Source of the DNA: Archaeoglobaceae archaeon
GTDB lineage: Archaea > Halobacteriota > Archaeoglobi > Archaeoglobales > Archaeoglobaceae
Assembly: GCA_015520485.1 (NCBI GenBank)
Contig: WAPX01000044.1
Coordinates: 1-64,000, forward strand
Reading direction: 5' to 3'
Length of the DNA stretch: 64,000 nt
The translations under genes were made by a program, and so were the position numbers. The notes beneath the pieces are model-generated. The model was not told where the DNA came from, made no database searches, and saw only the letters and a program-made list of their open reading frames with translations. Positions 1-64,000 of the stretch are shown piece after piece; within the stretch, counting starts at the first letter, position 1; each line of letters starts with the position of its first letter.

Positions 1-223
1 GTATCAGCAGATCTGCATTTTTTGAAATCTCCACCACTCTCTCACAGGGTCTCGTGTCTCCTGTGTAAACGACCTTTCTTCCCCTTCTCGCCTCTCCGAG
101 CACCATGTCGGGTGTTATCACCCTGCCGCTTACAGTAACACTCTCGCCCCTACGCTTGTAGAAAATATATTTCCACACAATGGGCAAAAATGGAATTTTG
201 ATGAATTTTAGTGAGTATGTCAT
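1..223 (-). pseudogene. Ribonuclease Z-like C-terminal fragment, cut by the window edge
   Basis: On the minus strand an open frame runs from an ATG at 221-223 off the left edge. It contains GRVITPDMVLGEARRGRK followed by VVYTGDTRPCERVVE and ADLLI. That is the typical metal-binding TGDTRPC region of ribonuclease Z (tRNA 3' end endonuclease, metallo-beta-lactamase fold). The roughly 180 residues that should precede it, with the HxHxDH zinc motif, are not found in any frame upstream (224-1016). I therefore read this as the 3' part of a truncated or decayed gene. The rest of the 3' end lies outside the window, so an intact gene of unusual structure cannot be fully excluded. Confidence 0.55.
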
Positions 224-1016
224 TTGGGTCTCCTTCGAATGTCTGCATTCCCGTAACTCTCATTTTTACCCTTACCTCTTAAATACTCTCTTGCAGCCCT
301 TCGGCCCTTTTTACTCTCAGGCGTCACAAACCACATCATCTCCTCCCACAAAATCATCGAAGCAAGTCTTGAACGTCTCTGTCTTTACTTCTCTTTGAAA
401 TTCCCATAGAATGGCTATCTTCATGCCGACCATGTTCTTTACGGGAATTACCTTGCTCCCCGATCTCTCACGAAAACTCTCGACCATAAAATGTTCAGTA
501 CTTTCTAAAGTCTCGATGCTTAAGGATGTTAAGAGATATTAAGAATTAAGTAACATAAAAAAAAACAGTCTCTTAATCCCCTGCAAACAATATTCTCAGC
601 CTCCTCGCATACCTGCTGCTGGATCATAACGCTTTCAAGCGGTTTGGGAGCTACAATTTTTTAACGGTTTAACGATCAGTTCCACGAGTTCTGAGGGATA
701 AAAACCTTACCCTCCTCAGCTCTATGGGCTCACATCTCGTAATTTCAATGTCAATGAAGTTAGAAGTCATTGGATAACAGAATTACAGGAGAATTTCTAT
801 TCATTATGATTTTTTTCTGAGAACTTTTCCAGAGGGACCTTGGCTTTCCGTCTACGGGTTCCTCCACCGTTTCTCAAACTTTTTTCTATCTCTTAACTTC
901 AAATTTCTCAGGTGAAGAAACGCAATCCATCAGGCACATTGCTGTCTCAACAAGATGATCAAGATAGGTCAACCGGTATTGCACGGTTTAACCCCGAACT
1001 TTTTAAGTAATCACGC
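224..1016. other. Stretch without a recognisable intact gene
   Basis: No convincing gene is seen. On the minus strand a 56-codon open frame (317-487) encodes a fragment with VIPVKNMVGMKIAILWEF that I cannot assign. A second frame carries on from it (GRRAAREYLRGKGK), which suggests a frameshifted remnant. 600-960 is A+T-rich with frequent stops in all frames. Together with the RNase Z fragment this looks like decayed DNA. Confidence 0.4.
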
Positions 1017-1343
1017 TCAATCGGCTAAAAACATGTCGTCTGTTATCCTTACGATTCTGCAATCTCCCTTTATCTTCCTGAAGTACTCTATCTCCTCCCT
1101 CATGCCCTCGGTTATTTCACTCCCAAAGACCCAGAGCTCATCGCAGAATTCAAGCAGTTTCTTGTTCATTTCCAGCGCTTTCCTCCTGTCCTGCGGATTG
1201 CTGTCGTCCATGAACTGGCTGAAGTAAACGTGTGGAGCTACCGGTATGTGTCCCATGTCCACTATTTTTCTGCAGTAACGTTTTGCCTTCTCGATGTTTT
1301 CCTCCCTGCCCTGAAACGGGGAGCAGACGAATACTATTTTCAT
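1017..1343 (-). CDS. DUF4406/nucleoside 2-deoxyribosyltransferase-like protein
   Basis: This small cytosolic protein of about 108 residues has the Rossmann-like layout of the nucleoside 2-deoxyribosyltransferase/DUF4406 group. It opens with the beta strand KIVFVCSPFQG, continues with an NIEKAKRYC helix and the HIPVAPHVYFSQFMDD segment, and ends with ELWVFGSEITEGMREEIEY, where the family's catalytic glutamate and nucleotide contacts usually lie. An AGGAG motif sits nine bases before the ATG at 1343, which I prefer over the in-frame ATG at 1352 that abuts it. It stands alone between decayed DNA and a divergent gene. The substrate is unknown; the family fold is fairly sure and the enzymatic activity is not. 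Confidence 0.7.
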   Translation of the reverse strand: MKIVFVCSPFQGREENIEKAKRYCRKIVDMGHIPVAPHVYFSQFMDDSNPQDRRKALEMNKKLLEFCDELWVFGSEITEGMREEIEYFRKIKGDCRIVRITDDMFLAD

Positions 1344-1561
1344 TTTTATCATCTCCTGCTTCCATCTTTAGAGCTTGCAAACGACAGTTCAATCTTCACT
1401 CCGGTTCTAGTTGCACAAAAAGTTAATTCCGTACTACCGGCACAACTGGTATTTCTGACCTGCTGTGAAACCACAGTGATCAAAGCCAGAATCCAGAGAG
1501 CAAAACAGCACGAACTGCAAAATACCAAAACCTTTATCTTATTTCCACTGAACTGCCAGAC

Positions 1562-2509
1562 ATGCCCGGTAAATTTGAAAAGCGCTCAGCAAGATTACTC
1601 GCCTTATTTCTCGCGCTGATAATGGTTGGAAGCGCCATAGCAATAGCTTTTAGAGGTTCAGGTTCAGCACAGACTGGAATCAGAAGCGTGAAGTACCACT
1701 TCAAAAGTTTTAATGACTGGCTCAAATGCGTTCCACCAGCCAGTGAGATAATTTACGTCTCCTTAAAGAACTGCACAAACGAAACGCTCTGGGAATACCT
1801 GCAAAAAGTTATGAACAACAACATGATTTCGGAGTTATTTGAACCGATCTCTTTTACCACTCCAGTACAGAGAATGCTCGTCGCTATGTATCCAAACGGA
1901 CTTCTGTACCTGATAGACATAAACATGAGCAAGATGACTCCGAGCGGAGAAAGGATAAACGTAAACGGCATCGACGTGTGGGTTAAAAACGTAAAGGTGT
2001 ATAGAAGCTACTACGAAGTCGCCGCAACGCCGGAGGTATCTCCTGCCATTGTGGGAACCGCACCGCAGGTTGAGGAGAGCATCAGAGCCGTAACAGCCAA
2101 CAACACCAGCATGGCAGAACTCGTCGGAAATTACACTGCAAAAATCCCGGGTGAATTTAACGCAATCTTTATGTTTTACGGTAAAAAAGCTGAAAACCTT
2201 CTCCAGAATAACGGAACTCCTTATGGAGACTTCTACTTCGCTGGACTGAGAATGAACGGAAGCCTTTTCGAAAAAGTTGTGGCTGTGCACTTCGTTCAGT
2301 CCGGAGGATTCGTTGAAACGAACAACACGAGCAGGGAGTTCGTGCACTACTGGGTTAAGAACTACTACAACCAGAGTCTGAGCGTGGCGATAATGGACTG
2401 CAAGAACTTCACGAAAATACTTGAGGCCGAACCTCAGATGAGAATCATATCCATACAGTGGAATAAAGCTGTAGTGCACAGAGCAAACACAACTAACACG
2501 ACCGGGTAA
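1562..2509 (+). CDS. Membrane-anchored extracytoplasmic protein of unknown function
   Basis: The product has 315 residues. After a basic N-terminus, one hydrophobic helix (about residues 13-32, LLALFLALIMVGSAIAIAF) acts as a signal or anchor. The remainder is hydrophilic and rich in NxT/S sequons (NCTNET, NNTS, NNTSREF, NTTNTTG), typical of secreted archaeal proteins that become N-glycosylated. I recognise no family. It is one gene upstream of the RNA kinase with a 30-base gap, but the two products have no obvious link. A TATA-like element (CTTTATCTTATTT) about 30 bases before the ATG suggests a short-leader or leaderless transcript. Confidence 0.7.
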   Translation: MPGKFEKRSARLLALFLALIMVGSAIAIAFRGSGSAQTGIRSVKYHFKSFNDWLKCVPPASEIIYVSLKNCTNETLWEYLQKVMNNNMISELFEPISFTTPVQRMLVAMYPNGLLYLIDINMSKMTPSGERINVNGIDVWVKNVKVYRSYYEVAATPEVSPAIVGTAPQVEESIRAVTANNTSMAELVGNYTAKIPGEFNAIFMFYGKKAENLLQNNGTPYGDFYFAGLRMNGSLFEKVVAVHFVQSGGFVETNNTSREFVHYWVKNYYNQSLSVAIMDCKNFTKILEAEPQMRIISIQWNKAVVHRANTTNTTG

Positions 2510-2539
2510 TCTTTAAAATTTTTTACCGGGTGGGTTTAG

Positions 2540-3745
2540 ATGCCCGAGGTCGTGGACAGGGACACAACCCTTATTGTAAGGGGTAAAGTCAGGGTTGTCG
2601 AGGGAAGAGCTACAGTCTTCGGGTGTCCCGTCAGAGATGTCAGCAGTGATTTTTACTTTCCCCTGTACCTCGAAGAGGGCAGAGTTGAAGTTGACGGCAC
2701 ATTTATTCCCGTAAAAGGGAGTACAATACCCGAGAGCTGGGTTGAGCTTTCAGAGAAAGTAAAAGACGTCAGCAGGGTTTTTCTCGTAGGTGAGACGGAT
2801 TCCGGAAAGAGCAGTCTGGCTGCGTGGTTAATCAACTCGTTTGAAGGAGAGGTCTGCGTTGTGGATGCTGACATAGGGCAGGCAGACATAGCGCATCCCG
2901 GAGCGATGGGCATTGGCGTGGCCGGTAAAGTTCCTTTTCTGAGAGACGTGAAAATGCTCGACGGGTTTTTTGCGGGAACGATTTCTCCGATGGGAAGGGA
3001 AGCGAAATGCGTAAGAGGATTTGCCTCTCTGTGTAAAAAAGCTGAAAACCTGAAAAAAGAGCTTACGGTAGTGGACACAACAGGATGGGTTAAGGGCAGA
3101 AGAGCAAGGGACTACAAGCTTGCAAAACTCGAAATCTTTAACCCGGACATCGTCGTGTTTACGGGTTCAGATCTCCGCAAGCTTTACGAAGAAGACGTGA
3201 GTGCGGAATGTGTGAGCGTTGACAGTTTCGTTCCGAAGAAGAGAGGTAGAGAGATGCGACTGGAAATTCGCAGCAAAATCTACAGAAAATGGCTTGAACC
3301 GCCAGTTTCTTACGTGGTTGACAGACGCGGGCTGAAAGGGACGACCCTCTTCAGAGGAGAGGAAGTGAAGGATAAAGACCTGCTGTCAGCGCTATCCGTC
3401 TTTGGAGATGTCGTGTTTGCGGAAACAGGATGCGGTTTTCTAAACGTGTGTGTTGAGAAGGCAGAAGTTAACGCAGAGGCGGTGAGAGCTGTAAAGGACG
3501 TCTTTGGAGTTGACGAAGTAAACGTTTTTGAGCCGGAATGGTTCAGAGACCTGATATGCGGCGTTTACTATATGGAAAGCTCGGGAGAAAGGTACGTCTG
3601 TCCGGGACTTGTGGAGAGGGTGGATTTCGAAGAAAAGAAAATATTTTTTAGATCAAAAGAAATGCCGGAATCGACAAGAGCTGTTGTGGAGCTTGGTGAA
3701 TTCAAGCTTGTAAATGGCAGGGAGGAGTTCGTCAGAATTCCTTAG
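2540..3745 (+). CDS. Polynucleotide 5'-hydroxyl kinase, Clp1/Grc3 family
   Basis: The 401-residue protein has a small N-terminal beta domain (1-75) and then a P-loop domain with Walker A GETDSGKSS at residues 84-92. A VVDADIGQADIAHPG segment at about 107-121 and VVDTTGWVKGRRARDYKLAK follow. These are the hallmarks of the archaeal Clp1/Nol9/Grc3 RNA kinases, which phosphorylate 5'-hydroxyl ends of RNA or DNA with NTP. A C-terminal beta domain completes the usual length. In archaea these enzymes are proposed to act in RNA processing or repair. The gene begins at an ATG 30 bases after the preceding stop, close behind a TTTAAAATTTTT element, so it may have its own promoter. Confidence 0.88.
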   Translation: MPEVVDRDTTLIVRGKVRVVEGRATVFGCPVRDVSSDFYFPLYLEEGRVEVDGTFIPVKGSTIPESWVELSEKVKDVSRVFLVGETDSGKSSLAAWLINSFEGEVCVVDADIGQADIAHPGAMGIGVAGKVPFLRDVKMLDGFFAGTISPMGREAKCVRGFASLCKKAENLKKELTVVDTTGWVKGRRARDYKLAKLEIFNPDIVVFTGSDLRKLYEEDVSAECVSVDSFVPKKRGREMRLEIRSKIYRKWLEPPVSYVVDRRGLKGTTLFRGEEVKDKDLLSALSVFGDVVFAETGCGFLNVCVEKAEVNAEAVRAVKDVFGVDEVNVFEPEWFRDLICGVYYMESSGERYVCPGLVERVDFEEKKIFFRSKEMPESTRAVVELGEFKLVNGREEFVRIP

Positions 3746-3822
3746 CGTTTCGGAATTACTAAACTTAACTCAGTTATCTGCCACTTACCAAACCTTTTAA
3801 AATTCAAAATCAATTTCTGAAC

Positions 3823-4221
3823 ATGGAAACGTTTACTGTTGAGACTGCGAGGAGAGAAGCCAGGAACATAACTCCTGAGGTTAAAGAGGCCGTAAAAAAA
3901 CTTGCTAAAGGGAGAAGTGGCGTTGCCTTCGTGTTTACGTTTCACACGACCACGGCCTTAACAGTGAACGAGGCTGAAAGCGGGTTGATGGAAGACTTAA
4001 TAGACGCTTACTTCTCCGCCGTTCCGGAGCTGAACTACAGGCACAACAGGATAGACAACAACGCAGAAGCGCACATACTTGCTTCTGCAATAGGCAACAG
4101 CGTAGCCTTACCTGTAGAAGGTGGCGAATTGAAACTTGGAACCTGGCAGAGCGTCCTCTTACTCGAATTCGACGGTCCGAGAACGAGAAAAATAGGAGTA
4201 AAGTTTATACCCGAAATCTGA
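3823..4221 (+). CDS. YjbQ/UPF0047 family protein (secondary thiamine-phosphate synthase-like)
   Basis: The 132-residue protein shows all conserved blocks of the YjbQ/UPF0047 family: FTFHTTTALTVNE at 38-50, AEHIL-type histidine block (AEAHILASAIGNSVALPVEGG) and the terminal GTWQSVLLLEFDGPRTRKI. Some bacterial members complement thiamine auxotrophy, hence the secondary thiamine phosphate synthase label. The physiological role in archaea is unproven. A TTTTAAAATTC box about 25 bases before the ATG points to leaderless transcription. A thiC gene exists in this window (56394) but is 52 kb away, so there is no operon support for a thiamine role. Confidence 0.85.
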   Translation: METFTVETARREARNITPEVKEAVKKLAKGRSGVAFVFTFHTTTALTVNEAESGLMEDLIDAYFSAVPELNYRHNRIDNNAEAHILASAIGNSVALPVEGGELKLGTWQSVLLLEFDGPRTRKIGVKFIPEI

Positions 4222-4255
4222 CCACCAGCAGGTATAAAAGCCCTGTAAAATCAGG

Positions 4256-4933
4256 ATGTGGAATATGATCAAGCCGAGAAGGAGTCAGGACAGGCAGGAT
4301 TACTACTACTGGGAAGCAAAGAGAAAGGGGTACAGGAGCAGAGCTGCTTTTAAGCTGCTTCAGATGAACAGCACGTTCAAACTCATAAAAGAGGGCGATA
4401 GAGTTCTCGACCTCGGAGCATCTCCCGGTGGCTGGAGTCAGGTGTGCAGAGAGCTCGGAGCGGAAGTCGTTGCCGTGGACATAAATCCGATGAAGCCGAT
4501 CGAAGGTGTAACGTTTATCAAAGGAGACATAAACGACGAAGAAACGGTTGACAGGATAAAATCTGTTTACAGCAAATACGATGCCGTGATCTGCGACGCA
4601 TCCCCAAAGATTACCGGACACTGGTCTATGGACCACTTCAGGTCCGTCGAGCTCGTAATGTCTGCTTTCAGAATAGCGAAATCAGTTTTAAAGTACGGGG
4701 GAAATTTCGTCGTAAAGATGTTTCAGGGGGAAGAAACTCAAAAAAATTTCAGAGAGATGAAACCCTATTTCAGATTTAAAAAATTTCACAGCCCGAAAGC
4801 CTCGAGGAAGAGGAGCGCTGAAATATACTTCATTGGCAAGGGATTCAGACCTGTAAAGCGTTACATTTTTCTTCAGAACGATAAAAACAGTAGAGACGAG
4901 AATGGTTTCAAGCGTTCTAAAGCAGAACCATAA
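4256..4933 (+). CDS. rlmE: rRNA (uridine-2'-O)-methyltransferase, RlmE/FtsJ family
   Basis: The protein of up to 225 residues has the FtsJ/RrmJ fold. It starts with a basic DYYYWEAKRKGYRSRAAFKL block (catalytic Lys), followed by the SAM motif LDLGASPGGWSQV at about 51-63 and AVDINPM. Then come AVICDASPKITGHWSMDH with the catalytic Asp, and GNFVVKMFQGEE with the second catalytic Lys. The enzyme 2'-O-methylates a uridine of the ribosomal A loop in bacteria, and the archaeal members are expected to act on 23S rRNA. The GGTATAAAAG box at 4231-4240 places transcription start near 4260, so the in-frame ATG at 4265 (MIKPRR) may be the true leaderless start instead of 4256. The C-terminus runs to a lysine/arginine-rich tail. 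Confidence 0.87.
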   Translation: MWNMIKPRRSQDRQDYYYWEAKRKGYRSRAAFKLLQMNSTFKLIKEGDRVLDLGASPGGWSQVCRELGAEVVAVDINPMKPIEGVTFIKGDINDEETVDRIKSVYSKYDAVICDASPKITGHWSMDHFRSVELVMSAFRIAKSVLKYGGNFVVKMFQGEETQKNFREMKPYFRFKKFHSPKASRKRSAEIYFIGKGFRPVKRYIFLQNDKNSRDENGFKRSKAEP

Positions 4934-5013
4934 GCAAAGTTTTTATTCCAGCCATTACTAAAACACGTTGACAGGGAATTTGGCAATCCCAGCACAAAAC
5001 TGAGATGTCTCGA

Positions 5014-5086
5014 GCCGCCGTGGCTTAGCTGGTAGAGCGGGTGATTCGTAATCACCAGGTCGCGGGTTCAAATCCCGCCGGCGGCT
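5014..5086 (+). tRNA. tRNA-Thr (CGT anticodon)
   Basis: A full cloverleaf is present: acceptor GCCGCCG pairs with CGGCGGC, and the D arm is GCTTAGCTGGTAGAGC. The anticodon stem GGTGA/TCACC closes the loop TTCGTAA (anticodon CGT, codon ACG). The T arm is GCGGGTTCAAATCCCGC and the discriminator is T, as usual for archaeal tRNA-Thr. No CCA is encoded and no intron is seen. Confidence 0.96.
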
Positions 5087-5101
5087 TAATATCGTGAACG
5101 G

Positions 5102-5176
5102 GGGCCCGTAGCCTAGCATGGATAAGGCGGCAGCCTCCTAAGCTGCAGATCGCGGGTTCAAATCCCGCCGGGTCCG
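5102..5176 (+). tRNA. tRNA-Arg (CCT anticodon)
   Basis: Acceptor GGGCCCG pairs with CGGGTCC (one G-U). The D arm is GCCTAGCATGGATAAGGC, anticodon stem GCAGC/GCTGC encloses CTCCTAA (anticodon CCT, codon AGG), and the T arm is GCGGGTTCAAATCCCGC with discriminator G. It lies 15 bases after tRNA-Thr, so the two are probably co-transcribed. Their T arms are identical. Confidence 0.96.
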
Positions 5177-6013
5177 TCTAATTTACATTATTCAATGGCG
5201 TTATTGGAGATTGATAGAAGCATATAACTCTGTAATTACGGAGGAATAAAAACATTCAGTTGCTAAATGTTATCCAGCTATTTCTTTGAGCTTAAATTCA
5301 ATTATTTAAAATCTCTTGAAACGCCTACTTATTCGCTTTTCCACTATCCAGTCTTCTTTTGATAGTTATCGCCGTATAACTTTTCGAAAAACACCTAACC
5401 CACGTTGTTTAAATTCTTTTTCCAGTTTTTTAGCTATATCCGATTTTTTATTCACTATTTCTTTTCGTCCCCATCGAACAAAAAAGTCAGGTGGACAATC
5501 AGACAACTCGAAAAGGAACTCCAGTAAGAGTAAAACTGTAATGAGAATGACACCACGAAGAAACAGGAAAATTACAAAACTGAGACAGCCAAATTTTTGT
5601 TCAATTAGACTAATAACTTATGAAGAGGGAAGCATCATCTTCTCCAAGCATTTTCCAGTTTCTCCATCATACTCTTCTTTTTGCTCATGTTCTTCCCACC
5701 AGACCGTGTTTGAGTTTTCTTCCCGCCTTTTTGAGTCGCTGGATGAGTTTGTTTACTTGGTACAATTACGTGAAGCTGGGAGTTTTTACCATGCTTTTCT
5801 GAGAAAGTTGCCCACTGAAAAGTGTGTTTGAGTTTAACATGAGTTTTTGAAGAGTGAAATCATTTCGGCTATCACAGGAAAATAAAAAACGAAAAACATT
5901 AAATACTTCCAGTTTAACTTCGAAATTTAAACACTTTAAAGATTAAACAGGTCAGATTGAAGACGAAGCCTGACCCGATTTCCGGTTGCTGAGAACAAGT
6001 CGGGGGTTGGTGT
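5177..6013 (-). other. Gene-poor stretch with a possible decayed minus-strand membrane protein
   Basis: No intact gene is convincing. On the minus strand, roughly 5375 to 5720, one frame encodes a hydrophobic helix (FVIFLFLRGVILITVLLLL) followed by a charged tail ending KEFKQRGLGVFRKVIRR. It is interrupted by an in-frame TAA just ahead of the helix, and the plausible upstream part (EEHEQKEEYDGETGKCL) continues in the same frame. This suggests a small membrane protein with a nonsense mutation. 5830-6013 holds only A+T-rich DNA with a TATA-like AACATTAAATAC near 5895. Confidence 0.3.
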
Positions 6014-6871
6014 ATGATGTACGGATTTACAAGGCTTAAACAAACTGTGCCAATTCTGATGCTATGCCTGCTTTTTAGTGGAATCGCGGGAGGTGATGTC
6101 ATTCATGTCAATGCAACAGGATGGTGGGTTAACTCCTCTCAATTTCATCAATCAGATACGATATCTGACGACGTGCTGAAAAACGCTTTGCTGAAAAACT
6201 GGTCACATGTGTTCTGGGGAGTAACTTTGCTTGTAGCAGCGGTATTTGGGCTTATTCTGTACGCAGGCTATAGGTCGAACAAAAATCTGAACAGGGCTGA
6301 AATGAGAAGGGCGATAGCCGGGGCTTTTGTTGCCGGTATTCACTGCCTGCTTGTACTGTCCATTGTATTTGATGTGGAGAGAGACGTAGTTATAGGTGCG
6401 TACCTCGGTGGTTTAACATCCGTCGTGGGCTTTTATTTTGGTTCGAGGACAGTCCTTCAAACGCAGCAGGAGCAGCAGGGGCTACAAAAACAGCAGTTAC
6501 TGGAATGGCAGGAGAGAGTAGAACGAAGGGAGTCGGGATTGGATATAGAGAATTTGGGCTTTTATTTTGGCTCGAAAACGACACAGCAGGAGAACGGAGT
6601 GATAGGTATTGAGAACGCAGAATTCAGAGATGGAAAACTTGTGCTGAGTTTCAGAAATGGAAGCGGTAAAAGCGTGGAGGTCGATGCAGTATACGTAAAC
6701 GGAAGAGCTCAAAAAATAGAGAAAACTAAAGTGAATCCGAAATCTGTTAAGGAGATAATTCTGGATTACCTGTGGGAGGCTGGAAAAGATTGCTCTATTA
6801 AGGTCTGCACGTCTGACGGTTTCTGCTCTGAAGTTAATCTGAAAGCTCCTGAAAGGGCTGGGGGCAAGTGA
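6014..6871 (+). CDS. Membrane protein of unknown function with a C-terminal Ig-like or DUF-type domain
   Basis: The 285-residue product starts with a signal peptide (residues about 9-26, ending SGIAGG). A short outside segment follows, then two transmembrane helices at about 65-85 and 98-118, and perhaps a third (GAYLGGLTSVVGFYFGS). A glutamine-rich helix (QTQQEQQGLQKQQLLEWQERVERRE) leads to a soluble beta-rich domain. The phrase LGFYFGSKT is a near repeat of the earlier VVGFYFGSRT, suggesting a small internal duplication of about 40 residues. GGGGTTGGTG stands just before tandem ATGs. No family recognised. Confidence 0.65.
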   Translation: MMYGFTRLKQTVPILMLCLLFSGIAGGDVIHVNATGWWVNSSQFHQSDTISDDVLKNALLKNWSHVFWGVTLLVAAVFGLILYAGYRSNKNLNRAEMRRAIAGAFVAGIHCLLVLSIVFDVERDVVIGAYLGGLTSVVGFYFGSRTVLQTQQEQQGLQKQQLLEWQERVERRESGLDIENLGFYFGSKTTQQENGVIGIENAEFRDGKLVLSFRNGSGKSVEVDAVYVNGRAQKIEKTKVNPKSVKEIILDYLWEAGKDCSIKVCTSDGFCSEVNLKAPERAGGK

Positions 6872-7107
6872 AGGTTAGATGGGTTTTAGCCGTAGTCTTT
6901 GTTTTTGTGATTGCCATTCCGCAATCAATTGGGTTATCACTTTTGTTGAACAACCCTGCAGTTTTACTCTTTAAATCTCTTCATCCGTCCAGTATTAACA
7001 AAGATGTTTCTTTTCTTCTCCTTTTTGAATTTACCTTGGGAATTGGTAAACAAAGTTTACGAACTGGTCTGATTCAATTCAAGTTTATAATTTTTAAATT
7101 TTATTGA
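6868..7107 (+). CDS. Short membrane or secreted protein, probably truncated
   Basis: A GTG start overlaps the stop of the preceding gene by four bases, the usual sign of translational coupling. The first 24 residues are a clear signal peptide (VRWVLAVVFVFVIAIPQSIG). Beyond about residue 35 the composition becomes A+T-driven (FKFIIFKFY at the end), as if the original gene had lost its 3' part here. The next feature is a decayed ATPase on the other strand, so a rearrangement junction near 6960-7110 is plausible. I do not recognise a family. Confidence 0.4.
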   Translation: MKVRWVLAVVFVFVIAIPQSIGLSLLLNNPAVLLFKSLHPSSINKDVSFLLLFEFTLGIGKQSLRTGLIQFKFIIFKFY

Positions 7108-7790
7108 AATCTGTTAAATCAAACATTGACCAATCTTTCCATTCTTCTTTTTCTTTGATTTCCCTTGCAACAATTCCCGAAGTATTTCTTGTAGTCCTAC
7201 GAGTTCGGATTTCCTCCTCAAGGTGCTGATAATACTCTCGACATCCTTTGAGGTTAAATCTCTTGAGGTTGAACCTAACTTCCACGAATAGGGCAATTTT
7301 TTCACGTTCATTTAAAACTATCAGGTCTATTTCTCATTCCTGTACCACCACATCTACCAATTCTTTAAGAATTTGAACGGCATCCCGTTACGCTTTTGTT
7401 TAGCTCGATAAGAGATAGCTTGGCAACCTCCTCAAACACGTTGCTGAGATATTGATTGAAATCTTTCATAACGATATCGAGCTAAGGATTACTATTTCCG
7501 CTCTCATCAGGTCTGCATTTGGATAGACGAGCCTGAACTAAAAGTTGAAGTAAAAATCGTTGATGTTGTATCCTCTTCCGGCTTTTATAATTTTCCGTAA
7601 CTGGAATTTTTCCCTCTGACTATATCCAGCTCGCGCAAGACTGATAGGTACTTTCCGACGGGACCTCTATCCGAACCTGTCTCGTTTACGATTTCTCCTA
7701 ACGCATTCTTGCCTTTGGCTATCGCTTCAATTATGGCAAAATAATCTCTCTGATCTTCAAGTTCTTCTCTCAAGATGAAGAGTTATATCT
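7108..7790 (-). pseudogene. Decayed archaeal AAA-type ATPase, C-terminal winged-helix and DUF234 part
   Basis: Read on the minus strand, several frames together reconstruct the C-terminal half of the archaeal ATPase family that ends in DUF234. First comes a winged-helix part (REELEDQRDYFAIIEAIAKG, then TGSDRGPVGKYLSVLRELDIV). Next is FYFNF, a stop, FRLVYPNADLMR, then a shifted frame with FEEVAK and LIELNKS. Then EIDLIVLNEREKIALFVEVRFN, the nuclease-like DUF234 strand, appears. A further shift gives DLTSKDVESIISTLRRKSELVGL, and another gives GIVAREIKEKEEWKDW. At least one nonsense codon and three frameshifts are visible. The N-terminal P-loop domain is missing. Clearly a dead gene. Confidence 0.75.
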
Positions 7791-8150
7791 TGATGAAGAA
7801 TCGCGTAACATCATGTAGCCAAAATTGGGATAAAAACTTTCTCAACCAGCTTTCACAAACTGTGAGGATTGTGTTCTCAGAACAAAACATCACACGAATA
7901 TAATTCTTGTTCTACCTCGAGCAGAATTTATCATATCGATTGAAGTTGTTTGCAGATAAGAGTGTTTCGGAAAAAGGTTAAATACTTTCTTTAAATTATG
8001 TAAATATTTTGATATTTCTAACTTAGTTTTTAATTACGGTGTATTGTTTCCTGCTTTTTGCAATCAACAACCTGTGTAGCTGGAAAAATTTATATATCTG
8101 TTTTGCTCAAAATTTGATTAAGTAAAAGTTAGTAAACTTTAGTTAATATA
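7791..8150. promoter_or_regulatory. Intergenic region with the promoter of the 8151 gene
   Basis: There is no open frame of note. A strong TATA box (AATTTATATATC, 8087-8098) lies about 55 bases before the ATG at 8151, so the transcript should have a short leader of around 30-45 bases. The preceding 200 bases are A+T-rich and without a recognised element. Confidence 0.5.
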
Positions 8151-8774
8151 ATGGGGGTGATAACAGTGGAGGTCATAGCAAGGCCAAAGGGCGGTAATAT
8201 CGATAAAATGGCTGAAAAAGTTTTTATGGAGGCTCTTTCAATTCTTGGGGGGTTAAAAAAGCTCGTTCAGTACAGAAATTTAACGTGGTTACCCTCTCTG
8301 GCTGAGGCAGCTTACGTTGTTGTGCTAAAAAATGAAGCCATGAAAACGTATAGGGAAATCGCAGAATTTCTCGGGATAACCGAGACGACTGCCAGAAACA
8401 TCGCTACTGCTGACGAAGAGAAAGTTCTGGAGTACATAGAGGGAGAGCTCGAGGAGAGGCCAAAAGAACACATAGCTGGAGGTCTGGCAAAGCTCGCCTA
8501 CAACAGGCTCAAAGAGAGTGGCAAACTCTACGAGGACGAGGAGGTCATCATCGGAAACAGGGAGATTGAAGTGCTCGACATAGACTGGGCTGTTCACGTT
8601 CTTGCGAAGATAAAGGGCGTTGACTTCCCGGCTGGAAAAGAGCAGCTGATGGAGAGGCTGAAGGGAATGGTGATAAAGGGTAAGAAAATTGAAGAGATAC
8701 TGGACAAACTCGAATACCCCGTTAATAGTCCGGCTGAACTGCTGCACGGAATCAAGGTCAATCTTGAGCAGTAA
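8151..8774 (+). CDS. Putative regulatory protein with a helix-turn-helix-like segment
   Basis: The product has 207 residues. The middle (about 46-85) contains PSLAEAAYVVVLKNEAMKT followed by YREIAEFLGITETTARNIA, a good helix-turn-helix. A charged C-terminal half with repeated LDKLEYP/MERLKG helices follows. This resembles the probable regulatory proteins (TIGR03879-like) that in archaea often sit next to KaiC-type ATPases, but no KaiC gene is in the neighbourhood. GGGGGTGAT at 8153-8161 is a good ribosome site for the in-frame GTG at 8166, an alternative to ATG 8151. The amino-acid permease follows 86 bases downstream. DNA binding is an inference from the motif. Confidence 0.6.
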   Translation: MGVITVEVIARPKGGNIDKMAEKVFMEALSILGGLKKLVQYRNLTWLPSLAEAAYVVVLKNEAMKTYREIAEFLGITETTARNIATADEEKVLEYIEGELEERPKEHIAGGLAKLAYNRLKESGKLYEDEEVIIGNREIEVLDIDWAVHVLAKIKGVDFPAGKEQLMERLKGMVIKGKKIEEILDKLEYPVNSPAELLHGIKVNLEQ

Positions 8775-8860
8775 CTTTATAAATTTTTAAACTAAATTTT
8801 TAATTTCATCGATTATTGAGTTTAAGCGGCTAAACAAGTTAAGTGTAAAACGCTAAATAA

Positions 8861-10153
8861 TTGGGAAGCCAACAACAGTTCGTGGTAAAAGAGAAAGTTG
8901 GTTTCTGGTCTGCCGTTTCAATAGGCATCGGTGGCATGGTTGGGGGTGGCATTTTTGCAGTTCTCGGACTGGCCGTGCAGTTATCCGGAGGTGCGACGCC
9001 GGTTGCCTTCTTTTTAGCGGGGATAATTGCCCTGATTACTTCTTATTCCTACGCAAAGCTCTCCGTTACGTACCCGAGTCAGGGTGGTACTGTAGAGTTT
9101 CTAAACAGAGCTTTTGGGGCTGGCTTTCTCACGGGTTCTCTTAACGTTTTGCTGTGGATTAGCTACATCGTAATGCTTTCCCTTTACTCCTACGCTTTTG
9201 GCAGCTATGCTGCAAGTTTTTTTCCGCATGCCATTCAGCCTTTCTACCGCCACGTTTTTACAACTCTGATAATACTGCTACTTACGGCTTTGAACCTGAT
9301 GAGTGCTGGAGTTGTTGGTGAAGTCGAGGAGTACATAGTTGCTTTTAAGGTGGCAATACTGATGTTCTTCATAATTGCCGGCGTATGGAGCATAAAAACC
9401 GGAAGGTTTTTCCAGCACGTACCTCCGGTCTCGAGACTCGTTGCAGGTGGCATGATTATATTTCTCGCTTACGAAGGTTTTGAGCTCATAGCGAATGCGG
9501 CAATGGATGTGGAAGACATAAGTTTTCTACCAAAAGCATACTACACTGCTGTTGGATTCGTCGTTTTTCTTTACGTGGCAGTGGCAATTGTGACAGTGGG
9601 CAACTTACCTTTTCAGCAGATAGTCAGTGCGAGAGATTACGCTCTCGCCGCAGCTGCAAAACCTTTTCTGGGAGAAGCGGGCTTCACGCTGATAGCGATA
9701 GCGGCGCTTTTATCAACTGGCTCAGCCATAAACGCTACGCTTTACGGTTCGGCGAGGGTGAGCTACATAATAGCCAGATACGGGGAACTGCCGGAATTCC
9801 TCGAAAGAAAGGTCTGGAATAAACCGGCTGAAGGTCTGTTTCTCACATCTGCCTTAACCCTTCTGATGGCAAACACGTTAAACCTCTCGAACATCTCAAC
9901 TCTCGGGAGTGCGGGATTTCTGATAATATTTGCAGCAGTCAATCTGGCGAATTTAAAGCTCAGGAGCAAAACGAAGGCAAATCCGGCAATCTCTGCAACT
10001 GGTGTGGTTATGTGCACTCTCGCTTTGATGACCCTGCTTGCGGTTACGATAAAATGTCTGACGGACGTGCTTGTTTTCGTATCAATGGTGGGTGGGTCGT
10101 TCATCTTTGAATTCGCATACAGAACTCTGAAAAAGCACAGAAGTAAAAAATAG
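8861..10153 (+). CDS. APC-family amino acid permease
   Basis: The 430-residue integral membrane protein has about 12 hydrophobic segments. It opens with VGFWSAVSIGIGGMVGGGIFAVLG, the glycine-rich TM1 break (GGMVGGGIF) that binds the amino acid backbone in APC transporters. Later blocks FLAYEGFELIANAAMDVED (TM6) and LLSTGSAINATLYGSARVSY (TM8) fit the same family. The likely role is uptake of an amino acid or related cation-coupled substrate; specificity cannot be read. The start is TTG at 8861. The preceding putative regulator may control it. It converges on gatA. Confidence 0.88.
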   Translation: MGSQQQFVVKEKVGFWSAVSIGIGGMVGGGIFAVLGLAVQLSGGATPVAFFLAGIIALITSYSYAKLSVTYPSQGGTVEFLNRAFGAGFLTGSLNVLLWISYIVMLSLYSYAFGSYAASFFPHAIQPFYRHVFTTLIILLLTALNLMSAGVVGEVEEYIVAFKVAILMFFIIAGVWSIKTGRFFQHVPPVSRLVAGGMIIFLAYEGFELIANAAMDVEDISFLPKAYYTAVGFVVFLYVAVAIVTVGNLPFQQIVSARDYALAAAAKPFLGEAGFTLIAIAALLSTGSAINATLYGSARVSYIIARYGELPEFLERKVWNKPAEGLFLTSALTLLMANTLNLSNISTLGSAGFLIIFAAVNLANLKLRSKTKANPAISATGVVMCTLALMTLLAVTIKCLTDVLVFVSMVGGSFIFEFAYRTLKKHRSKK

Positions 10154-10178
10154 GTTCCGGCAAAAATGGTATTACGTT

Positions 10179-11591
10179 TTAGAGTGCTTCCTTCACTCTC
10201 TCTTCGACTTTCAGAGCAAACGAGATTATTTTCTCCTCTCCAAAGTGGTTACCCATTATCTGCAGTCCAACAGGTAAACCCCTTACAAGCCCCACCGGCA
10301 GGGACATGGCTGGAATTCCTGCCATGTTTACGGGAACTGTGTTAACGTCCATTTTGTACATCGTCAGAGGATCTGTGAGCTCTCCTATTTTGAAGGGCAG
10401 AGCTGGCATTGTTGGGGAAATCAGGAGGTCAAAATCAGAGAAAGCTCTTTCGAAGTCTCTTTTAACAAGGGTTCTGACCTTCAGCGCCTTCAGGTAGTAC
10501 TTCCCGTAGTACCCCGCTGAGAGTGCGTAGGTGCCCAGCATAATCCTCCTCTTTACCTCATCTCCAAAACCGAGAGCCCTGACTTTTGAGAAATACCTGG
10601 TCCAGCTGTCCAGTTCTTCAAGAGCGAAACCGTATCTAACTCCATCGTACCTCGCAAGGTTTGAAGAAGCTTCTCCGGTTGCTATTATGTAGTAAGCTGC
10701 GAGGGCGTATTTAAAGGAGGACATGGATACCTCTCCCACCTCGTAACCCATTTCTCTGATGAGCTCCGCCACCTCTTCGAATCTGCCTGTAACGTCTTCG
10801 TTACCGCCCATCTCCTTCACGATACCTATCCTGAAACTGTGGTTTTCGTACCTGTTTTCGAATTTAAAACCACGCCCGGCATTCGTTGAATCTCTTTCAT
10901 CTTTTCCAGCAATAACTTCAAGCAGAACGGCAACATCTCTCACGCAGCACGCCATTGGGCCTATCTGCTCTAAGGAGTTGGCATATGGTATCAAGCCGTA
11001 CCTCGAAACGAGCCCGTAAGTTGGTTTCAGTCCAACAACACCACAGAAACTCGCAGGGCACCTTATACTTCCACCCGTATCGCTTCCAAGAGCGAGAACC
11101 GCCTCTCCACCACCGAGACAGGCACCGCTTCCCCCGCTGCTACCTCCGGCCACTCTTTCCTCGTCGTAGGGATTTCTCACAACTCCAAAATAGGAAGTCT
11201 CTGTAGTCGTTCCCATGGCAAACTCGTCCATATTCGTTTTTCCGATAATTATGGCTCCTTCCTGCTTCAGCCTTTCTACTACGTGGGCGTCAAAGGGAGG
11301 TACGTAGTTCTCAAGCATTTTCGACCCGCACGTGGTTCTGATGCCCTTTGTCGATATGCAGTCCTTAACGGCAACGGGTATGCCCGAAAGCCTGCCTTCA
11401 ACCTTTCCACTGTCGTACTTCTCCGCCTGCTTCAACGCTTCGTCCTCACACAGAGTTATGTAAGCATTCAGCCTGCTCTTTTTTATTCTGTCAAAAAGCT
11501 CCGAAATGAGGTCGTAACACTTCTCGCATTCCAGCCTGTTTTTCCATTCTTCTACGGTGATTCCGTTAACTTTCCCGGTCATGCCGATCAC
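10179..11591 (-). CDS. gatA: Asp-tRNA(Asn)/Glu-tRNA(Gln) amidotransferase subunit A
   Basis: The 470-residue amidase signature enzyme has the Ser-cisSer-Lys triad: Lys in PVAVKDCISTKG, cis-Ser in GSDTGGSIRCPA, and nucleophile region VAGGSSGGSGACL. It makes ammonia from glutamine for the GatCAB complex. That complex converts misacylated Asp-tRNA(Asn), and in some archaea Glu-tRNA(Gln), to the amidated form. It overlaps gatC by four bases (ATGA), so the two are translated together. gatB is not in the window. Length and motifs are normal. Confidence 0.95.
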   Translation of the reverse strand: MIGMTGKVNGITVEEWKNRLECEKCYDLISELFDRIKKSRLNAYITLCEDEALKQAEKYDSGKVEGRLSGIPVAVKDCISTKGIRTTCGSKMLENYVPPFDAHVVERLKQEGAIIIGKTNMDEFAMGTTTETSYFGVVRNPYDEERVAGGSSGGSGACLGGGEAVLALGSDTGGSIRCPASFCGVVGLKPTYGLVSRYGLIPYANSLEQIGPMACCVRDVAVLLEVIAGKDERDSTNAGRGFKFENRYENHSFRIGIVKEMGGNEDVTGRFEEVAELIREMGYEVGEVSMSSFKYALAAYYIIATGEASSNLARYDGVRYGFALEELDSWTRYFSKVRALGFGDEVKRRIMLGTYALSAGYYGKYYLKALKVRTLVKRDFERAFSDFDLLISPTMPALPFKIGELTDPLTMYKMDVNTVPVNMAGIPAMSLPVGLVRGLPVGLQIMGNHFGEEKIISFALKVEERVKEAL

Positions 11592-11869
11592 TCCACTATC
11601 TTGGGCCCTTTAAAGTATCCGTTCTCCTTGTGCTTTGCGTTTGCAAGAACTTCCTCTCTGCTCAAACCCTCTTTTGGAACGTCTTCCCTAAACACGTTTT
11701 TAAGCGGTAACACGTGAAACGTCGGTTCCACATCCTCTTTTACCTCGTCAAGTACGTTAAAGTAATCAACTATACTCATCAGCTCTTTCTGAAATTTTTC
11801 TGCTTCCTCTTTCGTAATCTCTATTTTTGCAAGCTCTGCGATTTTGTAAACGTCATCTATCGTCAGCAT
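11588..11869 (-). CDS. gatC: Asp-tRNA(Asn)/Glu-tRNA(Gln) amidotransferase subunit C
   Basis: The 93-residue protein has the GatC pattern. It has an N-terminal helix (DDVYKIAELAKIEITKEEAEKF), the VDYFNVLDEVKEDVEPTFHVLPL loop that clamps GatA, and the FREDVPKEGLSREEVLANA tail. GatC stabilises GatA in the transamidosome. It is the first gene of gatCA. A TTTTTATTCAATTGAG stretch lies upstream on the coding strand, giving a probable promoter with a very short leader. Confidence 0.93.
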   Translation of the reverse strand: MLTIDDVYKIAELAKIEITKEEAEKFQKELMSIVDYFNVLDEVKEDVEPTFHVLPLKNVFREDVPKEGLSREEVLANAKHKENGYFKGPKIVE

Positions 11870-12005
11870 GTTTTTACCGTAAGCTCAATTGAATAAAAAT
11901 ATTGGCAAAAGGTGATGGCTGAAGTGCTGGAGACCTCGAACACTGTAAATTATATTGTTTAGTTATTAATTGATATTACATAAAATTTAAATCAAAATAA
12001 AAAAA

Positions 12006-15000
12006 TTAAAAATTAAAACCATTGAAAATCAAAGTTTTTATTTCGAAAGGTTTCAACACAACCTTTCTCCTGCACTCCTTTCTCTCGAGCTCCAGCAGGT
12101 CGGTTTCCGTGCACTCGAACGGCAGGTTTATTTCCATGCTGTTCCTTGAGGGGTTAAATACTCTCAGCACGTAATCTCCGTCCTCTCCCTTTTTGAGTAT
12201 GAACTCAGCGTTGAACTTGAGGAGAGAAACCTCTCTTTCCACATCGCTTCCGCTGTCAGTGCTTACAGCTCTGAGCGGGCTCCAGACCTCCATTGCTCTC
12301 TTGTAAACCTCTCCCTCGTACCAGTCGCCTGTGTGAGGGTAGAGGTAGTAAACGAAGTGCCCCTTTCCAGTGTCGCTCCACGGGTTTGGATATATCGGTG
12401 ATTTCAGAAGGCTCAGGCCGAGCTTGGAATCCCAGTTCGTATAACCGTGACGGGACGTGCATATTACTGCTACACCGTACTCGCCATCGCACACATCAGC
12501 CCACCTCAGGGCGGGAACTTCGAACTTGGCCTGTTCCCACGGCGTATTTCTGACAGCCAGTCTTTCCACGACTCCGTAGGGCACTTCGTAAAACGACGTC
12601 CAGTTGTGCACGTTAAAGTTAAACCATGTTTTGAGCAGTATCTCCTTGTCGTACCAGTCAACATCCGTGTCGAATTCGAGCAGTTTACTGCCAGCTTTCA
12701 GTTTTACGGTCTGGACGAGCTTCGAATTTTCGTATCTCCTGTAAAACTTCACTCCACAGCAGAGCTTTCTCTCGAATATTTCGTATCCATCGCATTCGAG
12801 CTCTCTTCCCTGCAGCAGGAAATCCTCGTTTACGTCCCACGCATCCCACATTCCCGGAGTATCGATGTGGGCTATCAAAACGTTGCTCCTGCTTTTTAAA
12901 GCCTCTCTTCCGGCATCTTTGTCGTAAAGAGAAATAAGCTCTCCAGATTCGTTAAGAACGGCAAGTAAGTGTTCGTTTTCGAGTACGATTTTACCATCCT
13001 CCACGTGGATGCTGACCGACTCGTCGTTTTCACCACATTCTCCACCCCTTTCATCTTTATCCCCTGCACCCTCTTCATCACAGCCAGAACACCATCCGAG
13101 TGGAGGTACTTTTACGAGCATTTCCCTTCCGTTCACATCGACAACCTCTTTCCTCTCCCACGGCAGGTCGTTGAAAACTGCCTTTTTCATCCCCTCCTTT
13201 TCCGCTATGAACTTAACTGACCTTTCGATTATGCCTTCAGCTTTGGAGATCACGTACTCAAGATCCATGTTTGCGTCGTCGTAAACCTCCTTTATCGAGG
13301 AACCGGGAAGCACGTCGTGAAACTGGTGAAGTAGAACTTTCTTCCAGAGGTCTTCTATCTTTTCCTCCTGCCTGAAACCCATCATTTCGGCTATGCACGA
13401 CCACACTTCAGCACTCCTCAGCACCGATTCTGCCCTGGCCATGAGCTCTTTCATCCTTATGTTCGTCGTGTAAGTTCCCCTGTGTGCCTCAACGTAGAGC
13501 TCTCCCTCCCACGTCTGATTTACTCTCTCCGAAACCTCTTTTATGTACTCGTCTTCCACACCCCTGAGAACATAGGGTATGTACGGCAGCTCGTTCATGT
13601 GTTTCTGCATTTCGACCATTTCCCACGTTATGCCTCCTCCACCATCCCCGTATCCGTAAACGTAAATCATCGGCACGTCGTGCCTGTTTTTGTAAGTTTT
13701 CCACTGTTTGTACAGACTTTTTGCGGTCATGGAGGACTTGTAACTCATCATTATGTGAGCCGGAATTTCACTGCCGTCCACGCCCTTCCAGATGAAGGCG
13801 TGATACGGAAATTCGTTTCTCTCGTTCCAGAGTATCTTGTAGGTCGTGAATACCTCTATTCCGGATTTTACGAGTATCTGAGGCAGAGACGCTGCAAAGC
13901 CGAAGGTGTCGGGCAACCAGCCTATTCTGGCTATTCTGCCGAACTTCTCGAGCAGGTACCTCTGACCGTAAAGAAACTGCCTGACAAGAGATTCACCGCT
14001 CACGAGCTGAACGTCACTTTCAACCCACATACCTCCGACGGGTATTATCTTTCCCTCGAAAACGAGCTCTTTTAGCTTCTTGAAGAGTTCCGGATCCTCT
14101 TCCTCAATCCACGCGTAGTACTGGGAGGAGCTCTGTGCAAAACTCGCATCGTACTTTTCGAGGAGCCTTACCGTAGTCGATATAGTTCTCATGACCTTCC
14201 TCTTCGTTTCCCTGTACCTCCAGAGCCAGGCAGCGTCGATGTGTGCATGCCCGAACGCGTAAGCCTTACCTATCTTCGGAAATTCTGTTCTCAGCCTGTT
14301 CAGCGCCGAATCGAGCTCTTTTTCGACCCTCTCTATTTCCTCGAGGTAAAAGTGCCTTTCCGGTTTTAGTATGTCCTCCATTTTTCCCTTTAAAATTCCG
14401 AGACCGTAAACGGCTGATAGAAACATGTAGTCCGGTCTCACTTCCCTGACGTCGAACCTTCCGATTTTCAGCTCTCTTATACCGAGACCTCCGTCGTACA
14501 GGAGCATTCTGAGAAGGGTGACCTGAGTTACGCTTGGCACACTCCTGACTTTTATCAGTATTGAGGACATTTCTTCCATTATCGCGTTTTTCAGGTCGTC
14601 CTCTTTTATTTCCTCTACAAAGCTGACGATGTCGAGCAACCTCTGGGCTAAAGAGTAGGGTTCCCACAGAATGCCAACGAGAATAGCGTATTCGAGGCAG
14701 AACCTCCACTTGTGGTAGCCGAACATCGTCAGGGGCGTTGCCTCGATAACTATGCTGTGCTTTCCCGGTTTCAGTGGAACGTAGGTGTGAACGTCATCAA
14801 TACCGGCGTAGCTTTCTCCATCGACTTTAAGCAGGCCGTTTCCTTCCATGGACACCTTAATAAACCATGTTAATCCGTCATCTGGAACTTCGACCTCGGT
14901 TTCGAGCCTGAACGTGTCGTCTGGGTCTGCATCACATATGAACGGTAGCTTCACGTCTTTACCGTTAACCTTCCAGTTCTCCACAAAAGAGAAGTCCCTG

Positions 15001-15056
15001 ATTGACGTGGCCATGAGGTCAAAAGCCTTCCTCTCTATTTCTGCAGGCTGCATCAT
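12006..15056 (-). CDS. Alpha-mannosidase, glycoside hydrolase family 38
   Basis: This is a 1016-residue GH38 enzyme. After an N-terminal beta domain (about 1-250, with carbohydrate-binding character), the catalytic TIM-like barrel starts at AYAFGHAHIDAAWLWRYRET, with the zinc-binding HxHxD. The nucleophile aspartate is in IGWLPDTFGFAASLPQ, and YGYGDGGGGITWEM and HQFHDVLPGSSI are further conserved blocks. The C-terminal beta domains follow from about residue 640. It hydrolyses alpha-mannosides. With no signal peptide it is intracellular, so it probably degrades internal or imported mannosyl compounds. The C-terminal insert GCDEEGAGDKDERGGECGEN is an unusual low-complexity acidic loop. The gene is monocistronic, with a 100-base A+T-rich spacer downstream. 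Confidence 0.93.
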   Translation of the reverse strand: MMQPAEIERKAFDLMATSIRDFSFVENWKVNGKDVKLPFICDADPDDTFRLETEVEVPDDGLTWFIKVSMEGNGLLKVDGESYAGIDDVHTYVPLKPGKHSIVIEATPLTMFGYHKWRFCLEYAILVGILWEPYSLAQRLLDIVSFVEEIKEDDLKNAIMEEMSSILIKVRSVPSVTQVTLLRMLLYDGGLGIRELKIGRFDVREVRPDYMFLSAVYGLGILKGKMEDILKPERHFYLEEIERVEKELDSALNRLRTEFPKIGKAYAFGHAHIDAAWLWRYRETKRKVMRTISTTVRLLEKYDASFAQSSSQYYAWIEEEDPELFKKLKELVFEGKIIPVGGMWVESDVQLVSGESLVRQFLYGQRYLLEKFGRIARIGWLPDTFGFAASLPQILVKSGIEVFTTYKILWNERNEFPYHAFIWKGVDGSEIPAHIMMSYKSSMTAKSLYKQWKTYKNRHDVPMIYVYGYGDGGGGITWEMVEMQKHMNELPYIPYVLRGVEDEYIKEVSERVNQTWEGELYVEAHRGTYTTNIRMKELMARAESVLRSAEVWSCIAEMMGFRQEEKIEDLWKKVLLHQFHDVLPGSSIKEVYDDANMDLEYVISKAEGIIERSVKFIAEKEGMKKAVFNDLPWERKEVVDVNGREMLVKVPPLGWCSGCDEEGAGDKDERGGECGENDESVSIHVEDGKIVLENEHLLAVLNESGELISLYDKDAGREALKSRSNVLIAHIDTPGMWDAWDVNEDFLLQGRELECDGYEIFERKLCCGVKFYRRYENSKLVQTVKLKAGSKLLEFDTDVDWYDKEILLKTWFNFNVHNWTSFYEVPYGVVERLAVRNTPWEQAKFEVPALRWADVCDGEYGVAVICTSRHGYTNWDSKLGLSLLKSPIYPNPWSDTGKGHFVYYLYPHTGDWYEGEVYKRAMEVWSPLRAVSTDSGSDVEREVSLLKFNAEFILKKGEDGDYVLRVFNPSRNSMEINLPFECTETDLLELERKECRRKVVLKPFEIKTLIFNGFNF

Positions 15057-15121
15057 ACGTCAAAAAGAAGCGAAGGCGTGAATAAAGCGTTTTTGAGATT
15101 TAAATAAAGGATTACTTTAGC

Positions 15122-15877
15122 TTAAATTCCAGTTGGACAGTCCAGAAATTCAACCTCCAGACCTTTTTCTTTAACAACATTCATCAGGGCTTTAACCCCG
15201 AGAGTTTCGGTGGCGTAGTGACCGGCAAAAATTACGTTAACCTGCAATTCTTTTGCGAGGTGATAGGCTGAATGCTCAGCTTCACCGGTAATAAGCAGAT
15301 CCAGCCCTTTTTCCCATGCTTCTTCAACGCCAAAACCACCCTTTCCAGATATGGCTCCAGCCCTCTTAACCCTTCCTCCAAACTCGAGAACTTTTACATC
15401 AGCTTTCAGCTCTTTTCTGAGCTTTTCAGCTATCTCCGCAACGCTCATTTTCTTTTCAGCTTCTCCGGCAAATCCTATGGCTTTTCCTCTGTAAAAACCA
15501 AAAGGTTCGTCAGCGCTGAAACTGCAAAGCTTCAGCAGCAGCACGTTGTTGCCAACTTCCGGGTGGGCATCAAGAGGTAGATGTGCAGAGTAGAGAGAGA
15601 TTTCGTTCTCGAGCAAAAACTTAATTCTCCTCGCAATCAATCCCGTAACTCTTTCAATTCCTCCCCAAACTATGCCGTGGTGCGTAACGAGCAGGTCAGC
15701 TCCGCACTTCACGGCTTTTTTGAAGGATTCCATGCACGCATCGACTGCAAACGCAACTTTTTCTACCTCCTCACAGCTCTCGACCTGCAATCCGTTCTTT
15801 GAGTGGTCGATGTCCCATTCGTCGATTCTGAGGTATTCGTTGAGGAAGTTTACGAGTTCATTTAACTTCATTTTCAT
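15122..15877 (-). CDS. NIF3-like dinuclear metal centre protein
   Basis: The 251-residue protein has the NIF3/YbgI pattern: DLLVTHHGIVWG (metal-binding HH at 66-67), SAHLPLDAHPEVGNN (Asp/His), and near the C-terminus VIFAGHYATETLGVKAL (His and Glu). Family members form toroidal hexamers with two metals per subunit and are often annotated as GTP cyclohydrolase I type 2, an activity shown only for some. The in vivo role is unknown. It sits 39 bases upstream of phoU in the same orientation and may be read into it, although the two have no known functional link. Confidence 0.88.
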   Translation of the reverse strand: MKMKLNELVNFLNEYLRIDEWDIDHSKNGLQVESCEEVEKVAFAVDACMESFKKAVKCGADLLVTHHGIVWGGIERVTGLIARRIKFLLENEISLYSAHLPLDAHPEVGNNVLLLKLCSFSADEPFGFYRGKAIGFAGEAEKKMSVAEIAEKLRKELKADVKVLEFGGRVKRAGAISGKGGFGVEEAWEKGLDLLITGEAEHSAYHLAKELQVNVIFAGHYATETLGVKALMNVVKEKGLEVEFLDCPTGI

Positions 15878-15915
15878 CCCCCTGCTCGCCCAAAAATTCT
15901 GAAATTGCCATCGAA

Positions 15916-16524
15916 CTACTTAATCCAGACCCTTCTACCCTCTTCGATGAAAATAATCCTCGACCCGACCTTGCCGAGCAAATCTCCTATTCTCTCCATG
16001 TGCCTTGCCGCGAGAACCATGTCTGCTGAGCACATGCCCATCTCCGTGATCATGTCGATTACTTCGACGTAGCCTTTATCGACCTTGTCATCAAGCCTCC
16101 ACAGCCTTGATTTCAGGTTTTCCACGTTTCCGGCGTAAGCGTCTTCTATAACTTCAAACATCTTCAGTATCGTGCCCTGCATGTCCTCGAATTTTTCGAT
16201 TAGGGAAGAGGTCATGCACTCGTACATTGAAATTTCCTGAGTCAGGTCGGTTATTCTTTCGTAGCTGCTTGAAATTTTCATCATGCTAACTATAAACCTA
16301 AGATCTCTCGCCACGGGCTGAAACAGTGCAATTGCCGTTACGCAGTTAAAGTCTATGTCCGTGTGAAGCACGTCAGCCTCCTGCTCTATCTTACACGCCT
16401 CAATTCGCTTGTTGTCGTCACACTTCAAACCATCGAGGCAGATTTTCACGGATTTTTTAGCTAAGTTGTGCAGTTCCATAACTTCTCTCTTGAGAGCTTC
16501 AAGTCTCTGCTCTATCATGGTCAT
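15916..16524 (-). CDS. phoU: Phosphate-specific transport system accessory protein PhoU
   Basis: The 202-residue, all-helical protein has two PhoU repeats. Each carries the E/D-rich metal motif, here KIEQEADVLHTDIDFNCV and RLWRLDDKVDKGYVEV. Helices with VARDLRFIVSMMKISSSYERI and MVLAARHMERIGDL are the conserved signature. PhoU damps Pst transport and, in bacteria, couples it to PhoR signalling. No PhoR/PhoB is seen here. It is the last gene of pstS-C-A-B-phoU with a 27-base gap after pstB. The alternative start ATG 16518 is equally good. Confidence 0.92.
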   Translation of the reverse strand: MTMIEQRLEALKREVMELHNLAKKSVKICLDGLKCDDNKRIEACKIEQEADVLHTDIDFNCVTAIALFQPVARDLRFIVSMMKISSSYERITDLTQEISMYECMTSSLIEKFEDMQGTILKMFEVIEDAYAGNVENLKSRLWRLDDKVDKGYVEVIDMITEMGMCSADMVLAARHMERIGDLLGKVGSRIIFIEEGRRVWIK

Positions 16525-16551
16525 GTTAACACCATCCAGAATTTCAAAAAT

Positions 16552-17361
16552 TTAACCCATTCTCCCGGTTAAATACTCTTCCGTTAACTTCTTCTTTGGA
16601 TTTTCGAAGATATCTATCGTGCTGCCAACCTCTACGAGCTCTCCGAGGTACAGAAACGCCACGTAATCGCTCACCCTCGCTGCTTGGGCTGGTGAGTGTG
16701 TGACTATCACTATCGTTAGTTCGTCTTTGAGCTCATATATCAGTTCCTCTATCTTCTTCGTGCTTATTGGATCGAGGTTTGACGTTGGCTCGTCCATCAG
16801 CATAACCTTGGGCTTCATCGCAACAACCCTCGCTATGCACAGCCTCTGCTGCTGACCACCGCTTAACGCTGAGGCTGGTTTGTTGAGTTTATCTTTTACC
16901 TCATCCCAAAGAGCTGCTTTTTTCAGTGCCCACTCCACTATCTCGTTGAGCTCTTTTTTCGACTTGACGAGTTTGTTCAGCTTCAAACCTATTGCCACGT
17001 TGTCGTATATGCTCATGTGGGGAAACGGATTTGGATGCTGGAAGACCATTCCCACAGTTCTCCTTACTTCTATTGGATTCATTTTATATATACTCTTTCC
17101 AAAAACCTTGATGTCTCCCTCAACCCTAGCTTTCTCGTTAAGTTCTAACAGCCTGTTAAAGGCTCTGAGCATGGTTGACTTTCCACAGCCGCTTGGCCCC
17201 ATTATTGCAAAAACGACTTTTTCCGGTATGGTGAGGTTAACGCCCTTTATCACGTGATGCTTGCCGTAGTATATGTGTAAATTTTCAGTTTTTATAGCGT
17301 ATCTTTCTCTCGTGACTTCTTTAACTGACTCGAGTTCCCTATCCTTCTCAGTGAGAATCAC
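16552..17361 (-). CDS. pstB: Phosphate ABC transporter ATP-binding protein PstB
   Basis: The 269-residue ATPase has Walker [10 protein letters not shown] at 55-63, the Q-loop [12 protein letters not shown], signature LSGGQQQRL, Walker [13 protein letters not shown] and a switch His in IVIVTHSP. The [15 protein letters not shown] block and the ELVEVG C-terminal element are specific for PstB. It energises high-affinity phosphate import together with PstA and PstC. It overlaps pstA by four bases. The N-terminal extension of about 20 residues before the usual start is hydrophilic. Confidence 0.95.
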
Positions 17362-18215
17362 AGTTTCACCTCCTTAAGACTGAGTCTTATTGGAAGGAAG
17401 AGTGCGAGGAAGATCACCATCAGAAGGAGAGAGGCTCCCCACGCAATTTCGTGGTAGTTGGCGTAAGGCTGCTGGACGAGGTTGTAAATAAGCAGAGGTA
17501 TCGCACCCACAGGTCTGTTCAGGCCGGAGAAGTAAACCCTCGAAGCCCCTCCAGCTGTGAACAGGAGTGGTGCAGTCTCTCCGGCTACTTTTGCTATACC
17601 TATCAGTATTCCCGTCATTATACCTTTCCTCGCGAGTCCCATCAAAACCCTGAAAACAACCTTGGCTCTCGTTAAACCCAGAGCAAAGGCTCCTTCTCTG
17701 TATTTTGGAGGTATGTTTTTGAGCGACTCGTCTGTATAAACTGCTACGTACGGCATCATGACTATTGCGAGAGAGAAAGCTCCTGCTATGGCGGAGTAGC
17801 TACCCATGGGCAGTACCATTATGTCCATAACGAAAAGACCCACGAGAATCGTCGGGAATTCCATCATTATCATCAGCAAAGTCTTTGTGGCTCTGCCTAT
17901 CCTGCTGTTCGGGTATTCGGCAGCGTATATGCCCGTGAGAACTGCCACTGGCAGACCTATCAGGGAGGCGAGAAACGTCAGGATGAATGTTCCAACTATC
18001 GCCGGACCGATGCCGCCAAGCCCGTCGCCGGGTGGAGCGAGAGTTCCCGTTATAAAACCCCAGCCACCTTTAAGCAGAACTGGCAGTCCTTCAGCCGTTA
18101 TGCTGAATAGTATGTGAAACAGGGGAATAACTGTAGCGATGGTTAACACCGCTATCGTTAGCAGGAACAGCTTCTCCTTAATCAGTCTGACCTTCAGACT
18201 ATCTACCATATCCAT
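17358..18215 (-). CDS. pstA: Phosphate ABC transporter permease PstA
   Basis: The 285-residue permease has six transmembrane segments and the EAA-type coupling loop ([30 protein letters not shown]). [17 protein letters not shown] is represented by [19 protein letters not shown], the PstA signature. It forms the membrane channel with PstC. The start overlaps the 3' end of pstC by 17 bases, indicating coupled translation. Confidence 0.94.
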
Positions 18216-19125
18216 ACCTCCTCAGTATCAGAATTCCAAGCACGTTTACGGCCAAACCTATGAAGAACAGCGATAGGCCCGCTGCAAACAGAGCCGGAAC
18301 CATGTATTTATATATGAACGCGTTTCCAAACTGGTTGGCTATGAGAGAAGATATCGTATAGCCGGGAGCGAACAGACTCGGGTTTATGTTGAAGGTGTTG
18401 CCTATAACTAAGCTGACCGCAACAGTTTCGCCTATCGCTCTGCCAAAAGCGAGCAAGAGTCCCGCCACGATTGCCGGTTTGATCTGCTTTACGAGCAGTT
18501 TTGTTGCTTCGTAGCGTGTAGCACCTACAGAGTAAACGGCCTCTCTGTACATGAACGGCAGAGCTCTGTAAGCCTCTCTTATTATCGCAGAAGCAAAAGG
18601 TGTAACCATGATGCCGAGCAGGACTCCAGCGGAGAGATAGCTGTAGCCCGTTACGGGTTTAAACGAAAAAAGAGGAATAAAAGAGAAGTGTTCGTAAAGC
18701 GGCATCATTACGTATTTCTTGAGCAGCGGTACCAGAACAAAAGCTCCCCAGATACCGTATATTATCGTCGGAAGCCCTGCCATTATGTCGGTTGCCACGA
18801 TTAAGGGCTCCTTTATTTTTGAGGGGGCGTAGTCTATTACGAAGACGGCAAAGGATACAGAGAGAGGGAGGGCTATCAAAACGGCGAGGACAGAAGTGTA
18901 AACGCTGCCGTATATGGCAGCTAACACGCCGTAAAATTCCTTGTTCGGATTTTCAGAGGCTATCCAGGCGTTGGTGGTGTATATTTTGAGGCCTTCGTGC
19001 TTGAATATAGGAATTGAAGCCGAAAAGTAAACAGCCAGCATTAATGCGAACAGTCCAAACACGAATAAACAGAAGGGCAGTAAAAAATATTTGAAAGTGT
19101 CAATGTGCCTTGCCTCTCCGTCCAT
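18199..19125 (-). CDS. pstC: Phosphate ABC transporter permease PstC
   Basis: The 308-residue permease has six transmembrane helices. The first helix is LPFCLFVFGLFALMLAVYF, and the EAA loop region is YREAVYSVGATRYEATKLLVKQ followed by AFGRAIGETVAVSLVIG, the PstC signature. It pairs with PstA to carry phosphate inward. It lies between pstS (71-base gap) and pstA (overlapping). The order pstSCAB-phoU is the common one in bacteria and archaea. Confidence 0.94.
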   Translation of the reverse strand: MDGEARHIDTFKYFLLPFCLFVFGLFALMLAVYFSASIPIFKHEGLKIYTTNAWIASENPNKEFYGVLAAIYGSVYTSVLAVLIALPLSVSFAVFVIDYAPSKIKEPLIVATDIMAGLPTIIYGIWGAFVLVPLLKKYVMMPLYEHFSFIPLFSFKPVTGYSYLSAGVLLGIMVTPFASAIIREAYRALPFMYREAVYSVGATRYEATKLLVKQIKPAIVAGLLLAFGRAIGETVAVSLVIGNTFNINPSLFAPGYTISSLIANQFGNAFIYKYMVPALFAAGLSLFFIGLAVNVLGILILRRYGYGR

Positions 19126-19196
19126 TTTAGACCTCCTGATTTTTATTTCTCTTTAAATCGTTGGATTAAATAAATTAAATAAATTCTGTAAATCCT

Positions 19197-20297
19197 TTAA
19201 ATCCCGGCCTCGCTCAGCACTCTCTGCGTTATGCTCTTGGGCAATCCGACGTATCCAGAGACTATATACTTGTCGTTTTGTCCCTGTGTCAGTATCCACT
19301 TGATGAAGTTATGAACAGCTTTACCCTTTACAGGATCGCTGTAGTTCTTCCATATCAGCAGGTGGCTGAAGGCAACTATTGGATAGCTATCTTTACCCGG
19401 TGCATTCAAGAGCTGTCTGAGGTTCTCCCTGTAACCGGAATCAGGTGGAGCTATATAAGAACTTACGTGCTGCGCTGCAGCTTTTATGGTGGTTGAATTT
19501 GCCATTACGTAGTTTCCAGCCCTGTTCTTCAGAGCTACCATTTTCAGGTTTTCCTTTAAAGCATAGCTCAGCTCCGTGTAGCATATGGAGTACGGCGTGC
19601 TCTTCAGCTCGGCAACAACACCCTGATTACCCTTTCCTCCAACTCCCCTACCCATCCTGTCAACGGGCCAGTTTACGATCTTTCCAGCTCCAATTGTGCT
19701 GTTCCACTCAGAACTCACTAAGGACAGGTACGTTGTGAAGATGTCTGTCGTTCCACTTGCGTCGCTTCTGTGTATAACCACGATTTCCCTGTGTGGTAGT
19801 TTAACTCCCGGGTTGAGGGCTTTTATCGACTCATCATCCCAGTATTTTATCTTGCCCATGAATATGTTTGCGAGTGTCTGTCCGTCTAGTTTTAGGCTAC
19901 TAACGCCCGGAACGTTGTAGCAGACGACCACCGCTCCAATTATATCCGGAAACTGAAGTGGATTCCTGCCCTCTGCTGGTGGGTGGTTGACGAGTCTCTC
20001 CCACAGACTCTTCTTCAGAGGTGGATCACTTCCAGCAAAGTCAACTATGCCTGCTGCAAAGTCAGCCTGTCCCTTTCCACTTCCTCCACCGTTGTACTCT
20101 ATTTTTACGTTTGGATGCTCTTTCATGTATGCAGAAATCCAGGCGTTAATTTGGGGTTGTGGAAAAGTAGCTCCGTCACCTATAATAACCACAGTTTTCC
20201 CTGTTGATACGCCTTTGTTCTGAACCTTGTTCTGAGCACAACCACAGATTGCAGTAGCAATCAAAAGTACAAGTAAGGCTATTAAAGCTCGTTTCAT
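19197..20297 (-). CDS. pstS: Phosphate-binding lipoprotein PstS
   Basis: The secreted solute-binding protein has about 366 residues. It opens with a signal peptide ending in the lipobox-like AICGC, so it should be lipid-anchored outside the membrane. GDGATFPQPQINAWISAY, EYNGGGSGKGQADFAAG, FAGSDPPL and IVVIHRSDASGTTDIFTTYL are PstS phosphate-binding blocks. I choose the ATG at 20297. The in-frame GTG at 20318 falls inside the TATA box (TATATATA, 20319-20326), whose spacing predicts transcription start at about the ATG, that is, a leaderless mRNA. First gene of the pst operon. Confidence 0.94.
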   Translation of the reverse strand: MKRALIALLVLLIATAICGCAQNKVQNKGVSTGKTVVIIGDGATFPQPQINAWISAYMKEHPNVKIEYNGGGSGKGQADFAAGIVDFAGSDPPLKKSLWERLVNHPPAEGRNPLQFPDIIGAVVVCYNVPGVSSLKLDGQTLANIFMGKIKYWDDESIKALNPGVKLPHREIVVIHRSDASGTTDIFTTYLSLVSSEWNSTIGAGKIVNWPVDRMGRGVGGKGNQGVVAELKSTPYSICYTELSYALKENLKMVALKNRAGNYVMANSTTIKAAAQHVSSYIAPPDSGYRENLRQLLNAPGKDSYPIVAFSHLLIWKNYSDPVKGKAVHNFIKWILTQGQNDKYIVSGYVGLPKSITQRVLSEAGI

Positions 20298-20427
20298 ACT
20301 TGTTTGCCATTGAAACACTATATATACTTTCTCGACATATTGTAATTACTATATATCTTCTATATATTTTCATTAGCTGTCGGTAGCACCGATATTAATA
20401 AGTATTCGTAGTTATTTTTTGCTGGCA
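20298..20427. promoter_or_regulatory. Divergent pstS / AbrB-PhoU promoter region
   Basis: This 130-base region holds both promoters. The pstS TATA is at 20319-20326, and a phoU-like gene box (GATATTAATAAG, 20391-20402) sits 25-35 bases before the ATG at 20428. Between them the element CTATATAT occurs three times in direct orientation (about 20318, 20349 and 20360). The repeats could be extra promoter elements or sites for a phosphate regulator, for example the AbrB-domain product itself; this is inference. Confidence 0.55.
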
Positions 20428-21384
20428 ATGAGAGTTGAAGCCAGAAAGATATACTTCAGCGGCGGTAGCAGTTACATCGTTACCCTGCCAAAAAAGTGGG
20501 TCGAGGAGAACGGACTGAGCGTTGGAGACAACGTGGTCATGTACGTTGGAAAATCAAGCATAAGTCTCGTACCCCAGATGCCCAAGAACGTCAGAAAGGA
20601 AGTTGAAATAGATGCAAACGGACTTGGCAAAGCCTGTTTACTCAGGAGAATAATTTCCTGCTACCTTGCTGGTTATGACTCAATTAAAGTTAAGGTTTAC
20701 AACGAGGAGCACAGAAACGCTGCCGACAGTGCAGCAGACACGCTCATAGGCGTGGAAATCATGGAAGACCTCGGCAAAACCATAAGCTTAGAAGTCTTCC
20801 TCGACGACAGGTTCAAGACCGAAAACGTGCTTGAGAAGATGAGCAACATGTGCCTGGCTATGCTTTCCGACTTCTGTTCCTCACTCCAGAACTTCAGCGA
20901 GTATATATGCAACTCCATAATTCTCAGAGAGAGTGAAATAGACAGGCTTCACTTTTTAGTGCTCAGACAGGTCGGAATGGCGGTTCAGCGAATCGCAATT
21001 GACGAAAAAGCAAGAATTCTTTTCGGTTACTGGACTTTTGCAAGAAGGTACGAGAGAATAGCTGATCATGCTGCAAACATGGCGAGGAATTTACTGAAAC
21101 TCGGTCGAAGCATTCCGGAGCTCTGCAAGATAGTCGAGCCCTGTGTGGAGATGCTCAAGATGTCAGCTCTTGCCTTCTTCAGGAGAGATGGTGAGATGGC
21201 TGATGCTGTTCTCACTGAGTTTGAAGATATGAAGGGCATACATGAAAAGTACTACGTCAAAATCGTAAACCACAGAGTTGAAGAGGCTCTCAGTATAAAA
21301 TCCATAGTGGACAGCATAGCCAGAATTGCCGCTTACTCAGCCGATATGGCTGAAATCGCTCTTGACATAGCGATGGACAGCTAA
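20428..21384 (+). CDS. PhoU-type phosphate regulator with N-terminal AbrB/SpoVT DNA-binding domain
   Basis: The 318-residue product begins with a swapped-hairpin AbrB domain (residues about 1-50: RKIYFSGGSSYIVTLPKKWVEENGLSVGDNVVMYV). Two PhoU-like helical repeats follow, with RARRYERIADHAANMARNL-type motif FARRYERIADHAANMA. This fusion is widespread in archaea and annotated as a phosphate uptake regulator. The AbrB part suggests it binds DNA directly and may repress the divergent pst operon. I take ATG 20428 rather than the upstream TTG because of TATA spacing. The role is inferred from domains and location. Confidence 0.88.
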   Translation: MRVEARKIYFSGGSSYIVTLPKKWVEENGLSVGDNVVMYVGKSSISLVPQMPKNVRKEVEIDANGLGKACLLRRIISCYLAGYDSIKVKVYNEEHRNAADSAADTLIGVEIMEDLGKTISLEVFLDDRFKTENVLEKMSNMCLAMLSDFCSSLQNFSEYICNSIILRESEIDRLHFLVLRQVGMAVQRIAIDEKARILFGYWTFARRYERIADHAANMARNLLKLGRSIPELCKIVEPCVEMLKMSALAFFRRDGEMADAVLTEFEDMKGIHEKYYVKIVNHRVEEALSIKSIVDSIARIAAYSADMAEIALDIAMDS

Positions 21385-21560
21385 ACCAGCTCAGGCTGCA
21401 AAAACGACGCCCTTTTCAGGCATCACCCCCCTCCAGCTCTACTGAATTTTATGCCCGCAATCACTGATATATGTTTCGGAAAATCTCAGGATGAGTTGAA
21501 CGATTAAAAAAATAGAAAAGATTTTTTAAAGACGATCCTTAACCTGCTTGGGTGTCAGAT

Positions 21561-22643
21561 ATGTCTGAAAATAATCTTGAAGAGGCAGTAGAGAATGTTG
21601 AGGAAAAAGCTGAGAAGAAAGAGGAAAAAGAGCCCGTTGCCACTCCTGTAGGAATAAAGATAGGTTCACAGCACACGGTAATAGTTACGGAGGAGGGTAC
21701 GTTCGTAACACACACGTGTATAAAAGAAGTTGAGAACCCGGTAACCGGAGAAAAAGAGTTTGTGATTGGAGATGAAGCCCTCGAACTCTTCGGAGATGAG
21801 GTAAATTACATGCTCAGGGGTGGTTTTCCCGGGACAGAAGAAGAGGCGGAATTGCTGAAGATTTACCTAGTAAAGCTTGCTAACATGTACGGATTGCCGG
21901 AGAACAGTTACGTAACTTACGCTGTACCGTCGATAGAGAGCGAGATCTGCGTAAACCTAGTTAAGAAAGTTATAGCCCAGCTACCCATCGGCTGGGTTGG
22001 CAAGGAGATGTGGAACGACTCTTTTCTTGGTGCTCTAGCTCTTGACGAAGGGCTGGATATGATAAACAAAACATTTCTGGTAATGAATCTTGGCTCTTCC
22101 ACGACAGAAGTGGTAGCAGTCAGGAGGGGGGGTATTGTTTACAGCCTTGTAACCGGAGCGATATCCGGAGACTCTGTGGACAGGAAAATCAGAAACGAGA
22201 TACAGAACGAAACGAGAGGAGCTGTAAACATAGACCTCAACACGGCAAGAGAGTTTAAGGAGAAGTACGCGAACCTGAAGAACTGGGAAAAAGTTCAGGA
22301 AACAGTCCACCTGTTTGAGAAGGGCAAGTACAGCTTCAGAGTTGACGAGTGCATAATCAGGCCCGTGAACGAATACCTCGAGGAGGTTGCCGATTTCGTT
22401 GCAATGCAGTTCCTGCCCGAGCTCGCTGAGAGAAACTTCTCGGTTTACAGGCAGATAATGAAGAAGGATTTCATACTCCTCGGAGGAATGGCTGAGATAC
22501 CGGGCTTGGCGGAAAAACTCGAAGCTCTGCTGAGAGACAGACTTGGGGTAGCAATTAAGATAAGAATGCCGGAAAGGCCTTCCGTGGCGTCGGCAAAAGG
22601 AGCATACATGATCTCGAAATTCAGGCTCGAGAACAAATCCTAA
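21561..22643 (+). CDS. Actin/MreB-fold ATPase of unknown function
   Basis: This protein of about 360 residues has an acidic, Glu/Lys-rich N-terminal tail (about 1-27). The actin-fold nucleotide motifs follow: phosphate 1 VGIKIGSQHTVIV at about 30, phosphate 2 FLVMNLGSSTTEVVAVRRGG at about 172-190, and the adenosine motif ILLGGMAEIPGLAEKLE near 310. IVYSLVTGAISGDSVDRKI resembles MreB after phosphate 2. It is not a clear MreB, crenactin or PilM. It heads a same-strand cluster with a coiled-coil protein, a MinD-like ATPase and a TadC-like protein. The start is ATG 21561 (or GTG 21552), just after GGGTG. A filament or scaffold role is an inference. Confidence 0.75.
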   Translation: MSENNLEEAVENVEEKAEKKEEKEPVATPVGIKIGSQHTVIVTEEGTFVTHTCIKEVENPVTGEKEFVIGDEALELFGDEVNYMLRGGFPGTEEEAELLKIYLVKLANMYGLPENSYVTYAVPSIESEICVNLVKKVIAQLPIGWVGKEMWNDSFLGALALDEGLDMINKTFLVMNLGSSTTEVVAVRRGGIVYSLVTGAISGDSVDRKIRNEIQNETRGAVNIDLNTAREFKEKYANLKNWEKVQETVHLFEKGKYSFRVDECIIRPVNEYLEEVADFVAMQFLPELAERNFSVYRQIMKKDFILLGGMAEIPGLAEKLEALLRDRLGVAIKIRMPERPSVASAKGAYMISKFRLENKS

Positions 22644-22710
22644 GTGTAACACAATTTTTTAATATTTCAAAATTGCATTTCTGGTGATAAATATGCCGAA
22701 GTGATAGATC

Positions 22711-23448
22711 ATGAAGAATGTTGAGGAGATACTGAGTAAATGGGACAAGCTGTTCGAGGAATTGAAAAAAGTTGTTGACGAGCTGATACCGGAAATTCAA
22801 ACTTCTTACAGGGAGATTGAAAAGAAGCACAGAGATCTGCTTGAAGAGGTAAGAGAGGTGAGGGAATCTTTTCTGGACGTTTCTGCGAGGGTTTCCAAGC
22901 TCGAGGTGGAAAAATCAGGAATTACTCCTGAATTAGAGGAAACAGTAAAAAAACTCGAAGAAAAAATAGCAGAGCTATCTGATAAGATAGAAAAATTAAC
23001 AGAGAAGGGACTGGCTGAAGAGCACGTCAACAAGATTAAAGAGCTTGAGAGAAACGTGAATTCGATTTTTGAGGAACTGAAAGAGATAAAAAACAGAATT
23101 TCGGCTGTAGAAAGCAGAGTTGAAAAACTATATTCATCCGATATCGGTGCAGAGCTGAAAAGAGAGGTGGAGGAGAGGATAGAAGAGAAAATTCGCGAGC
23201 TCGAAAGCGTGATTGAGGAAAAGCTGAAGAACATGCAGAAAGCGTATGATCAGGCTGAAGGCGATCAGGTAGAGGCTTTGAAAATGGAGCTGTCGAAGAT
23301 TGAAAGGGAGTTGTCGGAACTTAAGGAGGAGATTCAGATAAACAGGAACAGGATTTCATCGATGTTTGAAAAACTTGACGAAGTGACGCCGCTTATCGAG
23401 AAGAGAAGGGAGAGGAAGGAAGATACTAGATCTCCGAGATTACTCTGA
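22711..23448 (+). CDS. Coiled-coil protein in the actin-fold/MinD/TadC cluster
   Basis: The 245-residue, highly charged protein is predicted to be nearly all helix with continuous heptads from about residue 20 to 230 (for example EELKEIKNRISAVESRVEKL, ELSKIERELSELKEEI). There are no Cys residues, signal peptide or membrane segment, so it is cytosolic. It lies 67 bases after the actin-fold gene and 5 bases before the MinD-like gene, so the three are surely co-transcribed. Family unknown; similarity to SMC-type proteins would only reflect the coiled coil. A structural adaptor between the actin-like and membrane components is plausible but unproven. Confidence 0.7.
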   Translation: MKNVEEILSKWDKLFEELKKVVDELIPEIQTSYREIEKKHRDLLEEVREVRESFLDVSARVSKLEVEKSGITPELEETVKKLEEKIAELSDKIEKLTEKGLAEEHVNKIKELERNVNSIFEELKEIKNRISAVESRVEKLYSSDIGAELKREVEERIEEKIRELESVIEEKLKNMQKAYDQAEGDQVEALKMELSKIERELSELKEEIQINRNRISSMFEKLDEVTPLIEKRRERKEDTRSPRLL

Positions 23449-23453
23449 ATTTT

Positions 23454-24200
23454 ATGAATGTCAATGCTCTTGCTAAATTAAAAGAAATAGTACGTATTTA
23501 CGAGCTTTTTCGCTCACCCGGTGGAAAAATAATCTCCCTTCCATCCGGAAAGGGTGGAGTTGGAAAGACTGTCGTAGCCCTGCATCTGGGTGCAGCTCTT
23601 ACCCAGTTTTATGCGACTGCTGTAATCGACATGAACTTTGCCCTGCCAAACCTGCACAGCTACGTTAGAGAATTGCCGGATAAAACTTTAACTCACTACC
23701 TGACCGGGCTGTGCAGGCTCGAAGAAGTTGAAAAAGTAAAGGTGAAGGTTGGAAACTCAGTTTTACACGTCTATCCCTCCAGATCAATAGTCGATATTGC
23801 GAAAAAACCTGAACTCGAGAAAATAGTCGAATTTTTAATTTATTTAAAGAATAAATATGACTACATAATTTTAGATTTGCCACCCGGAATTTCCAAGTAC
23901 TCCCTCTACCCGGTAAGGTTGTCTGACTGCGTTTTCATCGTAACAGCTGATGAGAAAGCCTCATATCTCGACGCCACGAAAATTTCAAAGATATTCGGGT
24001 TAAGCGGCGTGAGAGTTTCAGGATACATAATAAACAAATACGAGAAAAAAAGGGACTTTGAATTCGAGAACGTCGTTTGCAAGATTCCTTTCAGCCCGGA
24101 TGTGAAAAAATTTCCGGAAGTGTGGAATAAAAGGTACTTCAAACCAAAGCTCGTAAAGTACTTTACTGAGCTGGCTGAAAAAATATCCCAGATGTGTTAA
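23454..24200 (+). CDS. MinD/ParA-type ATPase
   Basis: The 248-residue P-loop ATPase has a deviant Walker A SGKGGVGKT at 31-39 with the signature lysine, switch I area AVIDMNFALPNLHSYV, and Walker B YIILDLPPGIS. After VRLSDCVFIVTADEKAS comes the normal MinD fold. An N-terminal extension of about 24 residues precedes the first strand. No obvious C-terminal amphipathic membrane helix is seen, although ELAEKISQM at the end is weakly amphipathic. MinD/ParA proteins dimerise on ATP and position other machines. Here it lies directly between a coiled-coil gene and a TadC-like membrane protein. Confidence 0.87.
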   Translation: MNVNALAKLKEIVRIYELFRSPGGKIISLPSGKGGVGKTVVALHLGAALTQFYATAVIDMNFALPNLHSYVRELPDKTLTHYLTGLCRLEEVEKVKVKVGNSVLHVYPSRSIVDIAKKPELEKIVEFLIYLKNKYDYIILDLPPGISKYSLYPVRLSDCVFIVTADEKASYLDATKISKIFGLSGVRVSGYIINKYEKKRDFEFENVVCKIPFSPDVKKFPEVWNKRYFKPKLVKYFTELAEKISQMC

Positions 24201-24256
24201 CACATCATAAGAAGTTTCGTTAACTATATTTTTTACTATGGTTACGGGAGTAGTGA

Positions 24257-26461
24257 ATGAGCATTGAAAAACTTGAGGAGCTCAAAGTAAGGTTGAACTC
24301 AATTCTCGAAGAGGGAGAGAAACTAAAAGTTATAACTAAAGAGTATAAATCAAGAAAAAATATTGTAGACTATTTAAGAGAAAATTTTGAAGATTTGAAA
24401 AACTATTTCACTGAGCTGAAGAAAGAAAGAGAAACTAAAAGAGCTAGAAAAGGTTTAGAGGAGATAAAGAAAAAGAAAGAAAAACCGGCAAGCTTTTTTG
24501 AGAAGCTGTACGAGTTGTTAAGAACAGAAGAACTCAATAGAGACGTTCTCAGAATTTACACACCTGCTTCTCTGGTCAGGTACTACAGAAAGAAGTACAG
24601 AGAAAATCCAGAAAAGTACGCTGACATCGAAAAAGCACTCAGAGGGTGCAGGTATCCCATTACTGTGCCGAAATATCTTGCAATTGCACTGTTTTATCCG
24701 CTAGTTTTTACTCCTCTATTTTTCATCCTTGGATATTTTGCAGGTGAGGCTGCTTATATAATATATATACGCAAAATTCATCCACATATATATAGCCATC
24801 TTCCATTTTATCTTAACATTAATATCTCACATAACGTATCAATTCTGCTGGCATCAATTATATCCGCAATTCTGACTGCAGCAATAACGTTCGTTTTAAT
24901 GAGGTCCATCATCCTCGCCTATCCAAAAATGTACGCCTCTCACAGGAGAAGCCAAATAGAAGTTGTGTTCCCACATGTGGTAAATATGATGCTGGGGATG
25001 GCAAGAGGTGGAATACCTGTAACGGAGATGTTTCAGATTATTGCGGATGAAGTTTCTGTTACCGGAGAAGTTGGTAGAGAATTCAGGGTCATAGTTAACA
25101 GAGTTAGAGTATTTCACGAAAATTTAATTTCTGCTATAAGGTACGTCGCTTCAACCACACCATCTCAAAAGTTTTCAGATTTTCTGGACGATATGATAAG
25201 CGTAATAGAGGGCAGTGGAAGACTCAACGAATTTCTTGACTTTAAATCCCAGCATCTGATGAACGAGAAAGAAAAATATCAGGAGCTGTTTCTGAACAGT
25301 CTCGGAATTCTCGCGGAGGTTTACGTTTCAGCTCTCGTCGTTGCTCCCCTCTTCCTGCTCATCATTTTCGTTGTAATGGGTATGATGGAAGGTTACTCCC
25401 TTGAACTCATGAAGCTTGTGATATACGTCTACATGCCTGTTGGGGGAGCGATGTTCATATGGCTTTTATGGTCAATGATGTCCGAGTACGAAGTTAAGTG
25501 GACGGGAGAAAAGCTCAGAAAGAGCAGGCTTTCGGCAAGGATCTGTTCTGGCAGACCTCCAGCCTTTACTTATCCCGGAAGGTTTTTAAGAATATATCAT
25601 GGATTTATGAGATGGGTAAAAATGATCTTAGGCGATCTTAAAATATTTATATACAGACCAGAATACTCATTTTATATAACTTTACCTGCTTTTCTCCTGA
25701 CACTACCATTCATTTACAGGCTCAAGTACGAAACGATTTTTGTTGTTTTTTTACTGATAACTGTAACACCATACGCAGTACTCGTCGAAATGAAAAACAG
25801 GAAGATTAAGAAAATAGAGGAGCACATACCGGACTTCCTCAAGCAGCTTGCAAGTCTGAACGAGAGTGGTTTGAACATAGTTTCGGCGATAAGGGTTATA
25901 TCGGCATCCAACCTCGGAGCGCTGACTTCGGAGATAGTTCTCATAAGAAAAGACCTTGAATGGGGAATGCTGCTTACAGATGCTTTGAAGAGGTTCGAAA
26001 GAAGAGTTAGTAGCATGACTGTTACGAAGGTAACGTCCATCCTTCTAAAAGCAATGGAAGCAGCTGGAACGATAAAGGATGCGCTGTTTACAGCCGCAAA
26101 CGATGCTCAGCTTTACCTAGAACTGAAAAACAGAGTTAAAAATGAGATGTTCGTTTATATAGTTGTTATATACATGACTTTTTGTGTATTTCTGTTTACG
26201 ATATACATACTGACCTCAAATTTCATTCAGATTTTCTCCAAGATGCATATACCAAACATCGGGAACTCATACATTCAGTTCAGAGTACCCAATGTAAATG
26301 AAATGATTCAGCTTTTCTATCACACATCTCTGATAAACGGTACTGTAAGCGGATTAATTGCTGGACTCATGGGTGAAGGTGAGCTGAGAGCTGGACTGAA
26401 GCACGTTTTAGTTCTGGTCATGATTACGTACCTCGTTTTTACTTTTCTGCTTGGATACTGA
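24257..26461 (+). CDS. TadC/FlaJ-like type IV pilus assembly membrane protein
   Basis: The 734-residue membrane protein has a charged helical N-terminus (1-90). Two type II secretion F-type units follow. The first has TM pairs around 140-220 and MLGMARGGIPVTEMFQIIADEV with a cytosolic helical bundle and TMs near 365-410. The second has FLLTLPFIYRLKYETIFVV, then LKQLASLNESGLNIVSAIRVIS and closing TMs near 635 and 715. Such proteins are the inner-membrane platform of archaeal pili and archaella, working with a GspE/TadA ATPase. No such ATPase and no pilin gene are in the window. It overlaps the convergent HD gene by 23 bases. Confidence 0.82.
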   Translation: MSIEKLEELKVRLNSILEEGEKLKVITKEYKSRKNIVDYLRENFEDLKNYFTELKKERETKRARKGLEEIKKKKEKPASFFEKLYELLRTEELNRDVLRIYTPASLVRYYRKKYRENPEKYADIEKALRGCRYPITVPKYLAIALFYPLVFTPLFFILGYFAGEAAYIIYIRKIHPHIYSHLPFYLNINISHNVSILLASIISAILTAAITFVLMRSIILAYPKMYASHRRSQIEVVFPHVVNMMLGMARGGIPVTEMFQIIADEVSVTGEVGREFRVIVNRVRVFHENLISAIRYVASTTPSQKFSDFLDDMISVIEGSGRLNEFLDFKSQHLMNEKEKYQELFLNSLGILAEVYVSALVVAPLFLLIIFVVMGMMEGYSLELMKLVIYVYMPVGGAMFIWLLWSMMSEYEVKWTGEKLRKSRLSARICSGRPPAFTYPGRFLRIYHGFMRWVKMILGDLKIFIYRPEYSFYITLPAFLLTLPFIYRLKYETIFVVFLLITVTPYAVLVEMKNRKIKKIEEHIPDFLKQLASLNESGLNIVSAIRVISASNLGALTSEIVLIRKDLEWGMLLTDALKRFERRVSSMTVTKVTSILLKAMEAAGTIKDALFTAANDAQLYLELKNRVKNEMFVYIVVIYMTFCVFLFTIYILTSNFIQIFSKMHIPNIGNSYIQFRVPNVNEMIQLFYHTSLINGTVSGLIAGLMGEGELRAGLKHVLVLVMITYLVFTFLLGY

Positions 26462-26966
26462 TTTGTGCAAATTCAAGCTCTTTTTTCAGCCTGTTGTAGA
26501 ATTTGAGCATGAACTCGTGTCTCTCCCGCGCAATCTCTTTTGCCGTTTCCGTGTACAGGCAGCTCACGAGCCTGAGAAGTTTCTCTTCGAAGTGCTTTAC
26601 CGTATCCTCCAAGCTTCTGTTATTCTCTCCGCTGTAAATAAACGCCCTCGCTATGCCTACAGCCCCCATTGCATCGAGTTTATCGGCATCGCTCAGAACC
26701 TTAGCTTCAATCGTTTTTGGCTTTACGCCGGATGAGAACGAGTGAGCCTCTATGCAGTGAGCAACCTTTTCCGCAAATTCGGGATTTTCAGCCAGCAGCT
26801 TTCTTGCAATTTCAGCGCCTTTCAGTGCGTGGTTTCTCTGGCCTCTCGCAATGTCGTGCAGCTCGGCAGCCTTAACGACAACATTCACGTCAGCTCCCTC
26901 TTTTCTGGCTATGTATTCAGCTAACGCAACCACCCTTTTCACATGCCCATCGTCGTGGGAAGCCAT
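26439..26966 (-). CDS. HD-domain phosphohydrolase
   Basis: The protein has about 175 residues. The HD metal ligands are His in HDDGHVKRVVALAE, HD in AAELHDIARGQRNHALKGAEIA, His in AHCIEAHSFSS and Asp in VLSDADKLDAMGAVGIARAF. This matches the YedJ/uncharacterised HD superfamily hydrolases, which release phosphate from nucleotides or other small phosphoesters; the substrate is unknown. A TATA box on the minus strand (centre about 27000) puts transcription start near 26974. I therefore prefer the in-frame ATG at 26966 over the one at 26990. Confidence 0.85.
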   Translation of the reverse strand: MASHDDGHVKRVVALAEYIARKEGADVNVVVKAAELHDIARGQRNHALKGAEIARKLLAENPEFAEKVAHCIEAHSFSSGVKPKTIEAKVLSDADKLDAMGAVGIARAFIYSGENNRSLEDTVKHFEEKLLRLVSCLYTETAKEIARERHEFMLKFYNRLKKELEFAQISIQAEK

Positions 26967-27082
26967 GCTGTCAGTTGATCGGCATTGCATAAAAATTATA
27001 TACGATTTACCTGATTTTAAATCAAATAAATCTGAATGCAGTCAGTCCTGCAACTGAAACTCGAAACCAGGAGGTGTTACAT

Positions 27083-28138
27083 TTGAAAAAGCTCATATTG
27101 TTCACCCTGCTTGTAACTCTGACAGCAATCGGATGTGTCTCTCACAAAACTGAGCAAACGGGTTACGCAAAGCTGTTTTCTGTTGAGAAGAATTGCAGTG
27201 GGTACACCATACTCAGAGACACTGCTGGAAGGAGAATAGTGCTGTTCAGAAATAAAAAGCCGGATGTTCGGGGAGCTCTTTTCGTCAGGGTGCCCGTGAA
27301 GAGAGTGGACATCCTTTCAACCGGAGTAGTTTCTTACCTCGAAGCCTTAAATGCAACAAGTGCGTTAGCTGGCGTGCCAGCGACTGACAGGTGGTACTAC
27401 AGAAACGTAGAGGAGGGTTTAAAGAACGGTAGGATAAAGGAGATCGGTACGGCAAACAACCCGAACTACGAGGAGATACTCGCTTTAAAACCGGACGTCG
27501 TTTTCATTCCGGCTAAATTCGTCAGCAAAAGCGTCGTTGAAAAATTCAAATCGCTGGGTATTCCTTACGTTTCATGCGGTTACTGGCTCGAAAAAACGCC
27601 TCTGGGAAAGGTAGAGTGGATAAAGTTTTTTGGCTACTTTTTTGATAAAGAGAGCACAGCTAACAGGTACTTTGAATCCGTAAAAAGCAGAATTCTGAAT
27701 GTTGAGAAAAAAGCGAGAGGACTGAAAAAAGTAAAGGTCGTTTACGCACTCATACTGAACGGTAAGGTACTTGTACCCGGAAATCAGAACTATCATGCAA
27801 AACTCGTTTACATGGCTGGTGGAGATTACGCATTCAGCAGCTTGAATTCAACAGGCTACGTGCCCGTGAGTAAAGAACAGCTAATTGAGAAGACCGAAAA
27901 CGCTGACGTTTTCATAGCCATATACATGGGATTTCCACTTAAAAGCGTAAGCGACATAGTCAAACAGATTCCAGCACTTGCAAAAACAAAGCCGTTCAGA
28001 AACGACAGGGTTTACGCTATGCAGCCCTGGATATGGCAGCACAGCTGTGAGGAGGATAAAGTTATTGAGGATGTTGCTGCGATACTGCATCCAGATGCAT
28101 TCCACCACAGACTGATAATGTTTAAAAAATTATCTTAG
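27083..28138 (+). CDS. Iron/cobalamin-type ABC transporter substrate-binding lipoprotein (orphan)
   Basis: The product has about 351 residues. A signal peptide with lipobox LTAIGC at about residues 14-19 gives a membrane-tethered extracellular protein. The type III solute-binding fold is seen in RVPVKRVDILSTGVVSYLEAL, the EEILALKPDVVFIPAKF block and VYMAGGDYAF. These are typical of proteins binding ferric siderophores, metals or cobalamin. AGGAGGTG ends seven bases before TTG 27083, which I take as the start instead of the GTG at 27074 inside it. No permease or ATPase is adjacent. The end overlaps the convergent DUF460 gene by nine bases. Confidence 0.87.
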   Translation: MKKLILFTLLVTLTAIGCVSHKTEQTGYAKLFSVEKNCSGYTILRDTAGRRIVLFRNKKPDVRGALFVRVPVKRVDILSTGVVSYLEALNATSALAGVPATDRWYYRNVEEGLKNGRIKEIGTANNPNYEEILALKPDVVFIPAKFVSKSVVEKFKSLGIPYVSCGYWLEKTPLGKVEWIKFFGYFFDKESTANRYFESVKSRILNVEKKARGLKKVKVVYALILNGKVLVPGNQNYHAKLVYMAGGDYAFSSLNSTGYVPVSKEQLIEKTENADVFIAIYMGFPLKSVSDIVKQIPALAKTKPFRNDRVYAMQPWIWQHSCEEDKVIEDVAAILHPDAFHHRLIMFKKLS

Positions 28139-30034
28139 ATTTTTAAATCTATTTTGATATTCGATAATTAATTTTTCAAAACGTTCGAGCTTCCTCTTTT
28201 TCATCTCGTCGATTTTTTCTGAATAAACGCTCTCGAACTCCTGCACGTTTATCATTGCAAAGTCGTCTGCAACCTTCAATTCCAGCTCGCTTTCACCTAT
28301 AACAGGTACTTCCTCGCTCTCAAAAACGCTAAGAGCTGTATGAGCCATTTTCTCAGGGTTTGCTATTACTGCCTTAACTCCCTTCGAACACAGGTATTCG
28401 GCCTGAGCCTTTCCACCACCCGCAGCATTCTGTATGTAGATTACGTCTCCCTCGTTTATGCCCACAGATCTTTCGAGCTCGTCTATGCAGTCTCTCGTGA
28501 ACTTTTTAAGAACCTTTACACTCTTCCACCCGCTGAATTCGAGCATTCTCATCAGCTTTAAAACATCTATTCTCTTTCTCAGCGTTTCTATTGTTTCGTC
28601 TCTCTTTTTCAGGGTCTTTCTCAACTCTTTCAGCTCGCTTTCGAGACTCTTCACGTAGTTTTCTCTCCTTATTTTCATGTGCTCTTCTCTTGATATGGCG
28701 AGTATCCTGTTCCTAAGCCTCTCAACTTCCTCTTTAAGCTCTTCTACCTGCTTCCTCAAAATCCTGTTCTCTTTCTCAAGCTCCTCTAAAGCTTTTCTCA
28801 CCTTTTCGTCCGCGTTTGCAGGTTTCTGCGTCTTCTCCTTTCTCTTTTTCTTCTCCTGTTCTTTTTCGGGTAATCTTTCGATGAGCTCTTTTAAAGTCAG
28901 ACCTCTTATTATGCCAGCCTTCACAGCATCTACATCCACTCCCGGAGGTATCCTCTTCTCCACGTTCATGAGCTTGTTTTTGTGGGAGTTGTAAGCGTCT
29001 ATTGCAGCGGAAAGAGCATCTCTCTCGTGATCGTTGGATATCTTCTGCTTGAACGGAGCTACGAGGTACTTCTTCTTCTCAACGCTCATGTCTCCCCTGG
29101 GCAGGTGAAGTATCGAGTTAAAGCTGGCTCTGAGCTTGCTGACGAATTCTGGCGGGTTGCACTTGTCCGTTGCTATTACCGTTGGCTTGCCGAAGGACAA
29201 GATGTACTCCACGACTTCCGCAGAACTCCAGTTTTTCCTGCTTTTAACGCCAAGTAGCTTTCCGTTGAGATCGAGAACGGCTATAGCTGTCGTGGTGCCG
29301 GGATCGACTCCGACTATTGTGTGGGTTGTTTGCTTTGAAAGAGGTATGTACTCAATCCTGTCCTTTTCTACGGCTTCAACCCTGACCTGAATGTTCCCGG
29401 TTTTGAATGAGGAAATTGGTACGCTCTTTTTCGGGGCGTTTACGGTTATGATGCCTTTGGATATCCCACCAAACCCGTGTCTGACTTCTTCCTCGTACTC
29501 GAAACCTTTTTCGTCCAGAATCTCCTTTATCTCGTTGTAAACTCTTCTCACTTCCTCGTGCACCTTTCTTCTGTACCTGTTCTGACTCCAGCCTCCCTTT
29601 CCGAGGCTTCTGTTTCTCGAGACTGTTATTGTCGTCTTATCGGAGAACACCGAAACTTCCTCGCCAACACCAAAACTTGCGAGTATTGCACAGGCTTTGG
29701 CTTCGTCGATTGGATTTCTTATGTCTATTTTGAGCCCAAACCTCTTTGCAAGGGATGGCAGGGATGCCTTACCGGCTACCTGAACGAGCTTAACTTCTGG
29801 AATTTTTCTCAGAAAGAGCGTAAGCTCTTCCTTTGAAGAGAAAAGCTCGAAGGTGTTATCGAGGGCGATGATTTCTGGAGAGTACGATTTGACGAATCTG
29901 AAAAGTTTCGCTCTCGACAACTCTTTGAATTCGAGATCCTCGCCCTCGCTTCTGAGGACGTAAAGAGCATACTTTGGTCTCCTCCTTCCGTGGAGTGAAC
30001 CTTTCACGATATCTATACCAAAGATGCAGACCAT
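28130..30034 (-). CDS. DUF460 protein, RNase H-fold nuclease-like with coiled coil
   Basis: The 634-residue protein has two parts. The N-terminal region (about 1-370) holds duplicated RNase H/RuvC-type units: IFGIDIVKGS opens the first, and TIVGVDPGTTTAIAVLDLNGKLLG starts the second. DKTTITVSRNRSLGKGGWS lies between them, and DHERDALSAAIDAY supplies late acidic residues. The second part has a long coiled coil (about 400-530) and a C-terminal domain with SEYLCSKGVKAVIA-like phosphatase/toprim-like strands (AEYLCSKGVKAVIANPEK). This matches archaeal DUF460 (COG2433), predicted nucleases of unknown role. Single gene, next to tRNA-Ser on the opposite strand. Confidence 0.88.
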   Translation of the reverse strand: MVCIFGIDIVKGSLHGRRRPKYALYVLRSEGEDLEFKELSRAKLFRFVKSYSPEIIALDNTFELFSSKEELTLFLRKIPEVKLVQVAGKASLPSLAKRFGLKIDIRNPIDEAKACAILASFGVGEEVSVFSDKTTITVSRNRSLGKGGWSQNRYRRKVHEEVRRVYNEIKEILDEKGFEYEEEVRHGFGGISKGIITVNAPKKSVPISSFKTGNIQVRVEAVEKDRIEYIPLSKQTTHTIVGVDPGTTTAIAVLDLNGKLLGVKSRKNWSSAEVVEYILSFGKPTVIATDKCNPPEFVSKLRASFNSILHLPRGDMSVEKKKYLVAPFKQKISNDHERDALSAAIDAYNSHKNKLMNVEKRIPPGVDVDAVKAGIIRGLTLKELIERLPEKEQEKKKRKEKTQKPANADEKVRKALEELEKENRILRKQVEELKEEVERLRNRILAISREEHMKIRRENYVKSLESELKELRKTLKKRDETIETLRKRIDVLKLMRMLEFSGWKSVKVLKKFTRDCIDELERSVGINEGDVIYIQNAAGGGKAQAEYLCSKGVKAVIANPEKMAHTALSVFESEEVPVIGESELELKVADDFAMINVQEFESVYSEKIDEMKKRKLERFEKLIIEYQNRFKNLR

Positions 30035-30194
30035 TTTTCGATACCTGCACTTTCGGGTTAATTTTGCTTTTGGTTTTTTATTTGGTTCTCTGTTTTTTCA
30101 TTTGCTGATTTACGTTACCTGCTCTGCACAATTTCGCTGAACGGTTTAAGATAAGCTTAATATAGCGCTGAACACACTTAACCACAGTAGTATT

Positions 30195-30276
30195 GCCGGG
30201 GTTGCAGAGAGGTACTGCGCCAGCCTTGAGAGCTGGTGCCCGAAAGGGCTCCTGGGTTCAAATCCCAGCCCCGGCG
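30195..30276 (+). tRNA. tRNA-Ser (TGA anticodon)
   Basis: This is a class II tRNA. Acceptor GCCGGGG pairs with CCCCGGC, and anticodon stem CCAGC/GCTGG closes CTTGAGA (anticodon TGA, codon UCA). The long variable arm GCCCGAAAGGGC, T arm CTGGGTTCAAATCCCAG and discriminator G are all normal for archaeal tRNA-Ser. A TATA-like AAGCTTAATATAG is about 40 bases upstream. The IS remnant begins about 440 bases downstream. Confidence 0.95.
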
Positions 30277-30717
30277 TGTTTTTTGTTTGGTCTGCATTTG
30301 TTCATGTTTTGCCTGTATTTAGTCGGTTCAGTTGCTGATTAAAGCATAGCTGGTTTTCAGAAACCTGATGCCTGTCTCAATACGTGTTTAAGCTTTTAGT
30401 TGAGTGGCCTGAACATTTCATCCGGTTCAACAACAGGCTTTTCTACTCTGATCTCCTTTCTCAGATCTTTTTTAGAGAATTCTCTACATGCTATTACAGT
30501 AGTCTGAGAAATCTTAAAAATCCTACTTAGCCAGTCTAATCCCTACTCCTTACTTCACAACCGCCCTGATAACGATTTCCTTGAATTCTTCTGGATAATT
30601 CCTCGGCTTGATAGGATTTAAAACAAATGTCCTTCCGCACTCTTGCATTTGTATCTTTGCCTTTTCTCCCCAGATTTCGTGTAATAATATCCCATCTTCA
30701 CAGCTTCCATCGACTTG
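30277..30717. other. Intergenic stretch upstream of the IS remnant
   Basis: I see no intact gene. Frames are closed by frequent stops on both strands. It may contain part of the left flank or left end of the IS remnant that follows, but I could not define a terminal inverted repeat or a target duplication. Confidence 0.4.
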
Positions 30718-31250
30718 CAATGGACTGCGTTAGGTCTACAAACTTTGGAGGAAAAGGTATAGAGTTAAAGATATTAGTTTTATTATACTTCTTCGGTCTT
30801 TCTTCAGAAACAAGTCAATTCCTTTGAGGAGATAAGTCACGAATCGGTCGGAATCTAATCACAGACTCAAGAAAGTCTTAAAACAGCCAAAAAAGAAGGT
30901 TAATAACAATAGACGAAACAAAAATCAGGCTTGAGAAGAGACAGATCTTTGTATGGGCTGCTGTAGACGTTGATACAAAGAAGTGCTTAACCATGGGCTT
31001 CTGAAAGCAGAGGAAGCTTTGAAGCTTACGTTTTGAGAGAAGTTTTAAGCACGAAAACAGGCCAGAAGTTGTTGTTGATAGAGGATTCTTATAAATGGGC
31101 TCTGAAAAGATTAGGATTAAAATACAGGCATGTAGAAAGTTTCTTTTCGAGGTTTAAGGGGGCGAAGAGGTTCTGGAATCGATTTCCTTAAAAGTTCTTT
31201 TGAGTGCAGAGCTGGTTAGAGAGTTTTGTGGCTTTCTATAACTGGAGGTT
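30718..31250 (+). mobile_element. Decayed IS6-like DDE transposase gene (copy 1)
   Basis: Pieces in different frames rebuild a DDE transposase of the archaeal IS6/IS240-like kind. The pieces are an N-terminal helix-turn-helix part (GIELKILVLLYFFGLSSETSQFL, here cut by a stop), then TIDETKIRLEKRQIFVWAAV with the first Asp, DVDTKKCL, and FLREVLSTKTGQKLLL. The series ends with WALKRLGLKYRHV, then VESFFSRFKG and RFWNRFP close to the catalytic Glu. Stops and frameshifts occur in every segment, and about 20 residues near the second Asp are altered, so it is dead. The last 150 bases are about 85 percent identical by eye to the second remnant at 50027-50175. Confidence 0.8.
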
Positions 31251-31392
31251 GTTATCCTGACACCTCTATCTGCTGACGGTTTCTGATTGTTTTAAAGTTT
31301 TAAAGACCTTATAACAACAAACTATATATATTTGCCTATTTAACAGCTGTCGTGATAGAAAGAACACATCTTCACTGCCAGGAGGCTACTTC

Positions 31393-31962
31393 ATGAACGG
31401 GTTTATTCTCATAATTCTGGCGGTTGCAGCAGTAATAGCCATTTTTGCGATAACCGCGCTAATTTACTACAACAGGTTTCAGCAGTTAAGAAACGGAGCA
31501 GAGGCAACGCTCAGCCAGATAAAGGTTGCTCTGAAGAAGAGGCTTGACATGCTTACGGAGTTACTCGAATCCGTTCAGAGTTATGCAAGATTCGAGAGGG
31601 ACACTCTCGAAAGCATTACGAGGATGAGAACAGAGGTCATGAAGGTTTCATCGCCTGAAGACATCCAGAAAATAGACAGGGAATCGAGACAGATTCTGGG
31701 GAACATACTCGTTGCTGTTGAGAACTACCCCGACCTGAAGGCATCTCAAACAGTTCAAAAGCTGATGGACGCTGTTAGAGAGGTGGAAGACGAGATTGCG
31801 AGACAGAGGTACACGTACAACAACATAGTTCAGGAATTCAACACGAAAATGGACACTGTTCCATCAAACATGATAGCGGCCATGCTCGGATACAGAAAAA
31901 TGAGCTATCTTGAATTCGAGGAGGAGATTGCGAGGAGGCCAGAGCTAAGGTGGAGTGTATGA
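31393..31962 (+). CDS. LemA family membrane protein
   Basis: The 189-residue protein has one N-terminal transmembrane helix ([21 protein letters not shown]). A helical bundle follows with the LemA pattern: [74 protein letters not shown] and [16 protein letters not shown]-like end. LemA proteins often pair with TPM or DUF2207 proteins, as here, and may serve in envelope maintenance; the function is unknown. An AGGAGG site stands eight bases before the ATG, and a CTATATATATTT box at 31320 is the promoter. It overlaps the next gene by four bases. Confidence 0.92.
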
Positions 31963-33722
31963 GTGAGCTCAGAGATCTCGTTAAGCTAATCGCTCTGGTC
32001 ACAGCCATCGGTTTTTTGGGGCTGGGTTTGTTTCACGTCATTAACTCCATTCAGTATCAGGGAGATTTAACTGTCAGTTATACAGCCAACATAACTTTTT
32101 CAAAGGTTCTGCTCCTTCAGGAGTCCTACGTCTATCACGTTAGCACTTACAAGTACAGAATGCTCTACAGGTTCTGGAGAGCACCCTTAACCTTTAACAG
32201 AACTGACTTTCCGTGCATAGTTCTGAAGAATATTGGTGGAGATAAAGGGGGCGTACTGTTCGCTAAGGACTACCGCGGCCGTATATACGTTTCAAATCCC
32301 ATTGCTTTCATGATTGTTAGGAGATTGGCCAAAAGAAACTGGCTGGGTATTGTTTGTTATCGGTATTTGAAGTACAGATGGTTTTTTAACACAGGAAATC
32401 ACAGGTTGAACGCTTTCTACGAGGTATATCCACCAATTCAGACAGATGGCAGATACGACCACGTAAACCTGAAGCTCGCAGACAGGCATGTGCCGTACAC
32501 TTCAGTTAAAATCTACATTCACGATCCCGACCATTCCATTTTAAAGATCTATCCCCACATGAAAGAGTTTAAGTTCAGGAGGATTAAAAACGGCTGGCTG
32601 ATAGAAGGCAGATCTCCTGTTGACGGTCTGGTCGAGGTGGAGTTCGTATTAAAGCATGGAGCAGTTGAAGGGTTTTATCATCACGTTTCAGACGTTTTGC
32701 ATTTAACTGAAAGTGCAAACTCCATGTACTACTTTGAGAGAAGTCTTGTCAAACCACTCGAAATGGCGTGCATAGCTTTAATCCTAGGATTTCCTGCAAT
32801 TGTTCTGCTTGTTTACAGCAGGTATGGCAGGGAAAAACAGTTTGTCGTTCCCGAATTCCTCAACTACGTTCCGAACCCGGAGAGGAAGCCATGGGAGGTT
32901 AACGTGGTTTTTGCTGGAGATGCTATGAGCGGAAATGCAAACGCGTTTTTCTCAACTCTTCTGGACCTGTACAGGAGAGGTGCAGTGGATTTAGAGCCTT
33001 ATGAAGATAAAGGTTTTGTTCTAAAAAGGAGAGAGATGAGAATAAAGATACTGGACAGGAGTAAGTTTGATGAGAAAGATGTCTATGAAAGCAAGGTTCT
33101 GAAGTTCCTCGAGAAGTATTCGGAAAATGGTGTTTTTGATACGAAACCGGGCAATCTTGGAATCAGAATTAGCGTGAAGAGCGATTTGAGAAAACTCTTG
33201 GTCTTGAGAAATCCGAGCATTTCCAGACAATTCGTTGAAACAAAAGGAAAAAAGATTTTTTACGTTCTAAATGCTATATCTTTCGTTCTGGCCATCTCAG
33301 TGATTTTAATCTACGGTAGAGAGCTGGAACTTCGACCAGTAATTCTGGCAGTAACTCTAGTACTTCAGTCTGGGTACTGTGCTCAAACACACTCACAGCT
33401 TTTTGGGAAGTGGAAAAATGATTTTTACAGGGAAAAACTCGAGTGGGACTCCTTCAAAAAGTTTCTGTCAGATATGGCAATGATAAAAAAGTACGCTCCA
33501 GAAGATGTAAAGGTGTGGAAGGACTGGCTCGTTTACGGAACGGCTCTGGGAGCGGGTGATAAAGTTGTGAATGCGATGAAAAGTCTGAACATAGAGATTC
33601 CGGAAGTTAGAATTTACAGTTGCTATCACGACTTTGTCTCCACGTACTGCACATCCACGAAATCTTCCGGTGGATTCGGTGCTGGAGGTGGGTTTGGAGG
33701 AGGAGGGGCCGGAGGTGTGTGA
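31959..33722 (+). CDS. DUF2207 membrane protein with glycine-rich C-terminus
   Basis: The product has about 587 residues. An N-terminal transmembrane helix is followed by an extracytoplasmic beta-rich domain (about 30-265). A second helix ([21 protein letters not shown], near 275) leads to a cytosolic part with [40 protein letters not shown], the hallmark winged-helix-like unit of DUF2207. Another TM pair follows near 435-465. The tail [16 protein letters not shown] is typical of this family. It starts at ATG 31959, overlapping lemA by four bases. LemA plus DUF2207 is a known recurrent pair of unknown function. Confidence 0.88.
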
Positions 33723-33922
33723 GATAATTCTTGAGACTGCATTCAGAAGCCACTTGTAACTTCTGCGCTGATTAAAAGGAGTTCCAAGAATCCGCTCCAG
33801 AACTTTTGCGTTCTTTTTTTATTCCACTCTTAACGGCGTTTCCACGGTTAACACAGCAAACCAACACCTTTTATACTTCACTTCTGTTTTGTATAGCGAA
33901 CAGCGTTGTAAAGGTGAATGCC

Positions 33923-35870
33923 GTGAACAGGGATGGACTTGTGGTGGCTGTGGGGAGAAGAATATCGAGATTAAGGGGGGAAAGAGGGATCACTCTATCA
34001 GGCTTGGCTGAAATTGCTGGAATTTCAAAATCAACACTGTTTGCGATAGAATCTGGAGAATCAAATCCCACAATATCCACGCTGTGGGCGATAGCGGATG
34101 CCCTGAACGTTCCATTCGAAGAACTCCTTCCTGAAGGATTCAGGGAGGTCGACGAATCCGGAATAGTTGTTCGCCTTATCGAACAATCAGAGGAGATTCC
34201 GAAAATTGAAGTTTACAGGATGACTCTGAGTTCAAACAGCATAAGGAAGGCCAACCCGCATCAAAAGGGCGTGATTGAGAGAGTTTTTTGTCGTAAGTGG
34301 CAGCGTGTTAACTGATCCAATGTCCTCTCCCAAGCTCCTGAAAGCCGGAGAAGAGCTGGAGTTCAGGGCTGATGTACCCCACGTATACATGGCTGTGAGC
34401 GAAGGAGCGACGGCAATAATTACGATAAAGTATCCATTGCCTGAGGACTTTCACCTGTGCGATATTACAGGAATATTTCCAGAAAACAACACTGAATGGA
34501 ATGAGCTGAAAACTCTGTTGAGCAGACTGGGTAAAGAAGTGCTTTCAGGAATTCCAGCATTCAGAATCGAACTTCGCGGAAGTTACGGAAAAGGTGACCT
34601 GAAAAAACTGAGAGGTGTCGTTTATTCTCTAAAAACAAAAAACCTGAAGTTTCATTTAATTGAAGACGGCGAGCGGGTGCTGATATACATGTTTAACGTC
34701 TTTCCGGGAACTTTCAGCAGGTTTGATGATATCAATCCAAACGGAAAATTTCAAGAAGCGGTAAAAATTCTTAAACTTTCCAGCAGACGGAAGTTATCGG
34801 AAAATGAGTTTAAGCACCTTCAAAATCTAACAGATAGTCCGTCTTTACTGCTGAGCGTTCTGGCATCAGAAGCACTTCTGATCCATTCACGTCCTGCCAT
34901 ACCCGGTACGATTCTCAGGCTGTACGAAAAGGAGCTGAAGGACGTAAAGTTATTCCAAAATCAAAAAACATCGCTTAAAGACGTTAATGTCCACCTATAC
35001 GGCGTTTTCGAACTTCTTCGCCCCGGTTACGCCCGTCAGGTATTGTTTACCGCTTACGTCATCGGAAAATACTTTGGAAATGAAAGAATCCGAGCCCTTG
35101 GTGTGACATTCTCAGACCACAACCTGAAGATGTTAACTGAGCTGGTACCCAACCTCGATTTTCTGCGCGTGGGAAACGGTTATGAAGCGATGAAAGACCT
35201 CAAAGACGATTTTGAAGAACCTGACTCTGACGTTCCTGAAGACATCCTTAAATTCGATTACGGTAAAAGTGTGCCGCTGATAATTTCTGTTGACACCTTT
35301 CACCGGATGGATATCCTGCCCTTCTTAGAGAGATCGTACGATTTGCTTGAAAACGGCGGCACTCTTATCGTTTCCGACGAGTTCGTCTTACCTTACCGCG
35401 ATCGTCAGGAAAGGGCAAGGAACACTGCAATCCACCACGCTAAGTACATGCTGGAAACCCTAATTGAAATACCGGGAAATATCAGTCTGACAGATGAAGA
35501 GAAAAAGCTCGTCAAACTTTTATCAACGAATACGCCTCTGATTTCGTATCTCGCGGAGGCCGGAGAAATCAGAACTGCTGTGGGTTATGCGTTTCAGCTC
35601 CACAGAGATCCAAGCATGCCTCCAAGAATGTCTCATCCACTTGTGTTCTACTACCCGCTTCGGTGTTTTGAACTATCAGCAATGGTTGCAGATGTTGATT
35701 ACAGCGTTAGAAATTACAGCGTTAAAAGAAAAACGTATCCTGAAATGTTTAAACTGCTTGTAGAAGAATCTGGATTTTCTTTACTGCACCACGCAAGGGT
35801 ATACGCCACTGAAGGAAATGGCAATATGGACGCTGGAAAGCACGTTTTTGTTTTCAAAAAGGAGGGTTAA
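33923..35870 (+). CDS. XRE-cupin regulator with methyltransferase-like C-terminus, interrupted by a one-base frameshift
   Basis: Three parts are visible. First is an XRE helix-turn-helix (about 1-65: LRGERGITLSGLAEIAGISKSTLFAIESGESNPTISTLWAIADAL). A cupin domain (about 85-175) follows, and then a large C-terminal region resembling class I methyltransferases. That region has VPLIISVDTFHRMDILPFLERSYDLLENGGTLIVSDEF like the post-motif II segment. The frame breaks inside the cupin: GVIERVF reads into CRKWQRVN and a stop at 34315. In the +1 frame, VVSGSVLTDPMSSPKLLKAG continues it. A run of six T at 34284-34289 where five are needed explains it. Start GTG 33923 has GGTGAA upstream. It is followed two bases later by azlC. 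Confidence 0.75.
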
Positions 35871-35872
35871 AA

Positions 35873-36526
35873 GTGTTCAGGAAAGGTCTTGCTTCCAGTC
35901 TTCCAATAGCCATTGGTTACTTTCCGGTAGCTGTAACTTTTGGTTTGAGTGCAGCAGCATTAGGATTTAGCAGAGTTGATACACTTCTCGCATCACTGCT
36001 GATATTTGCAGGAGCGAGTCAGTTTGCACTCATCTCCCTTATATCCTGCCCTCTGGATGCAGTCGTAATTCCGGTATTCCTGAATTTAAGACATATAGTT
36101 TATAGCTGTATAATATCTCAAAAATTTGAAATAAAAAGACCGTACATAACAGCATTTGGATTGACTGACGAAGTTTTTGCCACATCTCTGAAAGCTCCCA
36201 AGAATGAAAGGTTTATCTGGGGGCTGGAAACCGGAGCATACCTGTCATGGGTATTGGGGACACTGGTGGGGGTTCTCGGTGGCACGGTCTTACTGTCTGA
36301 AAAAATTTTAACTCCCTCTCTTGTGTTTGCGCTTACAGCGCTGTTCCTCGTACTCTTAATTCCAAATTTTAAAGGATATCACGCATTATCTGCTTTAATC
36401 GGAGGAACCATTGCTCTGGTGTTTCAGTACCTCGGGCAAGCTTCAACGGGAATTCTGCTTGCAGGAATTTTAAGCCCGATAGCAGTTCTGAAACTCAAAG
36501 GCAGGGATAAAAAGGTGGTAAAGTGA
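35873..36526 (+). CDS. azlC: AzlC family branched-chain amino acid exporter subunit
   Basis: The 217-residue membrane protein starts with the AzlC signature GLASSLPIAIGYFPVAVTFGLSAAALGFS. FAGASQFALISLI, LNLRHIVYS and the GLTDEVFA segment follow, with five or six hydrophobic spans. AzlC and AzlD form a two-part exporter shown in Bacillus to affect branched-chain amino acid analogue resistance. The GTG start has GGAGG eight bases before. It is coupled to the XRE-cupin gene upstream and overlaps azlD by four bases. Substrate in this organism is unknown. Confidence 0.93.
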   Translation: MFRKGLASSLPIAIGYFPVAVTFGLSAAALGFSRVDTLLASLLIFAGASQFALISLISCPLDAVVIPVFLNLRHIVYSCIISQKFEIKRPYITAFGLTDEVFATSLKAPKNERFIWGLETGAYLSWVLGTLVGVLGGTVLLSEKILTPSLVFALTALFLVLLIPNFKGYHALSALIGGTIALVFQYLGQASTGILLAGILSPIAVLKLKGRDKKVVK

Positions 36527-36864
36527 TAGAGCACGACGTGGTGATATTACTGGTTGCGGCAGGGACGTATCTATCGAGATATTTACCGGTACGCTTTAAC
36601 GAGAAATTCAGGGAGCTTAAAGGCTTTGACGAGTTCCTGACGTATTCATCAACAGCCCTGATATCTGCGCTTTTCGTAACGTCGTTCGTATCCTTTCCGG
36701 TTGATTTGAGAAACACGGGTATAGGTATTGTGGCATTAGCTTTCGTCTATGCGTCCTACAGAAAATGGGAAAATCTGGGATTTTCTGTATTAACTGGAGT
36801 TGCCGTGCATTTGGCATTATCTTTAGCCTGTATTTCATTACTATTTATGAAAACAATCTTATGA
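36523..36864 (+). CDS. azlD: AzlD family branched-chain amino acid exporter subunit
   Basis: The 113-residue protein has four hydrophobic helices. AGTYLSRYLPVRF at the start and the EFLTYSSTALISALFVTSFV block fit the AzlD family. It overlaps azlC by four bases with GTG as start and GGTGG just ahead. Together with azlC it forms a small exporter. The two bases between regulator and azlC suggest that the upstream cupin protein controls export in response to an amino acid. Confidence 0.9.
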   Translation: MIEHDVVILLVAAGTYLSRYLPVRFNEKFRELKGFDEFLTYSSTALISALFVTSFVSFPVDLRNTGIGIVALAFVYASYRKWENLGFSVLTGVAVHLALSLACISLLFMKTIL

Positions 36865-36963
36865 AAAATCAATTTAAAAATTACCAACACAACTCGGAAG
36901 GTATCAAGATTGACACCCCAGTAATATATAGAATGCCACAAAACAAAAATAAAAACCAAAATA

Positions 36964-36971
36964 TTTAAATA
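36964..36971 (+). promoter_or_regulatory. TATA box of the aromatic operon
   Basis: TTTAAATA inside AAAATATTTAAATACA is a near-consensus archaeal TATA box. Its centre lies 25 to 26 bases ahead of the ATG at 36993, which is the normal distance to the transcription start. The transcript should therefore begin at or within a few bases of that ATG. Confidence 0.75.
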
Positions 36972-36992
36972 CACCCGGGCAAACCCTCTGTA

Positions 36993-37097
36993 ATGGCTCT
37001 CACCCACGCTGCGGGAACAAACACCGGAACAGGTGCGGGGAGAGCCGGGGCTCTCTATTATGGCTTTAGCTGGAGCTTTTGCTATTTTAGCTTCTAA
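36993..37097 (+). CDS. Aromatic-rich leader peptide of the aromatic amino acid operon
   Basis: The open frame encodes 34 residues: M-A-L-T-H-A-A-G, a Gly/Ala/Thr-rich middle, then ALYYGFSWSFCYFSF and a TAA stop. Eight of the last 13 residues are aromatic (Tyr 22, 23, 31; Phe 25, 29, 32, 34; Trp 27), so all three end products of the downstream pathway are represented. No folded protein of this kind is known to me. The TATA box spacing predicts that the mRNA begins at this AUG, so it would be translated leaderless. The stop lies 52 bases before the ATG of the ADH synthase gene. I read it as a regulatory peptide whose codons sense charged tRNA-Tyr, -Phe and -Trp, as in bacterial phe, trp and his leaders. 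Translation is not proven. Confidence 0.8.
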   Translation: MALTHAAGTNTGTGAGRAGALYYGFSWSFCYFSF

Positions 37098-37145
37098 AGT
37101 CGTCGTTTAGAGAGTTGTTTAACAGCTCTCTATTCGGGGGGTGTG
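36995..37145 (+). promoter_or_regulatory. Probable ribosome-mediated attenuator of the aromatic operon
   Basis: Five complementary segments alternate: S1 GGCTCTC 36995-37001, S2 GAGAGCC 37040-37046, S3 GGCTCTCT 37049-37056, S4 TAGAGAG 37108-37114 and S5 CTCTCTA 37126-37132. S1:S2 gives 7 pairs, S2:S3 gives 6 with a CGGG loop and S3:S4 gives 7. S4:S5, extended to TAGAGAGTTG with CAGCTCTCTA, gives 10 with a TTTAA loop. Neighbouring pairings exclude each other. The aromatic codon run lies exactly between S3 and S4, and S5 ends three bases before the GGGGGGTG ribosome site (37136-37143) of the first enzyme. A ribosome stalled on the first Tyr codon (37056) would cover S2/S3 and leave S4:S5 free. 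One reaching the stop would approach S4. Whether the output is termination or translation initiation is open. Confidence 0.65.
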
Positions 37146-37149
37146 CTGT

Positions 37150-37941
37150 ATGCTCGATGTCGGCAAAAAAAGGCGTTTGAAAAGGATTATGCCCGGCGGC
37201 AAAACCCTCATAGTGCCAATGGACCACGGGATAAGCTCTCCGGTGAGCGGAATTCAGAAAATAGACGAAATTCTCGAAAGAATAGACGGCCTGTGCGATG
37301 CGGTTGTTCTTCACAAAGGGGTCGTGAAGAATTCAGAATACGTGGAGAACATGAATTCAGCGCTCATTGTGCATTTAAGCGGTTCAACAAAATACCACGC
37401 AAACGAAAAGGTGATCGTGTGCTCGGTGGAAAAGGCAATAGCTCTTGGAGCTGATGGTGTCAGCATACACGTGAACATCGGAAGCGATAACGAGTGTGAG
37501 CAGCTCAGAGATGCTGGGATGGTTTCGGAGCTGTGCGACAGCTACGGAATTCCGCTTCTCGCAATGATGTACCCGAGAGGCAGGGACGTTGAAGTCAGCA
37601 CGGAAACGGTAAAGCACGCTGTGAGAGTTGGATACGAACTGGGGGCTGACATAGTCAAAACAAGCTACACCGGAAGTGTGGAGAGCTTTTCAGAAGTCGT
37701 GGAGTACTGCGATGTACCCGTTGTTGTGGCTGGAGGAAGTAAGAAAAACGGCGAAGAGCTTCTGGAGGAGGTCAGAGGTGCTGTGCTCGCGGGTGCAGCA
37801 GGAGTTGCGATAGGCAGAAACGTGTTTCAGGCTGACAGACCGGAGGAGGTAGTAAAGGATTTAAGGCGTGTGATACACGGTAGCACAACCGGAGTGGAGG
37901 TGCTCTATGAAGGAAATCTGGTTGCTGACAGAAGGGGATAG
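37150..37941 (+). CDS. aroA': 2-amino-3,7-dideoxy-D-threo-hept-6-ulosonate (ADH) synthase
   Basis: The 263-residue class I aldolase TIM barrel has TLIVPMDHGISSP near the N-terminus, GADGVSIHVNIGS, LLAMMYPRG, and GADIVKTSYTGS with the Schiff-base lysine. VVVAGGSK and AGVAIGRNVFQ form the phosphate site. It joins 6-deoxy-5-ketofructose 1-phosphate and aspartate semialdehyde in the archaeal route to dehydroquinate, which replaces DAHP synthase. I take ATG 37150, which has GGGGGGTG six bases ahead, rather than GTG 37141 inside that site. First enzyme of the aromatic operon, directly behind the leader peptide. Confidence 0.94.
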   Translation: MLDVGKKRRLKRIMPGGKTLIVPMDHGISSPVSGIQKIDEILERIDGLCDAVVLHKGVVKNSEYVENMNSALIVHLSGSTKYHANEKVIVCSVEKAIALGADGVSIHVNIGSDNECEQLRDAGMVSELCDSYGIPLLAMMYPRGRDVEVSTETVKHAVRVGYELGADIVKTSYTGSVESFSEVVEYCDVPVVVAGGSKKNGEELLEEVRGAVLAGAAGVAIGRNVFQADRPEEVVKDLRRVIHGSTTGVEVLYEGNLVADRRG

Positions 37942-38923
37942 CTGGGATGAAGTAAAGGAGCAGGTAAAGGATGCGATAGAGATAGGATTTACCGGAGTTG
38001 TGGTTGACGAGGCTTACGCTGACAAAGCCAGAAAACTCGGCAGAATAGGCGTTGTTGCAAAAAAGGGAATGAGGGGGAAGGTTGACGGAAAAGACGCTTA
38101 CTTCATAGATATCAGCTCTGCAGACGAACAACTCAAGGCAATAGAGCTGTCGAGCGATGCAACCTACCTTTTCCTGCGGTTCTCGGACTGGAGAATAATT
38201 CCGCTCGAAAACCTGATAGCGATGAAAAAGGGGGCTAAGCTGATAGCCGAGGTGAACAGCATAGATGACGCCAAGGTCGTGCTCACAACTCTCGAAAAAG
38301 GTGCTGACGGAATAGCAATCAGAGGTGCTGACAGAGAAGAGATGCTCGAATTCCACAGAGCCGTAGCTGAGGAGGCTGGAAAACTTAACCTCAAGAGTGC
38401 GGTGGTGGAGGAGATAAGACCGCTTGGAGTTGGAGAGAGGGTGTGCGTCGACACAGTAACTATGATGAGCGTCGGAGAGGGAATGCTCGTCGGCAGCAGT
38501 GCGGCGTTCATGTTCCTCGTTGGAAGTGAGAGCGAGGAGAGCGAATACGTTGCTTCGAGACCTTTCAGGGTTAACGCCGGATGCGTAAGCTCTTACGTGA
38601 AGGTTGGAGAGAAAACGAAGTACTTAGCCGAGCTGAAAGCAGGGGATGAGGTGGAAATAGTCAGACACGACGGCGCAGTCAGGAAAAGCTACGTGGGCAG
38701 GGTAAAGATCGAGAGAAGGCCACTCGTCCTGATAAGGGCGAAGGCTGGAAACGAGGAAGGCGTGGTCATACTGCAGAATGCCGAAACGATAAAACTGGTG
38801 GCTCCGGGTGGAAAGCACGTTTCAGTTGCAGAACTGAAGCCGGGAGATGAAGTTCTCGTATGGCTTGGAAAGAAAGCAAGGCATTTTGGAGTTGGTGTTG
38901 ACGAGTACATAGTTGAAAAGTAG
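37907..38923 (+). CDS. aroB': 3-dehydroquinate synthase II (archaeal, NAD-dependent)
   Basis: The 338-residue protein belongs to the archaeal dehydroquinate synthase II family. It begins KEIWLLTEGDSWDEVKEQV, with central VLTTLEKGADGIAIRG, RVCVDTVTMMSVGEGMLVGSS and FLVGSESEESEYVASRPFRVNAG. Near the C-terminus lies LVRHDG-like EIVRHDGAVRKSYVGRVKIERRPLVLI. It oxidatively deaminates and cyclises the ADH synthase product to 3-dehydroquinate. Its start overlaps the upstream gene by 35 bases, so they are tightly coupled. Confidence 0.94.
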   Translation: MKEIWLLTEGDSWDEVKEQVKDAIEIGFTGVVVDEAYADKARKLGRIGVVAKKGMRGKVDGKDAYFIDISSADEQLKAIELSSDATYLFLRFSDWRIIPLENLIAMKKGAKLIAEVNSIDDAKVVLTTLEKGADGIAIRGADREEMLEFHRAVAEEAGKLNLKSAVVEEIRPLGVGERVCVDTVTMMSVGEGMLVGSSAAFMFLVGSESEESEYVASRPFRVNAGCVSSYVKVGEKTKYLAELKAGDEVEIVRHDGAVRKSYVGRVKIERRPLVLIRAKAGNEEGVVILQNAETIKLVAPGGKHVSVAELKPGDEVLVWLGKKARHFGVGVDEYIVEK

Positions 38924-38990
38924 GCTGAGTAAAAACAGATTTTAATTTATTTTAGCAAAGTTTTAGCAAATTAACAGTTAAAGTGGTAGT

Positions 38991-39614
38991 ATGGCTGGCA
39001 GAATAGTCGTTTCAGCGAGAAACATGGATGAGACAAAAGCTGACGCTGATGTCGTGGAGTTCAGACTGGACCTGTTTCCGTCCCTCCCCTCTCTGGAAGA
39101 GGTAAAATCGGTAAAAAAGGTGAAAATACTGACGGTAAGAAGGCCCGAAGACGGCGGGAAGTTTGAAGGTGACGAAGAGGAGAGACTTGCAATCTTCAGA
39201 AAATACTGCGAACTCTTCGATTACGCAGATGTGGAAGTTTACGCAGGTGACGAGTTCTTCGACTTGCCCTGCAGAATCATAGAGTCCTACCACAACTTCA
39301 AAAGAACGCCGGACTTCGAAGAGTTGAAAGACATGGTCGAAAGCAGGAGGGGCGAGATATTCAAAATAGCGACGATGGGAAAGGACAGAAAAGATGTACT
39401 GACCGTAACAAAACTCCTCTGCGAGTACGATAAAGTCGTGGCGTTTCTTATGGGAGAGAGTTTTTCGTTCACAAGGGTTCTCGCAGTCGCTCTCGGCGCC
39501 CCTTTCATATACTGTTCGGCAGAAAAAGCAGTTGCACCCGGGCAGTTAAGCGTGGATGAAGCGAAACTCGTTTTGAGCGTGCTGAACAATGGTAAAAGTT
39601 TTTGCTTAAAGTGA
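38991..39614 (+). CDS. aroD: 3-dehydroquinate dehydratase, type I
   Basis: The 207-residue TIM-barrel enzyme has VVEFRLDLFPSL (substrate-binding Glu and Arg), KILTVRRPEDGG, CRIIESYHNFKRTP with the catalytic His, and EIFKIATMGKDRKD with the Schiff-base Lys. It converts 3-dehydroquinate to 3-dehydroshikimate. The gap of 67 bases from aroB' contains A+T-rich DNA (GATTTTAATTTATTTTAG) that could hold an internal promoter. The stop is four bases before the TyrA-PheA gene. Confidence 0.94.
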   Translation: MAGRIVVSARNMDETKADADVVEFRLDLFPSLPSLEEVKSVKKVKILTVRRPEDGGKFEGDEEERLAIFRKYCELFDYADVEVYAGDEFFDLPCRIIESYHNFKRTPDFEELKDMVESRRGEIFKIATMGKDRKDVLTVTKLLCEYDKVVAFLMGESFSFTRVLAVALGAPFIYCSAEKAVAPGQLSVDEAKLVLSVLNNGKSFCLK

Positions 39615-39618
39615 GAGT

Positions 39619-41481
39619 ATGAAACCAAACTTTCTTATTTACGGTGCTGGAAGAATGGGAAAGTTCTTTAGAGACTTCTTCTTTTCGAGAGGTTACAGGG
39701 TAAAGTGTTACGACGTTTTGCCCGAGAGAAGAGATACGGAAAGTCTGGATGGAGACGTTGTATTCCTGTGCGTGCCGATGCAGTGCATAGGTGAGGCTGT
39801 CGAGGACATAGCTGTGAGAAATCCAAAAGCACTCGTCGTGGACATAGCGTCGATAAAGTCGTTTTCAATACCCCACCTTGACTCGTCTGGCCTGGATTAC
39901 ATGAGCATTCACCCGATGTTCGGGCCTGACAGCGAGATCGGTTTATCAAACATAATAGTCGTCAGAAAAAGCGGCAGAAAAGAGGAAGAAGTCGTACTGC
40001 AGGAGTTCAAAAATGCCGGTGCGATTCTGAGCGAGTTAACACCGGAAGAGCACGACGCAAAGATGGCTGAAATTCAGGGACTGAGTCACTTCCTGCTCGT
40101 TGGAATGGCGTACTTTCTTAAAGGCAGGTTCAGCAGGGATGATTTGAAGTTTGCATCACCCATCTTCGCCACGATGTACAAGCTCGCTTCGAGGATAGTC
40201 AATCAGGACTGGAGCATGTACTGGCACATACAGAGAAATGCCGAAGTTATCAGAGAAGAGCTGATAAAAAGTCTGGAAGAGCTGGACAGGAAGTTCAGAG
40301 ACAAAAAGAAGTTTGAAGAAATATTTTCCACTCTGAAAGAAGAGTTTGACGATTACACCAACAGCACGCTAATACTCGACGCCTGCAAGGCGACGTGGGA
40401 CGTTTCCACGATGGAGCTGCTGAGGGGTTACATAAGAGTTGTTGATTCGCTCATACTGAGGCTCGTAGAGAGGAGAACTTCTGCTGGAAGGAGAATAGCC
40501 CTTCACAAGAGAGACAGAAATGAACCGATAGAAATAGCGGAGGTCGAGGAGGTAAAGATAAAGGATTTGCTCTCGAAAACTGACCTCAGCCCCATTCACG
40601 TTCAGGAGATATTTGAGAGGATAATGGACTTAACGAAGGAGGAAGAATACAGGGTTACCGGGATAAAGAAGACGTTGGCCGTTCTCGGTCCGGCAGGAAG
40701 TTTCAGCGAAGAGGCGGCACTGAAGCTCGTAGGCTCTCGATTGCCCCTGAAGTACTGCAGCAACACGGATGAGATAATAAAGTGCGTGGAAAGCGGAGCT
40801 GCAGATTACGGACTTGTGCCGATAGAGAATTCCGTAAACGGGACTGTAATCGCAGTTCTGGACGCCCTGATGAGCGCCGACGTTGAGGTTTTCGGAGAAA
40901 CAACTCTCAAAATAGTCCACTGCCTCGTGGCAAAGAGGCCTCTCGAACTGAAGGACATAAGGGCTGTCTACTCTCACCCACAGGCAATAGCCCAGTGCAT
41001 GGGGTTCATAAACAACTACCTGAAAGCAGAACTCCACTACACCAAAAGCACTTCTGATGCCGTGTCGCTGCTCGACGACTACAGTGCTGCCATAGTTTCT
41101 GAGAACGCAGCCAGACTGTACAGGCTTTACATACTGAGAAAAGGAATTCAGGACGTAAAAACAAACGAGACGAGGTTCTACCTGATAAGAAAGAGGGGAA
41201 GAGGTGAAAGAAAGGGAAACATCACATCGCTCTTCTTTGGAGTTGAGGACAGGCCGGGCGCTCTGAAGGACGTGTTAGAGGTTTTCTACAGCAGAGGCAT
41301 AAACCTGAGAAAACTCGAATCGAGGCCTGCAAGAACCGGTCTTGGAGACTACGTTTTCTTCGTCGAGGTTGAGAAAAAACTCGAAGAGGAAGACCTCAAA
41401 GAGCTGAGAGAAGTGACGACTTTTTACCACGTAATAGGCGTTTTCGACCACGTGAAAAAACTTGACGTTTGGAATAATTAA
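39619..41481 (+). CDS. Trifunctional prephenate dehydrogenase / chorismate mutase / prephenate dehydratase with ACT domain
   Basis: The 620-residue fusion has four parts. A TyrA dehydrogenase comes first (about 1-270; NAD-binding IYGAGRMGKFFRDFFFSRG, HPMFGPDS, EIQGLSHF). An AroQ chorismate mutase helix unit follows (about 275-345; LLRGYIRVVDSLILRLVERR). A periplasmic-binding-like prephenate dehydratase is third (about 352-530; AVLGPAGSFSEEAA, VPIENSVNGTV, NETRFYLI). A C-terminal ACT domain (about 538-615) has GALKDVLEVFYSRGINL and ESRP for Phe binding. It thus makes both 4-hydroxyphenylpyruvate and phenylpyruvate from chorismate. This arrangement is known in Archaeoglobus. The operon thereby covers Tyr and Phe supply, with allosteric control by Phe through ACT. 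Confidence 0.94.
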   Translation: MKPNFLIYGAGRMGKFFRDFFFSRGYRVKCYDVLPERRDTESLDGDVVFLCVPMQCIGEAVEDIAVRNPKALVVDIASIKSFSIPHLDSSGLDYMSIHPMFGPDSEIGLSNIIVVRKSGRKEEEVVLQEFKNAGAILSELTPEEHDAKMAEIQGLSHFLLVGMAYFLKGRFSRDDLKFASPIFATMYKLASRIVNQDWSMYWHIQRNAEVIREELIKSLEELDRKFRDKKKFEEIFSTLKEEFDDYTNSTLILDACKATWDVSTMELLRGYIRVVDSLILRLVERRTSAGRRIALHKRDRNEPIEIAEVEEVKIKDLLSKTDLSPIHVQEIFERIMDLTKEEEYRVTGIKKTLAVLGPAGSFSEEAALKLVGSRLPLKYCSNTDEIIKCVESGAADYGLVPIENSVNGTVIAVLDALMSADVEVFGETTLKIVHCLVAKRPLELKDIRAVYSHPQAIAQCMGFINNYLKAELHYTKSTSDAVSLLDDYSAAIVSENAARLYRLYILRKGIQDVKTNETRFYLIRKRGRGERKGNITSLFFGVEDRPGALKDVLEVFYSRGINLRKLESRPARTGLGDYVFFVEVEKKLEEEDLKELREVTTFYHVIGVFDHVKKLDVWNN

Positions 41482-41632
41482 ATTGCTCCAATTTATCACC
41501 TGTTTAGTTTTAGAGAAATTCTATGTAGATATAGTTACACAGGTTCGATTTTTATTTCACAACCGTTTTAGTAAAGTATTTATATTCTGGTTTGTCCCGA
41601 TTATCCCGAGTCAGAAGCTCGGCGGTGAACGC

Positions 41633-41782
41633 ATGTCAGAGGCGGGAGAGGTTATAGAAATTCCGGAGTGCTGCGAAAAATGCAAATACTTTGAGGATTG
41701 CCTGAACGGAAAAAGAGAGGTTTGCGTGTTCAGGGAGCACATAAAAATTCAACTATTAGCTTTGCCGCAAGAGAAGGGGTAA
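41633..41782 (+). CDS. Small Cys-rich protein, probable metal-binding
   Basis: The 49-residue product has Cys at 13, 14, 17, 23 and 31 (PECCEKCKYFEDCLNGKREVC), a spacing suited to a zinc or Fe-S knuckle, and a short helical tail. A TATTTATATT box at 41577-41586 and GGTGA five bases before the ATG support expression. A longer frame beginning at 41462 exists but starts in A+T-rich DNA upstream of the promoter. The 3' end overlaps the convergent agmatinase gene by 53 bases. No function can be assigned. Confidence 0.6.
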   Translation: MSEAGEVIEIPECCEKCKYFEDCLNGKREVCVFREHIKIQLLALPQEKG

Positions 41783-42545
41783 CCTTCTCCGCATCGGGTA
41801 CAACTTCAACGACGTCAATACCGACAATCCTGCTGCCAAACGCTTTGAGGAAATCCAGATAGACCGCAGGCCGCAGACCGAAGGGTTCCGGAGTCGAGAC
41901 TCCGGGAGCGTAAGCGGGATCAAACGCATCCATGTCTACTGAGAGGTATATTTTTTCGGGCAGCTCTCTTTTCAGCTCTTTGATGATCTCATTCCACCTT
42001 TTTTCACACTCAAACGATGTGTAAAACTTTACGCCTTCGCTCTCCGCAAATTCTAACTCCTGCCTCGTACAGCTCCTGACGCCGATTAAAACAACCTCGT
42101 GTTTTTCCATTATCCTCCTGACGGTGCAGGCGTGGTTGTAAATGCTTCCGTCGAATTCATCCCTCATGTCGAAGTGAGCGTCAAAAACTACGAAGCAAAC
42201 TTCCTTGTCAAAGTTTTCGGAAACAGCATACGTAACTGTATGCTCACCGCCAAGCATTACCGTTTTTTTACCCTCAAAACCTTTCATAAACGTGCTGACC
42301 TCGAGCATTAAGTCCTGAAAGTTTCCGTCAGCGCAAACGTTTCCGGCGTCGAAGGAAGGTTTAACGTCTCTGCCAAAGAACACTGAAAAGTCCTCAAAGT
42401 TCCAGCTCGCCTCTCTTATCGCAGTTGGAGCAAATCTCGATCCGGGTTTGAAGGACTGGGTCGCATCGTAAGGTATGCCGAATAAAACGACTTCAGCATC
42501 CTCCAAGGAAGAACTGGAGCATGCAAAAAAAGAATCTATGTGCAT
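41730..42545 (-). CDS. speB: Agmatinase / ureohydrolase family enzyme
   Basis: The 271-residue enzyme has the binuclear manganese ligands of the arginase family: GGEHTVTYAV, VFDAHFDMRDEF and SVDMDAFDPAYAPGVSTPEP, with DVVEVVPD near the end. It most likely hydrolyses agmatine to putrescine and urea. It sits 22 bases downstream of the aIF5A gene on the same strand. Polyamine-derived aminobutyl or agmatine groups modify aIF5A, so the pairing makes sense. Specificity among guanidino substrates is not provable from sequence. Confidence 0.92.
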   Translation of the reverse strand: MHIDSFFACSSSSLEDAEVVLFGIPYDATQSFKPGSRFAPTAIREASWNFEDFSVFFGRDVKPSFDAGNVCADGNFQDLMLEVSTFMKGFEGKKTVMLGGEHTVTYAVSENFDKEVCFVVFDAHFDMRDEFDGSIYNHACTVRRIMEKHEVVLIGVRSCTRQELEFAESEGVKFYTSFECEKRWNEIIKELKRELPEKIYLSVDMDAFDPAYAPGVSTPEPFGLRPAVYLDFLKAFGSRIVGIDVVEVVPDAEKVTPSLAAKLIVEFLCAP

Positions 42546-42567
42546 CTTCTCAATCCTTACCGGTACA

Positions 42568-42951
42568 TTAGCCAGTTACCTTCTCTATTTTTCTCTTGCC
42601 CATGGATTCGATGTAAAAGACCTCCTTTCCAGCTTCGAGCTCCAAACCCTCCGGAACCGTAAGCTCAAACGTTTCGTAGGTCGTTAAATCCATGAGCTGT
42701 GCAACGTTGTTGACGACTGAAATCACCTGTGCCCTTTTCCTTTCCACAATCGGTACGTATATCTTTGCAGTAACGGGCTGTACTATGCTCCTCTTCTGTC
42801 CGTCGAAAATACCTACAGCGTCTATTCTCGCTTTAGCTGCTCCGTGTTTTCCGGGTTTGCTGACGGATATGCTGAGTATCTCACACGGTTCATCGTCTAT
42901 AACAACGTAACCGCCCTCTTTGAGCTGTCTAACCTCTGCCTGCTGCTTCAT
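42568..42951 (-). CDS. eif5a: Translation factor aIF5A
   Basis: The 127-residue protein has the SH3-like N-terminal domain with the modification loop SVSKPGKHGAAKARI, where the Lys in PGKHG becomes hypusine or deoxyhypusine, and the C-terminal OB fold. It promotes translation elongation at difficult motifs. ATG 42951 has AGGTGG seven bases ahead. The nine residues upstream (MKARKKVVI) read from 42978 are probably not translated. Divergent from the endonuclease IV-like gene, with about 60 bases between. Confidence 0.95.
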   Translation of the reverse strand: MKQQAEVRQLKEGGYVVIDDEPCEILSISVSKPGKHGAAKARIDAVGIFDGQKRSIVQPVTAKIYVPIVERKRAQVISVVNNVAQLMDLTTYETFELTVPEGLELEAGKEVFYIESMGKRKIEKVTG

Positions 42952-43015
42952 AATTACCACCTTTTTTCTTGCTTTCACGAACTAATTTAAATATTTTGAC
43001 GTCGATTTTTAAAAC

Positions 43016-43840
43016 ATGCTTTTTGGTGTTGCTGGAGTTCCGCACTCGTCTAAAGGCAGAAGCACGCTCGACGGTGTTAGGGCAATTAAAGAGCTGGGAC
43101 TCGATGCCATGGAAGTTCAGTTCGTCAGAGGAGTGAGAATGAAAGAGAGCAAGGCGAAGGAAGTTGGAATGCTGTCGAAAAAGCTTGGTGTTGCTTTAAC
43201 GGTTCACGCCCCCTACTACATAAACCTGAATTCGGAGGACAAGTTTGAGGCAAGCGTCAGGAGGTTGTACGACTCCGCAAGAATTGGCAGTTTTTTTGAG
43301 GCGAGAGGCGTGGTGTTTCACCCCGGTTACTATCTGAAGTCTTCAAAGCAGAAAGCCTACGAAAGGGTTAAAGCCGGAATTCTGAAGGTTCTGGAGATGT
43401 TGGAGAGAGATGGAATAAATGCCAGACTCAGACCCGAAACAACCGGAAAGGCAACACAGTTTGGAGAGCTGGAGGAACTGCTTAGCCTCTCAGTCGAGCT
43501 TGGAGAGCTTGGATACGACGTGAAGCCGTGCGTCGATTTTGCGCACATCCACGCGAGGTACAGGAGGTTCAACACCTACAGCGAATTCTGCGAAATTCTG
43601 AGAAGTGTAGAGGAAAAGCTCGGGAAAGAAGCTCTCGGTTCCATGCACATGCACCTGAGCGGGATAGACTACGGCATGAGGGGAGAGAGGGAGCATTTAA
43701 ACCTCGAAGAATCTGACATGAACTGGAGAGAACTGCTGAAAGCTCTGAGGGATTTTGATGTTGACGGAGTACTGATATGCGAGAGTCCAAACCTCGAAGG
43801 TGATGCCCTGATGCTTAAAGAGTTTTGGCAGAAGCTGTAG
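43016..43840 (+). CDS. Endonuclease IV-like (AP endonuclease 2 / sugar isomerase fold) protein
   Basis: The 274-residue TIM barrel matches archaeal deoxyribonuclease IV-like proteins. GVAGVPHSSKGRS opens it, and TVHAPYYINLNSED, GVVFHPGYYLKSS, LRPETTGKATQFG, PCVDFAHIHARY and MHMHLSGIDYG supply His, Glu and Asp ligands for three zinc ions. It ends with ICESPNLEGDALMLKEF. The predicted role is incision at abasic sites. It differs from bacterial Nfo in detail, so the exact substrate is less certain. A TTTAAATATTTTG box at 42986 suggests a nearly leaderless mRNA. Confidence 0.87.
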   Translation: MLFGVAGVPHSSKGRSTLDGVRAIKELGLDAMEVQFVRGVRMKESKAKEVGMLSKKLGVALTVHAPYYINLNSEDKFEASVRRLYDSARIGSFFEARGVVFHPGYYLKSSKQKAYERVKAGILKVLEMLERDGINARLRPETTGKATQFGELEELLSLSVELGELGYDVKPCVDFAHIHARYRRFNTYSEFCEILRSVEEKLGKEALGSMHMHLSGIDYGMRGEREHLNLEESDMNWRELLKALRDFDVDGVLICESPNLEGDALMLKEFWQKL

Positions 43841-44392
43841 TCAGAGACTAAAGGATATTCTGTAAGCCCTCAGCTCCTCGAAAAACAGCTTTCTGCGGGA
43901 GATTACCTCAATCCTGTAGTTCAGCTCCTCACACTTTCTCTCGACCCTTTCCAGATCCGAAAGAGTTGACAGAATGAGAATTGCTCTGCCGTCTTCCACC
44001 ATAACTTCATCCAGTCTTTCGAGAAACCTGATCGCAACGTCAACTCCTCCTCTCCCACCGTCTATCGCCAGATCCATCCAGTCTCCCCTTTTTTCCCGGC
44101 TTTCAAGTTCGAGGTAAGGCGGGTTAAACAGAACGAGAGTAAAAACCCTCCTCAGTCCAGAGAAAAGGTCGGTTCTTATGACTTCCACGCTCCCTTTCAC
44201 TCTTTTCTTTGCCTCTCTGACAGCGTGAGGTGAAATGTCTGTGGCAACAACAGCTCTGCACATTCCGGCAATTTTGTTTGCTACAAACCCACTACCTGTT
44301 CCCACTTCGAGAACGACGTCTGAAGCTTTAACCTCCTCAAGAGCGACCTGAAGCAGCAGCTCCGAATCCTCAGCTGGCTGATATACCTTCAT
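43841..44392 (-). CDS. HemK2/Mtq2-type methyltransferase
   Basis: The 183-residue SAM methyltransferase begins KVYQPAEDSELLLQVAL, the N-terminal signature of the archaeal/eukaryotic HemK2 group. Motif I is VLEVGTGSGFVANKIA, followed by VVATDISPHAV and catalytic LVLFNPPYLE. Eukaryotic Mtq2 methylates the Gln of the GGQ motif in release factor eRF1, and the archaeal enzyme is expected to act on aRF1. Its stop is adjacent to the end of the convergent endonuclease gene. Upstream is mptD with a 24-base gap. Confidence 0.9.
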   Translation of the reverse strand: MKVYQPAEDSELLLQVALEEVKASDVVLEVGTGSGFVANKIAGMCRAVVATDISPHAVREAKKRVKGSVEVIRTDLFSGLRRVFTLVLFNPPYLELESREKRGDWMDLAIDGGRGGVDVAIRFLERLDEVMVEDGRAILILSTLSDLERVERKCEELNYRIEVISRRKLFFEELRAYRISFSL

Positions 44393-44416
44393 GTTCGGAC
44401 GTACAGGACAGGCTGG

Positions 44417-44800
44417 TTAACGCTTGCCAACCACATCAATCGAAACGAGCTCCATCAACGGGTAATCCCCTTTCCACTCAAGCCTCGCCACAGCTCTGAA
44501 CTTTCCGCAAGCGACAGTTACCTCGGCTCTCAGCATTTCGGGATACAGACTCGTGTAGCCGAATCTGGACTTCTTCTTCCTGAGCGTTTCTCTGTCTATT
44601 TCTACCTTAGCTTTCTCCACGAAAGGTTGAAGTTTCACACAGCTTTCCATCATCTCTTCCACCATATCCGCGTTTTCTTCGCTCACAGGCACGCCAACGA
44701 ACTGATGAAACAGAGCTCCAAGTTTTATTCCCGCTTCAAACCCGGCTTTTGCAGAGTTAACGAGTTCTTCGCACTCATTAAAACCGCTCAAGGATGACAC
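44417..44800 (-). CDS. mptD: Archaeal dihydroneopterin aldolase MptD
   Basis: The 127-residue protein shows the MptD (COG2098, DUF381) pattern: AGFEAGIKLGALFHQFVGVPVS at the N-terminus, SCVKLQPFVEKAKVEID, and RFGYTSLYPEMLRAEVTV, closing with DYPLMELVSIDV. In methanogens and Archaeoglobales MptD releases glycolaldehyde from 7,8-dihydroneopterin on the way to methanopterin. The start overlaps the 3' end of pssA by 23 bases, so it may be in the lipid operon transcriptionally. Confidence 0.82.
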   Translation of the reverse strand: MSSLSGFNECEELVNSAKAGFEAGIKLGALFHQFVGVPVSEENADMVEEMMESCVKLQPFVEKAKVEIDRETLRKKKSRFGYTSLYPEMLRAEVTVACGKFRAVARLEWKGDYPLMELVSIDVVGKR

Positions 44801-45389
44801 CCCCGACAGGTGTTAGGATGTAGATTACGCAAAAAGCGAGGAGGAGTAAAGCACCGTATCTGCTGAAAATAGAGGCAAAAGTAGCAATTCCACCCACTGC
44901 AAGCAGCCTGAAGTCCCTTATCTTTGGAAACTCCAAGTCGCATATCATGAAAATGGAGAGGAGAAACGCTATAAACGCGAGCAGCACATCTGAACACAGG
45001 CCTGTTTTCATCAGACAGGCAAGCACCAGAGCTGAAGCAGTTATTGGTAGCCCGATAAAATCTCTCGACCTAACCACGTTAAACCTCGCAAGCCTTAGAG
45101 CGGAACACAGAACGTAGATGATTGCTGCGCTCACGAACAGTGGATTGAGATTTTTAACGAGAAAAAAAGCTGGCAGCACTCCAAAAGAGACGAGGTCGGA
45201 AAGTGAATCGAGCTCTTCCCCAATCTCGCTGTTGCCCCTGAGTCTCGCAGTCATCCCATCTAGACCGTCGAAAATTGCTGAAAGAAACACGAAGGACAGA
45301 ATTCCGGTGACGATTCCCGCAATCCCAGAAGCGAGATTCATCAGGGAGAATGCATCCGCAAAGCTCAGTTTTCTGAAGATACTGAACAT
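44778..45389 (-). CDS. pssA: CDP-alcohol phosphatidyltransferase, archaetidylserine synthase type
   Basis: The 203-residue membrane enzyme has six to seven hydrophobic helices. The CDP-alcohol phosphotransferase motif DGLDGMTARLRGNSEIGEELDSLSD carries all conserved acidic residues. The archaeal PssA homologue makes archaetidylserine from CDP-archaeol and serine. It follows the decarboxylase gene with a 25-base overlap. The LPAFFLVKN and LRLARFNV segments are typical. Confidence 0.9.
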   Translation of the reverse strand: MFSIFRKLSFADAFSLMNLASGIAGIVTGILSFVFLSAIFDGLDGMTARLRGNSEIGEELDSLSDLVSFGVLPAFFLVKNLNPLFVSAAIIYVLCSALRLARFNVVRSRDFIGLPITASALVLACLMKTGLCSDVLLAFIAFLLSIFMICDLEFPKIRDFRLLAVGGIATFASIFSRYGALLLLAFCVIYILTPVGGVILERF

Positions 45390-45970
45390 TTTTTCACCTT
45401 TCTCGCAACGCTCTCCCCCGCTTTAACCTTCTCCCCTTTTGCTTTAACGATTTCAAACCCGTCCGGCATTTCGAGAATAACTCTTGAGCCAAACCTTATC
45501 ATGCCAATTTTCTGACCCTTCTCAACGAAATCTCCCACTCTCACGTGACATACTACTCTCCTCGCGAGAAATCCGGCAACCTGCGTTATTTTAAATACTC
45601 CGTCCTCGTTTTCAATCCATATTTCGTTTCTTTCAGCTTTTTCAATGCTCTTCTTTCTCATGAAGGCGGGTGGAAAGGATCCGGGTTTGTAGGATATCCT
45701 CACGACTCTACCGCTTACGGGACTTCTGTTTACGTGGCAATCGAAAATATTCATGAATATTTCAAGCCTTTTTTTACTGACGTAATCGATCTTTCCATCA
45801 GCCGGAGAAATCACGCCATCCCCTATTGCTCGAGGCGGGTCTCTGAAAAAAACGGCTGAAATTGTCGCTAAAACGAAAGATAAAGCAAAAGCGTAAACGT
45901 TAATGAAGGAGAAGATCAGACTCGCCAGAAGTTCTGCAATAACTATCTTTCTACAGCTGCTTTCAATCAT
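45365..45970 (-). CDS. asd: Archaetidylserine decarboxylase (PSD family)
   Basis: The 201-residue protein is of the short PSD type. It has FFRDPPRAIGDGVISPADGKIDYVS, IFMNIFDCHVNRSPVSGRV, and the RFGSRVIL cleavage region (Gly-Ser) that generates the pyruvoyl group. An N-terminal hydrophobic pair of helices anchors it. It decarboxylates archaetidylserine to archaetidylethanolamine. Upstream is artA with a 12-base gap, and downstream is pssA, overlapping. Confidence 0.9.
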   Translation of the reverse strand: MIESSCRKIVIAELLASLIFSFINVYAFALSFVLATISAVFFRDPPRAIGDGVISPADGKIDYVSKKRLEIFMNIFDCHVNRSPVSGRVVRISYKPGSFPPAFMRKKSIEKAERNEIWIENEDGVFKITQVAGFLARRVVCHVRVGDFVEKGQKIGMIRFGSRVILEMPDGFEIVKAKGEKVKAGESVARKVKKCSVSSEN

Positions 45971-45982
45971 AACTCCACCTCG

Positions 45983-46762
45983 CTAATTCCTGAGAGTTTT
46001 CAGCATTTCATCCATCAGCGACCATATAAGTTCTTCGAGTTCTGGAAGTATTTTGAATACGGCATAGGCTATCAAAAAGAGAGCAATGGTTGCAAGGATT
46101 TTGGATATGACGTTGTGGGCTATGTAAAAGCTGTTTTCCCCAAACCAGGATTCAGCGTAACTTGCACATACGAACGCGTCTCTGAGTAAATTTAAAAAGT
46201 AAATAACGGGAACCGACACCATAAAAGCCTTAATCCTTCTTTTAACGTCAGCTTTAACGCCGAGAGTTGCTCCGGTGAAAAGGGCAATGCTCTGAATGCC
46301 CGTGCATGCCAGCACAAGCGTTACGTGCTTGCCGTCCAGATATATATTTCTTCCAACTGCGACCATGTTAAAGCCAAACAGCCTGCCAATGAAAGCACTC
46401 TGTTTCGCCACTGCAGAGATCAGGTAATACTTCAGTGGTGTGAACGCGAAAAGAAAGTAAACCGCTATAGCCAGCGTGGAAAATGCAGCGGTATCAACAA
46501 AAACCTGAATTCTGTCTGTCTTTAATACCGCTATCGACATCCAGGTAAAAACGACAAACGCTGCAAACATTATGAACGTGTTATAGTAGTCTTCTATTGC
46601 GAGGAAGTGCGGTACGTTGAAGAGCCAGGCAACACCGAACAGAAACCAGGACAGGAAGCCAGCAAACTTCTTTTTCGAATAAACGAATATCAGCATGAGA
46701 ATTAGAGAAAGACACGCAAGAGCCGTAAATCCGGGATGATAGAATGGCTCTAAGGGCTCCAT
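45983..46762 (-). CDS. artA: Archaeosortase A
   Basis: The 259-residue polytopic membrane protein has the exosortase/archaeosortase catalytic triad: Cys 153 in LACTGIQSIALF, Arg 194 in NLLRDAF, and His 216 in IAHNVISK. About seven transmembrane helices are seen. ArtA cleaves PGF-CTERM-type tails of exported proteins and joins the new C-terminus to a membrane lipid. In haloarchaea the lipids made by PssA and PssD are needed for this step, so its linkage with asd and pssA here fits. No PGF-CTERM substrate is obvious in this window. Confidence 0.92.
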   Translation of the reverse strand: MEPLEPFYHPGFTALACLSLILMLIFVYSKKKFAGFLSWFLFGVAWLFNVPHFLAIEDYYNTFIMFAAFVVFTWMSIAVLKTDRIQVFVDTAAFSTLAIAVYFLFAFTPLKYYLISAVAKQSAFIGRLFGFNMVAVGRNIYLDGKHVTLVLACTGIQSIALFTGATLGVKADVKRRIKAFMVSVPVIYFLNLLRDAFVCASYAESWFGENSFYIAHNVISKILATIALFLIAYAVFKILPELEELIWSLMDEMLKTLRN

Positions 46763-46910
46763 GTTTCGTCAAGCGATTATTTTGCTTTAAATTTTTTCTG
46801 CTCAGCCAGATTTTCCGTACGTTTGCCGAAACAACCTGCAGAATCTACAAAAAGACAGTAAAACACAGAAGCGACAAAACAATATAATACCACTTCGCAT
46901 TTCACTATCC

Positions 46911-47873
46911 ATGCTCGCCGAGGAGAAGCTCAAAATAATTTCCAGAAACGCCGTGGAGATAGTGACTGAAGAGGAGCTGAAAAACCTTATCGAGAGCAAG
47001 GAAAGGCCGAGAGCTTACGTTGGATACGAGCCAAGCGGAGAAATTCATCTCGGGCACATGATGACAGTAAACAAACTCATAGATCTGCAGAGTACCGGTT
47101 TCGAAATAGTAATTTTGCTGGCTGACGTTCACGCTTACCTGAACGAGAAGGGAGATTTTGAAGAAATAAGAGAAATAGCGGAGTACAACAAAAAAGCTTT
47201 CATAGCTCTTGGACTGGATGAAAGTAAAGCTAGATTTGTTCTTGGAAGCAGTTACCAGCTTGAAAAGGATTATACGCTCGACGTTTTAAGAATGGCGAGG
47301 ATAACAACGCTGAACAGAGCGAGGAGGAGCATGGATGAAGTCAGCAGGAGAAAGGAAGACCCCGTCGTTTCCCAGATGATTTATCCACTCATGCAGGCTC
47401 TCGATATAGCCCATCTCGGCGTGGATCTTGCTGTTGGAGGTATAGACCAGAGGAAAATACACATGCTCGCAAGGGAAAACCTGCCAAAGCTTGGCTATCC
47501 GTCGCCAGTGTGCCTCCACACACCCATACTGCTCGGCCTCGACGGACAGAAAATGAGCTCTTCGAAGGGAAACTACATATCCGTTAAAGATAGCAAGGAG
47601 GAGGTTTTCAGAAAGCTGAAAAAAGCTTACTGTCCTGCCAGACAGGTCGAAAACAACCCGGTTATAGAAGTTATGAAGTACCATGTTTTTCCGAGATTTG
47701 AGAGGGTTGTTGTTGAAAGAGATGAAAAATTTGGAGGAGATGTCGAATACCTGAGCTTTGAAGAGCTCGCAAAAGACTTCGAATCCGGTAAACTTCATCC
47801 AGCCGATTTGAAAGCGGCAGCTGCGAAGTATTTAAATAAACTCCTAGAAAACACAAGAAAAAGGTTAAAGTAG
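46911..47873 (+). CDS. tyrS: Tyrosyl-tRNA synthetase
   Basis: The 320-residue class I synthetase of archaeal type has [17 protein letters not shown] (HIGH-type), [32 protein letters not shown], and the KMSSS motif in [13 protein letters not shown]. It charges tRNA-Tyr. The gene has a CAATATAATACC promoter element about 25 bases before the ATG, and aIF1A follows 12 bases later. No aromatic leader frame is seen in front of it. Confidence 0.95.
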
Positions 47874-47884
47874 GGGGTGATTGC

Positions 47885-48172
47885 TTGACAGAGGAGGTAA
47901 TCAGGGTAAGGTTACCAAAAAAAGAGAAAAACGAGATGTTCGGAATAGTTGAATCAATGATGGGTGCCGGGCACATAATGGTTAGATGTGAGGATGGAAA
48001 GGAGAGACTCGCGAGAATTCCCGGAAAGATGAGAAAAAGGATATGGATAAGGGAAGGAGATGTTGTTATAGTCGTTCCCTGGTCGTTTCAGGATGACAGA
48101 GCAGATGTCGTCTGGAGGTATACGAATCCCCAGGTGGAATGGCTTGAAAGAAAGGGTTACCTGAAGTTTTGA
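47885..48172 (+). CDS. eif1a: Translation initiation factor aIF1A
   Basis: The 95-residue OB-fold protein begins [19 protein letters not shown] and has [40 protein letters not shown], the standard eIF1A sequence. It assists start-codon selection on the 30S subunit. The start is TTG at 47885 with GGGGTGA five bases before it. It is co-transcribed with tyrS. Confidence 0.95.
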
Positions 48173-48325
48173 TAAAAAGATAAAAATAACAATAAAAATA
48201 AGTAAATTCGTGTTCGGGTTAATGCTTGAGGTAATGTTTGACCTGAACATTAATTTGAATAATTTTGACTATTAAAGATTAATTTGATAAAAAACTGACA
48301 AATACTTAAGCGTATTTATGGGAAA

Positions 48326-49180
48326 TTAAGTTCTCAGCATGACCACGAGTTTTTTCAGGAGTTTCAGGGATTTCGGGTCTCTGAAAAACGGATCAGCCAG
48401 CACGAATCCGTCAAATCTCGTCAGCAGCCTTATTTTCTCCGCAATTTCTTCTACGCTACCGCTCACGGTGAAGTTGTCGAGCAAAATTCTTTCGTACCTT
48501 TCAACCACTTCGTTTTTCTCCAGTTTCGATTCCGCAATCATCTTCTTAACGTCAAGTGACGTGACATCTCTGTACAGCTCACCAAAACCGAAATTCTCCG
48601 CAAAACTCCTGTTGCTTCCGGCAACGAGCAGAGCAGCTATCAGTAACTCGTCCTTCATTTTGCTCGGCAAAACAAGAGACGGGCCTATGGGCAGTATTTC
48701 CTCCCATTCGAGGTTCTGAGCTATCCACTCTACGAACTCCGCTTTAACGTAATTTGGCATGATTCTCGGTGCGATTTTTAAAGTTTCAAACGCTTCAAAG
48801 GCTTTTTTTGCCATTATTCTGCCGGAGCAGCCAACGTAAATTTTTTTCACATCACGCATTTCAAAATGCGATAACCGGGAAAGACCGGATAGACAGCGCA
48901 AAGTGGAATTCAAAGAAGCCAATCCCTTTCCTCCGGGTATCAGACATACATCGTATTTTTTTGCCAGTTTTTCAATGCTTCTTGCGGGTCTGACTATAAG
49001 CCCAGTTTCAAGCGACGTGTACTCCTCGACAACACCAGCAACCTCCTCTGGTTTGCGGAACAGCTCCAGTTCTCCAGCCCAGACTTTTTTCACGCCAGCC
49101 TTCTCCACTGCCTGTGCAAGTTCCGCTATGTCCTCCTCCCCGAACCTGTCACTCCAGTTAACGTTTACCTCAATCCTCAT
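48326..49180 (-). CDS. Luciferase-like (LLM) F420/flavin-dependent oxidoreductase
   Basis: The 284-residue TIM-barrel protein has the general pattern of the LLM/Mer family. A short N-terminal strand and AGVKKVWAGELELF come first, and SLETGLIVRPARS takes the place of the usual VTNPYTRHP. The C-terminal NFTVSGSVEEIAEKIRLL with DGFVLADPFFRDP is characteristic. It is shorter and more divergent than methylene-tetrahydromethanopterin reductase, so its substrate is unknown. It overlaps the Cys-rich regulator gene by one base, indicating coupling. Confidence 0.7.
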   Translation of the reverse strand: MRIEVNVNWSDRFGEEDIAELAQAVEKAGVKKVWAGELELFRKPEEVAGVVEEYTSLETGLIVRPARSIEKLAKKYDVCLIPGGKGLASLNSTLRCLSGLSRLSHFEMRDVKKIYVGCSGRIMAKKAFEAFETLKIAPRIMPNYVKAEFVEWIAQNLEWEEILPIGPSLVLPSKMKDELLIAALLVAGSNRSFAENFGFGELYRDVTSLDVKKMIAESKLEKNEVVERYERILLDNFTVSGSVEEIAEKIRLLTRFDGFVLADPFFRDPKSLKLLKKLVVMLRT

Positions 49181-49767
49181 TACCAGTCAAGCAGCTTCTT
49201 CACACCTTTACCGGACAGCCTGCCCATTATTCCCTTTTCCTCTTCTATGTCCAGAGAACTCTTTTTGGGAGAGCTCCTTTTACCTTTAATTTCGTCCAGT
49301 TCATCAACGTCTTTTTCTATGTCCCTGAAAACCCCGGGTCTGTATCCGAGCCTGTCTCCGTACATCTGAACAACGAGCTTGGCAGCGAGTCTTGCCAGAT
49401 CGTACGTTTTGTCGACGAAGTCCTTTTCCACCTCCTTTACCTTGTCAGTTCTCCTGTCAACGAAGTACGGGCAGAACAGACACTTATAAGGAACTATTGG
49501 TTCCGGTTCCCTGTCCTCGAACAGGTCACCGAACACCTCTCTCGCACAGTGCCTTCCATCGCTGTACTTGCAGTACTTTATCCTTTCAGCGGCGCACTGG
49601 TTGGCAATTCTCAGAAACTCTGAAATTTTCCCCGACTCCTGCTTTCTCCTGAGGAAGTACCAGTCCAGAAGAGACAATATAAACTCCGAAGGCGTCACTC
49701 CTGACCTCTCACACTTTTCGAGCAGAGCCTGTTCGATGTCCGGTGGGATGTCGATGCTTACTCTCAC
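49180..49767 (-). CDS. Ribbon-helix-helix protein with a Cys cluster
   Basis: The 195-residue protein starts with a ribbon-helix-helix unit (RVSIDIPPDIEQALLEKCERSGVTPSEFILSLLDWYF, 2-38). A Cys-rich segment follows, with Cys at 58, 66, 74, 96 and 99 (two C-x7-C steps, then CLFC). The rest is helical and charged, ending GRLSGKGVKKLLDW. The Cys spacing suits an Fe-S cluster or zinc, so a redox- or metal-responsive DNA-binding protein is a reasonable inference. A TTTAATACTTTGG element lies upstream on the other strand. It is in an operon with the LLM oxidoreductase. Confidence 0.7.
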   Translation of the reverse strand: MRVSIDIPPDIEQALLEKCERSGVTPSEFILSLLDWYFLRRKQESGKISEFLRIANQCAAERIKYCKYSDGRHCAREVFGDLFEDREPEPIVPYKCLFCPYFVDRRTDKVKEVEKDFVDKTYDLARLAAKLVVQMYGDRLGYRPGVFRDIEKDVDELDEIKGKRSSPKKSSLDIEEEKGIMGRLSGKGVKKLLDW

Positions 49768-49908
49768 GGGTATTAGTTTAACTTAACCAAATTTAATACT
49801 TTGGGCTTAATGTTCACGAATTCGATGTTGGAGGTGTTGACAGGTACGGTCTTGACGCTCTAACTGGAAATAAAATGAGCAAAAAAGATTTATTGTTTTA
49901 ACGTCCGA
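49768..49908. other. Intergenic DNA with a short gene fragment
   Basis: A plus-strand frame without a start (about 49801-49900) encodes HEFDVGGVDRYGLDALTG and stops at TTTTAA. It has no recognisable family and is probably a fragment left by rearrangement near the IS remnant. Confidence 0.3.
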
Positions 49909-50022
49909 ATGGAATTTATGGCTTTAAAACTTGAAACGTGCAGAATGATTAACTTTAAAGGCTTTAGAGATGCAGGAGATATAAATTCGTTTAAGATTAT
50001 AAGTGAGAGACTGTCAAGATAA
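49909..50022 (+). pseudogene. N-terminal fragment resembling an AAA/SMC-type ATPase
   Basis: The 37-codon frame encodes KLETCRMINFKGFRDAGDI, which looks like the first beta strand and loop (NFKGF-D) that open many AAA/SMC-like ATPases just before the P-loop. The frame ends after ISERLSR and no P-loop follows. The IS remnant begins five bases further on, so the element may have truncated it. Identification rests on a short motif only. Confidence 0.3.
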
Positions 50023-50026
50023 ACGC

Positions 50027-50175
50027 CCCCAGTAACTATAGAATGCTAAAAAACTCTCTAACCAGCTCTGCACTCAAAAGAATTTTAAGGAAATCTGTTC
50101 CAGAACCTCTTCGTCCCTTAAACCTCGAAAAGAAACTTTCTACAGCATTCACCAAAGGTTTCGTGCCTGTATTTT
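50027..50175 (-). mobile_element. Decayed IS6-like transposase fragment (copy 2)
   Basis: On the minus strand this segment encodes, in broken frames, KYRHETFGE, KFLFEV, a stop, then KRFWNRFP and SFECRAG, the C-terminal third of the same transposase as at 30718-31250. Reverse-complemented, the two sequences align through TGTAGAAAGTTTCTTTTCGAGG and the AAGAGGTTCTGGAA and GAGTGCAGAGCTGGTTAGAGAG blocks. Copy 2 keeps the ACGAAACCTTTGGTGAATGC stretch that copy 1 lost. Confidence 0.78.
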
Positions 50176-50421
50176 AATCAATGTCGAAATTAGTTCGTAA
50201 ACCGCCCAGTATTAAATAAATTCAAAATTGTAGCCCGGACGCTCACAGTGTGGATTCTGAAACCGTCAGTCCGTCAGTGTATCAAGCACAGCTGCGTTAC
50301 AGTATTATCTAATTTTTATCCGTAAAAAGTACACCTGTGTCAGGTAAACGCCTTCAGTACAAGTCAAATGAGTTCATTAATGAAACGACTAAATTTAAAT
50401 AATTTCAAAAAAGACAGGTTC
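50176..50421. promoter_or_regulatory. Intergenic region with the serpin promoter
   Basis: No gene is seen between the IS fragment and the serpin. A TATA element (CTAAATTTAAATAATTT, 50390-50406) lies about 25 bases ahead of the paired ATGs at 50422 and 50425, implying leaderless transcription. ACACTGTGAGCG-type sequences near 50240 could be the old IS boundary, but no inverted repeat was established. Confidence 0.5.
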
Positions 50422-51600
50422 ATGATGAAGCTCAGAATACTTGCAATTCTCGTTATCTGTGCGTGCGTGTGCGGGTGTGTCAGCAATTCAAAGCCAAACC
50501 TAGCGGTCAGCACGAACAGCACCGGCAACAACGTCAGTACATTTTACCTCGGAATTAACTCCTTCTCCTTTAAACTGCTGGATTCCTTGGACAGCGGGAA
50601 AAACCAGTTTGTATCTCCACTGAGCATCGAATTCGCTCTGGCTCCAGTGGCGGAAGGTGCCTGTGGAACTGCGAGGTCAGAAATGCTGAACGCACTCTGT
50701 CTGCCTTCAAACGATACTCTGAGGAGAGACAGCTTTAGAGAGCTGTACGTGGAGCTTAACGAGAGTGGAAACCTGAGCTTGGCAAACGCTCTCTGGTTGC
50801 AGAGGGGTTATCCCGTCAAGGAGAGTTACATCTCTGTGGTTAAAAAGTACTACTTCGCGGAGGTACATAGCGTAAATTTCGAAAATGCTGAAACTGTGAA
50901 AATCATAAACGAGTGGGTTGGAGAAAAGACCCGTGGCAAAATAAACAGTATCGTTGACAGAATAGACCCGTTGACGAAACTCGCATTGACCAGCGCTGTT
51001 TACTTCAGCGGAAAATGGCTGCACGGATTTAAAAAAGCTGGTTTAATGAAGTTTTATTCCATAAACGGCACCGAGAAAGTCAGGTTTATGGTCAGTTCAT
51101 CTTACTACCCCTGCGCTAACGTCAGCGGAGTTGAGGCTGTGGAAATACCCTATTCCGGCGAAAACTTCTCCATGATAATAGTTCCAGCGAAAAACCTCAG
51201 CTTGAAAACGTTCCGTGATTTGGTGAAAAACATGAAAATAAAACCCATAAGAATTTACATGCCCGAATTCAGGCTTGAGAAGAGTTACGACCTCAAAAGT
51301 TCGTTAAATAAACTGGGAATTCGGATTGCCTTTACACCATCAGCAAATTTCTCCGGAATTTCAAACAAAAAGCTGTACATCGGTTGTGTGCTGCACAAAA
51401 CGTATCTGAAGGTTGATGTGAACGGCACGGTCGCATCTGCAGCCACGTACACAGGCGTGGTTGCAACTGCCGTGAGGAATTACAGAACTGTAAAAATTGA
51501 CAGACCCTTCTACTTCTTCATAGTTGAGAAAACGGGTGAGAAAAATGGAAGACTGATTCTGTTTGCCGGTAGAATCGTAAATATTGGCGATTCCAGCTGA
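50422..51600 (+). CDS. Serpin, predicted extracellular lipoprotein
   Basis: The product has about 392 residues. A signal peptide ends in a lipobox (VCGC), followed by an Asn/Ser/Thr linker. The serpin fold is clear: FVSPLSIEFALAPVAEGACGTARSEM, LANALWLQRGYPVKESY, INEWVGEKTRGKINSIV, LTSAVYFSGKW and VEIPYSGENFSMIIVPAK. The hinge and reactive loop VDVNGTVASAATYTGVVATA are followed by DRPFYFFIVEK. The hinge has small residues like inhibitory serpins. By counting from GT (P15-P14), the bond cut would lie near Val-Ala-Thr-Ala. It probably protects the cell surface from proteases. Start ATG 50422 is set by promoter spacing. Confidence 0.9.
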   Translation: MMKLRILAILVICACVCGCVSNSKPNLAVSTNSTGNNVSTFYLGINSFSFKLLDSLDSGKNQFVSPLSIEFALAPVAEGACGTARSEMLNALCLPSNDTLRRDSFRELYVELNESGNLSLANALWLQRGYPVKESYISVVKKYYFAEVHSVNFENAETVKIINEWVGEKTRGKINSIVDRIDPLTKLALTSAVYFSGKWLHGFKKAGLMKFYSINGTEKVRFMVSSSYYPCANVSGVEAVEIPYSGENFSMIIVPAKNLSLKTFRDLVKNMKIKPIRIYMPEFRLEKSYDLKSSLNKLGIRIAFTPSANFSGISNKKLYIGCVLHKTYLKVDVNGTVASAATYTGVVATAVRNYRTVKIDRPFYFFIVEKTGEKNGRLILFAGRIVNIGDSS

Positions 51601-51649
51601 TTTGAGAGTGGGAAAAGAGTTTATAAGCCGAGAACTGAACCCGTTACTT

Positions 51650-52126
51650 ATGGTGAGAGTCATCGCCACCGGAACTTTCGACATAATTCATCCGGGACAC
51701 ATAACGTTCCTTAGAGAAGCAAAAAAACTTGGAGACGAGCTGATAGTGATAGTTGCAAGGGAGAAAAACGTCAGACACAAACCAAAACCGATAATACCTG
51801 AAGAACAGCGCAGAAGAGTTGTTGAGGGTATAAAGTACGTGGACAGAGCGATACTTGGAGACGAAAAAGACATGTTCAGGCCAATCATGGAGCTAAAGCC
51901 CGACATCATAGCTCTTGGTTACGATCAGCACTTCAACGAGGAATGGCTGCAGAAAGAGCTCGAGAAGAGAGGGATAAAAGCAAAAGTCGTCAGAATAAAC
52001 GTTAAAGAGGAGTGTGAATTTTGCTCTTCCAAGAAGATAATAAAGAGGGTTGCGGAACTTGCGAAGAAGAGGGTTGAGGAATTCGAAAAAGAAAAAGCTA
52101 AAGAGGCGAAAGCTCTGCCTGCCTGA
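51650..52126 (+). CDS. ribL: FAD synthase, archaeal RibL type
   Basis: The 158-residue cytidylyltransferase-like protein has RVIATGTFDIIHPGHITFLREAKKLGD with the HxGH nucleotide motif at about residues 14-17, then VARE. KPIIPEEQRRRVVEGIKYVD and the PDIIALGYDQ block follow, with a C-terminal basic coiled tail. CEFCSSKK gives the two conserved Cys found in Methanocaldococcus RibL. It adenylates FMN to FAD, using air-sensitive Cys residues. A TTTATAAG box at 51618 places the start at ATG 51650 rather than further upstream inside the serpin. Confidence 0.9.
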   Translation: MVRVIATGTFDIIHPGHITFLREAKKLGDELIVIVAREKNVRHKPKPIIPEEQRRRVVEGIKYVDRAILGDEKDMFRPIMELKPDIIALGYDQHFNEEWLQKELEKRGIKAKVVRINVKEECEFCSSKKIIKRVAELAKKRVEEFEKEKAKEAKALPA

Positions 52127-52142
52127 CGCTGGAGGTGTTTGC

Positions 52143-53276
52143 GTGGAGTTAGAAGACATGCTGATGATTCCCGGCCCCGTTCAGCTTCACGGGAGGATAA
52201 TCAGAGCGATGGCCAGACAGATGATAGGGCACAGAGGTAAAAAGTTCAGTGAAATAATGGCTTTTTGCGTCGAAGGGCTCAAAGAGATTTTCGGGACTGA
52301 AGGTGAAGTTTACCTGATTTCAGGCTCTGGAACTGCGGGACTCGAGGCGGCAATCGCATCTTTTTCAGGAGTTAAGAGGATAACCTGTGTTGACAACGGT
52401 AAGTTCGGGGACAGGCTCGGAAGGATTGCCTCTCGCTACACGGAAACGGACGTCGTCAGGTTTGAGTGGGGAATGCCGGTGGAAATTGAAGAAGTTGAAA
52501 AGAGCCTTGCGGAAGGTAGCGAGGCTTTAGCTTTCGTTCACAACGAAACTTCAACCGCAATGCTGAACCCGGCAAAAGAGTTAGCCAAGCTTGCGAAGGA
52601 GTACGACTGCATGGTCATAATGGATGCCATAACAAGTGCTGGTGGAGATTACGTGAAAATGGACGAATGGGGCGTGGACGTGGCGATAGTTGGCTCGCAG
52701 AAATGTCTCGGCATACCACCGGGGCTGGCCGCAGTTGCTGTTTCAAACGAGGACGTATGGGAGCACTACAACGATAAGTGTCCGTTCTATCTCGACCTCT
52801 CTGCCTACAGAAAGAAGGCGAAGGACAATCAGACGCCCTATACGCCTGCAGTTTCGCTGTTCTTCGCTCTTGAAGAGGCTGTAAAGATGATCAGGGAAGA
52901 AGGCCTCGAAAACAGAATAAACAGGCACAGAACACTTGCCAAAGCCGTTAGAGAGTGGGCTAAAGAGGCAGAACTCGAGCTATTTCCCAAACCGAACGAG
53001 ATAAGCGATTACTCAAACACGGTTACCGCCATCAAGCTGCCCGATGGAGTAACTGATAAAGACCTGAGGGGAACTCTGCTCAAAGAGTACGGAATAACCG
53101 TCTCAGGAGGGCAGGAGCGCCTCAAAGGAAAAATATTCAGAATAGGCAACATGGGCAACGTCGGAAAGAGGGAGATAATCGCAACTCTCGCCGCAATAGA
53201 GGACGTTCTGGGCAGGTTCAACGCCTGCAAACACGGTCTGCCTGCCGCCTTCGAGGTTTTGAGGGATCTATTGTAA
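52143..53276 (+). CDS. Class V aminotransferase (serine/alanine-glyoxylate aminotransferase type)
   Basis: The 377-residue PLP enzyme begins LMIPGPVQLHGRIIRAM. It has LISGSGTAGLEAAIAS, CVDNGKFGDRL, HNETSTAMLNPA and MDAITSAGGDYVKMDEWG. The PLP lysine is in VGSQKCLGIPPGLA, and the C-terminal Arg region is YGITVSGGQERLKGKIFRIGNMG. Related archaeal enzymes act on alanine, serine or aspartate with glyoxylate or 2-oxo acids; the exact pair is unknown. GTG 52143 has GGAGGTG ahead. The same frame is open 93 bases further upstream inside ribL, but that is not used. Confidence 0.9.
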   Translation: MELEDMLMIPGPVQLHGRIIRAMARQMIGHRGKKFSEIMAFCVEGLKEIFGTEGEVYLISGSGTAGLEAAIASFSGVKRITCVDNGKFGDRLGRIASRYTETDVVRFEWGMPVEIEEVEKSLAEGSEALAFVHNETSTAMLNPAKELAKLAKEYDCMVIMDAITSAGGDYVKMDEWGVDVAIVGSQKCLGIPPGLAAVAVSNEDVWEHYNDKCPFYLDLSAYRKKAKDNQTPYTPAVSLFFALEEAVKMIREEGLENRINRHRTLAKAVREWAKEAELELFPKPNEISDYSNTVTAIKLPDGVTDKDLRGTLLKEYGITVSGGQERLKGKIFRIGNMGNVGKREIIATLAAIEDVLGRFNACKHGLPAAFEVLRDLL

Positions 53277-53381
53277 CGCTGAATTTTTTTACATTTTAAA
53301 TGCTGATTGATAACCGAACAAAAAAGCCGGTAAAGGAGAGAACCGCAACCTTCATAAATCTGCTCATCCACGCTTTCTGCA

Positions 53382-53454
53382 GGGCTCGTGGTCTAGTGGT
53401 TATGACGCCGCCCTTACGAGGCGGTGATCCCCGGTTCGAATCCGGGCGAGCCCA
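53382..53454 (+). tRNA. tRNA-Val (TAC anticodon)
   Basis: Acceptor GGGCTCG pairs with CGAGCCC. The D arm is GTCTAGTGGTTATGAC, anticodon stem CCGCC/GGCGG closes CTTACGA (anticodon TAC, codon GUA), the T arm is CCCGGTTCGAATCCGGG, and the discriminator is A. No intron or CCA is encoded. Its own promoter is suggested by CTTCATAAATCTGC about 30 bases upstream. Confidence 0.96.
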
Positions 53455-53523
53455 TACTGTTTTAATACTTCAAAAAGTGAAAAAATCAAAACTTTGAATT
53501 ATTTTGAGTCTAATCAGTATCAC

Positions 53524-54102
53524 ATGCAACCGCAACCAAATCCACTCTTATTCGTAACCCTGATAGTTACCGGTATTGTCGGATACTCCCACCCACCACC
53601 CGAGCTGTGCTCTTCAGGCATGGCACCGGTGAGGAGCATCCACGTAACCTACACGATATTTGGCCTTCTCATATTTACAGACGTTTTAGGGCTACTCATA
53701 AGGTGGGTTTTTGCTTTCGCACTCATAGCCGCCGGTATCATTGGAATGTTTTACCTGTCGAAGGTTGTCGAGTTTGATCTGGTCAGGGCAAAGGATGTGG
53801 TTCTCTACCTTGCAGTTGTTTACCTTCTCTGCAAAAACGTAACCATACCCTTCAGTAAAAGCCTCGAGTACCTCACAGTGATCGTGTCCATAGCCATAGT
53901 CGCTCTTTCAGCATACGTTATGTACAGGTTCAAGAGGTTGAAGGTAATCCCGATAATCGAAAGACCGGAGCTCTTCTCAATACAGTTCACGGTCATAGCT
54001 CTAACCGGGATTTACTACTACACTTCCTCTCTGATTGCGATTATCGTGGCAATGCTGGTCAGCATCTACGCTCTGAAGTCCATAGCCGAAATGGGCATTT
54101 AG
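53524..54102 (+). CDS. Polytopic membrane protein of unknown function
   Basis: The product has about 192 residues and six or more hydrophobic helices (for example PLLFVTLIVTGIVGYS, IFGLLIFTDVLGLLI, VVLYLAVVYLLC). A short loop HPPPELCSSGMAPVRSIH near the start holds the only notable polar motif. I take ATG 53524; an in-frame TTG at 53494 lies too close to the tRNA. I recognise no family. It stands between tRNA-Val and alanine dehydrogenase, and nothing in its context suggests a role. Confidence 0.6.
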   Translation: MQPQPNPLLFVTLIVTGIVGYSHPPPELCSSGMAPVRSIHVTYTIFGLLIFTDVLGLLIRWVFAFALIAAGIIGMFYLSKVVEFDLVRAKDVVLYLAVVYLLCKNVTIPFSKSLEYLTVIVSIAIVALSAYVMYRFKRLKVIPIIERPELFSIQFTVIALTGIYYYTSSLIAIIVAMLVSIYALKSIAEMGI

Positions 54103-54201
54103 GTTTTCTGTGCAATTACGGTTGTGCAACCATGCAACTGTTCAAAAGTCCACTTTCTCACATTACGAAAACAGCTTAAAGCATTATAGCGTTGGCTGTG
54201 C

Positions 54202-55191
54202 ATGCAGACGCTCGTGCTTACGGAGAGAGAAGTCAGGTCACTCCTCAAAATGAGAGATGCGATTGATGCTGTTGAGAGGGCTTTTATGCTTTACGCTAAA
54301 AAATCAGCCACTCAGGAGAGCGAAAAAGTTCAGATGCCACCAAAGGTTTACCTGAACTTCAGCAGAGGAGACCTGAGGGCAATGCCCGCTAGAGTTGGAA
54401 ACTACGCCGGGGTGAAGTGGGTAAATTCCCACCCGTTCAACAGAGAAAAGGGTTTGCCGACTGTAATGGCTCTCCTGATTCTAAACGACCCAGAAACGGG
54501 ATTTCCTCTTGCAGTCATGGATGCGACCTACCTCACCTCTGTCAGAACGGGTGCTGCCGGTGGAATTGCCGCCAGATACCTGGCGAGGAAGGACAGCAAA
54601 ACGTTTGGATTCGTAGGGTGTGGAACTCAGGCTTATCACCAGCTAAGTGCCTTAATGGAAGTCTTCGAAGTGGAAAGTGTCAAGGCGTACGACCTCAACC
54701 CATCCGCATCCAGTAAATTTGCCGAATACTGTTCGGAACTTGGAATTGATGCGAAAGTCTGCGATTGCAGGGAGGTTTGCAGGTGCGACGTTCTGACGAC
54801 TACTACTCCATCAACAGAAGCTGTTGTGAAGGGCTGCTGGATTGAACCAGGAACCCACATAAACGCAATAGGTGCTGATGCTCCGGGAAAGCAGGAACTT
54901 GATGAGAAAATACTGCTCAGAGCGAAAATAGTGGTTGATGATGTTGAACAGGCTGCTCACGGTGGCGAAATAAATACTGCCATATCAAAGGGTATTTTAA
55001 GTGTTGAGGATATATACGCGACAATAGGAGAAATCGTAGCCGGGATAAAACCTGGAAGAGGAAGTTATGACGAAATAACAGTTTTCGACTCTACCGGACT
55101 TGCAATACAGGATATAGCAACTGCCAGCATAGTTTTTGAAAGAGCCAAGGAGAGTAAAGCCGGAACATACGTTAAGTTTTTCAGCGATTGA
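54202..55191 (+). CDS. ala: Alanine dehydrogenase, ornithine cyclodeaminase/mu-crystallin family
   Basis: The 329-residue NAD-binding enzyme has LRAMPARVGNYAGVKWVNSHP with the conserved Arg and Lys, MDATYLTSVRTGAAGGIAARYLAR, the dinucleotide site FGFVGCGTQAYHQLSALM, and INAIGADAPGKQELD. Archaeoglobus fulgidus Ala of this family is an alanine dehydrogenase, and the sequence is close to that type. It interconverts alanine and pyruvate with NAD. A TATA-like GCATTATAGCG stands before the ATG, giving a short leader. Confidence 0.88.
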   Translation: MQTLVLTEREVRSLLKMRDAIDAVERAFMLYAKKSATQESEKVQMPPKVYLNFSRGDLRAMPARVGNYAGVKWVNSHPFNREKGLPTVMALLILNDPETGFPLAVMDATYLTSVRTGAAGGIAARYLARKDSKTFGFVGCGTQAYHQLSALMEVFEVESVKAYDLNPSASSKFAEYCSELGIDAKVCDCREVCRCDVLTTTTPSTEAVVKGCWIEPGTHINAIGADAPGKQELDEKILLRAKIVVDDVEQAAHGGEINTAISKGILSVEDIYATIGEIVAGIKPGRGSYDEITVFDSTGLAIQDIATASIVFERAKESKAGTYVKFFSD

Positions 55192-55214
55192 AACGTTAAA
55201 CATTCTTAGTAAAC

Positions 55215-56270
55215 ATGCCGGGATCGATTTACCTGCCCCTGCACGGTGGAAAAGCCCCTCACTGGTTGCTCAAGAGAATGAAAGGTCTCGCTCTTCCAGT
55301 GGTTAAGGTAATTATCGAAGAGTTTGGCGAAAGGGAGTTTTTCAACAGAATGGCTGATCCCGTGTTTTTTCAATCCTTTTCGAACGTTCTCGGTTTTGAC
55401 TGGAACTCTTCGGGCTCAACGACCGTGTTAACGGGTGTTCTCAAATCTGTTCTCAACGATATGGATTCAGGCGTGGACATAAGAGTTGCCGGTGGAAAGG
55501 GGAAGGAGGGTTTAAAGACGCCCGAGCACATAGTGAAGTTTGCAGACGAGCTCGGCATTTCAAGCAGGAACGCCGAAAGGCTCGTAAATGCGAGCAGGCT
55601 TGCGGCGAAAACGGACACGTCAGCTCTGCAGGACGGCTACGACATATACCACCACTGCGTTTTACTTTCGAAAAAACACTACGTTGTAATTCAGCAGGGC
55701 ATGAATCCGGCAACGAAGATGGCGAGGCGCTACCACTGGCAACCGGACTTTGCGCTGAGCTGCGAAGAGCAGCACTCCGGAATCGTTGCCGAGAAAAAGG
55801 AGCGAAGCATTTTAAACTTAACTTCAAGAGAGAGCAGGGAAAACAGGGAAACTTCACTTGACATTCTGAGGGACGGAACTTTCAAAAAAGACTACAGAAG
55901 GCTTTTGAGTCTGGTCAGATACAGAGAGGGCTTTTCTGTTCCGAGGAGAATAAACTGGAAAGCTGTGGAAATAGCATACAACCTGCAACCCTCTAACTTT
56001 GAAGAGCTGCTCCTCATCAGAGGAATCGGGAAGGGAGCGGTAAGAGCTCTGGCTCTGATATCAGACCTGATATACAACAGGGAGTACAGCAAGCAGGATC
56101 CTGCAAAGTACTGCTTTGCCGTAGGTGGAAAAGACGGCGTACCGTTTCCTGTTGACAGGCAGAGTTACGACGAAGTTGTGGAGTTCATGAGAGAGGTGGC
56201 GATGCAGGCAGAAATTTCAGATTTTGAAAAGAGAAACATTCTGAGGAGACTCGGTTCTGCCGTTATGTAG
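55215..56270 (+). CDS. DUF763 protein
   Basis: The 351-residue protein starts PGSIYLPLHGGKAPHWLLKRMKGLA, the DUF763 signature, and has NALRGFDWNSSG-like VLGFDWNSSGSTT. VAGGKG, EHIVKFADELGISSRNAERL, MNPATKMARRYHW and RESRENRE follow. A helix-hairpin-helix-like LLLIRGIGKGAVRALALISDLIY lies at about 270-292, which suggests contact with nucleic acid. DUF763 proteins are common in archaea and some bacteria and lack a tested function. It follows alanine dehydrogenase by 23 bases on the same strand. Confidence 0.88.
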   Translation: MPGSIYLPLHGGKAPHWLLKRMKGLALPVVKVIIEEFGEREFFNRMADPVFFQSFSNVLGFDWNSSGSTTVLTGVLKSVLNDMDSGVDIRVAGGKGKEGLKTPEHIVKFADELGISSRNAERLVNASRLAAKTDTSALQDGYDIYHHCVLLSKKHYVVIQQGMNPATKMARRYHWQPDFALSCEEQHSGIVAEKKERSILNLTSRESRENRETSLDILRDGTFKKDYRRLLSLVRYREGFSVPRRINWKAVEIAYNLQPSNFEELLLIRGIGKGAVRALALISDLIYNREYSKQDPAKYCFAVGGKDGVPFPVDRQSYDEVVEFMREVAMQAEISDFEKRNILRRLGSAVM

Positions 56271-56393
56271 TCGTTAGGTAACTATTGTTAATTACAAGTA
56301 ACCAAGCTAAATGTAAAAATTACCAATTAAACAAAACGTGCCGAAACCACAAATGACAGAACTTTTATCAACCCTTCAACTGGATTTTAAAGT

Positions 56394-57692
56394 ATGGGTA
56401 AATCCGAGACTCTGCTCGAGCTTGCAAGAAAAAACGAGCTGGATTTTGAGTGGATAAAAGAGGTTGCAAAAGCTGAGGGTGTTGAAGCTGAAAAACTCAT
56501 CAGGCTCATAGCTAAGGGAGAGGTGATAATACCAAAAAACGTTAGAAGAGACTCCGTTCCCAAGCCGATAGGCAGGTTCGTCAGCACAAAGGTTAACGCA
56601 AACGTCGGCACTTCAGCTGACTACGTTAACGTTGAGGAGGAGGTTGAGAAGGCAATCGTCGCTGAAAAGGCGGGAGCAGACTTTGTTATGGACCTGTCAA
56701 CAGCGGGAAATCTGGACAAGATAAGAAGAAAGATAATGAAAGCCGTTAATGTACCTTTCGGGACAGTTCCAATATATCAGGCCGCGAGAAAGGCTAAAGT
56801 CGTCGTGGATATGAGTGAGGACGACTTTTTCAGGGCTGTTGAAGTTCAAGCTAAGGATGGAGTTGACTTCATGACAATTCACGCTGGAGTTAACTGGGTG
56901 AGCGTTGAAAGGCTATTAAAAAGCAACAGGTTGCTTGGAGTTGTCAGCAGAGGAGGAGCCATAACAATAGGCTGGATGATTCACAACGAGAAGGAAAATC
57001 CGTACTACAAAAATTTTGACTACCTGCTCGAAATCCTGAAGGAGTACGATGTCGCCATAAGCCTTGGAGATGCTTTCAGGCCTGGGTGTATTCACGATTC
57101 GAGTGATAGAGCGAAGTACATGGAATTTATAATACTTGGAGAGCTTGTTGAAAAGTGCAGGGACGCGGGAGTTCAGGCGATGGTGGAGGGTCCGGGGCAC
57201 GTGCCAATAGACGAAATAGAGACTTCGGTCAAGGCTATGAAGTACGTCTGCAGGAACGCACCTCTGTACCTGCTGGGCCCTCTCGTTACAGACATAGCCG
57301 CCGGATACGACCACATAGCTGCTGCAATTGGAGGTGCTGTTGCAGGAATGTACGGAGCAGACCTGATATGCTACGTTACGCCCTCCGAACACTTAGCACT
57401 TCCAACTGTTGAGGACGTGAGAGATGGCGTAATAGCTGCAAGGATTGCCGCTCACGCTGCAGACCTCGTTAAGGAGGGGCAGAGAGAGAGGGCAAGAGCT
57501 GTGGACTACGAGATGAGCCTTGCAAGAAAGAACTTCGACTGGGAAAAACAGTTCTCCCTGTCCATAGACCCGGAAAAAGCGAGAAAAATATGGGAACGAA
57601 GAAAATCCAAAAGTGAAGCTTGCAGCATGTGTGGAGACATGTGTGCGATAAAGATAGTCAAGGAGGCGCTGGACAAAAGCAAGTACAAATAG
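56394..57692 (+). CDS. thiC: Phosphomethylpyrimidine synthase ThiC
   Basis: The 432-residue radical SAM enzyme has [49 protein letters not shown] and [50 protein letters not shown] and the C-terminal cluster motif [11 protein letters not shown] complete it. It converts aminoimidazole ribotide to the pyrimidine of thiamine. I see no TPP riboswitch in the 123 bases upstream. An AACTTTTATCAACCC box lies about 30 bases before the ATG. Confidence 0.95.
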
Positions 57693-57749
57693 CTTTAAAA
57701 ATGTCTTTGAGAACGTTTTAAAATGTAACCCCTTCAGGTTTAAAAAAGC

Positions 57750-58226
57750 ATGAAGTACTGGTGGCTCGTTGAGAAGAGCTTTCTGGACATCACAGACTTT
57801 CACCTTCCGGAGTTTGGATTTCATTTCTTCCACACGTACGTGCCCGTGTGGCTTCTCGTAATTTCAGCTGTGCTGTTCTCAGCATACATAGCGAGGAAGG
57901 GTGTAAAAAGACTGATCAGAGCAATTTTTCTAACGTTGTTTGCCTATACCGTTTTGTTCTCCATAGTCGTTCTGCTCATACTTCTGAAAGTAATTCCCGC
58001 GAGCTGCGAAGTGAACCCACCGGTAGTTATCGTGAACATGTTCACGGTTTCGGCTGTAGCAGCATTTCTCGCATTTTCAACAGTCTTTGGAGTTCTTGAG
58101 CTGCTCGTTGACGTGATTCCAAAGTTTCTGATTGCTTCTGGATGTACCGGCAACATCCCTCTCATTTCGATAGCTCTGACGGCAATTCTGGCAATTGCCG
58201 GTTTTGTGCTTGCAGTTCTGAGCTGA
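57750..58226 (+). CDS. Small polytopic membrane protein of unknown function
   Basis: The 158-residue protein has an N-terminal soluble or re-entrant part (WWLVEKSFLDITDFHLPEFGFHFFH) and four transmembrane helices. The aromatic and His-rich start (FHLPEFGFHFFHTY) is similar in feel to heme- or quinone-binding membrane proteins, but no motif is decisive. It is 58 bases after thiC and six bases before the M50-like gene, so the latter two are a pair. Family not recognised. Confidence 0.6.
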   Translation: MKYWWLVEKSFLDITDFHLPEFGFHFFHTYVPVWLLVISAVLFSAYIARKGVKRLIRAIFLTLFAYTVLFSIVVLLILLKVIPASCEVNPPVVIVNMFTVSAVAAFLAFSTVFGVLELLVDVIPKFLIASGCTGNIPLISIALTAILAIAGFVLAVLS

Positions 58227-58231
58227 TTTCT

Positions 58232-58744
58232 ATGACTGCGCACAGACCCAGATACCCCTTGCATAGAGTTAATGCGGTATCCACTGCAATCCTCGCTCTC
58301 ACGCTGTTATTGGCAAAACTGTCGTGCAGCTTTACCATGCCTTTATCACTAACGCTTCTCGTTATTTGCTGGTTTTTAATACTTTACTTCTCTCACTGCC
58401 TTGCTCATTACGTTACCGGCCGTTTGCTCGGAATAAAGTTCAGGTACTACACTCTTTCACCCACGATGCTCTCCAGAAGTTTTCCTTTCCTCAGGCGTTT
58501 CAGTGTCTTCCTCACCCTCAGGCTCGCTGAAAAGCCAGAGGGGTGGCGGGGATTCGTCATGTTCACTTCAGGGGCTTTAGCCTCCATGCTTTTTCCCCTG
58601 CTGGTTGTTTACATTTCGAGGTGCAACCCGTTAGCCTTCAGGTTTCTCTTGTCTATAACTCTGTTCAACATTATCTTTACCGGCTACTTCAGCTCCAAGC
58701 AGGGGTGCATATCCAAGGGTTTGAAGTGTTTGAAACGACGCTAG
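58232..58744 (+). CDS. M50/site-2 protease-like membrane protein lacking the catalytic Glu
   Basis: The product has 170 residues from ATG 58232 and about five hydrophobic helices. FSHCLAHYVTGRLLGIKFRYYTLSP at 53-77 aligns in pattern with the HExxHxxxARLLGI segment of M50 proteases. However, the catalytic Glu is Cys (HCLAH, 55-59). The second metal motif (NPxPxxxLDG) is absent. It may be an inactive M50 homologue or an unrelated protein with a chance match. The tail GCISKGLKCLKRR is basic. It directly follows the 57750 membrane protein by five bases. Confidence 0.55.
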   Translation: MTAHRPRYPLHRVNAVSTAILALTLLLAKLSCSFTMPLSLTLLVICWFLILYFSHCLAHYVTGRLLGIKFRYYTLSPTMLSRSFPFLRRFSVFLTLRLAEKPEGWRGFVMFTSGALASMLFPLLVVYISRCNPLAFRFLLSITLFNIIFTGYFSSKQGCISKGLKCLKRR

Positions 58745-58806
58745 TTTGTTTATTTTTTAAACAAAAATGTTATCAATAGTTTAGTACATAATTGCAATTT
58801 CGAGGG

Positions 58807-59139
58807 ATGAAAATGTTTGATGTTGCCAGGCTCGGCATGTTTTTTGGGAGGCTTGTTAAGGAAGAAGATGGACTTGCAGGGCTCAAAAAAGGGCTTGAAA
58901 AGTTTTTTAACTCAGTAAAAGATTTTGGATACGACTTTCATTTTCAGGCTGAAATTAAGGGCGACAAAATTTTAACAGTAAGCAAATGTTCTGTGCATAC
59001 ATACTTTCCAAAATGGTGCGAGCACAACTGCATAATATTTCTCGAGGGATTTGCAGGAGTTTTTGAAGAAGTAAAAGTTAAGAGGATTTCCAGACAGCCG
59101 GAGAATGAATTTTGCATGTTTGAGTTAAGCAAATATTAG
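58807..59139 (+). CDS. Small protein with a V4R-like metal or ligand-binding segment
   Basis: The 110-residue product has a helical N-terminus and then LTVSKCSVHTYFPKWCEHNCIIFLEGFAGVFEEVKVKRI...CMFEL. The Cys/His series followed by the glycine-rich helix and a late Cys resembles the C-terminal part of 4-vinyl reductase (V4R) domains, which bind small hydrophobic ligands or metals. Start ATG 58807 is chosen over the in-frame ATG 58792 because GAGGGATG lies just ahead. It is 29 bases before the B12-radical SAM gene and probably co-transcribed with it. Confidence 0.55.
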   Translation: MKMFDVARLGMFFGRLVKEEDGLAGLKKGLEKFFNSVKDFGYDFHFQAEIKGDKILTVSKCSVHTYFPKWCEHNCIIFLEGFAGVFEEVKVKRISRQPENEFCMFELSKY

Positions 59140-59168
59140 GTGAACTCTTAAAATTTCAGGGTGAGAAT

Positions 59169-60539
59169 GTGGATAATACAGTAGTCTTAGTCAACCCCAA
59201 TGCAAATGTAGAAGTGATGAAAAGACTTGACATAACAACTCCTCCTCTTGGTCTCGGATACTTAGCATCTGTGTTGAGAAAAGAAGGGTTTAAAGTTAAA
59301 ATAATAGACGATGCAGTTGAAAAACTTGGATTGAATAAACTTTTAAATAAAGTAAAAAACGCTTTAATTGTTGGCATAACCTCCACAACTCCAACTTTTA
59401 ACGCTGCTCTGAAATATGCTCAAAAAATAAAAAACAGATTTCCAGAAATTTTTGTTGTTCTTGGTGGCGTTCACGTAACTTTCATGCCCTACGATGCACT
59501 GAAACACGAGTTCGTCGATGCTGTATGCACTGGAGAAGGAGAGCACACGCTAAGAGAGGTAGCGGAAAGAGTTGAGCGTGGAAAAACTCTTGAAGGTGTT
59601 AAAGGTTTAATCTACAAAGAGGATGGAAAAATAATAGACAACGGAAAAAGAGAGCCAATACGGGATCTCGACTCTCTACCCTTCCCCGCTTACGACCTGA
59701 TGCCTCTTGACAGGTACACCGTTCTCGGACACAGAATGGAACACTTTCCGATGATTAGCTCCCGGGGCTGCCCTTTTGGTTGCAGGTACTGTTCATCTTC
59801 ACTTTTTATGGGAAGAAAATTCAGGGCGAGAAGCGCCGAAAACGTCGTGGATGAGGTAGAGTGGCTTGTTAACGAGTTTAAGGCACAGTACATAGCGTTC
59901 AGCGACGATACTTTCACTTTAAACAGGAAAAGGGTTGAAGAAATATGCAGAGAACTCATAAACAGAGGAATCGAGGTAGAATGGAGCTGTTCTTCCAGAG
60001 TGGACACGATCAACAGAAGTATCCTCGAAAAGATGAAAAGAGCCGGGTGCTCGGCGATATACTACGGTGTTGAATCAGCAAGCCCAGCAATTCTCAGGTA
60101 TTACAGGAAAAAAATAAATCTGGACATGGTGGAAAAAGCTGTAAAGCTGACGAAAGAATTTGGAATAATGACTATATGCTCTTTTATAATTGGTTCTCCA
60201 TACGAAACCAAGGAGGACATGAAAGCTACACTGAGGTTTGCCTTGAAACTTGATCCGGATTACGCGCAGTTCTCAATTTTAACTCCTTATCCGGGAACGG
60301 AAATATACGAGGAAGCAAAAGAAAAAGGTCTGCTTCTGAGCACGAACTTCGATGACTATACAGCGGGAAAACCAGTCCTGAGAAATATTTACATGTCTCC
60401 GGAAGAAATATCCAGATTCCTGAAGTACTGTTACCTGCGTTTTTATCTGAGACCGAAGTTTATTCTGAGAGAGTTAAGGAGGGGAAACTTCAAAGTAGCT
60501 CTGGAAGTTTTGCGCAGAGCTCTCAAAAAAGAGAGCTAA
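59169..60539 (+). CDS. Cobalamin-binding radical SAM protein
   Basis: The 456-residue protein has an N-terminal B12-binding Rossmann domain (about 1-140; PPLGLGYLASVLRKEGFKVKI, GGVHVTFMP). The radical SAM cluster Cys 201, 205 and 208 are in SSRGCPFGCRYCSS. FSDDTFTLNRKRVEEIC, CSSRVDTINRSILEKMKRAGC and YYGVESASPAIL follow, typical of the B12-dependent class B radical SAM enzymes. Such enzymes methylate or rearrange unactivated carbons, for example in lipid or hopanoid-like chemistry; the substrate is unknown. The start is GTG 59169. Confidence 0.87.
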   Translation: MDNTVVLVNPNANVEVMKRLDITTPPLGLGYLASVLRKEGFKVKIIDDAVEKLGLNKLLNKVKNALIVGITSTTPTFNAALKYAQKIKNRFPEIFVVLGGVHVTFMPYDALKHEFVDAVCTGEGEHTLREVAERVERGKTLEGVKGLIYKEDGKIIDNGKREPIRDLDSLPFPAYDLMPLDRYTVLGHRMEHFPMISSRGCPFGCRYCSSSLFMGRKFRARSAENVVDEVEWLVNEFKAQYIAFSDDTFTLNRKRVEEICRELINRGIEVEWSCSSRVDTINRSILEKMKRAGCSAIYYGVESASPAILRYYRKKINLDMVEKAVKLTKEFGIMTICSFIIGSPYETKEDMKATLRFALKLDPDYAQFSILTPYPGTEIYEEAKEKGLLLSTNFDDYTAGKPVLRNIYMSPEEISRFLKYCYLRFYLRPKFILRELRRGNFKVALEVLRRALKKES

Positions 60540-60731
60540 ATAAAACGTTATATTTTTTATTATTCTTTTACCCAGCGTTTGTTTATAATTTAAACGAAAG
60601 ATTCAAGTATTAATTTAATAATACACTAATTACTGAGATGCCGTATAGTTTTTAGCTATTTAACAGCTGATGAGGAGCTAATCATCTGTGTTTAAGTATT
60701 TCTGGGTTAAAAAAGGAATGGGGTGTCATAA

Positions 60732-61196
60732 ATGAAAAAAGTGGTAGGAAAAATTCTATACGCAACTGACTTCTCATCACAATCCGAAAAAGCTGCAGAT
60801 TTCGTAAAAGCTCTTAAACCTGTATGTAATAAAGTTGTAGTTCTTCATGTGGTGGACAGGGCAACCCTTGAGGCTTACGAGGACGCCATGCTGTGGTCTG
60901 GAAAGTTTGAAAGTCGTGATAAGCTTGTGGAAATGTTAACAAAAAAAGCTGAAAGTAAACTGCGGAAAATTGCTGAAAAATTTGAAAACGAGAGTTTTGA
61001 GGTCGAATTGAGTGTGGAACTTGGGAAACCATGGAGAGTCATTCTCAATATTGCCGGGAGAGAGAAAGTGGATCTGATCGTTATTGGCTCTCACGGGTGT
61101 TCTCAAAACTCTCTATGTGATCTGGAAGCTGTGATTGGTTCAACTGCTGAAAAAGTTGTAAGACACTCGAATTTGCCGGTGGTGGTGGTAAAGTGA
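60732..61196 (+). CDS. Universal stress protein UspA family
   Basis: The 154-residue protein has KILYATDFSSQSEKAADFVKAL at the start. The ATP-binding tail is IVIGSHGCSQNSLCDLEAVIGSTAEKVVRHSNLPVVVV (G-x2-G-x9-G-S/T pattern, with an inserted LCDLE). It overlaps the transporter gene that follows by four bases. USP proteins often accompany transporters and may sense ATP or stress for them. A TGTTTAAGTATTTCTG element at about 60688 could be the promoter, giving a leader of some 15-20 bases. Confidence 0.9.
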   Translation: MKKVVGKILYATDFSSQSEKAADFVKALKPVCNKVVVLHVVDRATLEAYEDAMLWSGKFESRDKLVEMLTKKAESKLRKIAEKFENESFEVELSVELGKPWRVILNIAGREKVDLIVIGSHGCSQNSLCDLEAVIGSTAEKVVRHSNLPVVVVK

Positions 61197-62176
61197 AGAA
61201 AAAACTCATTAGATTAAACGTATTCTTCAGAAAGTACATGACTCTGTGGGTCTTTCTTTCCATTTTTCTGGGACTTGTACTGGGATACACATTTAGATTA
61301 AAGTTAAATTTTTTAATTTTACCACTTGTATTCTTAATGATATATGTTATGATAGTACCAACACCGTTCTCACTTTTTGCTCGTGTTTTCATGTCGCCGA
61401 AGGAAATAATTCTCGGTCTGGTAAACATACTGATAGTGGCTCCACTTGTAGCCTTTGCGATTTCCTCTGCGTTACTTGCGAATAATTTTACGACGGCTGG
61501 ATTCACTCTTGCAGGAGCAGTACCTCCCGGAGGTATGAATGCCGCATGGACGGGTCTTCTTGGTGGAAACGTTCCTCTGGCTATAGTTCTTCAGGCCATC
61601 ACTCTAATAATTTCTGTTATTCAGGTACCGTACACGCTGAAAATACTCGTCGGAACTTACGTCAGCGTGCCCGTAAACCTGCTTATGAGGAGTCTTGCCG
61701 TGCTCGTTTTTCTGCCATTGACTGCGGGTTTCCTTACAAGAGAGATGGCAATAAGAGGTGGTAAGGAAAATTTGATAGAGGACCTTCGTCCACTATTTCC
61801 GGTACTTTCCGGACTTGCCGCTCTTGCCGTCGTGTTTATAGCTGCTTCCCTTCAGGCGAAAAAAATAGTTTCAAATCCAGCTTTTATTTCACACACAGTT
61901 GTTGTTGCGCTGCTGTACTACGCCATACTCTTTGTTACGGGAACAGTCATATCCAGACTTGCGAAGCTGAATTACGAGAACGCCATACCAGTTGTGTATG
62001 GTGGTGCAACCAAGAACCTCTCTATAGCAATAGCCCTTGCTGTATCTGCCTTTCACAACTCCGGAGTTATTTTAGCCATAATCGCATGCTTTATGGTTCA
62101 GATGCCGATGGCGAGTGTGTTTTTCAGAATACTACCGAAAATACTGGCTGCAAAAGACAGACAGCAAGATTTGTAA
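61193..62176 (+). CDS. Bile acid/arsenite-type (SBF/BASS) transporter
   Basis: The 327-residue membrane protein has ten hydrophobic helices. AGAVPPGGMNAAWTGLLGGNVPLAIVLQAITLI is the first crossover motif, and PVVYGGATKNLSIAIALAVSAF is the second. Both are typical of the SBF/BASS family, which includes bile acid:Na+ symporters and ACR3 arsenite exporters. The second motif is closer to ACR3-like proteins, but the Cys typical of ACR3 is not evident. It is coupled with the UspA gene by a four-base overlap (GTGA). The cargo is uncertain. Confidence 0.85.
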   Translation: MKKKLIRLNVFFRKYMTLWVFLSIFLGLVLGYTFRLKLNFLILPLVFLMIYVMIVPTPFSLFARVFMSPKEIILGLVNILIVAPLVAFAISSALLANNFTTAGFTLAGAVPPGGMNAAWTGLLGGNVPLAIVLQAITLIISVIQVPYTLKILVGTYVSVPVNLLMRSLAVLVFLPLTAGFLTREMAIRGGKENLIEDLRPLFPVLSGLAALAVVFIAASLQAKKIVSNPAFISHTVVVALLYYAILFVTGTVISRLAKLNYENAIPVVYGGATKNLSIAIALAVSAFHNSGVILAIIACFMVQMPMASVFFRILPKILAAKDRQQDL

Positions 62177-62208
62177 AAATTCACCAAAATATTTATATTA
62201 CTCACAGC

Positions 62209-62235
62209 AATATTCAAGTCAATGACTTGAATATT
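62209..62235 (+). promoter_or_regulatory. Perfect 27-bp palindromic operator
   Basis: AATATTCAAGTCA at 62209-62221 is followed by one A and its exact reverse complement TGACTTGAATATT at 62223-62235. It begins about 10 bases after the TATA box AATATTTATATTA (62188-62200). It therefore overlaps the expected transcription start of the ArsR-ABC operon. Its position and symmetry fit an operator for the dimeric ArsR protein encoded just downstream (autoregulation). Confidence 0.7.
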
Positions 62236-62248
62236 CGAGGTGCTTAAC

Positions 62249-62581
62249 GTGTGCATGCATAGAGACGGAGCTGGCAGCGAGAACTTCAGGAGGTTCAGGA
62301 AAATAGTGAGAGCTCTTCACTGCCCGACCCGGTGGCTGATAATAGAGTGCCTCAAGGATAGAGAGATGAGCACGAGAGAACTGCTGGACTGCCTGCTCGA
62401 AAAAGAGAAGGTAACGATGACTGCTCTGTACTACCATCTGTCCGAGCTGAAAAACGCCGGAATAGTCGAAATATCCGGTTATATGGAAGAAAAGGGTGGA
62501 GCTCCGCAAAAGGTCTGGAGGCTCAAGCTGAAAAAAGTGGAAATACCGCTGGTGGATGATGATGAGGGCGATAGAAGCTGA
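62249..62581 (+). CDS. ArsR-family winged-helix regulator
   Basis: The product has about 110 residues. The winged helix is VRALHCPTRWLIIECLKDREMSTRELLDCLL with recognition helix KVTMTALYYHLSELKNAGIVEIS, then wing EEKGGAPQKVWRLK. An N-terminal CMHRD might bind metal but is not a classical CVC motif. I choose GTG 62249, which has GAGGTG six bases ahead; ATG 62255 and GTG 62240 are alternatives. It overlaps the ABC ATPase by 26 bases and is the likely repressor of the operon through the 27-bp palindrome. Confidence 0.88.
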   Translation: MCMHRDGAGSENFRRFRKIVRALHCPTRWLIIECLKDREMSTRELLDCLLEKEKVTMTALYYHLSELKNAGIVEISGYMEEKGGAPQKVWRLKLKKVEIPLVDDDEGDRS

Positions 62582-63467
62582 AAACCTGAAAAAGCGTTTT
62601 GGAAGCGTGGAGGCTTTGAAGGGGATAACTTTTCACGTAAAAAGAGGAGAAGTATTTGGATATCTGGGAATGAACGGGGCGGGAAAGACAACTACTGTTA
62701 GAATTCTGACAGGTATAGTAAAACCCGATTCCGGATGTGCGAGAGTTATGGGTTTTGATGTTTCTGAAGATACGTTAAGGGCTAAGGAGGTAATCGGAGT
62801 TCTTCCAGAAGTTTCAAACGCATATCCTGATCTGACAGCGTGGCAGAACGTCATGTTTACGGCAGAACTGTACGGAATGAGCAAAAGAGAGGCTGAAAAA
62901 AGAGCAGAGGAGCTGCTCAGGGAATTTGGAATTTACGACAGAAGAAACAGCAGAGTTAGGGGCTTTTCCAAGGGAATGAAGCAGAGGCTGATGTTCTGCA
63001 TGGCTCTGATAAGTGATCCGGAAGTAATATTTCTCGACGAACCGACGAGCGGTTTGGACGTTTTAAGTGCGAGAATGATAAGAGAGAAAGTGCTGGAGCT
63101 TGCAAAAAGCGGGAAAACTATTTTTCTGACTTCACACAACATGAACGAGGTTAACCTTCTGTGCGACAGGGTCGCAATAATAAACAGGGGAAAAATAGTC
63201 GTGATAGATACACCCGGCAATATAAGGGCAAGAGTTGGTGGCAGCGTCGCTCTCGAAATACGCTTCGACAGGGCAGTAGAGCTTCCAGCAGAATTCAGGT
63301 CAAAGAAGGTGGGAGACAAGTACGTTGTTTACACCACAGACGTTCACGAAGCTTTTTGCAGCGTTGCTGATTTTGCAAGAGGGGCTGGTGTAAAAGTTCT
63401 GGAAGTCAATACGAGGTCTCCAACGCTTGAAGATGCTTTTCTTTCCGTACTGGGGGTGGTAAACTGA
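62556..63467 (+). CDS. ABC exporter ATP-binding protein
   Basis: The 303-residue ATPase is of the ABC-2 (DrrA/CcmA-like) type. Walker A is LGMNGAGKTTT, the Q-loop region is IGVLPEVSNAYPDLTAWQN, signature VRGFSKGMKQRL, Walker B VIFLDEPTSGLD, switch FLTSHNMNEVNLLCD. The C-terminal domain is typical of antibiotic or multidrug exporters. The start is among three tandem ATGs at 62556, 62559 and 62562; GGTGG is close upstream, so 62562 fits best. The permease gene follows at the stop codon. Confidence 0.92.
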   Translation: MMMRAIEAENLKKRFGSVEALKGITFHVKRGEVFGYLGMNGAGKTTTVRILTGIVKPDSGCARVMGFDVSEDTLRAKEVIGVLPEVSNAYPDLTAWQNVMFTAELYGMSKREAEKRAEELLREFGIYDRRNSRVRGFSKGMKQRLMFCMALISDPEVIFLDEPTSGLDVLSARMIREKVLELAKSGKTIFLTSHNMNEVNLLCDRVAIINRGKIVVIDTPGNIRARVGGSVALEIRFDRAVELPAEFRSKKVGDKYVVYTTDVHEAFCSVADFARGAGVKVLEVNTRSPTLEDAFLSVLGVVN

Positions 63468-64000
63468 ACGTTTTAAAGAGTTTTGCCGTAGCCAGAAAAG
63501 ACATTGCAATGTACTACACAAAAGGGCCCGTGGTAATATTTGGTGTTTTACTCCCTCTGTTCCTGTTCCTGGCCTTTTGCATTGGAAGGAATTTGTCCTC
63601 AGAGTTTTTGATTGCTGGATTAGTTTCAATAACGGTCTTTTTCTCGTCCACTTCAGTTTCACCAGCCGTAGCTCCATGGGAGGGTCAGATGAGAACGCTT
63701 GAGAGAATAATTTCCTGCCCGGTGGACGTTAAAACCATAATTCTTGGAGACGTTCTGGCTTCAATGGCTTTCGGATTCATAATTTCGATAGCTCCCCTGC
63801 TGATAGGTGTGGGAATAAAAACATTCCCCACCAACGTGCCGGTGCTGCTTGGAGGCATGGCGATATCTGCGTTCTGCTTCTCGAGCCTTGGGTCTCTGAT
63901 TTCGGCGTACCCCTCAAACCTTCCGTCCACAATAATGATGATTTCCTCTCTCGTCAGATTTCCACTCGTTTTTCTGAGCGGGATATTCATTCCCGTCTTT
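63464..64000 (+). CDS. ABC-2 type exporter permease, partial at the window edge
   Basis: The open frame runs from near 63464 to the edge. It encodes LNVLKSFAVARKDIAMYY, then hydrophobic helices VVIFGVLLPLFLFLAFCIG and FLIAGLVSITVFFSSTSVSPAVA. EGQMRTLERIISCPVDVKTII is a classic ABC-2 permease coupling motif, followed by more helices. The first codon is CTG at 63464 or one very close; no ATG or GTG is in the expected place, so the start is unsure. It forms the exporter with the upstream ATPase. The substrate is unknown. Confidence 0.82.
   Translation, partial: MNVLKSFAVARKDIAMYYTKGPVVIFGVLLPLFLFLAFCIGRNLSSEFLIAGLVSITVFFSSTSVSPAVAPWEGQMRTLERIISCPVDVKTIILGDVLASMAFGFIISIAPLLIGVGIKTFPTNVPVLLGGMAISAFCFSSLGSLISAYPSNLPSTIMMISSLVRFPLVFLSGIFIPVF

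Follow-up and report, generated by a model that had tools for sequence, protein, structure and literature searches.

A conserved aromatic-codon leader, probably a codon-sensing uORF, precedes the aromatic amino acid operon of Archaeoglobales

Background

A short upstream open reading frame (uORF) ending in a cluster of Phe, Tyr and Trp codons lies directly before the operon aroA'-aroB'-aroD-tyrA/pheA in almost all of the Archaeoglobales genomes examined, and aromatic amino acids are therefore probably sensed through the translating ribosome in these archaea. The conservation of this aromatic uORF is beyond chance. We consider it quite likely, from comparison of the sequences, that the frame is a translated, leaderless, codon-sensing regulatory uORF, which would set the expression of the operon via charged Phe, Tyr and Trp tRNAs.

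In bacteria, the control of amino acid operons by leader peptides is textbook knowledge. For archaea, a 2021 paper states that neither attenuation nor antitermination is known as a mechanism (PMC8448881). Described regulators of aromatic genes in archaea are DNA-binding proteins, namely TrpY in Methanothermobacter and Tar/TK0271 in Thermococcus (PMC6737238). These likewise control aromatic biosynthesis operons, but they act as DNA-binding proteins at promoters and not through a leader ORF. An earlier note on the DNA analysed here had taken the leader to be without a described archaeal precedent, and a search of open-access papers agreed with it: neither such a precedent nor a description of an aromatic leader in Archaeoglobales was found there.

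Methods

The window is the whole 64,000-nucleotide stretch of archaeal DNA that was analysed. Orthologues of AroA' were sought in 60 relatives and then in 57 genomes of the order. Operon-type loci with sufficient upstream sequence were retained, comprising 30 loci, 14 more and two of a second family (L035 and L037). TATA boxes were scored automatically and inspected by eye, and gene identities were taken from NCBIfam models.

Results and discussion

The leader frame of the window starts with ATG and encodes MALTHAAGTNTGTGAGRAGALYYGFSWSFCYFSF followed by a stop codon, with Tyr, Phe or Trp at 8 of its final 13 residues. Re-reading of the sequence agreed exactly with the coordinates (36993-37097, + strand), frame, peptide and aromatic count claimed before. 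The identities of the four downstream genes were confirmed by NCBIfam models (Table 1). By its predicted gene content, the operon is the entry plus the Phe/Tyr branch of aromatic biosynthesis. A TATA box lies 29 nt before the ATG of the uORF, and the transcript therefore probably starts at or next to this ATG, which would make the uORF probably leaderless, at the very 5' end of the transcript. Directly upstream, on the same strand (35873-36864), an AzlC-like protein, scoring below the family cut-off, and then a small hydrophobic protein are encoded, the two probably forming an exporter of branched-chain amino acids.

Table 1. Positions of the leader elements and operon genes in the window
Feature	Position	Strand	Basis
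TATA box TTTAAATA	36964..36971	+	Sequence; 29 nt before uORF ATG
Aromatic leader uORF, 34 codons, probably leaderless	36993..37097	+	Conserved at 46/46 loci
5' hairpin, GGCTCTC (36995-37001) pairing with GAGAGCC (37040-37046)	36995..37046	+	Window's genus, two sister species; not kept family-wide
CTCTCTA, alternative partner for TAGAGAG of the 37108-37132 hairpin	37051-37057	+	Lineage-specific
Aromatic codon tail YYGFSWSFCYFSF, with two TTT-AGC dicodons	37056..37094	+	Sequence and codon statistics
Hairpin TAGAGAG...CTCTCTA between uORF stop and Shine-Dalgarno	37108..37132	+	Lineage-specific; most relatives without it
Shine-Dalgarno GGGGGGTG of aroA'	37136..37143	+	Sequence; ~39 nt past uORF stop
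aroA', 2-amino-3,7-dideoxy-D-threo-hept-6-ulosonate synthase (ADH synthase)	37150..37941	+	TIGR01949 above cut-off
aroB', 3-dehydroquinate synthase II	37907..38923	+	NF002627 above cut-off
aroD, type I 3-dehydroquinate dehydratase	38991..39614	+	TIGR01093 above cut-off
Fused tyrA - chorismate mutase - pheA	39619..41481	+	NF008865 above cut-off; prephenate dehydrogenase and chorismate mutase models also match

A short aromatic frame was expected upstream of aroA' in relatives as well, and it was found at every locus: an aromatic uORF precedes the operon aroA' at 46/46 Archaeoglobales loci, from 14 genera and two families. Being related, the loci do not count as independent; they carry 42 distinct tails. 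All 46 leaders start with ATG, and a TATA box is placed 28-32 nt before it at 41 loci by automatic scoring and at most of the others by eye. No such leader was found before the ADH synthase paralogues of the same genomes (L194-L198, for one of which TIGR01949 was confirmed) or before a further copy in genome G025 (L193), and a comparable leader was not found before related ADH synthase genes outside the order, in relatives of the class and phylum. Inverted-repeat-like sequences around TGTNAC/GTNACA occur near the TATA box at L195-L198 (the Archaeoglobales ADH synthase paralogue, L195 belonging to the window's own genome at C44:72110-72710, outside the window) and at L040-L045 and L049 (related genes of other archaea); they are possibly a candidate operator of some transcription factor.

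The signal resides in the codons. The last 14 codons contain a mean of 8.3 aromatic codons per leader, and over the 46 loci 381 aromatic codons are in frame vs 49 and 90 in the two other frames. Dinucleotide shuffles gave an expectation of 163 (z=26.7), each leader being significant singly (p<0.05). Within genera, an aromatic residue is retained in 128 of the 162 single-base differences at aromatic codons, that is 79% vs a neutral expectation of 21%. Among the 42 distinct tails, Phe, Tyr and Trp make up 59% of the residues and are the only ones enriched; His is absent from all of them, and Leu, Ile and Val together amount to 3%, compared with 26% in the genes of a family member, which makes the signal specific to Phe, Tyr and Trp. 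All three of these residues are present in 42/46 leaders. The tail composition agrees with the end products of the common pathway, which are these three amino acids, and speaks against a generic hydrophobic peptide. Tyr is encoded by TAT in 40 of 50 tail codons, as against a TAT usage of 20-30% in genes, and such disfavoured codons would be the expected choice of a starvation sensor.

A strong Shine-Dalgarno sequence (SD; GGAGGTG or GGGGGTG) follows the uORF stop in most lineages. It begins 1-39 nt past the stop at 41/46 loci, which is the erm-type arrangement of a uORF closely upstream of an SD. In the window's genus (g1) and in g8 and g12, the SD serves aroA' directly, 12-39 nt past the stop; in g1 and g8 the distance is about 20-39 nt, mostly beyond the footprint of a terminating ribosome. 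In eight genera (g2, g4, g5, g7, g9, g10, g11 and g13; 30/30 loci), there is an SD at 1-18 nt past the stop, called SD1, and behind it a further short ORF (ORF2), which ends between -30 and +22 nt relative to the aroA' start, the geometry of translational coupling as reviewed in PMC12548453. The start codon of ORF2 switches between ATG, GTG and TTG in g5 and g10 within an otherwise fixed context. SD1 is absent from g6 and from the second family. In the eight ORF2 genera an AT-rich, TATATA-like stretch is also present 35-45 nt before aroA'; it could be an internal promoter.

Rearranged operons indicate what the leader is linked to. In genome G035, from which the operon AroA' has been lost, an aromatic leader MHFAPYPIDFNPLSVLETSPFLFSYSFDFDFSYSFSFYRF with a TATA box, SD1 and a second ORF stands before aroD-tyrA/pheA, and in G014, also without an operon AroA', the leader MASVTLNKSCDFYLFYFSC still precedes the aro genes; the ORF that comes after it neither matches a Pfam family nor resembles AroA'. 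The leader thus tracks the pathway and not a single gene. The sole exception seen was G007 (L201; genome 81% complete), whose aro operon starts at aroB', with neither AroA' nor leader. In the complete genome of a family member (G010) the aroA' leader came first among 94 TATA-spaced uORFs (p 5e-7 vs 8e-4 for the runner-up), and a profile of the leaders run across the 57 genomes returned, besides the aro leaders, only random weak matches and no other convincing site. Two extensions were considered and rejected: inspection of trpE loci gave no convincing case of a Trp-rich leader before trpE, and no broader class of amino acid leaders emerged in G010 under a strict TATA filter.

How a codon-sensing uORF might act is suggested by the position of the SD. 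We propose, tentatively and as somewhat short of an even chance, that the position of the ribosome on the uORF gates the nearby SD site. When aromatic amino acids are plentiful, ribosomes would reach the uORF stop, terminate there and cover or out-compete SD1, which would be within their reach because it lies 1-18 nt past the stop in most genera, and the expression of the operon would be low. When they are scarce, ribosomes would stall 6-40 nt earlier on slow UUU, UAU and UGG codons and leave SD1 free. Initiation would then take place directly at aroA' in the window's genus and two others, and elsewhere at ORF2, which ends at the aroA' start and from which ribosomes would be handed on by coupling. 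In the repressed state the loss of ribosome cover may add FttA-dependent termination; a review names FttA as the probable agent of archaeal polarity (PMC12548453). Simple occlusion fits some lineages only, given the SD distance in g1 and g8 and the lack of SD1 in g6 and in the second family.

The chief rival, which we regard as unlikely, is a nascent-peptide arrest of the TnaC type, in which an abundant free aromatic amino acid or the leader peptide itself would stall the ribosome at the uORF stop, cover SD1 and repress the operon. The C-terminus is indeed conserved by position, with Phe at -3 in 35/42 distinct tails (83%), Ser at -2 in 28/42 (67%) and an aromatic residue at -1 in 86%; F-S-[FY]-stop terminates 25/42 of them, and the short distance from stop to SD1 at 30 loci would suit such an arrest. 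However, the terminal tripeptides are diverse (SYQ, FVF, FYY, FRY, FSC, FEF), unlike those of known arrest peptides, and what is conserved over 13-14 codons is mostly the aromatic class, in disfavoured codons. The archaeal leader shares with TnaC a short peptide tied to aromatic amino acids, with C-terminal residues conserved at the stop, but appears to lack a fixed arrest motif, and it differs from TnaC in its many aromatic codons and in preceding a biosynthetic rather than a catabolic operon.

Transcription attenuation of the bacterial type, by mutually exclusive hairpins and an intrinsic terminator, appears improbable. The window's leader does form competing hairpins, with segments able to pair alternatively (folding z about -3.3), and strong 5' hairpins are also found in two sister species of g1, in g7 and in g10. 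However, the 30 loci folded had no excess structure (mean leader z about -0.1, interval z about -0.35), the hairpins are not kept even within the window's genus, and mutually exclusive antiterminator and terminator hairpins were not found as a conserved pair among them, such structure being confined to the window species and, in part, its genus. Runs of at least five T occur in 10/46 uORF-aroA' intervals vs 12.1 expected, which gives no sign of a U-run terminator. Placing a ribosome at the stop or at a stalled position in the folding did not alter SD accessibility in any consistent way, at either 37 or 65°C. Since there is no general structure, no consistent SD effect and no excess of U-runs, a bacterial terminator/antiterminator is not the common mechanism. 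Rfam covariance models had no match in positions 36500-37400 up to an E value of 5. Of the leader-peptide attenuation that the earlier note had read from the sequence, the conserved aromatic leader before an archaeal aro operon therefore stands, and the bacterial-style attenuator finds no support, as conserved hairpins, a terminator, a U-run and an Rfam match were looked for and not found.

Another constraint is visible at the nucleotide level. Phe-Ser pairs in the leaders are encoded by TTT-AGC in 74 of 83 cases; TTT-AGC is strongly avoided as a Phe-Ser dicodon in genes, where its share of such pairs is 4.3% in G010 (68/1587) and 1/74 in the window, yet it predominates in the leader tails. 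Ser is AGC in 56/62 tail codons vs 2/32 ahead of the tail. The near constancy of the TTTAGC hexamer makes a second, nucleotide-level constraint likely beyond codon sensing alone, which accounts for it only partly. It might be argued that a protein binds the TTTAGC repeats of the tail as a DNA or RNA motif, for example through TRAP-like (U/G)AG triplets, and that the peptide is a by-product; the almost invariant hexamer, kept despite the disfavoured TTT before AGC, is in line with this. We nevertheless hold this quite improbable, as 74 of the 75 TTTAGC copies are in frame 0, their number and spacing vary, and aromatic codons beyond the hexamer are kept too. The TRAP family (PF02081) was found in 0/36 genomes, the control being positive in B. 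subtilis. As a candidate genome-wide operator, TTTAGCTTTAGC was rejected, its matches outside the leaders lying antisense within genes. At L022, L027, L028, L181 and L189-L192 (g7 and the majority of g10 loci), the 5' codons, with CCAGCTAAA or a close equivalent, show complementarity to TTTAGCTGG within the aromatic tail; L188 is the only g10 locus missing one of these partners, and it misses both. Finally, a functional small (membrane) peptide lying upstream by chance is hardly credible, for although the leader is kept across an order and its residues are hydrophobic and aromatic, it is composition and not sequence that is conserved, Leu, Ile and Val are nearly absent, and the link is strictly to the aro genes and not to their paralogues.

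The codon-sensing uORF that we favour resembles several known systems. Like trpL and pheL, it is a short ORF with clustered codons for the products of the pathway, and it shares with pheL, trpL and hisL a place before the operon, end-product codons near the 3' end and disfavoured codons. It differs from them in being apparently leaderless, in combining three aromatic amino acids, in standing before the first common enzyme and in having no conserved alternative hairpins or U-run terminator. Because these two defining features of bacterial amino acid leaders, alternative hairpins and a terminator, did not emerge as common features of the archaeal leaders, the archaeal leader is not classed as a member, and the bacterial leaders are regarded as its functional analogues. 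As in the translational attenuators ermC and ermB, the position of the ribosome on the uORF would govern whether the next SD is accessible; the archaeal leader would differ in that the signal is aminoacyl-tRNA supply and not an antibiotic, and in having SD proximity and a relay ORF instead of a conserved SD-sequestering hairpin.

Conclusions

It is conceivable, and we say so with more reserve than for the gating of the SD, that a leaderless sensor ORF without alternative hairpins, in which the ribosome position opens or closes an SD just past the stop and a relay ORF passes ribosomes to aroA' and shields the RNA from FttA termination, represents the first amino-acid-sensing leader ORF in archaea. 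Strong selection for a Phe/Tyr/Trp leader throughout the order makes it very probable that the sensing of amino acids by ribosomes has evolved in archaea, where it would operate on leaderless transcripts alongside an RNA polymerase that resembles the eukaryotic one. The leader offers a concrete, conserved target for work on translational gating and on how transcription and translation are coupled in archaea, the named genus Archaeoglobus among them.
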